Positions 1-44,409 of a stretch of 44,409 bases of DNA are shown one piece after another. Source of the stretch: Fragilaria crotonensis (taxonomy: Eukaryota; Bacillariophyta; Fragilariophyceae; Fragilariales; Fragilariaceae); NCBI GenBank assembly GCA_022925895.1, contig JAKSYS010000521.1, positions 1 to 44,409 of the forward strand. The letters run 5' to 3'. Position numbers and translations under genes: made by a program. Each line of letters opens with the position of its first letter. Positions within the stretch are counted from its first letter, which is position 1. The notes beneath the pieces are model-generated. The model ran no database searches. It worked only from the letters and a program-made list of their open reading frames with translations, and had not been told where the DNA came from.

Positions 1-166
1 GAAGTCTGCGATGTTTGCGCGCGTAACCAAACACCATGCTTGATCGCAATTTGATGTCCCGTTTGATCATCAAATAAAATTGTGAATATAGTCTACATAT
101 CAAAATACTATACTGCAATACTGCTAAACCAGTACACACATCAACATAAACAGAGAACTGGACAGC

Positions 167-1569
167 ATGAGCGTACGTCAAGCGTTGATTCTTCTGTTCG
201 CATCAACGTCGAGTTCGGCCTTTTCCTTCGCCACTGCGTCGTCCTTCGATAAGACATCGTCATCGATACCGGTATCTGCTTCTCTCATGACTTTGGGTGC
301 TTCTTCTGCTGCTGCTAGTGTCAGTGCTGCAACTGATACAATCAGTTACTACCTCGATGACGTCCCAATGGGTCCTCCCGATGCGATTCTAGGCATCGCA
401 CAGGCCTTCCGCACTTGTACTGACGAACGCAAGGTTAATGTTTGTGTTGGAGCCTACCGCGATGAGAACGGTCAACCCTGGGTGTTGCCTTCAGTGCGAG
501 CTGCCGAACTCAAGATGATGCAAGATGGTGAAAATAAGGAATATCTTCCCATTGAAGGGGATGCACAATTCATTGAAAAGGCTTTACAATTCGCCTACGG
601 TTCTGGTGACGATGCTGCTCCTCTCGAACGTTTGGCGGCTGTCCAGACCTTGAGTGGGACAGGTGCGTGTCGCATCGGTGGGACGTTCTTGGCACGGTTC
701 CTCCCTGCCACGACCAAGATTTACATTCCAGTCCCAACCTGGGGAAATCACTGGAATATCATGGCCGATGCCGGTCTTGCAGCCGAACCGTACCGGTACT
801 ATTCTCGCGCCACCAATGGACTCGATTATGACGGTATGATGCAAGATATTGAAGCTGCCGAAGATGGGAGTGTCATTCTTCTTCATGCATGTGCTCACAA
901 TCCGACTGGATGTGACCCTACTCATGAGCAGTGGAAGGATCTCTGTACCTTGATGCAAAAGAAGAAACATATTGCCTTTTCGACTCGGCCTATCAAGGCT
1001 TTGCCTCCGGCGATGCCGAACAAGATGCCTTTTCCCTTCGATACTTTTGCAGTCAAAATGTTCCCGTTCTCTTGGCGCAATCCTTTGCTAAAAACTTTGG
1101 TTTGTACGGCGAACGATGTGGTACCTTTTCCATTCTCTGCTCCTCGCCGGAACAGAAAGAAAAGGTCATGTCTCAATTGAAACTCATCGTCCGTCCCATG
1201 TACAGCAGTCCACCCAAACATGGATCATCGATTGTCAAGACTGTCCTCTCCAACGAAGCCCTGACTGCCGACTATTATCAAGAATGCAAATCCATGGCCG
1301 ATCGCATCCTGGAAATGCGTTCCAAATTTGTTCAAGCGTTGGCCGCTGCAGGATCCACGCACGATTGGTCTCATGTGACGAATCAAATTGGGATGTTTGC
1401 CTTTACCGGAATGTCACCCGATATGGTGACGGAATTGACCGACACGTATGCCATTTATTTGACCAAGGATGGACGTATCAGTGTGGCGGGGTTGAATGAT
1501 GGAAATGTCGACTATGTGGCCAAGGCAGTCCATGCCGTGACGGACGGGAAGAGTATTACTGCAGCGTAA
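167..1569 (+). CDS. AAT: Aspartate aminotransferase, probably plastid-targeted, with one frameshift
   Basis: A class I PLP-dependent aminotransferase that interconverts aspartate/2-oxoglutarate and oxaloacetate/glutamate. The first frame (from the ATG at 167) carries the AYRDENGQPWVLP and HNPTGCDPTHEQW motifs. A second frame continues with FDSAYQGFASGD, the PLP-lysine segment SFAKNFGLYGERCG and the C-terminal GRISVAGLN arginine motif. The two frames meet at the TTTT run 977-980; one extra T would join them into about 467 residues, a full-length enzyme. The N-terminus is a hydrophobic signal peptide followed by SSAF, close to the diatom ASAFAP plastid-import motif, which suggests import into the complex plastid; this is inference. 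No intron is seen. It is either a sequencing undercall or a recent lesion, because both halves are well conserved. The identification is firm; the targeting is less so. Confidence 0.9.
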
Positions 1570-1914
1570 ATCGCGTTTAGGCGAACCTTATACATACATG
1601 GATTTTCTCAAGAACATATGGTGGTCATCAGTGAAAAAAGTTGGTATTGTATTTTGTGATTCGGTTTTGCTTTGTAGAGTGGCACATGCGTTCCAGACGA
1701 GGAGCCATGTCGCTATAGGGGCGACTCATAAGCATGGAGATGTTGATACCGTTGATATCATTTTTACGGAAGAAAATTAGATCGTTAAACTGCACACCGA
1801 CGCTTCAGTTCCCCTTACAAGCCCAACATTGCCAAGACAGCAATTGCCACACAGCACTTCAATGGGGGCTCGGATCTGAAAATTCGTCAATAGTGGTCCA
1901 CAAAGTCTAAAGTG
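1570..1914. other. Intergenic, convergent 3' regions
   Basis: The space between the ends of the aminotransferase (+) and the Fpg gene (-). A 60-codon open frame at 1598-1780 has no recognisable feature and is taken as 3' UTR. Nothing else is seen. Confidence 0.5.
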
Positions 1915-3112
1915 CTAAGTCTTTGGACTTGATCGCTTGGACCTGCGAGCGGGATGTGCAACTATTTTTCGTTTCTTGTCTTCAGTCGCAACCGAGATAT
2001 TCTCTTCCTTGATCGACGTTTTCCCTTTTTTCTTGTCCCCAACACTTGTCCTCTTTTTCCCCTTTTTACCGCGTTCACCTTCCCCGTCATCTTCATTATC
2101 CTTGATTGTTGCTTTCACTTTCTTGAGCTTTTGAATGGATGGAACAATGGCAGCAGTCCGAGCACGTGTGATTAAAAACTCCACGACTCTGCCTTGTGAA
2201 TCCTTCACGACGGTCGATGGACTATTTGATTTCCTCCACCGTACATGAAAAATCCAATCACTGGGAAAGTCATCTCCACGAACCAAACAATCAATGGCAG
2301 TTACCAGTATCGTCTTCAAGTTGTCCAGCAACGTACGGACCTGACTTTCCGATAGGTGTGTCTGTTCGGGATGTACTTTCGATTGGTACAAAACTTCATC
2401 AGCAATCCAATTCCCTACTAATGACACGCTTTTGATCCAGCAAAATTGTTTTAATGGCAACACGCTGATTCGTCAGTTGGCGAAGAAACTTTTGACGTGC
2501 ATCCTCAGTGTCGACGGTTGTAGTGGCAGTGTCAGTGTCGGCAGTGGCAGTGGAACTGCTTCCCGTCAATACCGACAAGGCATCGGGTGCCAACTCACCA
2601 AAGCCACTTTCGAGTGATGCTTTGAACGCTACCCAACCAAATCGTCGTGGATCACTAAAGCATGCTTCGTGTGATCCACATTGGAATTTAATAAATGTAT
2701 GTTTTGGTGGGTATTCTTCAACTTCGTCATCGTCGTCATTATCATTGTCGTCACGCGACCGCTCCATGGATTTCAATGTGAGGACTCGGTTTGGAGTCGA
2801 TATCCTGCCCGTCATTCCCATGTGAAGGAAGAGATAAAAGCATTCCAATTTCGTGTTTGTACTTTTATCCTTGCCACCCACACCCTGAAGGATCATACAC
2901 ATTAGTTTTCCCTTGCGCTGTACATCGACGAGGTACACATGATTGCTCAAGTGTAGGACTTCTTCTTTTCGGACAAAGTATCGATGTGGCTTTTTGGCAC
3001 CATCCGCATTCGTCGCATCCAGAGGGATCAATTCAATGGTGAGAGCTGTCGATGTCGAGACAAGTGGAAGCAACAAACGACGAAAGCTTTCAACTTCAGG
3101 CAGTTCGGGCAT
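1915..3112 (-). CDS. FPG1: Formamidopyrimidine-DNA glycosylase (plant/fungal-type Fpg), with one frameshift
   Basis: A base-excision repair glycosylase/AP lyase for oxidised purines. The start at 3112 gives MPELPEVE, where the exposed Pro is the Schiff-base nucleophile and the following Glu is catalytic. Further family marks are QRKGKLM (the beta-elimination Lys), LHMGMTGR, FSDPRRFG, and in the second frame VGNWIADEVLYQSKVHPEQ, the helix-two-turn-helix. There is no zinc finger; the C-terminus is a long Lys/Arg-rich tail (GKKGKKR, RRSKRSSPKT), as in plant and fungal Fpg. The frame breaks at the + strand T run 2430-2433 (A run in the coding sense). Two more bases there would give a DQK-to-VGNW spacing matching the family and about 399 residues in total. 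Gln/Ser/Thr-poor conserved parts flank a Thr/Asp-rich insert. The gene is head-to-head with the glycosyltransferase at 3727. Confidence 0.9.
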
Positions 3113-3726
3113 GGTTGCGAAAACAAAAAACGAAAAGAGGAAATGATATCGTCATATATATATATAGTAAAGTGCACATTCATGTGTGCGTCATGCGTGC
3201 TAGGCTCGCAATTCTGTTTCGCCGCGCAGCACACTCTAGTAGAGCGAGACAGTTTGACTCGAGAACTCCCGGAAACGGCGTACCCTGGCATGCGAGAACG
3301 TCCACGTTTCCTTAACTGTAGAATGTGATATCCTTGCCGGCCTGCGCGACAGTTTGGTTCAATCAAGATATTTGATATATGAATATACATACTCAAATAT
3401 ATATGTACGGAGTACTTCGTTCGGAGTATGATAGCGTACAAGTATACTTGTGGTATAGTTTATAGTTCACGCACGTTGTTCGTTCGAGTCATACACATGC
3501 TGTCGTATGCAACAATTTCTCGAACTTGCAGTACAAACACACACAGTACAAGGTACTCTACCGGTAGTACTCCTGTACGCTACTATACAATACCATTTAA
3601 TTGCTCATACTACATTGATGGCCCCATGGCCGATGCGACAACAACGCGTTTTGGAACAACTGTTTGCCGGAAACCCCATCATCTGCCTATCATCATCATC
3701 ATCATCATCAGCAGTACTGGTACATG
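3113..3726. promoter_or_regulatory. Head-to-head intergenic region, probable bidirectional promoter
   Basis: This 614-bp stretch separates the divergent Fpg and glycosyltransferase starts and should hold both promoters. It contains an AT dinucleotide run (3154-3166), the TACGGAGTAC motif (3406-3415) followed by CGGAGTAT, and a CAT microsatellite just upstream of the glycosyltransferase ATG. No open frame in it looks coding. Confidence 0.4.
3691..3709 (+). repeat. CAT trinucleotide microsatellite
   Basis: About six uninterrupted CAT units lie directly before the ATG pair at 3724/3727. They would encode a His run only if translation began at an upstream non-ATG codon. The paralogue at 9460 begins with the equivalent of the ATG at 3727, so the tract is read as 5' UTR. 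Confidence 0.8.
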
Positions 3727-5085
3727 ATGGTGCAACGATCGTTTGTAACAGCTGCCATTGCTTCTTTCATGGCATTTCTGTTGGTTTGTGTTTACATACC
3801 GAATCTGTTTCGAGCGATTGCTGCACTACCGGCATCACCTACACCACCTAGTAGAAGTAGCGACCAACACCGTGTTCGTCCTCATTCTCAGTTGCTAAAG
3901 CCAGTGCCCTTGAAAAATGTTGTTGTTAGTCGTGTTGCGGATGAAGTTGAAAATGTAACAAATATCACAATCGCAACAGAACCAAAGAAGAATAGAAAAC
4001 GTCGCAAACACAAACAAGCAGCACTCGACAACACCAACAATAACAACAACAGTTCCAGTACAATTTTGCTATCACGACAAATCTATCGCGGACCACTGAC
4101 ACAGCCCAATACACTCAATGATTTGAATAAAACAAAAATTGTGGGTTTCATTAGCGGTGGATATTCCAGAATTGGAAGACTATGGTACAATCGTTTGGAA
4201 ACGTTGGGCTACAACAATCATTACATCATTTGTACGGATAACGAAACTTGCAATTCGTTTCGGCAGGATGATACAAGTATTAGTACTCAACAACAATATC
4301 GCACAGAAGCCAGTTTCATACCACCTGAACCATCCAAATACGCAACACTACGATATGCCAAAAAACTACGACATCGAGTCCTAATGATGTTTGCTCATCG
4401 ATGGGTGTACCTCTTGGAACAGCTGAAACTTGGAAATCACATTTTGCTGACGGACGTGGACAATATCTTTACTTCCTATTATGATATGAACCAATTGGAA
4501 CAATCCGAATACGATGTATATCACGCACTCGAAACCAAACATCCCACAGATGTCTTTCATCATCAAGGATTTGTCTTTTGTGGTGGCATGGCATGGTTCC
4601 GTTCGTCACCTCGGACCATTCGATACATTGAAGAAATGGTTCATCGGTGTGGTATGGAATGTGACGATCAAGTCCTACTGAATCAGATACTGGCGTATGA
4701 TCTTGGCATGCAATGGAATCGAACTGGAGCGGAACATAAGGAAGTGACGACTCATACTGACGATACCAATGTAACGATTGATGGTTTAGGAAATCATTTT
4801 GATCGCATCGTTGGAATCGTCACCAAGGGATTCACGGGGTACAGTGAGGCTATTGGACTCAAGATTCAAGTTTGGGATCGTGATTTTGCCTATCGTGGCA
4901 AGGCAGATCCATCCATTTGTCCTGTCCACAACTGGGTGTCCATGCCATTCGTCACTGTCATTACTCGAGCCGAAACCATGGCAGCGAAAGAACGGTCCTT
5001 CCGTGTTTGGGATCAGCACTGTCCCAACGAGTACACGAATTTAACACGTGGGATTTCACAAAAACCAGTTGCAAGCAAATCATGA
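3727..5085 (+). CDS. Type II Golgi glycosyltransferase, single GT-A domain (Nucleotid_trans-like)
   Basis: A 452-residue protein of the nucleotide-diphospho-sugar transferase kind (PF03407-like, to which the plant GT77 enzymes belong). Residues about 7-28 form an uncleaved signal anchor (VTAAIASFMAFLLVCVYIP). Then come a linker with a basic KKNRKRRKHK stretch and Asn/Ser runs, and one catalytic unit beginning GPLTQPN at 4090. It holds LLTDVDNIF, whose DVD is the metal-binding DXD motif, and CDDQVLLNQILAYDLG. The first Met of the pair at 3724/3727 is equally possible; 3727 was chosen because the paralogue at 9460 starts MVQRSF. Several N-glycosylation sequons (NKT, NVT, NET) fit a lumenal domain. 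The sugar and acceptor are unknown. It is the single-unit version of the triple protein at 9460. Confidence 0.85.
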   Translation: MVQRSFVTAAIASFMAFLLVCVYIPNLFRAIAALPASPTPPSRSSDQHRVRPHSQLLKPVPLKNVVVSRVADEVENVTNITIATEPKKNRKRRKHKQAALDNTNNNNNSSSTILLSRQIYRGPLTQPNTLNDLNKTKIVGFISGGYSRIGRLWYNRLETLGYNNHYIICTDNETCNSFRQDDTSISTQQQYRTEASFIPPEPSKYATLRYAKKLRHRVLMMFAHRWVYLLEQLKLGNHILLTDVDNIFTSYYDMNQLEQSEYDVYHALETKHPTDVFHHQGFVFCGGMAWFRSSPRTIRYIEEMVHRCGMECDDQVLLNQILAYDLGMQWNRTGAEHKEVTTHTDDTNVTIDGLGNHFDRIVGIVTKGFTGYSEAIGLKIQVWDRDFAYRGKADPSICPVHNWVSMPFVTVITRAETMAAKERSFRVWDQHCPNEYTNLTRGISQKPVASKS

Positions 5086-6106
5086 GGATTCGGATTTCGT
5101 TTGGACACTAATGGTTCCAAATCCAGGGCAAACTCTGAGGCACAATCAACAGATTTTGTTGGAGCGACTTTATGCGTTGTCATGATGACCATCGTCCTTT
5201 CAACAAGAGAATTGAGCCCAACAATACAGTTTCGTTGTTGAAAGTTCTTGACCTTCAGCCAGGGAGCTTCAATTGTTCCTGTTTTTCGTAGACACGCGAA
5301 AGCCGTGGGGTTGTAAAAGGATTCCAATACCCCTGAGTCAGTCCTTACCAAATAGCTCTATGATGCTGTGAACTACCATGCAATACGAGAGGCTGCTGCT
5401 GTCGGGATTTCGGGAGTGGAGACGGAAGACAATATGATGAAACTCACCGATGGCCTTACTAGCCATGGTCGTAGTAACTGACCGTCGGCGTGTGTTATTT
5501 GGTTCGATCATGTCCAATTTCTGAGAAATGAGTGTCGGTGATGACTGATGGCCCTATGTTATCAATTGCATTGATACCGCCTGCACGCTACAAGATGAGC
5601 TGCGCGGGTTATTGTTCATGCTGTCGTCGTGACTTCAAGGCATTGCAAGTTATCGTTAACCTGCGCCATATCCTATATTATGCTAGTGCCAAACGGCGGC
5701 ACTTATAGTCACTTTGAGCCCGACAACGCCATTCCCTTGGAAATTCCATCACACTCGGAGGGCAATCCTAAATCACTAACGAACGTCTTGCCTGGAAGGA
5801 ACCTATTGGAATCAAATCGTCCTGTTTTGTAACAGAAAGGGATGCTGACGTCGCCAGCGATACTCCGTCCAAGGCAAGAGTAGATGGAGGGAGCACTACC
5901 AAGGCTACTCCGACAGAGCCCTGCTTGTAGTGGTTCCAGAGTCACTTGTCGGGTCACGTCGTGGCGATGATGATTGTGATGGTGGTAGTGAAAGGCATAG
6001 AGAAGGGCATTTCGATGCAATGACGACAGGGATAAGATGTACTCGGAATACTTCTCAGCGGAGTAGTCCGTAGCAAATGAATACCGATAGATCTCGGTCG
6101 GTACCA
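5086..6106. other. Intergenic region with a probable copia scrap
   Basis: No intact gene lies here. A short stretch near 5368-5480 resembles the end of a copia RNase H domain (separate entry). An open frame antisense to the end of the glycosyltransferase (5013-5351) lacks an ATG, and another overlapping the end of the GatA gene (5709-6116) also begins with a non-ATG codon and shows no family features. Both were left out. Confidence 0.4.
5368..5480 (+). mobile_element. Possible Ty1/copia (CoDi-like) RNase H remnant
   Basis: The frame from 5368 reads VNYHAIREAAAVGISGVETEDNM, cut here at the Met. This resembles the copia RNase H end, where a YHxxRE motif is followed by a Gly-Ile/Val segment and then a NxADxxTK motif; the last is degenerate here. 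Nothing upstream or downstream restores a longer element, so it would be a small relic. This is inference from one motif. Confidence 0.35.
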
Positions 6107-7678
6107 CTACCGGCAATCCTCCGTGGAAGCAACGCTACGTTGAAGCTCAGCAGCCACCTCGAGAACTTTTTCATCAGAACTCCCAACTATCTGAAGTCCA
6201 ACTGGTTTGTGTACATCTCTTGACCAGGGAATGGATATAGCAGGTAAACATGCCAAACTTACAGGAACTGTAAAAACATCGTTTGCAAACATTCCTGTGG
6301 GATCCAAATCAGTTGAGTTTGGGAATGACAAGCACGTGGGTGTCAGAAGGACATCTACTGTATCCAACGCCTGCCTCATTTGTTTCGACACTTGGGCACG
6401 AATTGTCGATGCCGCTTCGTAATGAGTGTGAAATCGATCTGACGACAACACCGATGTTCCGCTCAAGATTCGTCGTAGAACTTCCTGGCCGAACCCCACA
6501 CTTCGGGTTGTTGCGTATTTACTCTCCAACACTGACAAATCATCAAGAGTGGTGTGTGTACTTCCCCTTTGATCTGATAATCCATATCGTAGGCCATCGT
6601 ATCGACTGAGGTTTGAACTTGCTTCGGCACTTGCAATAATGTAGTAGGTTGCAAGCGATGCTCGAATCATGTCACTCGAAATCACACTGCTTGGTATTTC
6701 AACCAGCGTGGCACCATTTTGTTGCAGATATCTAGCTGCGTCGGCCCACGCATCCAGGATTTCTTTGGGGCAACCGTCCACAGAAAAGGCGGAAGGAATA
6801 CCAACCAGCAAACTTTTGCGATCGTTCGTAACAGTCTGGTGTGCATGCGAGACTGTTGAATCTGTAACGCTCTCTTGCTTGTCAAGTTCCATCTGATGCA
6901 TAATAATAGCCATACACTCGGCGGTAGGAGCGAGGCATCCTATAGTGTCCAGGGATGAAGCATAGCTAACTAGGCCTTTCCTGGATAGTCTACCAATGGA
7001 TGGTTTAAAGCCAGATATGCCACACCATGCAGCAGGCAATCGAATGGAACCGCCTGTATCGGAAGCCAACGACACGATGGATGATCCGTGTGCCACAGAC
7101 GCAGCGGATCCACATGATGAACCGCCGGCATACCAAATGTCCATTTCGTCCGTTGCGACCATGTGGTCCTCGAGAATTGCATCGTGAGATTTTTTGATTT
7201 CTTGTTGCCATTGATCGTATGATCTTTCTGAGATTGTCATGAGAGGAATCGGGTTCTTAGTAAAATTGCTGGTTCCTTCACCAAGATTAGTGCCCAAACT
7301 GCCCATTCCAAATTCGTCCATCTGAGTAGTACCGATAACTATCGCACCAGCGGATCTTAGAATTCGCACAACGTCGGCATCGTAGCCACAGGAAACACCA
7401 GTGGCCAGCATACGGCTTGATGCCGTGAGAGGCATCTCTCTCACTGCCAAATTCGCTTTGATGGATATCGGGATACCCGCTAGCGGTCCCTCACTCTTGT
7501 CAACTTGCTCCAAAATGAATTCCTTGGAATTCAAATGTGTAAAAGCGTTCAACCCCCATCGTTCCTCTCCTGCCACTGCCAATGAATGACAATACGTGAC
7601 CAGTTCTTGTTTCGTTATCCGACCGCTAGCAATCAAATGTTGCGCCAGAGACACTGTCAATCTTGATGTTCTTGTCAT
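6107..7678 (-). CDS. gatA: Glutamyl-tRNA(Gln) amidotransferase subunit A, mitochondrial type
   Basis: A 523-residue amidase-signature protein, the subunit that releases ammonia from glutamine to turn Glu-tRNA(Gln) into Gln-tRNA(Gln). The Ser-cisSer-Lys triad is visible: Lys in GIPISIKANLAV, Ser in SDTGGSIRLPAAWCG and Ser in AGGSSCGSAASVA. Other marks are TTQMDEFGMGSLGTN, GFKPSIGRLSRKGLVSYASS, the VFTVPVSLACLPAISIPW segment and PVGLQIVGS. About 40 extra residues lie between TKNP and GGSS, as in the mitochondrial QRSL1-type subunits, and the usual GGSSGGS reads GGSSCGS. The ATG at 7678 is the first in frame; the frame upstream opens only with GTG. The N-terminus (RTSRLTVSLAQHLIASGRI) could serve as a mitochondrial presequence. 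No frame break is seen. Confidence 0.9.
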   Translation of the reverse strand: MTRTSRLTVSLAQHLIASGRITKQELVTYCHSLAVAGEERWGLNAFTHLNSKEFILEQVDKSEGPLAGIPISIKANLAVREMPLTASSRMLATGVSCGYDADVVRILRSAGAIVIGTTQMDEFGMGSLGTNLGEGTSNFTKNPIPLMTISERSYDQWQQEIKKSHDAILEDHMVATDEMDIWYAGGSSCGSAASVAHGSSIVSLASDTGGSIRLPAAWCGISGFKPSIGRLSRKGLVSYASSLDTIGCLAPTAECMAIIMHQMELDKQESVTDSTVSHAHQTVTNDRKSLLVGIPSAFSVDGCPKEILDAWADAARYLQQNGATLVEIPSSVISSDMIRASLATYYIIASAEASSNLSRYDGLRYGLSDQRGSTHTTLDDLSVLESKYATTRSVGFGQEVLRRILSGTSVLSSDRFHTHYEAASTIRAQVSKQMRQALDTVDVLLTPTCLSFPNSTDLDPTGMFANDVFTVPVSLACLPAISIPWSRDVHKPVGLQIVGSSDEKVLEVAAELQRSVASTEDCR

Positions 7679-8183
7679 GTCTTTATATTGTATAGTATTG
7701 TAATACTCAATGTGCTGTTGTTGATAGCAGATAGTGACTCTTGTCGAAGAGATGTGAAAGGGGCTGTTCGCCCTTCTTGCTCTCGAACAGTACTTGCACT
7801 GGCATGAAACGTTAAAGATAAACACTATTCATATCTGTATATCATACTATGATACTAAAACAGTGTAGCACGGAGCCGTCTGCAATATATATATGGCGAT
7901 ATGATGTACTCAGCGGCAGCACGTAAAATAGAACTGGGATTTTTACTTTATAACTCAGTGTTTGCTAAAGCAGTCCTACAGTATACTTTAGCGTACTGTA
8001 CGGTGTTTAACATCTAGCGAAAACTATACATGGATGGAATGCATCTGATACTCCAAGGATGCGAAATCAAACGTTCTGTGATCTTCTTAAGACGGATCTG
8101 AATGCATTGCTCCAGTAATAACTTTGATCGAGCTTCAGAGCGCCATTCTAGAGATGCGGAATTGGCGTATAACAGCGGGAATA
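7679..8183. other. Intergenic, no gene recognised
   Basis: Upstream region of gatA and downstream region of the CDF fragment. It is AT-rich with short palindromic GTAC/TATA stretches. No coding frame is supported. Confidence 0.4.
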
Positions 8184-8906
8184 TCAATCCCGATGTTCAC
8201 GCGATTTGTGTTCATCTCTCTCATCCGCATGGATACTTCGAAGCTCTCTACAGGTCGACACTAGACCGGAGAGGAGAGGAAAGAGTGAAAACAATATTAG
8301 AGCAGAAACAACTATGGCAGCCGTGGCATCCGCTTCTTCCGATGTGACCTCGTGCGCAAGGTGGGCAACTGTTGCAGCGATAATCACTGCCAAGCTACGT
8401 AATGTATCAACAAAGACATGCTGCGGGAGAGGGACAAGTGTGAGCACGTCGAAATTAAAAGAAACCTATTCCCTTTGTCCCCCAAACGTACCGTGTAGGC
8501 TGAACACATATTAAGGTTGGCTTCATTGTCACCTCCGTGTTTTTCTTCTTCGTCGCGTTCATCACGCCTTAGACTTTGTCGTCCGTCAACGTCTTCGTTG
8601 GCACTATTTCCAACTTCCTGCTCCAGTGTTGTCATGGCATACGCCACTTCCATGCCTTCCAAGCGATCGTCAAACGCTATATCCTCCATGTCGACGTTGC
8701 AGTGACCCAACACTGCTACTCTGAGTGCTCCCATGCCCAAAACGTTTCGAGGGCGTGGCATACCCGAACAATCGCTTGGCACGGGCGAAGCAAAACAACA
8801 TGTTGACCAGGTCGAGCAAGAGGTTGAGACATGAGAAGATAAGCATGATAGACAAATTTGGCTCCCCTTGCTCGCTTCGATCACGAACTAAATCAAGCAG
8901 TAACAT
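8184..8906 (-). pseudogene. Truncated cation diffusion facilitator (CDF) zinc-type transporter, TM4-TM6 only
   Basis: Two exons reproduce the C-terminal half of a CDF transporter. From the ATG at 8906, LSIMLIFSCLNLLLDLVNMLF corresponds to TM4. An acidic/His loop (RRDERDEEEKHGG) leads to NLNMCSAYT, which splices to HVFVDTLRSLAVIIAATVAH, i.e. TM5 with the HxxxD metal site. ATAAIVVSALILFSLFPLL is TM6. TM1-TM3 and the cytoplasmic C-terminal domain are not found nearby. The frame shifts between FARAKRLFGYATP and LRVAVLGHCN; two extra bases in the run TTTT of the coding strand (AAAA on +, near 8740) would fit. The missing half suggests a gene fragment, though a short half-transporter cannot be excluded. 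Confidence 0.7.
8421..8491 (-). other. Intron in the CDF fragment
   Basis: A 71-bp intron. On the minus strand it starts GTACGT and ends CCGCAG, in phase 0. Removal joins NMCSAYT to HVFVDTL, giving the conserved TM5 zinc site. Confidence 0.8.
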
Positions 8907-9459
8907 CTCAACTTAGAGCTAGATCATTTGTCCTGCCGTTAGTTCTAGTTTACGAATATATATAAAGTTGAGAATTACTCCAAGGAAGAGGGGGGTAAGT
9001 CGCGAATACTTTTCGCTGTGCCAGAGCGCACGATACGGTACAAGTACTCGAAGAGTACCTGCGTCCTGCGTATGACCACACCATGACCATTATGACGGTT
9101 CGTACTATGAGGGTGTTCGTGATTCGGAATATATGCAAATAATATTGTTGAAATCAGATCGATGTTTTGTCCCATACACATATATGCTTGGAGTATATGA
9201 TAGGTCCTTTAAGCAGGTGTAAATGCCTTATTCTAAAATACATCGTTGTGAACTCCAATATTAATGTCAGGTTCGTACTGTATGAGGCATCAACATACGC
9301 CAACTATGAACGTCAAACATCATCCTTGAGTACAACTCCGTACGGAGTGCTCCGTACATCATAAATTGTTCCTCCCTTGCCACAAACGCACCATGAATCG
9401 CTCATGGTGGCAAGTGGCAACGAAACGATCTTCTGCTTCTCATAAGCAGTAATCTCACA
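8907..9459. other. Intergenic, upstream of the triple glycosyltransferase
   Basis: No CDF N-terminal half is found here. The stretch contains the 14-bp perfect palindrome ACTCCGTACGGAGT (9335-9348), followed by a further TCCGTAC, about 110 bp before the start codon at 9460. Confidence 0.4.
9335..9348. repeat. Palindromic CGGAGT motif
   Basis: ACTCCGTACGGAGT is a perfect 14-bp palindrome. The half-site CGGAGTA/TACTCCG recurs in other intergenic regions of the window, which makes it a candidate regulatory or repeat-derived site. Confidence 0.6.
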
Positions 9460-12400
9460 ATGGTGCAGCGCTCCTTCGCAAAATCTGCCATTGCTGCCAT
9501 CATGACTTTACTGTTGGTGTGCGTATACCTTCCTAATCTTTATCGATCTATCGTTTCACTACGCCTGCCGAACGAACAGATAATAACGCCATCCGACAAT
9601 GTGCTTCTTGTTACGAGTAAAGTTTCTAAAAAGAATGCGACCAACGTCACAATGGATCGAAAGAAGGATGGACTTGTTAGTAGTACACTTTCTGAAGCAA
9701 ATGCGACCAATATCACACTTGAGGTGGAGCGAACGAAGAATGGACTTGTAGCAAGTACAGTTCCTAGAGCGAATGCGACGAATGTAACCCTGGAGGTGGA
9801 GCGAAAGAAGAAAACGCACAGACTTGTTACAAATACAGTTGCTAAGGCAAATGCGACAAATATCACTCTGGAGACAGAGCAAAAAAAGAAAAGAAAACGT
9901 CGCAAAAAAGGTGCCTACACCAATCACACATTACCACCCACAGATGGCATCCATCACGGCCCGCTCCCACAGCCCAATACGTCGGACGATTTGAATAAAA
10001 CCAAAATTGTCGGTTTTATCAACGGCGGCTACTCGGGAATTGGCAGGATATGGTACAATCGCTTGGAAACTCTGGGCTACAACAATCACTTCATCATTTG
10101 CACTGACAACGAAACTTGCGATTCGTTCCTACATGACGACACCCCTACCAAACAATATCGAACAGAAGCTAGCTTCGTACCAGCAGCATCACCTGAGTTT
10201 GCCACCCGACCATATAGTGAGAAACAGCGACGTCGAATCACAATGATGTTTGCGCATCGATGGGTGTACCTGTTGGAGCAGCTGAAACTCGGATATCACA
10301 TTTTGCTGACGGACGTGGACAACATCTTTACTTCCTATTACGATATGGGCTCGTTGGAGCAATCTGAATTCGATGTTTACCACGCTCTGGAAACGAAGCA
10401 TCCCACGGATGTGTTCGACCACCAAGGCTTTGTGTTTTGCGGAGGTATGGCATGGTTCCGTTCGTCGCCTCCCACAATTCGGTATATTGAGGAAATGGTT
10501 CGCCGCTGTGGTACGGAATGTGACGACCAAGTCCTACTTAATCAGATTTTGGCGTACGACCTTGGGGTGAAATGGAACCGAACCGAAGCCGAACACATGG
10601 AGTTGACAACGCACACGGAAGACACCAATGTGACCCTCGCCAACTTAGGAAATCATTGGGAACGGCTAGTTGGTCTAGTTACGAAGGGGTTCACGGGATA
10701 CAGCGAGGTCATGGGACTCAAGATTAAGGTTTGGGATCGCGATTTTGCCTATCGCGGCAAGTCAGATCCATCCGTTTGCCCAGAGCGTAATTGGGTGTCG
10801 ATGCCATTCGTGACAGTAGGTGTTCGGTCGGCAGTCGTCGCTGCGAAAAAACGGACCTTCGATGTTTGGGACGAGCACTGCCCAAACGAATACACTAACC
10901 GAACAAGCAATCTGTCGCTCACTTCACCACCCTCATATGAGATCTATCACGGACCGCTCACAAAGGCCAATAGATTGGACGATCTGAACAAAACGAAAAT
11001 TGTTGGTTTCATCAACGGCGGCTACTCGGGAATCGGAAGGATATGGTATAATCGCTTGGAAACGCTTGGCTATGATAATCACTACATCATTTGCACTGAC
11101 AACGAAACTTGCGATTCATTCCTACATGACGATACCAGTACACAGCAATATCGCACCGAAGCCAGCTTCGTTCCAGCCGCACCTCCTGAGTTTGCCACCC
11201 GACCGTATAACGAGAAACAGCGACGTCGAGTAAAGATGATGTTTGCACATCGATGGGTGTACCTGTTGGAACAGCTGAAGCTCGGGAATCACATTTTGCT
11301 GACGGACGTGGACAACATCTTTACTTCCTATTACGATATGAGCGAGCTGGAGCGGTCCGAATTCGATGTGTTCCACGCCCTGGAAACGAAGCACCCCAAC
11401 GACGTGTTCCAACACCAAGGCTTTGTGTTTTGTGGAGGTATGGCATGGTTCCGTTCGTCGCCTCGGACCATTCGTTTTATTAAGGAAATGGTTCGTCGCT
11501 GTGGCGCGGAATGTGACGATCAAGTCCTTCTTAATCAGATATTGGCTTACGACCTTGGCGTTAAATGGAACCGAACCAACGCCGATCACTCGGAGGTGAC
11601 AACGCACACGGAAGACACCAACGTGACTCTTGTCAACTTAGGGAATCATTGGGAACGGCTTGTTGGTTTAGTTACAGGGGGGTTCACTGGGTACAGCGAG
11701 GCCACTGGACTCAAGATTAAGGTTTGGGATCGCGACTTCGCCTACCGTGGCAAAGCGGATCCATCTATTTGTCCCGTTCGGAACTGGGTGTCGATGCCAT
11801 TCGTGACAGTGGGCCTTCGATCAGCTGCAACGGCTGCGAAAGAACGGACCTTCGACGTTTGGGACAAGCACTGCCCTAACGAGTACACTAATCGAACAAG
11901 CGACCTGGCACGAACTTCATCACCTCCAAATGAGCTCTATTTCGGTCCGCTCACACAGGCCAATTCATCGGACGTTTTGAATAAAACGAAAATTGTTGGT
12001 TTCATCAGCGGTGACTACTCGGAAATAGGCAGGATATGGTATAATCGCTTGGAAACGCTGGGCTACGACAATCATTACATCATTTGCACTGACAATGAGG
12101 CTTGCAGTGCATTCCTGAATGGCGATAACAGGACTCTACAATATCGCACGGAAACTAGCTTCGTACCGGAACTACCACCCCAGTTTGCCGCCCGACCGAA
12201 TAACACGAAACAGCGACGTCGAGTGAAGATGATGTTTGCACATCGATGGGTGTACCTGCTGGAGCAGCTGAAGCTCGGTTATCACATTTTGCTGACGGAC
12301 GTGGACAACATCTTTACTTCGTACTATAGCATGAGCGAGCTGGAGCAGTCCGAATTCGATGTCTTTCACGCTCTCGAAACGAAGCATCCCACGGATGTGT

Positions 12401-12935
12401 TCGACCACCAAGGCTTTGTCTTTGTGGAGGTATGGCTTGGTTCCGTTCGTCGCCTCGCACCATTCGGTACATTGAGGAGATGGTGCGCCGCTGTGGCATC
12501 AAGTGCGACGATCAAGTCATTCTTAATCGGATATTGGCGTTCGACCTTGGGGTGAAATGGAACCGAACCGGAGCTGAACACCTGGAGTTGACGACACACA
12601 CAGAAGATACCAACGTTACTGTTGCCAACTTAGGGAATCATTGGGAACGGCTAGTTGGTTTAGTTACGAAGGGCTTTACAGGGTATAGCGAGACCACTGG
12701 ACTCAAGATTAAGGTTTGGGATCGCGACTTCGCCTATCGCGGCAAGGCGAATCCATCCGTTTGCCCAGAGCGGAACTGGGTGTCGATGCCATTTGTGGCA
12801 GTTGTTCATCGGGCAGCCGCAGCGGCTGCGAAGGAAATGTCCTTTTATTTGTGGGATGCGCACTGCCCTAACGAGTTCACTTTCCGAACCCGTGGCGTTG
12901 CGCACAATAATTCGAGCCCTTTATCTGGTTCTTGA
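9460..12935 (+). CDS. Triple-domain type II glycosyltransferase (three tandem GT-A units), one frameshift
   Basis: About 1158 residues if one base is restored. The N-terminus (MVQRSF, then AIAAIMTLLLVCVYLPNLY) is a signal anchor nearly identical to that of the 3727 gene. Four degenerate repeats with NATNVT/NATNIT double sequons and basic ends follow (about residues 50-150). Then come three catalytic units starting at residues 167, 498 and 829, each exactly 331 residues (993 bp) apart. Every unit retains LLTDVDNIFTSYY with the DVD motif, the C-DDQV-LN-ILA-DLG block and a WDRDFAYRGK segment. In unit 3 the frame breaks at TTT 12421-12423, where units 1 and 2 have TTTT; adding one T restores the downstream 167 codons to the stop at 12933. 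The units face the Golgi lumen by topology. Substrate is unknown. Confidence 0.85.
9622..9900 (+). repeat. Four degenerate coding repeats rich in N-glycosylation sequons
   Basis: Each unit of roughly 60-75 bp encodes a variable lead, then NATNVT or NATNIT, then an acidic/basic stretch such as LEVERKKK. Every unit therefore offers two adjacent N-X-T sequons. They form the stem between the membrane anchor and the first catalytic unit. Confidence 0.75.
9958..10950 (+). repeat. Glycosyltransferase unit 1 of 3 (993 bp)
   Basis: Begins at the Gly of HGPLPQPN and ends before the Gly of YHGPLTKAN. The DVD motif is at 10312-10320. Confidence 0.9.
10951..11943 (+). repeat. Glycosyltransferase unit 2 of 3 (993 bp)
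   Basis: Same length as unit 1, with the DVD motif at 11305-11313, exactly 993 bp after that of unit 1. It is very similar to unit 1 at the DNA level by eye. Confidence 0.9.
11944..12935 (+). repeat. Glycosyltransferase unit 3 of 3 (992 bp plus a missing base)
   Basis: The last unit runs to the stop codon and would be the same period if the base missing at 12421-12423 is counted. It is the most diverged of the three in its N-terminal part (GDYSEIGRIW, NEACSAFLNGD). Confidence 0.85.
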
Positions 12936-13568
12936 ATTTTATTTCAAGGCCAATTGTCCTGATTACTGGTCCTTGGGTCAATGTTGTGTTGGGAGAAAAA
13001 GACTTTGTTTGACGGTATTATGCAATCACTTGTGGATATTCTTCGAAGTGTATTTGGTTGGTTTCTTTCATCGCCACGAAAGATTTTTCGCTTGCGTGAA
13101 GTTGTGGTGTGCGTGGAATGCTGTATGCGAATCGAATCCATGTTGATTTTGTTGTAGGTCACGGTCGGTACTCGTGTCACCTCACATTGCGCCTATTGAA
13201 GGGATGCAAATGATTAATGTGGCCAAGATTTTACTTGCAGAACTGCACCTTATCCAGCGTCATGTATCAATGCTTTCGTGAGTATCCTTTGCGGGTTTCG
13301 CTCACTTCCGAATATCGTTAATAGAACAAAACGAAGTTTGGAGTAGCCAATCATAAGCAGACAGCGTCGGGATGTGCAAATCTAAAATCGTGAGCACCCA
13401 CCTTTGTACGTTGTGACGAATAATAACTATGGCGTGAATCTCTGGCCAAACGTGTGCAATGACTATACGAACGGGTTCATATTGATGCATAACAAAGTTG
13501 GTCGAGCTGCAGAGATGAACAATCTTTGACTCACAATCAACTGGAAAATAGCTAAACCCTTCTGGATT
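12936..13568. other. Intergenic, convergent 3' regions
   Basis: The space between the stop of the triple glycosyltransferase (+) and the stop of the fucosyltransferase-like gene (-). Short open frames are present but none has recognisable features. Confidence 0.4.
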
Positions 13569-15056
13569 TTACGAGTCACTCAGAACTATCTGCACTGGAA
13601 CTTCATTCCGCACTAGCGGCGGCCCATTAATTGTAAAATCTCCAACATGAGGCAACTGATTCCTCAACCAAAATAGTATTTCCTCATCGTTCAGCTTGTC
13701 CGTGTAGTTATTCGCCAACCGAGGTACCTTGTAGGTCCGAATGTTGTCTGAAAACTGAGCCACATGTTTGGCCCACGGCGAGTGCTTTTCTCCTCGAAAT
13801 ATGTATCCGATGGCTGTCTGCATCGCCAGGACTGGCATGGTGCAAAACGTGGAGGGTCCACACACGGCCACCTTGTTGGCCCGAAGGAGACGAGCGTACG
13901 ATTTGAGTGGGATTTCATCGGGACCATTGTGAATGGTAATGGTTGCATTTGGAAATTTGGTTTGCAAATAGTCGACCAAATCGTACGCGACCAATTTTGA
14001 TTTCGAAATGGTGCTGGGGGCAACATCAAATGATCGAACCAGTTCCCTCTTGAAGGGTTGAGTCACTATACCAATTGTCTTGATCGGGCCTTGTTCATGT
14101 TCAATGCTCTGCAATATCCATTCATAGGTCTGATGAGGTAAAAGACCAATGTGTTCATCTTTGGTTCCTCGCAATGCATCGCCAAGCCTCAAATGAATGA
14201 CGGCATCGTCTGGTTCAAACGATTGCCCGACACTGGTATTGACTAATTTCAACATATCTTGACGTATGACATCAATCACGGCATTCAATCCAATGGGACA
14301 CCACCATCCACCACGACTGCAGTGTTGACACAAATTCTCGGGTGCCCAACTTTGTCCACCCCATGGATCGTGTGGTTGTGGTCCCGGTTCCATCAAATGT
14401 ACGTGCAAGTGTCGCAATACGGATTCGTGTTGTGCCTTCAATGCGGATGTGGGATCCGTCGTCACGACTGTTGGGATTGCCTTTGTCACATTGTTGGAAT
14501 GATTTTCATAATCATTCGTGTCGCCACAGGACATGTGATAGGGGATGCGTGCAGAATTGGCCAACAAGTAATTGAGATAATGTTCGCCCAATCGATTTCC
14601 GAGTTGATTTTCGGCGCAATCGTCGAAATGAAAATGAAGTCCCTTGATTTGTCGACCATCTTCTGGTGAGAAGGTCTGTTGTGTTTCCCTACTATAGTTG
14701 GTGAAGAAGTTACATGGAGGAGTCTCTGGTTTGCGACGGACCTGAAGTATACCATTTTCGTCCACAATGACTTTGGACAGAGGGACGTTGAGTTTCCGGT
14801 GAACGGCATTTGTGTAATTATCCAGTTGTTCCTGTGTATCTTTCGTTGCAACAAGTAACGTTATCCACGTTAACGCTAGAGTTGCAGCCGCAACATGCTT
14901 CTTCGATACCATTGGGGTTGTTGGGGAGGCCTTGCTTCTCATGATAATCGCACACCTTCGCCACTTGTAAAAAGTGTGACTTCGGACATTAGACTGGGCA
15001 TTGATATGTTGAGATGATGTCCGAACGTTACCGCAGCGTACGGTCATAGAAGTCAT
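13569..15056 (-). CDS. Type II membrane glycosyltransferase-like protein (fucosyltransferase-like HxRxGD motif)
   Basis: A 495-residue frame from the ATG at 15056. Alternative starts at 14942 (Met39) or 14912 (Met49) would place the hydrophobic segment HVAAATLALTWITLLVAT close to the N-terminus as a signal anchor, and Met49 gives the most typical one. The lumenal part holds DDAVIHLRLGDALRG, similar to the HxRxGD GDP-fucose binding loop of alpha-1,2/1,6 and O-fucosyltransferases, and a Cys-rich LCQHCSRGGWWCPIG segment. Near the C-terminus, LLRANKVAVCGPSTFCTMPVL resembles the nucleotide-sugar end of such folds. Several N-X-S/T sequons are present. The precise activity is not established; a fucosyltransferase-like role is inference. 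It is head-to-head with the PDZ gene. Confidence 0.65.
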   Translation of the reverse strand: MTSMTVRCGNVRTSSQHINAQSNVRSHTFYKWRRCAIIMRSKASPTTPMVSKKHVAAATLALTWITLLVATKDTQEQLDNYTNAVHRKLNVPLSKVIVDENGILQVRRKPETPPCNFFTNYSRETQQTFSPEDGRQIKGLHFHFDDCAENQLGNRLGEHYLNYLLANSARIPYHMSCGDTNDYENHSNNVTKAIPTVVTTDPTSALKAQHESVLRHLHVHLMEPGPQPHDPWGGQSWAPENLCQHCSRGGWWCPIGLNAVIDVIRQDMLKLVNTSVGQSFEPDDAVIHLRLGDALRGTKDEHIGLLPHQTYEWILQSIEHEQGPIKTIGIVTQPFKRELVRSFDVAPSTISKSKLVAYDLVDYLQTKFPNATITIHNGPDEIPLKSYARLLRANKVAVCGPSTFCTMPVLAMQTAIGYIFRGEKHSPWAKHVAQFSDNIRTYKVPRLANNYTDKLNDEEILFWLRNQLPHVGDFTINGPPLVRNEVPVQIVLSDS

Positions 15057-15710
15057 GTGTCATGTAGTGCCTTTTTTAATGACTCGATGACAGGAGCAAC
15101 TTGCAGCCCGGTGACAGTAGACAGCGGGGTGTGCGCGTCTTTGTCTGTTGTACATCAGTGTATAGAGTATAGAGTGAATGCTACTGCTAGAATCGTGTGG
15201 TACTGTATTACACCAGTACAGTATATCTGTCACCAGGGTTACGGATAAACGCTTTCAACATTCAACACGTCAGTCACCCTCCATTTGTTCTGTGTGTTTC
15301 CGAACCCTCGCTTCTTGCGTATGTACAAATCCCAAGTACTCCAGTACTGGGATTGATGGTATCAAAGCACTTTTGCTCATACTCGGTGCAGTGCACCAGC
15401 CACACAAACAGCTCAACGGGAGCTGTTGTCATCAGCGCTCTGACGATACTGTCTGTGTTGGTGTACGAGGACCTGGTGGATGCACATACCTGGCACCAGC
15501 CGCTTTCATAATCATTTCCGTGGTTCTCTCATAGATCGACTTTTTCACACATCTGAATACAAATTACGAGCGTCCACACGGAAGTACCTCTTACTTCCCA
15601 TCCAATCAACTTCACACTTGATCAGTATATCAAACCTTTGAACCATCGAACAATCGAACCGAACAATCAACAAGTACTGAAAGCCTCGTCCGCAGTTCTA
15701 AATCAACAAG
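15057..15710. promoter_or_regulatory. Head-to-head intergenic region, probable bidirectional promoter
   Basis: A 654-bp stretch between divergent starts. It contains GTAC-centred palindromic pieces such as CAGTACTGGG near 15343 and repeated AGTAC cores. The open frames within it have no protein-like signature. Confidence 0.35.
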
Positions 15711-16514
15711 ATGACCACAACGACTCGATCCACTATGCACAGTCACACTACCGGTTGCCTTCGTATCAGTATGTACGCCTTTGCTGCATTCCTGCAATCA
15801 TCAACTGCGTTTACGATTCAACCATCTGGCATGCCAGTCACTGTACTACCAATACGGACGACAACGACAACGACTCAACTAGAAATGGGACTCTTTGATG
15901 GTGTCAAGGATGCCTTTTCGGCACCAGCCTTGGAACGAGGAACACTGGATTCGGAACGTGAAACTCCTATTGATCGATGGATGGGATGGTCCGTGTCGAA
16001 AGACAATCAACAACAAGCTCCGAATGGTGCGTCAAATATTGATGATGTTTTCTGGTACTGAAATACTCGTTCCTATCACAACTCACATTTTCTCTCACAC
16101 TTGACCCATTATTACTACACAGCCGTCCCTTCGGATTACATTGATGCCATGGACGTTTCCAACTATGTGACAGTCCAATTGACGAAACCCATGGGAATTG
16201 TCTTTGAAGAGAACGATGAAGAGTACGGTGGTATCTTTGTACAATCCCTCAAGGAAGACTCGGCTGCTGCTGCAGTCCTCCAACCTGGTGATCAGTTGGT
16301 GGGTGTCAATGTTCTCAAGGTCAGTGGGAAGGCATTCGATGATGCGCTCAATGCCATTGTGGAATCGACCGGTGCCACCACCAAATTGGTGCTGTTCCGG
16401 GGGAATGCCAAACAACTGTACGGACCCACGGGTGCATCGCAAGCGTGGCTCGATGAGTTGTTACTGTCGGGTGGAAGTGACGCAGCGGCGGATGTGACGA
16501 AGGAAGAAGCTTGA
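15711..16514 (+). CDS. Plastid-targeted PDZ-domain protein (two exons)
   Basis: Exons 15711-16026 and 16123-16514 give 235 residues. The N-terminus is a signal peptide (ISMYAFAAFLQ) followed by SSTAF|TI, an ASAFAP-like plastid import motif. A short segment, MGLFDGVKDAFSAPALE, follows, then a linker. After the intron, residues about 110-200 form a PDZ fold: the strand VTVQLTKPMGIVFEEN with the carboxylate-binding-loop region, GGIFVQSLKEDSAAAA, and LQPGDQLVGVNVLKVSG. A C-terminal tail YGPTGASQAWLDELL follows. The partner is unknown; a scaffold or protease-adaptor role in the plastid is inference. The intron choice rests on GTGCGT/ACAG and phase. Confidence 0.75.
16027..16122 (+). other. Intron in the PDZ gene
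   Basis: 96 bp, GTGCGT to TACACAG, phase 1. It joins QQAPN to AVPSDYIDAM. A second possible donor (GTTTTC, 16 bases or so downstream) is also in phase but is a weaker match. Confidence 0.65.
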
Positions 16515-16828
16515 AGAGAGATTGAGAGAGAAGATGTGGACTGCGAGTGGAGAACGACCAACACTCAAGTTTTTAGTGGCACTACATCATGGCAATTCGA
16601 GAACATCTCAGTTGATAAATACGGAGTACTTCAGTAGGATATTTTTAGTAACCCGCTATAGCGATGCAAATTTAAATCGAAATTGAACTCTAAGATATGA
16701 TTATTGAATATGGAGTGTGTGGTACGTCACCATCACACCAACTCTCTTTTCCATGGAGCACACCATACAATCCGTTGCAAACCAAACATCAAATCGTTGC
16801 AGTGACTCGAAACGCCCCCGCTCTCTCA
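16515..16828. other. Intergenic, convergent 3' regions
   Basis: The space between the PDZ gene (+) and the GCK gene (-). It contains TACGGAGTAC at 16620-16629, a copy of the dispersed CGGAGTA motif. No coding sequence is seen. Confidence 0.4.
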
Positions 16829-18182
16829 TTACTTGAAACCTGCCTCGTACGCCGCCTCGACCAGAAACTTGGATTTCGAAACGTACAATCGTACCTCTTG
16901 GTCTTCTTCTTCATTATCACCACGGACATAGATCTTGTAGAGTTTGATACACATGGTGTCTCCCGGATGAATCACAAGTTTGAGCAAATACTCATTGGTA
17001 CCACCATCTGCCAACAGCGATTCGAGATTCTCATCATGACCCAACACTCGTCCATTCTGATCACGGGCATAGCACGAGTGTAGTCGGTATCGTCCAGTAC
17101 CAGTACCAGCATCCTTATCATTCATCATCAGCAGTAGTACCAGCATCATCATAGAGATTGACACGAACACCAACTGGAATCAATGTCTTGATGTCTTCTG
17201 TAAACGTTTGGGGATTGTAAATTGGTTCATCGTGAACTGATTTGCCCAGAATAAGATCTCGTGCCGGACACGTCGGGTCCGATGCACAATCATCCAGATC
17301 CTTGATGGTTGTAGTAGTAGTACTACCAGTAGTAGAATCATTATCATCTTGTTGGTAGTAGTACTTTCCAGACGACAGAAACTCATTCCAGTCCACGGAT
17401 GGTGTGGCACTAAAGTCCGCGAGTGTCAAGTTGTTATCGTTGGCGTAAGTCCACACATCTGACCAATCCATATCCACTCCAGTCCATGGGAGGGGTGTCA
17501 CCGTTTGGATTTCCTTGAGATGAGTTTCGAATGGATCAATGTACAACTGTTGATACGACTGAAGGAATAACAGCATGTGCATGTTGCTATACTGAGATAT
17601 GCATTCCAGAAATGGCATTACCTCATCCATGCACGCATTCGCTGGATCATCATCATTGTTGTTGTTGTGGTTGTTGGTAGTACTAGTTGCATCGTCATCC
17701 ACAGGTGTTGTAGTGACATTAGGCTCTCCATGGTTGGCGTTCTTGTCCGTGACATGACTCTCGTCGCCCGTGTTGTAGTCACTGGAGTCTGGAGATGGAT
17801 TTGCTTTCAAACACTTTTCGTATGGAATAAAGAAAGAACGGCAAGGACCACTTCGAAACGTCAAACATAATATACACTGGGGGACTTCATCTTCTTCTTC
17901 TTCATCAATATCATCTTTCTCATTTTCATTCGAATCCTCGTGTTTCCCATGCAAACCTGGTGGTACAGATGGATGTTGTTGTTGATGTTCGGAATGATAA
18001 TGTGGCGGTGGCGAATGTTGCTCTTCGCATGTTGCTGCTGGAAATGTTTCAACACTCAACGAGAGTGATGCAGCAGCTACTGCCGCCGATGCCAATGGTA
18101 ACAACGACCACTGACGTGGTGGTGTTGATGATTGCGATACCATTCGACGAACAAGATGATTCATAATCAACTTTCTATACAT
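16829..18182 (-). CDS. GCK-domain (CHCH-like) protein, frame broken by a 34-bp insertion
   Basis: The ATG at 18182 opens an N-terminus with an arginine-containing amphipathic lead and an Ala/Ser-rich hydrophobic stretch (LLPLASAAVAAASLSL), which could be a mitochondrial presequence. An acidic region follows, then VPQCILCLTFRSGPCRSFFIPYEKC and, after a Asn/Asp-rich loop, ACMDEVMPFLECISQYSNMH. The spaced cysteines match the GCK domain. The first frame stops at 17118. A second frame continues with GRYRLHSCYARDQNGRVLG and ends at 16829. Removing one 34-bp segment between two copies of a 12-bp direct repeat gives a single 439-residue frame. Whether this is an assembly fault, a mutation or a spliced segment is open. 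It is head-to-head with the YjbQ gene. Confidence 0.7.
17102..17147. repeat. 12-bp direct repeat 34 bp apart inside the GCK gene
   Basis: AGTACCAGCATC occurs at 17102-17113 and again at 17136-17147. The 34-bp period is 1 modulo 3, so one period accounts exactly for the frame change in the gene. Confidence 0.85.
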
Positions 18183-18672
18183 GATGGCAGGAACAAGGAA
18201 TGATTGATGTGATACCGGTTGAAATGAAACTTGACGACCAAGATGAATATTATATACGATGGAGAGGGTTGTGTGTCTTGGAACTTGTATTCAGCTGATA
18301 GTGCGTGTGCGAACCAACACCGATCGATGATTCGATGACCGACGATGTTCGTCACGATATGGTGCATCTTCGATGATTGATGGCAGGACAGGCGACAGGC
18401 TCCTGCTAAACCTCTCACCGCAAATGGAGAGACTCTGCCAGCCAGAACGAGTACTGGTACTGGATTTGGAAACAGTACTGTACTCAAGTACTAGAGCATT
18501 GTTTTTAGCATTGTGTACAGTAGTACAGTACTGTACTGTCAAATGCGACGATAGCGGACTGTTGTGGTACAGTACCACTGGTATTTGTTTGTGCTGGGTG
18601 GTTGGAGGTCAGGCTGTGCGCAATACTATTCACTACAGTTTTCATACAACAGCACATCTTGACAATGTGCTC
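18183..18672. promoter_or_regulatory. Head-to-head intergenic region with clustered GTAC palindromes
   Basis: A 490-bp divergent promoter region between the GCK and YjbQ genes. Between about 18447 and 18545 it carries many AGTACTG/CAGTACT elements, including ACAGTACTGTAC. The frame of the YjbQ gene is open back to an ATG at 18373, but that part is low in protein-like features and is treated as 5' untranslated. Confidence 0.45.
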
Positions 18673-19352
18673 ATGTCGATTCCAACCACAGTATTGTCCC
18701 TTCTGATCTTCCTTTTCCTACTAGTCGTACCCTACACGTCTAGCCTCTCAGCTGGTGGTGGAACAAGTTCAATCTCGAACAAAATGTCCTCCATCCCGCG
18801 TTGGTTTCAACATGAGATTAGTATTACAGCTCCATCTCGAGGATGTCATTTGATTACATCTGACATTCATCGAGCCATTGCGACGGATCTGAAACAAATC
18901 AAAATTGGCATGTGCAATCTGTTTATTCAGCACACTTCGGCATCCTTGACGATTAATGAAAATGCCGATCCCGATGTTCGACGTGATATGGAGGTGGCAC
19001 TCAATTTACTGGGTGAGTGATGAAGTGAAGGACAAGTACCAAGATGTGTACCGCGAGACAAAATCACATGACTCATGCGACTACTACTCTTTCTTATTAC
19101 CAAAATAATTCAACAGTCCCCGCAACATGGAATCGTGATGGTACGTTCAAGCACACACTGGAAGGTGATGATGATATGCCAGGTCATGTCAAGTCAAGCA
19201 TCATGGGCGTTTCTCTCAACATACCCATCCAGAATGGACGTTTGGCACTCGGAACGTGGCAAGGAATATACTTGAACGAACATCGTGATCAAGGTGGGTG
19301 GGGTGGTGGACACACACGACGTATTTTAATTACATTGCAAGGACAATCGTAG
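18673..19352 (+). CDS. YjbQ/UPF0047 family protein (two exons)
   Basis: Exons 18673-19012 and 19117-19352 give 191 residues. The N-terminus [25 protein letters not shown] is a signal peptide or anchor. The body matches the YjbQ family: [28 protein letters not shown], then, after the intron, [34 protein letters not shown] and TLQGQS. Conserved His, Glu and Asp residues of these motifs line the trimer's presumed active site; weak thiamine-phosphate-synthase activity has been reported for bacterial members, but the real role is not settled. The start at 18673 was chosen because it places the signal peptide at the N-terminus; an internal Met just before [11 protein letters not shown] would give a cytosolic form. 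Confidence 0.85.
19013..19116 (+). other. Intron in the YjbQ gene
   Basis: 104 bp, GTGAGT to CAACAG, phase 1. It joins VALNLL to VPATWNRDG, which matches the uninterrupted family sequence. Confidence 0.9.
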
Positions 19353-19680
19353 TTAGTATTTATGAAAAAACGAGCTGATGAGGGTGTTGTTGCAGTATAC
19401 TAGTTCGGAGTATCAGGAATCAGTGCAATTTCCCTTCTTCTGGTTGGAATTTTCATAGTCAAACCCAAATGGTTTTCTCATCGCCCTCGCTTCAATTCCA
19501 ATCGCGTTGTATTAGTGCACAGAATAATGAATTTACGTACGTCCTTGTCCCGAATGCTGATGGATTGGAACTTGCTTTACGCCATTTCGCACTTTTGTTT
19601 CATGCCATGCCGGTTCACTTGCCCTCTGCATGTTCGCGTCGTGCCGCCTTTTTTCTTTCGAGGATAGGTGGAAAGCATTT
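19353..19680. other. Intergenic
   Basis: 3' region of the YjbQ gene. It contains one TTCGGAGTAT copy of the dispersed motif near 19404. No gene is supported. Confidence 0.4.
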
Positions 19681-20155
19681 CTATTGCTCCTCTTCATTGC
19701 GACGTGCATACATTTTGACATGCTTCTCCAAAAATTGCACGATTTCGAACTGTTAGCACATGCGGACAGTATCAAGCGTGCTGTTGACCCAGCCTTGTTA
19801 CATCATGACATTTACAGTAAGATTTTCATGTTTCCACAACTCTCCCACAATTTCATGGTAGTCTTGGCTCGCCCAGATAAAGGCAATTTGGTCTTGATTA
19901 TCCTTGCACATTCACATCCACATCATCATGTTTCAGCAGCTCACAAACAGCATTCAACTTTCCGACGAAACAGACATGAGCAAAAAGGCTGTGCGACCGT
20001 CATCATCCCTGGCATTCACATCAACCCTCGGATCTTGCAGAAACTTTGCAAGATTAAAGCTTCCAATGACATCTTGGGCATGCCCACATGAGGGTTGTTG
20101 TATCACCATTGCTGTATCGGGCATTCACATCCAACTTGTCATATGATACTTCAAA
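19681..20155 (-). pseudogene. Ankyrin-repeat gene fragment with several frameshifts
   Basis: Read on the minus strand in shifting frames, the segment gives successive ankyrin-like units: KLDVNARYSNGDTTTLMWAC, then FNLAKFLQDPRVDVNARDDDGRTAF, then KLNAVCELLKHDDVDVNVQ, then HEIVGELWKHENLTVNV, and finally FEIVQFLEKHVKMYARRNEEEQ and a stop at 19681. The DVNARDxxGxTAL pattern and the helix pairs are typical. At least three frame changes separate them and no start or N-terminal part is seen above 20155, so it is a truncated relic or, less likely, a poorly sequenced end of a gene. Ankyrin proteins bind other proteins; no partner can be inferred. Confidence 0.75.
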
Positions 20156-20183
20156 AGCGCACAAAGATATATATTGCAATTGT

Positions 20184-20196
20184 GTACTCCGAGTAC
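20184..20196. repeat. Palindromic motif GTACTCCGAGTAC
   Basis: A 13-bp palindrome with a single central base. A near-identical copy lies 140 bp downstream. Confidence 0.65.
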
Positions 20197-20323
20197 GATA
20201 CTCTACGATGGACCTTTTTTTCTGTCCAATTTTGTTTTGGTTCACAGTTGGGGATCTTGGATTCGTTCCCCACGTTTGGTGTTTAATCCTGCGTACGGTA
20301 CTGCTACACAATTTTGAATACAT

Positions 20324-20336
20324 GTACTCGGAGTAC
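20324..20336. repeat. Palindromic motif GTACTCGGAGTAC
   Basis: The second copy, differing only at the central base. Confidence 0.65.
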
Positions 20337-20659
20337 ACCATACCGGTAGCTCTGTACTCCTATGTCCTAGGTGCATGCCTGTGTCATGCAGCAAAATGCG
20401 AACGCTGACGTCCAACATTCACATGCTCTACTAGTAGTAGGATACAGTGCAATACCGCGCAAGAAGGATACGGGTACTTGTACCCCCCCTCTAATTCACA
20501 TGATTGATCGATAGGGACCCGATCCCCAAGCGCAACAGCTGAAGTCATGTAATTAATGGGTACTCATCTACTGTACTACCATACGCCCTCCAATGTTGCA
20601 CTGAACATCAAGCCGAAGGCCAAGTGTGGATTGGTGTCTCACCTCAGACTCATAGTAGC

Positions 20660-22630
20660 ATGATGTTCGTTTGGATTGGATTCTGCCTCCGCTTCTTGCA
20701 CTACTACTCCAATCACAAAATCAGAAGCATAGCATTTGTGCCAAGTTGCATTAGAATCACTTGCGCTCGAACTACATCTTTTCGCAATTTAAGACCAAAA
20801 GGCCACAATTTGAAAGTGTTCTCCTTCACTCTATTTTCAACGATATCACTTGCGCTGCTGCCGTGTTCATCCTCATTCTCTTTCAATATCAAGACCATGA
20901 GCGAATCTTCGCCTTCTCCAATCTCCTCATCATCCTCACCATCCGTATTGATTGTCGGATCGGCCAATCAGGATCTGACGGCCTACACATGTCGTGTTCC
21001 TCGCATGGGCGAAACGATCCTCGGTCAAGACTTTTCCACATCGTGTGGTGGCAAGGGTGCGAATCAAGCCGTGGCGGCAGCTGCTCTTCTGTCGCCCATG
21101 TTTGTGGGACAAGTCGGACAAGATGTTTACGGCAAGGCATTGTTGGAGAACTTTCGAACAGCCGGGGTGTTGTATGACGAAGAAACAATCTGGGCTCCAA
21201 ACGATATTCCCACTGGAGTTGCGTCAATCATGGTGGATATCACTACAGGTGATAATACGATTGTGGTTGTTCCTGGGGCCAATCATGCCCTGACGGCGGA
21301 ACAGGTCCGAACAGCGATTCTGCGACATCGTCCCAAAGTCGTCTTGGCGCAATTGGAAGTACTACCACTAGTTGCATTGGAAGCCATGAAGGTTGGCAAA
21401 CAAATTGGTGCCACCACGATTTTGAATCCAGCACCGGCACTCTTGCCTGGAGACAAGCTCATGGCAGAGTTTTATAACAATGTCGACATTCTTACTCCGA
21501 ATGAGACTGAATTGAGACTCTTGTACGATGGTTCGTCCCCCGATGATGATGCAGCTGCCCCTTGCGATGAAGAGACCATGGCACAAAGTTTGCTCGATCG
21601 GGGGATTGCTCAGGCAGTCGTGGTAACCTTGGGATCCAGAGGTGCCATGGTCGTGTCTCACGACAAGACGACGGAGCGCGTGTGTGCTCCACCAGGTATC
21701 TTCCCCCACGACCAAGCACCTCCAGTCGTGGAAACTGTCGGTGCCGGAGATTGTTTTTGTGGAGCATTGGCAGCCTACTTGTCCACTTTGCTTTTGGAAC
21801 CATCGTCCGTAACTTCTAAATCCGACAACGACAGTGTCATGTCCCTGGCGGAATGTGCCCGATTGGCATGTGGTATGGCCAGTCTCTCCATTCGAAAGAG
21901 AGGAGCGCAATCGTCGTACCCATCTCGGAACGAAGTTCCTGATGTGTTGAAGCTCAAGTCCTTGGCACCATCGTCTACTACTGTCTCGCAAAAAGGAGAT
22001 ACAGTATTGCCAACCCTGACCTTTGTGACTGGCAATCAAAAGAAATTGGAAGAAGTGAGGAGCCTCTTGGGAGCTGGCACCAAGGCCTCCTTTCCGTTCG
22101 AGCTCGTCAATCGAAATGTTGATTTGATGGAATTGCAAGGTAATCCCCTCGACATTGCCAAGGAAAAGTGTCGTCTGGCTGCTGCCGAAATCGGAGGTCC
22201 GGTCCTGACGGAAGACACATCCTTATGCTTCAATGCACTGGGTGGACTACCTGGTCCCTACATCAAGTGGTTCCTCGAAAAATGTGGTCATGGTGGCTTG
22301 AATGATATGCTCGTCGGCTTTTCGGACAAGTCCGCCTACGCACAAACCATCTTCGCGTTCACAATGGGACCAGGTCACGAAATTCATTTGTTCGAGGGTA
22401 GGACTGACGGGACGATTGTAAGACCTCGTGGCGACAACCAGTTTGGATGGGATCCAATCTTTCAAGTTGGTACTGAAGGTGGTACGGATCAGTCCTCGAC
22501 TCTAGAGAATTGTTGTGGCAAGACATACGCCGAAATGTCCTCAGAGGAGAAAAATGCGGTGAGTCATCGCGCCAAATCCATGGCCAAGCTACAGTCATTC
22601 TTTGCCGAATTCGCGACAACGGGGTTGTAG
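20660..22630 (+). CDS. Ribokinase fused to inosine triphosphate pyrophosphatase (ITPA/HAM1)
   Basis: One uninterrupted frame encodes two enzymes. The first half is a PfkB-family ribokinase: [21 protein letters not shown], the substrate-binding [21 protein letters not shown] and the catalytic [17 protein letters not shown] (GAGD aspartate). It makes ribose-5-phosphate. After a linker near 21980, an ITPA/HAM1 domain begins with [14 protein letters not shown] and holds [24 protein letters not shown] (cut to the core here), FGWDPIFQ and [13 protein letters not shown]; it hydrolyses ITP/XTP/dITP to monophosphates. Each domain is about family length. The ATG at 20660 is the first in frame (656 residues). 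The ATG at 20897 (MSESSPSP, 577 residues) also fits and removes an Arg/Ser-rich lead of uncertain status. No frame break is seen. Confidence 0.9.
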
Positions 22631-23085
22631 AGCGAACAAAGTTATTCGGAAATGAGAGGCATCCGCGCCATAGCCTTCTGGGGTTCTACTTCGAATCCCA
22701 ATCAGAAATTCGATCGCGCGAACGCAATTGTACTCCATCCGTTGTGATGAAGGAGCAATGGGATGCGCGACGATCTAAAGTATCATTCGCATTCATTACA
22801 AGTAGCGATACCGCAATGGCACTTCGTCTCCCACTTCGTATGTATTGCGCTCACTAGTTGATGATCTCCTTACATCAATCGTACTCTTTTGGATTGCTTC
22901 AAGTCGATATTGGCAAAGCTAGATGATTTCAGTACCTATTTCGTAAATACCTTGTTGACTTTCCACTATCACATTCTTTCTGGTTGATATCTAGTTCGAG
23001 CGAAAGTCCACATTTTCCGTACGCCGAACGATGGTATCATGTTGACACCGTCATTATAAGTACCGAACACTTCTTTCGAAAACGT
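22631..23085. other. Intergenic, convergent 3' regions
   Basis: The space between the ribokinase-ITPase gene (+) and the small gene at 23086 (-). Nothing is recognised. Confidence 0.4.
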
Positions 23086-23580
23086 TCATACCGAGTTCCG
23101 CTTCTTTTGTTGGTGCGATGAGTGCTCTTCATGACCAAGAACAGCAGTCTCAACTTCCCTTGCAATCAGTGCAGCAAATGCTTTAGCACGCCTACTCTCC
23201 TTGGCCGCAAAAAAGGCAATAAAGCGCTCCACGTCTAATTCAGGTTGGCTCTCTGCGTGGTGGCGCGCGGTTTCTTGAGCAATCAAAACACTGCTGATCG
23301 CTCGTCGTCGTTGTCGTTTGCGATCATGAAACAAATTTTGAATGTTCGTCTCACCGCTATCATCTCTCGAGCAAACGTGGCGCTTGTTCCTGTCGCCTTT
23401 CAAAGTCTCGACAGGTATGTCACAACGACTACCTACAGATACATTGTTTGTTTCATTGAACGCTCCAATCCTGGCTTGGAATATTGCTGAATCCCAATCG
23501 CATTCCGCCTCGTGATAGATCTCGTCAATCTGAGCCACAGAGGAAAATCGGACGCTCTTCTTCCCTTCATCTACGCTCAT
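23086..23580 (-). CDS. Hypothetical protein with an RVxF-like (PP1-docking) motif
   Basis: A 164-residue frame with an ATG at 23580. The N-terminus reads DEGKKSVRFSSVAQIDEIYH; KSVRF fits the RVxF consensus by which regulators dock on protein phosphatase 1. The middle is polar and Cys-poor (RDDSGETNIQNLFHDRKRQRRRA). The C-terminal half is predicted helical and charged (AFFAAKESRRAKAFAALIAREVETAVL). I do not recognise a family, though small diatom proteins with a VRFSxVxxI start are a common pattern as far as I know. The coding assignment rests on length, composition and a plausible ATG. Confidence 0.55.
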   Translation of the reverse strand: MSVDEGKKSVRFSSVAQIDEIYHEAECDWDSAIFQARIGAFNETNNVSVGSRCDIPVETLKGDRNKRHVCSRDDSGETNIQNLFHDRKRQRRRAISSVLIAQETARHHAESQPELDVERFIAFFAAKESRRAKAFAALIAREVETAVLGHEEHSSHQQKKRNSV

Positions 23581-24640
23581 GGTGATCGCGAATTTTGGAT
23601 GGCCGAGAACTTGAGTTTACCGCCAGGGCACAAGCTCTACTGCAGAAAGTTGTGACTTCACCAAAGATTCTGCCCAAGGCAACCTGATCGTGCGTGAATA
23701 CCTGGCTCATTGAATTGCGTATGGACAAGATGCGTTTGTCGCAGCACCAAAATATCTCGACGTTCCTTTGTAAAAGTCACATCCAGCACCTAGGACATTT
23801 ATTTAACGGATCTTGGACGAAAGTTGACATCTGGTCGGTGTCTGCAAGACCGAAAATGCATTAGCGTCGCTCCAATAAAGTTATTTATCTCGTCAAACGA
23901 TCCGGATTTGACATTTGACATTATTCAAAATGGTACTCCGAGTGAATACTATCCATGTTTGATGCAGGTAACATAGACGATGCCCGCGGGGTTCTACATA
24001 AGACAACTTGACCTGTCTGAAATCCCAAGCGAAGTTGATTTCTGACTTCACCCTTCATTTCCTAATTGGTTGAGAAGGTGTCGCGCAATCCCAAGATAAG
24101 AAAGGAATGTTTCGGACATTCATTCGTTCTCGTTTGTCCAACGCTACTGACACCTCAAGGTTTGCCCGATCTCGTGTCACGTATGTCATACACGGTGCAA
24201 CTACAGTCCTCGTAGTACTGAGTATCCGAGTTGTCGAGCTCATAAGTACTACGTACTTGATGTATTATTTCCGGAGTATTACACGTGTTTAGCCCGAATT
24301 CAAGAAACTATTTGAGCAAACGCGTAGGGATTATGACAGTGCGACCTAAGCCAGTTCTATACCTTGTGCAACTAGAGTACTAGTACTCGAGTACTCACCG
24401 AGTAAGAGGATACAGAATACACAGTATTCTTGTTGTCCTGATGACATACAGTACGTGTACTTAGCTCTACAAGGATTTACTGAGAAGTCGTCTCTAGCTT
24501 GTAGCTATCCTCCCGACAAGGTTGATTAACCTCATTACTTGCACATCTCGGATATGCCTCCCCTTATCTTGGACAATGCCATTGCTCATTTTTTATTAGA
24601 GTTATGAAACGAAATCTCAAGTGAAGCAATACGCTGATTT
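23581..24640. other. Long intergenic stretch, no gene recognised
   Basis: About 1 kb with scattered stops in all frames. It holds TACTCCGAGT near 23934, CCGGAGTAT near 24271 and a dense palindromic block (TAGTACTCGAGTACTCACCGA) around 24381-24401. CpG content is ordinary, in contrast with the next kilobase. Confidence 0.4.
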
Positions 24641-25680
24641 TTTGTCGTGCATTGTTGACCATGATGCCATCACATTGTCCACATCTTTGTCCACATCTAA
24701 TGATGTGCAAGCCCAATTGAGCTCAAAAGTGGCAGAGATTATGCTCATGCCATTGCTGAAGGATAGGCTGATGAGAATGAACCCAGCAATCCATTGCCTT
24801 GCTGGCTGATGGTAATGCCAAACCTTTGGTCCTCAAGAAACACTACAGCACTCAGTCTGGTGTTTACAATTTGTCTCATCATTCCATTCTCTGCTGGTCC
24901 CCCATCTTGAATGGCTGCCCTCCATAAATCCCATCTCTCTTCACCCTCCTTACCAAAATAGCAAAGTGTCATGACAACCATTACTAGTAGACCAACAGCA
25001 AAACTGACGGTGACATTTTCTGATGATGTTCTGTGCATCCGCCCTACTAGCTACCTTTTAACAAAGCACCACCAAACCTCAACTGACCAACTGAACATGC
25101 ATCTTTCCAAGCCATCAATTGTATTTCCTGGTCCTTTGTTGACATCGATCATGAGCCCTTGTGCACAGTCAAGCACAAAGTTGCACCTGATTCATCAGGC
25201 CTCCTACTAACTCAGCAGCTGTCAATGCATCCATCTTCTTACTACCTGGTGTGTACCCAACTGGCTGGTGTTTCCCCTCCTGCCTACTTGGTTTATCTAA
25301 AGTAGTGGGCACCTTCCTTTTCAAGTTAGTGTAAGTATACTGGTGTTCCTTTCCCAGTTCTTTTCAACTGTTGATTATTTGCAATCTGCCGGAAGCATGA
25401 TGTGAGGTCAACAACATTAACAATGACAATAACAAGTGCCACCAACAAAGTAGAAAGGTTGGCATACTAAATAGCAAATCCGGCAGGGATACTACATAGT
25501 TCTGCTTTGACATGCCCAGAGAGTTCAATTCCTTGACAATAGAGTCAACTAGTAGCAAGCAACCATATGTATCTTGTGAGTCCCATTGCTGGAGTGGCCT
25601 CCCTCTGGTGCTAGTTTTTGCAAAAGTCAGCTATGTGAAAGCATGGCACAACATTGTATCGGATAATGGACTACTATACT
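24641..25680. repeat. CpG-depleted block, probable relic of a methylated repeat
   Basis: Counting by eye, about six CpG dinucleotides occur in the 1020 bp from 24661 to 25680, with five consecutive 60-base lines having none; neighbouring DNA has several per line. TpG and CpA are plentiful. On the minus strand, protein-like pieces with many in-frame stops can be read, e.g. GLLVMVVMTLCYFGKEGEE and LERCMFSWSVEVWW. This pattern is what deamination of methylated CpG does to an old silenced element. The element family could not be identified. Confidence 0.5.
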
Positions 25681-26738
25681 TCACGCTTACCTGCGACTCC
25701 ACTGGTGGTATGAAAAATGAATACAAAGTGCCTACATCGAAGCAAGTTGCATTTGTTCCATGCAGCAGGACTCACACAATCATACCACAACTGCAACATA
25801 CACAACTGCAACATACTTTGCAGTTTCCGAAAGAGTGCAACTTTTTTGGAATTTGATGTGCGTTACCGTGCAAGCTGAATAAGCCTTCAAGTACGCCTTC
25901 TGTTCTATATCCCGAATAAACTAGCTACGTGGCCTAGTAGGCCAGGTGAAACTCGTCAGTGATAGAATGGATGGAAGTAAGCCAAGTGGTGAATGAGGCT
26001 TAAGTACTGTTGAAAATAATTGAATAGGATCGGAGACTTGAAGCAAAATAATGTTGTAGTGCCGAGGTTAAGCCTGGACTACTCAAGTGGTTTTATGGTA
26101 GCGATGGAGAATCCCCATTGTAAAGCGTCTCGTCCATAAGGTGGACTCAATGCTGCCTATGCGAGGAATGCATTGCAGGGTAGTCGATTTTGCGCTCCGA
26201 CGTGCACGGTGCATCTCGGATAATCCGACCACAGCCCTCTGCTGAACGTCATCGAGGTTGCATCTCAATAGCCATCTCTGAAGGTCTGTATTGTTGCATA
26301 ATCCAGTGTTTGTTCCCCTCTGAATTGTGCGTCGATTGGTTCGGATGGAAACAATAATGTCCTTATGGTCGTTGAGAATCAATTGCCTAGTTATCGTCCA
26401 GTCGGATTGTAGGGTTGCCCTCCCACACCAATGATTCATATATCCTACGATGGCATCGGTGCTTAATCTGAATGAAGAATGAAATACACGGTTCAGGTGA
26501 GACGGAAATGTGAAGGCAATCCGGGCATTTTGGATAGCATTGATTCGGTCTTATGAATAGAATTCGATGTAATTGTTGCCAGTCGAACGGCCGGGCAGCA
26601 AGCTTCAGTGCATAAGAGCTCGACAGATGAATTGCCCACTATGTAAGAAGAGGATATTCTACTTTTTTCACAGGCTTAACGTTGTTCATGATTACATAAC
26701 AGATTAGTTTTCCTTGTCCCCCGAGTTGATCGCCTGTT
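25681..26738. other. Intergenic, no gene recognised
   Basis: CpG content returns to normal after 25681. A 118-codon minus-strand frame (26083-26439) starts with ATG but shows no family features, and its composition is undecided. Two copies of ACAACTGCAACATACT-like sequence lie near 25787-25812 (short tandem repeat). Confidence 0.35.
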
Positions 26739-27763
26739 CTACTGAGTTGGCGGATGCTGTTGTTGCTGATGCTGAGGTTGTTGCATCATTTGTTGCTGCT
26801 GCTGCGGCTGTTGCATCATTTGCTGCTGCTGCTGGGGTTGTTGCATCATTTGTTGCTGCTGCTGGGGTTGTTGCATCATTTGCTGCTGTTGCTGCTGCGG
26901 TTGCTGCATCATTTGCTGTTGTTGCTGCTGCGGTGCCGCAACCTGAAGCATGACAGGCTGCTGCGGAGCTGATCCCATTCGCCACATGAAAGGATTATTG
27001 GGATCCGCATTTTGTTGGTGCTGCTGTGGAACAGGCGGCGGCACTGCCATGGCGCCTCCCATAATGGCATGAATAGGAACAATATTAGGATACTGTCATG
27101 AGTAACAGTTAGTGACGCGACCGAAGATATCATGATTTGTTGTAAAATGCCAAAATGAGAAACAAAGGTGTAAGTCGTTTGGGAAGTTTTCAACAGTGTC
27201 ATGAGTAAATGAATTCCATTTCATCACTCGTCTCGACAAGCTCAACCGTCACAACAACGGCCATCCACAAAGTAGAACCACAGCAGTACTTGGGGTATTC
27301 CGTATTCCTTATTCAGTGCAAGTAAAAACTACAGGTCGTACTGGAGCACCGTGGTACTGTCAACGGGTAAAACAACAAAAAATCGTACCTTGGAGCCAAT
27401 CTCCATCAAGTTCCTCCTCAATTGTTCATTCCTTTCATTCAAATCCTTATTCTCCCTCGACAAAGTAATGACAGTACGCTGCAGTTCTTCAATCATTGTC
27501 TTTTTGCGCTTACGCGATTCTCGTGCCGAAATGCGATTCTGTTCCAATCGTTCCTTGCGTTTTCGGCGTTTAATTTCGGTTTCCGTCTCACCCGGAAGCC
27601 GATCGTCATCATTCACAATTTCATCATGATGATCGTCATCATCGTCGTCATCATCATCCATGGAATCGTGATGATCATGTTGATGATGCTGGTGTTGATG
27701 TTGTTGTTGCTGCTGATGCTGCTGTTGTTGCGATTGCGCTTGTTGTACGATATCGGACATCAT
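26739..27763 (-). CDS. bZIP transcription factor with a Gln/Met-repeat C-terminal tail (two exons)
   Basis: Exon 1 (27389-27763) begins MMSDIVQQAQ, then has long Gln/His and Asp runs. KRRKRKERLEQNRISARESRKRKK follows (cut to the core NRISARESR), the basic region with the invariant Asn and Arg, and a leucine zipper with heptads in IEELQRTVITLSRENKDLNE. The frame is open further up to an ATG at 27994, but that lead is not convincing. Exon 2 (26739-27092) joins in phase 0 after GSK, giving YPNIVPIHAIMGGAMAVPPP and then a tail of repeated MMQQPQQQQQ. Total 242 residues. It should bind DNA as a dimer in the nucleus; the glutamine tail resembles an activation domain. Confidence 0.8.
26766..26940 (-). 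repeat. Coding tandem repeat, MMQQPQQQQQ units
   Basis: Five or so imperfect 30-33-bp units encode MMQQPQ followed by four to six Gln. Mixed CAA/CAG codons are used. The opposite frame gives alanine- or leucine-rich artefact frames, which were discarded. Confidence 0.85.
27093..27388 (-). other. Intron in the bZIP gene
   Basis: 296 bp on the minus strand, GTACGA to CATGACAG, phase 0. Without it the bZIP would end 19 residues after the zipper with unremarkable sequence. Splicing joins it to the Gln-rich exon. The intron is longer than the other three in the window. Confidence 0.65.
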
Positions 27764-28361
27764 GGTCAAGGCGGTTCTTGTACTTTTTGTGTAGAATGTC
27801 ATATGGATAATACCTGGTGTGAAAAGGTGTGGTGTTTGTGCCCATGGGAACAAGGGACGGTGGACGTTATGGGGAAGAATCGTCGTGCGAGTTTTGTAGT
27901 ATTCTTGAAGTAGAGTGATAGAAAGAATAAGATTTAATTGGTTAGAGACGTGGCAGTTGAGCATTGGTGACGTCGACGGGATCGATGGATTCATTTTCAA
28001 AAAACAAGAAGAAGCGTCATTTTGCGGAATGTCCTATCTAAGACACTACACTCCTACTACAGTAGTGTACGGTGTACAAGCATTTAATTTCCAAGATCAT
28101 CGAGCATGCGCGGACAGGGCACGGTACAAGTATGAGACTGCACCCGTAGAAGGCAAATTCCCGTACGAATAAAGTAGCGGTACGACTGAGAATACTCCGC
28201 AGCGCCCACTGGACTCTCCATTACTGTCATTTTGTTCCATCGATCGCCGTTCGGAATATAGAACAAGCATCGTTGCACTCAAAACAGTTCGTCGTTGTGT
28301 TGATTACATCGATTAATCAATACAATATAGAGACTGTAGCGTGCACTATCAGTTCTATTGA
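27764..28361. promoter_or_regulatory. Head-to-head intergenic region, bZIP / SNARE
   Basis: A divergent promoter region of about 600 bp. It includes an open lead in frame with the bZIP up to 27994. No other coding signal is seen. Confidence 0.35.
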
Positions 28362-28984
28362 ATGTCCATGACAACAACTTCTGTGAGTGATTGGGACAAT
28401 GAGTATGCTCGTGTCGCTCGTCAAGCATCGCAATTAAGGAGTGTTGGCTACAGTACCACTGGTACTAGTAGTAGTAGTACTGCCGGTAGTGTTACCAGTC
28501 GTACGAATTACAACGCGGATCGGAGAGCCTTGACTCAGAATGTGCAGCGATTGCAACGATTGCTCCAAACGATACCATTGACACCCCCGGATTTGCAAAG
28601 ACGACTTCGACTCATGAATCATTTGCAGCAACAACTACAACAGACTCAACAGCAACAGCAGCAACAGCAATTACATCAAAATCAAATGAGTTCCAGCCAC
28701 AGCAATGCACTCCTTCAACAGGACGAAATGTTGGACGATTTAGCACACGGAGTAGAACGATTGAAGCACCAGTCTTTGTTGATTGGTGACGAAGCCAAGT
28801 TGCATCTCAATCTATTGGGAGATATGGAAAATCAAGTCGATATTGCACAAACTGGTTTGGAAGGAGAAACGAGGCGGGCAGATGGATTGAGAGAGAAAAT
28901 AGTATCGCTATTTGGAAGTTGCAAATGATTGTCGTCGCGTTGGCCGTTGTTTTGGTCATGCTGATCTTGACGGGGTTGACATGA
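28362..28984 (+). CDS. Q-like SNARE with tail anchor, one frameshift
   Basis: A membrane-fusion protein. The N-terminal part (WDNEYARVARQASQLR and a NADRRALTQNVQRLQRLLQ helix) is followed by a Gln-rich linker and a SNARE coiled coil, about residues 119-178: DEMLDDLAHGVERLKHQSLLIGDEAKLHLN onward (cut). At the zero layer, where Q-SNAREs have Gln, alignment by IGDE and VD puts His148. The frame then stops after FGSCK, but the neighbouring frame gives WKLQMIVVALAVVLVMLILT, a typical tail anchor ending at 28984. One extra T in TTT 28911-28913 joins them into 207 residues. I read it as a Qc-type protein by overall look; the exact class is uncertain. Confidence 0.8.
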
Positions 28985-30116
28985 ATTGGCCATTATTGAA
29001 GTACTCGAGTCTGGAGTTATACGAAAATATTCCACCTGGGTCTAGCCTTTCAGCAACGAACAAGAGCTCACTAGTGGATGGTTCATCAAATTAGGATCTC
29101 GCAGATTGCATGTTACTTACTCAGTACGTACATAAACTAAATGCGATCGTTTGCACATCTAGTCTGCAGGGCACTGGGCACCACGTAAAATGGAACACGG
29201 TGCATGCTGTCATTGCAGACAGTGTCGAGAAACCATTTTCCGCTGCTCTTGCGCTCTTTTGGAACAGTAGCAGCTTGGAGCCGCCGCAGCTTGACATGCT
29301 GTATCACCGTCGTCGCTGTCGTCGTCGGCAAACTCCGAGTCGAGTCGTCATTAGTTCCGGGACTATGACGAATACTGAGAATACTGAGAGTTTTCCACGT
29401 GCATCCATGCACACCCCACTGTCGGACCTTTTAGTAATGAAGAACTGGTACTAGTAGTCTAGTCTAATCGAGGAGACAAGTGCATCGAGAACTCGAGTAA
29501 TTCTCCAGGTACGGAGCAAACATGGACTCTTGTTGCCTCTTGCGGCACTTTTCCGCATCTCCCAGAGGACAAACCTATCTCACACTTCTATACCAATCTT
29601 CTCCTACAATCATTGGTCATATGACATAAGGCATAAGCGAATAAACGTCTAAGGTAATGCCTCTACCCTACACGAAACGACCGTATGATGTGCGAATAAA
29701 TATACTGTTTGCTCTCTGTTTGTCGTAGCAATAGCTTCAACAACGACCTAGCGCGAAATGTCCAGCGAAGAACGCCGTTTATCATTAGGTTCGAACTAGG
29801 CCAAACAATTGCCCCTTGATTTTTTCGCGTTCCTGTACATTTCTATCGAATTTCAACAGTCGTACAGTACCTGTATTGGCGAGTGCAGTGTGGCGCGTAA
29901 GCAAACAGAATTTGAGAAGGACCAGTTCGATTCGGACAGTAATGACGATTGACGTCAAAATGTCCAGGATGTCTCGGTGTGGGAAATCAGGAACGCACGC
30001 CGGCCCTTTGGCGAGGTCACTATAAATCAACATCTCTCTCGCCAATCTGCAACTATGCATCTCAAGTTGACATTGCTCCATGCTTTGATTTGTGGAACTA
30101 TACCACCACCATCACG
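28985..30116. other. Long intergenic stretch, no gene recognised
   Basis: About 1.1 kb. A 114-codon frame at 29110-29454 has biased but unconvincing composition. The last 200 bp before 30117 should hold the promoter of the Pro/Gln-rich gene. Confidence 0.4.
30021..30027 (+). promoter_or_regulatory. TATA-like element upstream of the Pro/Gln-rich gene
   Basis: TATAAAT about 90 bp before the ATG at 30117, preceded by a GC-richer block. It is a candidate core promoter only. Confidence 0.3.
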
Positions 30117-30908
30117 ATGGGAGGAGTAGAAGGAGAAGTGTTCGTACCGGCTCACTTCCAGCAAACGGCAATGGTGGTGCAATCAACTAATCATCAACAG
30201 CAGCAGCACCCTACAACAATGCAGCCGATGATGCACTCCTGTCATCCACCGCAATATGAGGCTCAGCAACATCAGTATCCGTATCAACAGCCACTACAGC
30301 CTCAATACCAACTCCAGTCACCGTACCCACAGCAACAATACCCCCATCACCAGGTGAATCCCTACCAACAAAATCAGTTCCATTCCCAGCAGCCTTTCCA
30401 ACAACATCCGACGATGGTGGTCCAGTCCACTGGAGCTCCCCATCAACCACAACCTATCATAGTGGTAGCAGATCCAAACATGATGTACAGTGTTCAGCCG
30501 ATTTACATGCATCCACCAATGATGAATACATCCCTGCAACCTCAGATGCCACAACAACAATACCCATCAAGTAACTCAAATCCTGTGAAAGACTCATGCA
30601 TCAATACAACGACTGCTACTACAGCAAATGCCAACAATATGACTACTGGCACAACATCGGCGACCAGCCATACGAATGCGACCGCTAGTTCGGGGTCGCC
30701 TCCAGCAGCAACTGCTGCGGCATCGGGGACTGGAACCTCGAAACCGTCCTCGGGACCGTTCGACTGTCTCGATGACATTGCCACTCACATGAATACGATC
30801 AATAGTCACCAAACATCACTGTACAGCAGTTTCATGAAGGTGAAAACGTCATTCTTGGCGCTTACGAAAGGATTTGGTACAATCATGTCGTCATGTTCGA
30901 AGGCATAA
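30117..30908 (+). CDS. Pro/Gln-rich low-complexity protein with a helical C-terminal segment
   Basis: 263 residues from the ATG at 30117 (MGGVEGEVFVPAHFQ). The frame is open further upstream, but only from a TTG. The first two thirds are rich in Gln, Pro and Tyr (PYQQPLQPQYQ, YPQQQYPHHQ) with PIIVVADPNMMY in the middle. A Thr/Ala/Ser linker leads to a distinct C-terminal helix-like block, FDCLDDIATHMNTINSHQTS and LYSSFMKVKTSFLALTKGFG. Such architecture is seen in transcriptional or RNA-granule proteins, but no family is recognised. The C-terminal block is the part most likely to be conserved. Confidence 0.6.
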   Translation: MGGVEGEVFVPAHFQQTAMVVQSTNHQQQQHPTTMQPMMHSCHPPQYEAQQHQYPYQQPLQPQYQLQSPYPQQQYPHHQVNPYQQNQFHSQQPFQQHPTMVVQSTGAPHQPQPIIVVADPNMMYSVQPIYMHPPMMNTSLQPQMPQQQYPSSNSNPVKDSCINTTTATTANANNMTTGTTSATSHTNATASSGSPPAATAAASGTGTSKPSSGPFDCLDDIATHMNTINSHQTSLYSSFMKVKTSFLALTKGFGTIMSSCSKA

Positions 30909-31900
30909 TCATGCATGTTTCGCATGAATGAATTCGTTTGAGTACGCACTGTACGCAAGCCATTATTGGTACGTAGAGTACTATATATATTCTTTTAGAA
31001 AGTGTTTACAAGCCATGGAGCGGGAGGTCCATCTGCAATGGATGGTTTGCCACAAAGCAGTTGCATTCTGCTTTGAAGATAGGCACGATCGATGTTACGA
31101 TGTGCACTTTTCTTCCCGCAATCGCATCCAGCAGGTCGCGAATGACTGACCGGAAATGCGATTCGAGGAGGTGAGAAACTCCATGCATCTTGGAAGATCG
31201 TTGGGTGCGTTTCCAGCTTGGTGACTTTTACAAGTCTATAACAATTGGTATCTTCCAAATGGCGTATGAAATTTAAGTAATATCAAGACTCCGCATACCC
31301 TTCATAGTACCGGAACTTGAACGTTCGGAAACGTGGAACGAACCATTATACTCCGGACTTCGGAGTATCAGCTGTCAGGTTGAGTATCAAGTTTCCTGAG
31401 TCGTAGAGAATCGAATTATTTACGGAGTGTTCGTAAATTTAGACTTTGCGACTTGCATGATATTTTCACGAAATCCTGCGGGTATGCAATATTGTCCATT
31501 ATGCCATGTCTCGTGAGGGGTCATTCGAGAAGTGGGATATTGGAAAGCAGCACGAGGCATCACTCGCGTTTTCCGCCACTGCATTTTTATGGCACACATT
31601 TCCAACGGGCGACTGGGATAATTCTTTTACATATATTGTTAATACTACCATTTATGCGAGTGCCAAGGGGCTTATATATACTCCACATACATTCCCGTAC
31701 GACATAGTTGGCACCTTATATGTATTTTCACATCAAAGGCAATAGTCGTTTATTGTAAATGCGAATCATTTATGATAGTGCTGCTCGCCTTTTGCTCGTG
31801 TTGCAAATTCTGACACACACTTCAATACTATAATTCCTGTTACCTCTAAACTGCACAACACCCGTCTCCTCTTGCCGTTTGCCTTTTTGCTCTATCTCCA
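30909..31900. other. Long intergenic stretch with a CGGAGTA palindrome
   Basis: About 1 kb, AT-rich towards the right, with no supported gene. The inverted pair ATACTCCG / CGGAGTAT lies at 31348-31368 and another TACGGAGT near 31421. Confidence 0.4.
31348..31368. repeat. Inverted repeat ATACTCCG ... CGGAGTAT
   Basis: Eight-base arms with a five-base loop. Same half-site as the palindromes at 9335, 20184 and 20324. Confidence 0.6.
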
Positions 31901-32650
31901 ATGATGTTGATCGAATCCCCTTCCACTACCGACGCACCCAAAGAAGTACATTCTCCTCCATCGTCTGTCATTGATGTCGACGCTGACGGTGACGATGGTG
32001 ATGGCATCGAAACTCCTTCCGAAACGGATGTTTTGCTGGGTCGAGGCGCTGGATGTTGGAACCATCCGGGGAATCGCAAGTTCAGGGACATTGTTCATAA
32101 GCACCTTTGTTCCTACGACAATGCGAAGCTTCGAGTTGAGAAGACTCACATCGTCTCCGTTATTCTTGATTTAGTCCATGCGAACAACGGTCGTTTCCTC
32201 AAAAAGGATCATGTTACCAAGAAATGGTACGTTGTGGACAGGCAAGTTGCAAACGAGAAGATTGGTCATGCGATTAGAGACAGAAGAGCCACGGCCAAGA
32301 GCGCATTCGAGTCTGCGAGTGACGATCAAGATGAAGAACTGGATGAAGAACACTCTAATGCAAGGAAAGGGATGGACATTGAAATGGACCTACAGAAACG
32401 TCAGGAAGAACATCCAGACGCATTCTTCGCAGCACGTCCTCCAAATCACCTCATTTCGCCCCTCCTTCGCGGAGAAGCTGCATTAGCCAACTTGGCTGCC
32501 TTTTCCAATGCATTGGGACCTACCTCCGCAGCTGCCAATCCATCCTTTCGACGCCTGTTGCCACCCCTACCTGGACTGCATGGTCGAGGTCGATTTCCTC
32601 CACCACCTCAGATGCGAAGACCCTTCTTTACCAGAGACGAGAATTTCTGA
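31901..32650 (+). CDS. DVLLGRG-domain (DUF6824-type) protein, C-terminus cut by a MITE
   Basis: 249 residues as it stands. After an acidic N-terminus comes the diatom-expanded domain: TDVLLGRGAGCWNHPGNRKF, then IVHKHLCSYDNAKLRVEKTHIV and a GRFLKKD...KWYVVDRQVANEKIGHAIRDR segment (about residues 43-130). The family is abundant in diatoms and of unknown, possibly nucleic-acid-related, function. An acidic stretch and a Pro-rich part (PPLPGLHGRGRFPPPPQM) follow. The last residues RDENF are encoded by the MITE inserted after RRPFFT. The ancestral frame continued into the segment at 32961. An alternative Met (Met2) is adjacent to the start. Confidence 0.8.
   Translation: MMLIESPSTTDAPKEVHSPPSSVIDVDADGDDGDGIETPSETDVLLGRGAGCWNHPGNRKFRDIVHKHLCSYDNAKLRVEKTHIVSVILDLVHANNGRFLKKDHVTKKWYVVDRQVANEKIGHAIRDRRATAKSAFESASDDQDEELDEEHSNARKGMDIEMDLQKRQEEHPDAFFAARPPNHLISPLLRGEAALANLAAFSNALGPTSAAANPSFRRLLPPLPGLHGRGRFPPPPQMRRPFFTRDENF
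32624..32631 (+). repeat. Left 8-bp target-site duplication
   Basis: TTCTTTAC immediately before the MITE; an identical copy follows it at 32953-32960. Confidence 0.85.
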
Positions 32651-32952
32651 AAATATCAAACCCATGGGTACCCACGTAAAGCTACGCTCACGGAAGTACC
32701 AGCCCAAACCCACCCAGAACCCATACGATCTACCAAGACCTACCCAAACCCACCCAAACCCAGTAGTTAGTACTGGACTAGATGGCTCTACTACTACCGG
32801 TAGCAAACATCTACAGTCATTTTTTGCTATGATTTGCCGGCCCACCCAGACCCACCCATGAAATCCTGAGCTCACCCAAAACCCACCCTTAACCCAATGG
32901 GTTTGGGTGGGCCGTGGGTTTGGGTGGGCTGGGTTTGAAATTCCCGTCTCTG
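32632..32952. mobile_element. Non-autonomous hAT-type MITE (321 bp)
   Basis: Terminal inverted repeats of 16 bp, CAGAGACGAGAATTTC on the left and GAAATTCCCGTCTCTG on the right, with one mismatch. It is flanked by an 8-bp direct repeat, TTCTTTAC. An 8-bp duplication and ends starting CAG are hallmarks of the hAT superfamily. Subterminal regions are filled with CCCACCCAAACCCA units in one orientation at the left and in the opposite orientation at the right. No transposase is encoded. It interrupts the coding region of the DVLLGRG gene. Confidence 0.85.
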
Positions 32953-32960
32953 TTCTTTAC
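32953..32960 (+). repeat. Right 8-bp target-site duplication
   Basis: TTCTTTAC, the partner of the copy at 32624-32631. Confidence 0.85.
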
Positions 32961-33573
32961 TCCACCACCACCACTTCCCAATCCCAACAATGCTCTTGAG
33001 CAACAGTTGCAAGAACACCATCGCACGCTCATTGAACAGTCCTCGAGTTATCTTCAAAATGCAACGGAAGCGTTGCGAAAACTCCAAACGACTCAACAAG
33101 CCATGAAGGCAATCGCCGTGCAGAGGCAACAGCAACAACAGCAGCAGCAACAACAACGACAGCAACTTCAGCGATTGACCAACACCAATCAATTGCAATC
33201 CGCTGTCATGGCGATGCATCGAGCTGCTGCGACTGCTGCTGTCATGAACAATCCTCAATCACTCTTGGCGAATCCGTTCCTTCGAGACCAACAGCGACCT
33301 CCTCCTCTTCCTGCTGCGGCAGCAGCAGCTGCAGCTACTGCACGTATTCTGAATAAACCCAGATCACTCGCGGCAGCAGCGAATCCATTTCTTCCACAAC
33401 AACAGCCACCACTCCGAATGCAGCGGCAAGTCAATCATGTTGGTCCTGCTGGATTGAACAATAACAACAATAATGGTGCAGGTGCAAACACACTCATGGA
33501 GCTGGCACGGTTGTCCACCATGCTCGAACGGCTGGATCAGATCAAGAGTTCCACGGACATTGTCATTGACTAA
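32961..33573 (+). pseudogene. Severed C-terminal part of the DVLLGRG-domain gene
   Basis: Continues the ancestral frame after the MITE: FFT then PPPPLPNPNNALEQQLQEHH, a helical stretch, a long Gln run, two Ala runs and an Asn run, ending TLMELARLSTMLERLDQIKS and a stop at 33573. Taking out the MITE and one target-site copy (329 bp) leaves the reading frame continuous. As it stands it could be translated only if the element were spliced out or a new start used. Low complexity throughout. Confidence 0.75.
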
Positions 33574-34078
33574 TTGCAGAGAAGAACGAGATTGATGGTG
33601 GTTCGTGCTGACACGCACTCACAACGATTTCGATCGTGCTTCACCCCTCTACACGTTTGTCACTCATTCCGTTGCTCACTACATGTGTACCGTACAAGTA
33701 TTACTCTCCATGGACGAAAACCTATATCTATCTCTTTATAAACAACACGTTGTTCCTCTAACTATCTATTGGGCATATCAATCTACACTCGTAACATGAA
33801 TACCAGTTGCTAACTAGGTACCCGACGAAGGTGACCAAATTCCACTGATTGCTTCTCTATATGCAAGAGGGGTTCTCAATCGAAGCAAAAAGTCTTGAAC
33901 GATTCATAGACAGTCAATCGTACATGATTCATGACGGTGCATGCTTGCAAGAAAGATTGCCTGCGAAAGTGAAAAGAAAAATACAGGACCTACTTGTTCT
34001 TCTCGTTGGTGCCAACAATCGTTACAGATAACCAAGTTCTATATCACTTCCTTGATCTACCTACGTCTCCTTAATGCC
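33574..34078. other. Intergenic, convergent 3' regions
   Basis: The space between the DVLLGRG gene (+) and the PAS gene (-). Nothing is recognised. Confidence 0.4.
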
Positions 34079-35383
34079 TTATCCCATGGCCGAAAGGAAT
34101 GCCTGTTTGTGACGAATGTCTCCCGTCATTGCAGTTTTTCCAACATTGCTCATGCTCATGTTGATGCCACGACGCAACAAGTTCAATTCCACTGAAAAGT
34201 GAGTAAAGTTACTGTTCCATTCGCCGCCGCACGTAGTAGTTTCACCATCACGTGACACATCGGATTCCATCACTTGTGAAGGCTGTGGCTGTGATGGTGT
34301 TGCAGTCGAGCTTGTCTTTCGACTGCTGGGCATGATGGGCGTTACCTTGATGCGAAACTCCATGTCATGATTTTTGGGACAGCATACACTGGTGTAGTCA
34401 CCTTCAGACGATGAGGCTGCGCATAATAATTCCAAACACAGTTTTTCTGACTGTGATGGTTTATTATTAGACGGAGCGACAAGGTCAAGCAGATTCTTGC
34501 CCAAGGCATCGTCTGAGGGAATGCCAGTTGCGACCGAGAATGCAGCATTGCAAAACACAATGGTGTAGGGCGAGGTGGAACGCGTGACGAGCCTCGGGAA
34601 CTTGGAGAAGGAAATCGCATCCTCCATAGAAATAGAAGCAGTGGAAGGGCATGCTATGTAGTGCATCGTTGGTGGCTCGTCTTGCAACTTTGCAGACCCA
34701 ATACCTTCGTCGTCATCGATGTCGAGCCTAGCGTTAAGCACCAATATGGTGGACGATCCTTGACTGACGTCACTCTCTGTGTCACTGAGGGACGATGAGC
34801 TGTCGCTGCAACTCGAAGGACTTATCGATCGTGGGGGCATTGTTATTCCACCTCGGTACGAAGAAGCCGTCTGACGAATCAGATGCTCATAGATGGCACC
34901 ACAGTCGGTAAGGATATCGTCGGAGATGAGACAAGTTGCAGAAGTTCGGCCACTGCTGCTGGAGTTCGACGCAGAATCAATGTTGCCATATACAAGACTG
35001 ACGGAGGAGAGATCGATGAATGGGGCGACTCGTGATCGCTTTGTGTTTAACTGGAGCGCAGTGGTGTCCTGCCACTGCGAGGTCAGTTTTGCCATTGCAG
35101 CATCATAACTAAGTTCGCTTAGCTTTCGCCGCTTAGCGCGATCTTCAGCATCAGCTGGCCGTCGCTTGTGCTTGTGATATAGGCCGATCAGACACGGTGG
35201 CGCGCTACCACTGACAACAGCAACCCCTGCCCTTGTCGACTCTTCCTGGTCTGCAGAATAACCACTCACCGTTTCATTTAGTGGGGGCGTTTTCTTGGCG
35301 CCCTTACTGTTTCCACAAGGAGACCTTGACAATGTGCTCTGGTCTATGTGAAGTCTATTGCTTGCGAGTGATACAGAAACCAT
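34079..35383 (-). CDS. PAS-domain protein, probable signalling or transcription regulator
   Basis: 434 residues from the ATG at 35383; the frame is open 33 codons further but only from a TTG. The N-terminal half is Ser-rich with a basic patch HKHKRRPADAEDRAKRRKL that could be a nuclear localisation signal. About residues 265-360 hold a PAS fold: SPYTIVFCNAAFSVATGIPS, then DALGKNLLDLVAPSN, and a later FRIKVTPIM strand with THFSVELNLL at the end. In this fold the N-A-F-x-x-x-T-G pattern is typical. Ligand or cofactor cannot be told. Diatoms have many bZIP-PAS proteins; no basic zipper is visible here, though an upstream exon could carry one. Confidence 0.7.
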   Translation of the reverse strand: MVSVSLASNRLHIDQSTLSRSPCGNSKGAKKTPPLNETVSGYSADQEESTRAGVAVVSGSAPPCLIGLYHKHKRRPADAEDRAKRRKLSELSYDAAMAKLTSQWQDTTALQLNTKRSRVAPFIDLSSVSLVYGNIDSASNSSSSGRTSATCLISDDILTDCGAIYEHLIRQTASSYRGGITMPPRSISPSSCSDSSSSLSDTESDVSQGSSTILVLNARLDIDDDEGIGSAKLQDEPPTMHYIACPSTASISMEDAISFSKFPRLVTRSTSPYTIVFCNAAFSVATGIPSDDALGKNLLDLVAPSNNKPSQSEKLCLELLCAASSSEGDYTSVCCPKNHDMEFRIKVTPIMPSSRKTSSTATPSQPQPSQVMESDVSRDGETTTCGGEWNSNFTHFSVELNLLRRGINMSMSNVGKTAMTGDIRHKQAFLSAMG

Positions 35384-36971
35384 CGTACATTGATTTTTTA
35401 GGGCTGTTAACTGGTGCGGAGGAGCAGTGGAGTGCTCGAGTACACGCTCTTGAGAATCAAGTTTTGTGAGTTGCTTCTTCAAGGTGATCTCGAGTGTGTT
35501 AGTATTTTTCTACACACATTTTATATATGAGAATACATCCAAGTTTACATGTTTTATATTGAAATGTTTCGTATATGCGTTATATCGACAGAAGTGTTGT
35601 CAGTGTTACTTATGGCTAGCCTAATCTGATTGGTCCCTCGTAAGCGTGTGTGGAAGGGGTTGCGAACCTAGCTCGTGCATCATCATTAGACACGGAATTG
35701 CCCCGGCTAGATGACGTAGACAAGATGGAACTCTACTTAAAGTCGATCGCATGGACTCAACAATGACGCAGACGCAGAAGGTCCGATTGGGCGTCTAAAT
35801 GACATAGCAACCCCTTCGGGTCATTTTCTTGAGTGTATTCCCAAAAGACCACAGTACTGCAGTACTCGGCGTACGGCGTTCTACAAAATGGAGCAGAAGC
35901 TACACTACGAAGCTGGCGCCTTCGAAAGCCGGTATGACAGCAAGACGTTGCAGTCGGATCCGACAGTAGGGAATGCAACGAAATGATGCCTTCCGACGGT
36001 TATACAGTACTCCAGTAAGAAAGGAAAAAGAGCCAGCACACCCCCTGATTGGTATTTGTGGTATGCTTACAGATTGACGTCTGTACTTCGTTGCAGTTTG
36101 CAGTTTACTCGGTTCTGGCTCACAACCGGTTCTGAGCCGGTTTTGAGTCAGAGAACTGTACTGGAGTACCAGGTACTTGTACCAGCGTAAATTTGAAAGA
36201 TTTTGGGGTCCTACTGCAGATTTTGAATCACAAATCTGCTGTCGAATTCATGCTCCAAGATTCCATTGCACGTCATGGTGGTAATCATAAGAAATCTGCC
36301 ATGTATCATAGAGTCCAGAAATTAGTCTTTTTGGTAGGCCATTGCAGCTCTGGTATGAATTAAATTTTAGTATAAATAATGAATTCGAGCAGAAGTAGAG
36401 TCTCCTCATTGGATTTCATGATCGGATGCAGATACTAACCAAAAAAGCACAAACCAAGCATCTTAATCATTGAAATGGTTTAGTATCACACAACGGTGAG
36501 TCTTAACCTGACAAATCAGCTTTGTCAATGAAACTGGACTGGACTCTGAGGAGTCTTGCAATCGTGTTGAGTTTCATCATTAACTTGCTTGAGATGTATC
36601 AATTGCGAGATATGCCATTACATATTCTTGTCAAGCTTGCCTCGCAAATCTTCTGATCAGATTACCCTTTGAGGAGATCACATCTTTCTCCGACACGCAA
36701 AAGTGAATGCTAGCCTTGAAATACTATTTGCCTTTCATTTCTTGAGCGCTCAAGTTTCTGCAAGCACCCTTGGCGCAGGCCCAGACATAATCCACACCCT
36801 CGCCACAGCAAGTTTGGTGTCAATAGAACCTTGACGCCGAGAATCTTTGCAATATGGTGCTACAGCATGCCCTCCTACACAATTTTCTAATTTAGTTTTT
36901 CGCAAGTACGTTCCGTCCGCCGACCGTAGTTGCGTATACCGAATAGGAAGTTGTCGCGTGAAACCGCTACC
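35384..36971. other. Long intergenic stretch, probably including the LINE 5' region
   Basis: About 1.6 kb without a supported gene. An inverted GTACTCC/GGTAC block lies around 36162-36182. The 5' end of the LINE could not be located; its untranslated leader is likely within this stretch. Confidence 0.4.
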
Positions 36972-39900
36972 ATGACCATCATGACGGATGAGACGGCTAT
37001 CGTACCTCCATCTGCGTTCCCGGATGACTGGGATCCATTGCACCCCTTGAATGGATTCCAGTGCGACAAGTGGTTTGATCATCCCACGACAACCGGACCA
37101 GATTGGTTCTCCAACGAAGAACGTGCTCGCCGCGAGGCAAACGCATATGCTTATCGCCAGATAGGTACTAAGGAACAGTGGAATCGGTATCTTCTTCTCG
37201 GATTCTTTACGTTTGACGACTGTATCGAATGTGATAAAGTTTGGGCTGCTATGGAAACCGATCCCCTTCAAGTCCACCGGTCGATTTGGTATACTTTTTG
37301 CTTTCACATCGACCAGGAGATGAACATTCCTCCCATGTTGAACGCATGGGCTTTGAATGTGTCCCAGGCATATCTCTCGCATTATGATCCGACCACACTT
37401 CATGAAACAGATACACTTGCGTTTGAGTGGAAGAAGATGCCCTTTATGACACGTATGGACACCGATGAGCAATCGGAATGGATACCAGTTACAAGGCGCA
37501 GACGTTCAAAGAGTCCCCAGCACCCCCAACCGCAACGGGAGTAGCACCAGGAAGTACGCCGTCTTGGAATGTTGAACTCTCCTACCACAGAAACAGTGGC
37601 ACTTGTCGAGACCGTTACAACACCACAAATTATGCAGAATTCTGGAAAAAGAAGTATCCCAAAAATCTCGAACTCAACTTTCATGGTCCCAAGGATTACC
37701 GCCGGTCACAACTGTAAATGAAGACGATGAAGAGAGTGATGATGAAGCACATCAGAAAACGTGCGACACAGATTTAAACTCGGCATCAAGCAATCCTCGC
37801 ACACTCAGTCCAGTAAACTCCTCCATATCAAAACATTTCAGCAAACGATGGTACCTTTCGTGTGAATGTCAAGTGGCACCCACCCGAGAATACTCATGCG
37901 TGCGAAAAAGATAAGAAGAAACTCAATGAGGCCATATACGATATTGTCAAAGTTATGGTTCCTCCGGAAGTGGGAATTTTCTATCGCTGGGAGAGTGAAG
38001 ATCTCCTCATGTCTAAATCAGTGCAGGAACTGACCGCGACCGAACTTCGCGAGTTCATTTCTCCAGCGATTACGTTCGTTCATGCTCAGCATCAGATTAT
38101 CTTCGGACTCAGGATCAGTTTTCAAGTGTCCCCAGGAGTCTGGATGCGGAGTGACATCATGAAAGGTTTTTCACGTCAAAAACGCTGGAAGTGCTAGTAT
38201 CCAATTCCAAGAGCACGAGTGGAAAAATGGTGACGGCAGGATATGTCTTGTTGAAAGCCCCAACACAACGCAGCAGCTCTCTCAGTACAATTTTTTGAGA
38301 AGTGTTCTCCCAAAAACGCCCATATTTTGATGTCGTGAGGTATAAGAAAACCCCAATGGACCAGCTGATCCCTCATCTCAGAATTCAATGTGGCGAAAAA
38401 CATGTTACACCCCTGTGTCAGGCATTACTCCCAGTGTTGACGGGTCAAGGAAGTGCTATGTTTATCCCCGGTATGCCCTCGGCACGATGACGGAAGAAAA
38501 AATTAAAGGCCATTTTTGTTCCATGAAACATGGGCCCGGTCATTGAAAGCGATTCAATGTCTCCGCATGTTAATCACTTGGACCAAAAACGGATTGAATA
38601 TAATGATGATGGCACCACAACGGAACGATCTACCCGGGTGGGCGTCAACAATCTTAGCACCGGACAATAGTTCTCCAGCATTATGCGACGTTGTTAATGG
38701 CCCTCCAGACCACAAAGCATACTTGCTGGTGCCAAGCCATTATTTACAGGCGACTCAACACGCATGGCGATCTTATAAAGCAAGATTGTATCCACCAAAG
38801 CATCGCGAAGCACGGTTTCGAGATTTGTTACCCGGATTACCTGATGTCATTCACATTCAAGCAGAAATCGAGGCTCATGTGTCGTTTTCGAAAAACTCTC
38901 GGAAGCATCGGTTTGGAAACGGGCGGATCAAGGTTTTACTGGCTATACATCACCGAACACCATCGCAGGCAAAGGCACAGATGAAAGTTTGACCGAGAAT
39001 TTGTCACGATCAGTCGCTAGCCCTGCGTGGCCGACACCAGCGGAAGCATCTCTCAATGATAAAGACAACAGCCGTTCATTGTCATCAAACCACAGGACCA
39101 CCTATACGCCGATCACCGTCATCGTTTGGGTTGCGACACCTCTACTAGCACAGAAGATCGTAGCTAGCGTCTACACGCTCACTCACCAATGCATCAAAAA
39201 TTCAACAAATGACACACGATTTTCAGGCTTGAGCCAGATGCAAAGGAAACTACAGCCCTAGAAGTGTCGGGAAAAAGATCCTCCGAAAGGCTTCTATCTA
39301 TGGAACAACAGTTTTCTCGATCGATGATCTTGATAAAAAATTGGTAGCGGTGACAGACAAACTAGCTCTTGCAACTGAACAAATGGAGAAATCAAATCAG
39401 ACGCAACAAAACATCTCATCGGATATGGAAGATATGAAAGCTCATACAGCGCAACAATTTGCAGAGATGAATAAACGTCTTCTTTCGAATATGGAAGGCC
39501 AGGATAAGATCTCCACAATGCTTGATCTTCAGGAACACTTTGAAAAAATGTCCTCATTCATTGAAAGCTTAGCCAATAAGATGGAACTCGATCGGAAAAA
39601 GGCAGCAAGAAAGTCCCCATCACAAACTACAAGTATCCCCAGAGGCCATTCTGTTGACGCAAGTGTTGAGTCTTGCACCTCACGTTCCACAAGTAACGCT
39701 AGCACAACGTCGGTTCATCCATTAAGTCCAAGTCTTCGGTTCAGTCAACTGCTTCGTCTGCTGAGTATCGATCGCCGGAAAAGAAAAGCAGCGATCACAT
39801 GGAAAACATGGTACTTTGCCAACAATTGCAACACACAGCGACGGCATTTCCTCTGACGATTTCGAAGAATGCCAAAGCCCGGAGTTTATGGAGCTATGTA

Positions 39901-40261
39901 CAAATTTGGACCATGATGCGTTCCGAAGCCTCGACGATCCGCGGCATCATACCAATATTCAGAGAGATGACATCACGCAGCGTGACCCAACCAAGAGTAG
40001 AGGTACCTTCCTCCGATTCTCCACCACTTGCTCCCTAGATCCACAATACAACATTTCCACGGATCTAGCTGGAGCGGCGAACACATGAGCGCAGCGAGTT
40101 CTCGGATAAACGACTTGCCGAACACGGCGAACTTATGGCGGATCAGACTACAGATACACTCCTTGAAAAAGCGCAACATCAATGGAAGAACTTATTCAGT
40201 AGACCTATCTCTCCAACGATGACTTCCAAGTTTAAGGAGCAAGGACGTCGCCAACCAAGTC
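36972..40261 (+). pseudogene. LINE ORF1-like region, multiple frameshifts
   Basis: Starts at the ATG 36972 (MTIMTDETAIVPP). The readable blocks, in shifting frames, are: an N-terminal part with FPDDWDPLHPLNGFQCDKWF; an acidic NEDDEESDDE; a conserved-looking block FRVNVKWHPPENTHACEKDK through VPPEVGIFYRWESEDLL and FVHAQHQIIFGLRISF; VTAGYVLLKAPTQ; YFDVVRYKKTPMDQLIPHL; ALCDVVNGPPDHKAYLLVPSHY; and a coiled coil (TEQMEKSNQTQQNISSDMED, about 39341-39600). It has none of the usual RRM or CCHC features of LINE ORF1 proteins. It may be a diatom-specific nucleic-acid-binding protein; the function is unknown. Confidence 0.65.
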
Positions 40262-41274
40262 TTCTCACCAGGAGTAATCAAAGAAAATGAACCCTGGGAG
40301 ATCTTTTATCAGGCAAGCTCCGCTCATCACTCAGTATATATTCAAAACGTGAATGGTTTATCAATCGATCGACGAGGCGGGCAATTGAATGATATTTGTG
40401 AAGTTATTCGAGAAACCCAGGCAGACATTTTTGTGGTCAGGAACACAATCTCGATGTTACTCAAATGCGCATCGAAGTATCCTGTATGACACAGTCCGAC
40501 AGCATTGGGATAGAACTAGATTCATTGCAGGTACTACACCTATCCCGTTTGCGACCCATTATAAACCAGGAGGTACGTTCCTTCTTACTATCGGCAACGT
40601 TTCAGGGAGAATTGTCAACCAAGTCCAGGACCGGTGGGGTCGATGGGTGATTCAAGAGTTCTCTGGGCGAGCAGGCATGAAATTGATCATTGTGTCCGCA
40701 TACCAGCCGGTAGACCGAAGAGGACACGAAGGGAACTTGACTGTAGCAAGTCAGCATAGGAGTCTCCTCCTACAAACACAGGATGCTCTCAACAACCCGA
40801 GATCAGCGTTTCGAAGGGATCTTTTGGAGACACTGCGGACATACAAAAAAGCAGGTTCTGATATTCTTCTGGTTGGAGACTTCAACGAACCCTTCGGCTC
40901 GGACCATGATGGCTTGAGTTTCATCGCCGCTGAACTTCAACTAGTAAATCTCGGCAACTATCGACACTCCTCCAAAGTTCCTGCTACGTACGCGAGAGGT
41001 TCCAGAATGCCTTGATTACGCCCTCGGTAGCGCAAGAGTGCGCGATGCCTTGATCTCTATGGGATATGAATCCTTTAATGCTCGTTTGTCGTCTGACCAT
41101 CGCGGCTATTTCTTGGATTTTGATACCCAGAAATTGTTTGAGTCTAACCCTGACTTGGCAATTTCAGCTCGACGCATGCTTAAAGCCAACAACCCACATC
41201 AAGTCACAGCGTATATTAATAAAATGTACGAGCTTCTTCAAGAACACAATGCATTTGCTAGGGAAAGCGATTGA
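40262..41274 (+). pseudogene. LINE endonuclease domain (EEP/APE type), frameshifted
   Basis: Nicks target DNA for target-primed reverse transcription. The N-terminal block IQNVNGLSIDRRGGQLNDI holds the metal-site Asn; the Glu of QEHNLD follows in another frame after TTTTT 40428-40432. Then come KPGGTFLLTIGNVSGRI, IIVSAYQPV, the catalytic ILLVGDFNEPFGSDHDG and, after a frame change near 41009, LDYALGSARV and ARLSSDHRGYFLDF with the terminal Asp-His pair. All catalytic positions expected for the family can be found, so the parent element was probably active. Confidence 0.8.
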
Positions 41275-41689
41275 CATTTTTAGGAACCGACATCAATTTG
41301 CGGAGCGTCTGGATCGAGATCTCCTTGCAGCAAGTTTGGCGGCTGAAGCATCTATTCCACAGTTTGGCGAACACGCCTGGTCTGCAGAATTATCAATGGC
41401 TAGACGTCGTGTCCAGTACCTCAAGAAATGTTTATCGATCACCAAATCGGGACTTGATCTCACAAATTCAGCAGAATATGCTCGAAATTTCAGACGACAA
41501 CATTCCGAACAATAAAGAGCAATGTTCTTGTTGTTTACGTTTAGCGAATCGCGAAGTTCATCGGATTATTAAGCAGAGTTTTGTTACCCGAGATACGGAG
41601 CGGCGACAGCGAATCAAGAGCTCGAGAAATCGATTCGAGTTTCTGATCAACAGACAGCAAAACGGTTGAGACGCATCAAGAAGGCCGAG

Positions 41690-44409
41690 GACATCAAAGC
41701 AGTTACAACAAAACTTCAAACGTTAGGAAACATCATCGATCAGGTGTCGTTAGGCTGGAGATTCCACTGTGCAACGAAGACGATCCTGCTACTTGCACCC
41801 AGTGGACACAAATTGATGTGCCTTCGGAAATAGTTCGGCTGCTCCAAGAACGTAACCGACGCCATTTTGGCCAAGCGCACGGAACACCCTTCACAATTCC
41901 ACCGCTCGCAGAATTATTGGGTTACACAGGTATTGGCGAAGCGCAGAAACAGTTTCTACACGGAACATTTGACGTCACAGGTTACGACGAGAGTGTTAAG
42001 CTTCTGATTCGCCATCTTCAGTACTCACATGAGTGGTCCCGCGATCTCATTCGACCAACGATAAGTGACGACGACTTCTGTGAGAAATTGAGACTCTGGT
42101 CTGAATCAACTACAACTTCTCCCTCCGGAATGCACTTGGGACACTATAAGGCTCTAATCTCCCGGCATTCTTTTTCTTCCGATGCGCCAGATGAAGATTT
42201 GACCCCGGAATTCAAAGCAAGCCGTGATGAATTGAATTATAGACAGCAAGCCCTCCGCCAACTCCGTCTGGATATGATTAATTATGCACTCGAGAGGGGG
42301 TACTCGCTTCAGCGTTGGCAAAAAGTCGTCAACACGATGCTCTTCAAAGATCCGGATAATGTGCGATTACACCGCACAAGGGTCATTCACATCTACGAAG
42401 CGGATTTTAACCTTTTCCTCGGTATCAAGTGGAGCAGCGATGCATCAAGCCGAAGATCTTCGTCTCTTAATGAAGGGCAATTTGGGTCACGGCCATATCG
42501 TAATGCCACAGATCCTGTTTTCATCGAAGAACTTCAATTGGAAATCTCTCGAGCCACCCGAAAGCCCGTCGTGTTGACAAACTATGATGCCACAGCGTGT
42601 TATGATCGGATTATCCCGAACCTAGGGATGACAGTTAGTCAGAAATATGGTGTTCCGGCAGAAGTCACCGAGAGCAACGCGTCGACCCTTGAAAAAGCTG
42701 AGTTTCATGTTCGAACAGAACTCGGAATTTCCCCCACGAGTTACCATCACGAACCAGAATTCCCAGTGTATGGCACAGGCCAGGGAAGTGCAAACTCACC
42801 GGCTATTTGGTGTTTTCTATCTAGTACCCTCTTCGATTGTTATGATACCAGGGCACATCAGGCAATTATGTTGGGATACTCATAATGATGTCAGAGTCCA
42901 CTTTGGTCTTATTGGATTTGTTGACGACTGTAATGGTCAAACAAACTCCTTTGGAAGCGACAGCTCGACTGAGACAGTTCATCAGATAGTATCTCAAGCC
43001 CAGACTAACGCGCAATGCTGGTCAGACCTCTTACACGCAAGCGGTGGCGCCCTCGAATTGAGCAAGTGTTCCACTCATATTCTTCAATGGCAATTCTCGC
43101 TTTCGGGAGCACCAGTGTTAGTTCCGATGCATTCTGGACCGGAAGTATCTATGGAAGTCTGGGATCGTCAAGCGGATTCAGCAAAAACACTACAAGTACT
43201 TCCGGCTTATAAGGCTCACAAGACTTTAGGACACTACAAGGACCCAGCGGGAACACAACGAGAGCAATACCGCCAATTGAAAAGAAGCGATGCGATTACG
43301 GCTCTTTATGTGGGAGACTCCGCTCAGTCGCCTCGAAGCGTGGACGTTTTATTTTGCATGTTATTTACCGGCAGTGAGTTATCCGTTGGCTAGCTCGTCT
43401 CTTACCAAACTGGATCTCGAACGCGTGCAGCGGAAAGCAATGTCTATAATTGTTCCACGTTGCGGATTCAATCGCAATACCAAGAAAGCGATTCTATATG
43501 GTCCCTTAGCCCTTGGAGGTGCTAATTTTCGGTCTCTGTATGTTCAACAAGGGGTTTCTCAAGTCATGATGTTCATTCGACATTGGCGCAAACAGTCGCT
43601 GACTGGGAGGTTGCTACGCATCGCTGTCTCTTGGTTCCAGGCTCAAGTCGGCGTTTCGTTCTCTATTCTTGAAAATGTTCATTCTGCGTTGCCGCAACTC
43701 GAATCCAAATGGCTCAGCTCCCTTAGATTGTTCTTAGCCAACATTGAGGCAAAGCTTCGACTCGATGTGACCTATCTTCCTGCACTCCAAAGGTTGCACG
43801 ATTTCTGCATCATGGACGCGGTGATATCATCGGGACGTTTTACTCCTAAGGAGATTTGTCGAATTAACTATTGCAGATTGTTTTTACAGGCAATCACTGT
43901 TTCTGATTTGACAAGTATGAACGGTCGTACCTTGGATCACAATAAACTGAGTGGGCGTCATTCGCTTCTCAGTAGTTCTACTCATGGGACATCTATCTAT
44001 CAAGAACGACCTTCAGAGTCAACTTGGAAGCTGTGGTCGAAGGCAAATACCCTATGGAGCAGGTCGGATGGCACTCTCATCCAACCTCTCGGTGATTGGA
44101 TCATACCCATCCACCAAATGCATCAGCGCCACCCGGCGTACTGGTTCGCCGGTCATTTGTGGGTTCGGCTTCAGGAGCAGACATACGGAAATGTACTCCG
44201 ACATCATCGGATCGATGTTTCCGTGAAACGCGTACCTATTGCGAATGGAGTGCCGCGCACAATCGAAACCTGAGTATTGGACAATTGCTCACCAAACTCA
44301 TATCTGGAATAAATCGCCCTCCTTTTGCAGGTACATTCACACAATTCGTCGCGTCACTTCCTGCCTGGGAGTTAGAGCTCTTGCATCACGTGGAGATGGA
44401 AGAAGATCC
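41690..44409 (+). pseudogene. LINE reverse transcriptase and C-terminal region, frameshifted, open at the right edge
   Basis: The longest frame (41818-42885) contains SPSGMHLGHYKAL, LNEGQFGSRPYRNATD, motif A NYDATACYDRIIPNLG (first Asp at 42586) and GTGQGSANSPAIWCFLSSTL. The YXDD-equivalent is GFVDDCNGQTNSF (42917 on) in a second frame, reached if one G is added to GGG 42873-42875. A third frame from about 43300 gives WTFYFACYLPAVSYPLASSS, VQRKAMSIIVPRCGFNRNTK and GPLALGGANFRSLYVQQGV, the connection region, and stops at 44271; a further frame (LSIGQLLTKLISGINRPPFA) runs off the window. It copies element RNA into DNA at the nick. Confidence 0.85.

Follow-up and report, generated by a model that had tools for sequence, protein, structure and literature searches.

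Glycosyltransferases with two catalytic domains per chain are well represented by LARGE, the exostosins and the chondroitin synthases. The locus described here resembles these enzymes in that a single membrane anchor carries several catalytic domains, but their domains differ in family or activity, whereas here three close copies of the same domain follow one another. The domain belongs to PF03407 (Nucleotid_trans, nucleotide-diphospho-sugar transferase), a family which we take to include CAZy GT77 and in which a DxD motif binds metal. Among the literature matches listed (the best 20 of 135 and the best 15 of 1,282), no three-unit enzyme is mentioned in the titles or the opening parts of the abstracts.

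The window is a stretch of 44,409 nucleotides from the diatom Fragilaria crotonensis (contig JAKSYS010000521.1), and the features of the three-unit gene and its single-unit relative are as follows.

3727-5085 (+): single-unit paralogue with the same N-terminal type; PF03407 42.9 bits; 76% identical to unit 1
9460-12555 (+): open reading frame (ORF) of 1031 aa in the sequence as given, ended early by the frame break in unit 3; PF03407 97.7 bits over two matched stretches
9460-9927 (+): hydrophobic anchor (about residues 5-28) and stem, residues 1-156, from hydropathy; nine of the 25 N-X-S/T sequons of the ORF
9653-9874 (+): stem segment of three tandem repeats of 72 bases (spacing 72 and 78), each with NATN(V/I)T
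9928-10920 (+): catalytic unit 1, 331 aa, from alignment; PF03407 E 2.9e-13, 50.7 bits
10921-11913 (+): catalytic unit 2, 331 aa, 85% identical to unit 1; PF03407 E 1.4e-11, 45.2 bits
11914-12423 (+): first half of unit 3, in the ORF frame, with the DxD motif; PF03407 profile positions 7-80, 17.7 bits
12420-12425 (+): frame break, near 12421; the T-run lacks one base relative to units 1 and 2
12426-12935 (+): second half of unit 3, out of the ORF frame, with a CDDQ motif; PF03407 profile positions 114-158, 14.0 bits

The initial annotation had proposed a glycosyltransferase of three exact 331-residue tandem units. The three-unit repeat is real. The units are arranged head-to-tail, their direct repeats being spaced 993 and 993 bases apart in the first halves and 993 and 992 in the second, and the DVD codons that had been placed 993 bp apart at 10312 and 11305 are joined by a third at 12298, so that each unit has one; the paralogue has its own at 4453. 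The third unit is not intact, however, as it is one base short, and the exactness holds for the spacing but not for the sequence: the in-register direct repeats are 78-88% identical to unit 1 at the DNA level, and at the protein level unit 2 shares 85% of its residues with unit 1, while the two halves of unit 3 share 76% (first) and 80% (second). At a lag of 993, windows of 60 bases match at 0.73-0.93 in register from 9940 to 11320; past the break, at a lag of 992, they match at 0.67-0.92 from 11440 to 11860. Out of register the match is only 0.18-0.38. The putative metal site, as TDVDN, is found in units 1, 2 and 3 and in the paralogue. Alignment bears out the claim that all units keep it, except that unit 3 as given loses its second half to the frame break.

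The assignment to a glycosyltransferase family is upheld by units 1 and 2 and the paralogue, all of which score above the PF03407 gathering score of 22 bits. Taken alone, the two halves of unit 3 fall below it, yet lie in the expected order on the profile. Apart from the three units per gene, the locus differs from the family in that the match spans positions 4-159 of the 208 of the profile. In NCBIfam, units 1 and 2 had no match, and the paralogue and the ORF at 13569 had chance-level matches only. As regards the GT-A fold of the family, sequence searches of the PDB gave one chance-level match in one case and none in the other, with no close solved structure, and an AlphaFold2 model of unit 1 built on an alignment of five rows from the window reached a pLDDT of 32.3, too low to bear on the fold. 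The homologue collections comprised phages, plasmids, viruses and prokaryotes: tblastn against the phages found no homologue, the plasmid collection gave a single chance-level match, and scans of viral and genome contigs gave 121 and 79 pattern matches, none of them confirmed. Because these collections hold viruses and prokaryotes, absence from them, including the phage and plasmid sets, carries no information on other algae.

The layout of the N-terminus is that of a type II Golgi glycosyltransferase, with a short N-terminal segment and one hydrophobic anchor, followed by a stem and catalytic domain that would be luminal. The hydropathy maximum of the whole ORF lies at residues 6-24 (mean 2.12), and the proposal that tandem catalytic units are carried on one N-terminal anchor is supported. 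From hydropathy and sequence, the protein is read as a membrane-anchored glycosyltransferase of predicted type II topology, with a presumed location in the Golgi. The paralogue shares the N-terminal type and a catalytic unit of the same kind, but has a single unit and a stem repeat that has not been amplified. The DNA similarity between the two genes begins at about 3705 and 9440, some 22 bases before the ATG, and the unit boundaries in the three-unit gene are those of the paralogue, where one unit stands alone. The anatomy of the gene shows a whole-domain, in-frame duplication.

How old are the units? Pairwise dS between them is 0.47-0.65, with dN/dS of 0.13-0.25, and the amplification is therefore not recent, contrary to what had been suggested; against the paralogue dS is 1.2-1.7, near saturation (second half only). 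In a codon model written for this analysis, unit 3 has an omega of 0.327, against a background of 0.128 (2 delta lnL 8.5, p ~0.0035). With unit 3 split at the break, omega is 0.38 before it and 0.27 behind it, and a value of 1 is rejected both before (p ~0.007) and behind (2 delta lnL 10.6, p ~0.001), in a test that used one of three topologies, the one with the poorest likelihood, by 2.7 log units. An omega of 1 across the entire unit 3 is rejected under all three (2 delta lnL 9.6, 18.8 and 18.4); the three topologies, which represent the duplication order, lie within 2.7 log units of one another. Parsimony with the paralogue as outgroup assigns to unit 3 alone 20 nonsynonymous and 7 synonymous changes before the break, which is close to the neutral expectation; behind the break the counts are 13 and 10. 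As judged from these codon comparisons, the gene is old and constrained and the unit copies are selectively maintained. Nevertheless, unit 3 could be decaying, given its higher omega and the near-neutral counts of its first half.

Why, then, does the reading frame end within unit 3? Since this unit is one base short, the ORF that opens at 9460 runs to 12555 and not to 12935, and the second half is out of frame; the gene span of 9460-12935 given earlier ends on a stop (12933-12935) that belongs to another frame. An intron at this point was considered; both sides of the break align to units 1 and 2 without extra DNA. The frame of the second half is free of stops for 169 codons. The longest homopolymer run in the spectrum is 7, which we do not regard as decisive. 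Two unrelated, conserved enzymes within 12 kb are frame-switched as well, also without inserted DNA. A mitochondrial-type aspartate aminotransferase at 167-1569 (+) lies in two frames, with the switch at about 979 in a T-run; PF00155 is matched at profile positions 2-183 in one frame and 178-361 in another, and both parts match the same solved chains. An Fpg-type DNA glycosylase at 1915-3112 (-) switches frame near 2420 inside the H2TH domain (profile 12-36, E 0.24, then 35-83 in the other frame), here outside any T-run; a PDB search with its first ORF gave no match. Pfam was scanned with 16 ORFs of the window, the second half of unit 3 being taken as a separate ORF, and eight of them matched above the cut-off. 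Three of these eight matched proteins, namely the three-unit gene, the aminotransferase and the glycosylase, are broken, and four (the paralogue, an amidase, the PfkB-Ham1 ORF and a DUF6824 ORF) are unbroken over the matched stretch; the eighth is the UPF0047 ORF described below.

Omega behind the break is not above that before it, so no decay is seen there, and together with the similar breaks in the two nearby enzymes this makes a sequence error the most likely origin of the missing base. Considered jointly, the breaks in the three genes are about twice as likely to be indel errors as to be a real lesion, and in the organism the gene probably has three intact units. Alternatively, the break may be genuine, a young loss of unit 3, in which case the enzyme would keep two units, followed by a remnant of 170 aa and a short tail read out of frame. 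This is the sequence as given, and the looser constraint on unit 3 (0.33 against 0.13) and the nearly neutral changes in its first half agree with it; the lack of decay past the break, where omega is 0.27 and 150 codons run without a stop, and the same kind of break in the aminotransferase and the glycosylase speak against it, and we regard it as possible but distinctly the less likely origin. A third possibility, that ribosomal frameshifting or a change at the RNA level lets the cell read past the break, is very improbable. Constraint on both sides would fit such a bypass, but inspection finds no canonical slippery heptamer at the break, and the neighbouring breaks would require it too.

The number of units could itself be questioned, since assembly of long tandem repeats is difficult, but we consider an artefact of this kind highly unlikely. 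The units differ at 12-22% of their bases and are thus not an over-expansion, while further near-identical units may have been collapsed. The initial annotation also took three units to suggest a processive or multi-acceptor enzyme. The DxD motif is kept in all three, two of them in frame as given, and the third in frame as well should the break be an error. On the other hand, nothing in the analysis points to processivity, and with 76-85% identity and conserved motifs, nothing marks the units as using different donors or acceptors, and we consider such an enzyme improbable.

Other genes of the window were also observed. PfkB (ribokinase-like) and Ham1/ITPase domains are fused in one 668-aa ORF at 20624-22630 (+). 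A 495-aa ORF at 13569-15056 (-), for which Pfam gave nothing at E values up to 0.1, contains an HLRLGD motif reminiscent of fucosyltransferases. A UPF0047 ORF at 18373-19300 (+) ends at profile position 50 of 117; beyond a stop-containing stretch it appears to resume in a different frame, and the interruption is probably an intron. A decayed retroelement perhaps lies at 41818-44273 (+), where ORFs of different frames overlap and the first of them matches a reverse transcriptase weakly, below the cut-off.

The reading that we favour, with somewhat better than even confidence, is an old, maintained three-unit type II glycosyltransferase in which the break is an error and the units act as independent beads. 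Once the gene had separated from its single-unit relative 4 kb upstream, two in-frame duplications would have copied the whole catalytic domain together with its linker, and the copies would then have been kept by selection. The three-unit protein would be made in the organism, the short T-run being an error, and its units would share a stem but have separate sites for metal and donor, so that activity is raised locally or a repetitive acceptor is bound with greater avidity. Each unit would probably be active, and independent of the others. Counted in favour of this reading are the repeat, the DxD motif, the PF03407 match, the dS and dN/dS between units, the constraint behind the break, the neighbouring breaks and the boundaries shared with the paralogue. 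Counted against it are the looser constraint and the 20:7 changes in the first half of unit 3, the sub-threshold scores of its halves, the position of the Fpg break outside a T-run, and the unbroken half of the matched ORFs, which indicates that the sequence is not broken everywhere. More speculatively, and with little probability in our estimate, the repeats of the sequon-rich stem and the units might have grown together, giving three active sites of one family that reach several points of a repetitive acceptor (a cell-wall or mucilage glycoprotein, for example), while unit 3, under looser constraint, drifts towards a new acceptor.

Several suspected errors of one or two bases in conserved genes of the window call for care with gene ends. 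If the favoured reading is true, a triple catalytic domain of such close copies, held under long selection, would be an unusual natural test of multivalency in enzymes of this kind.
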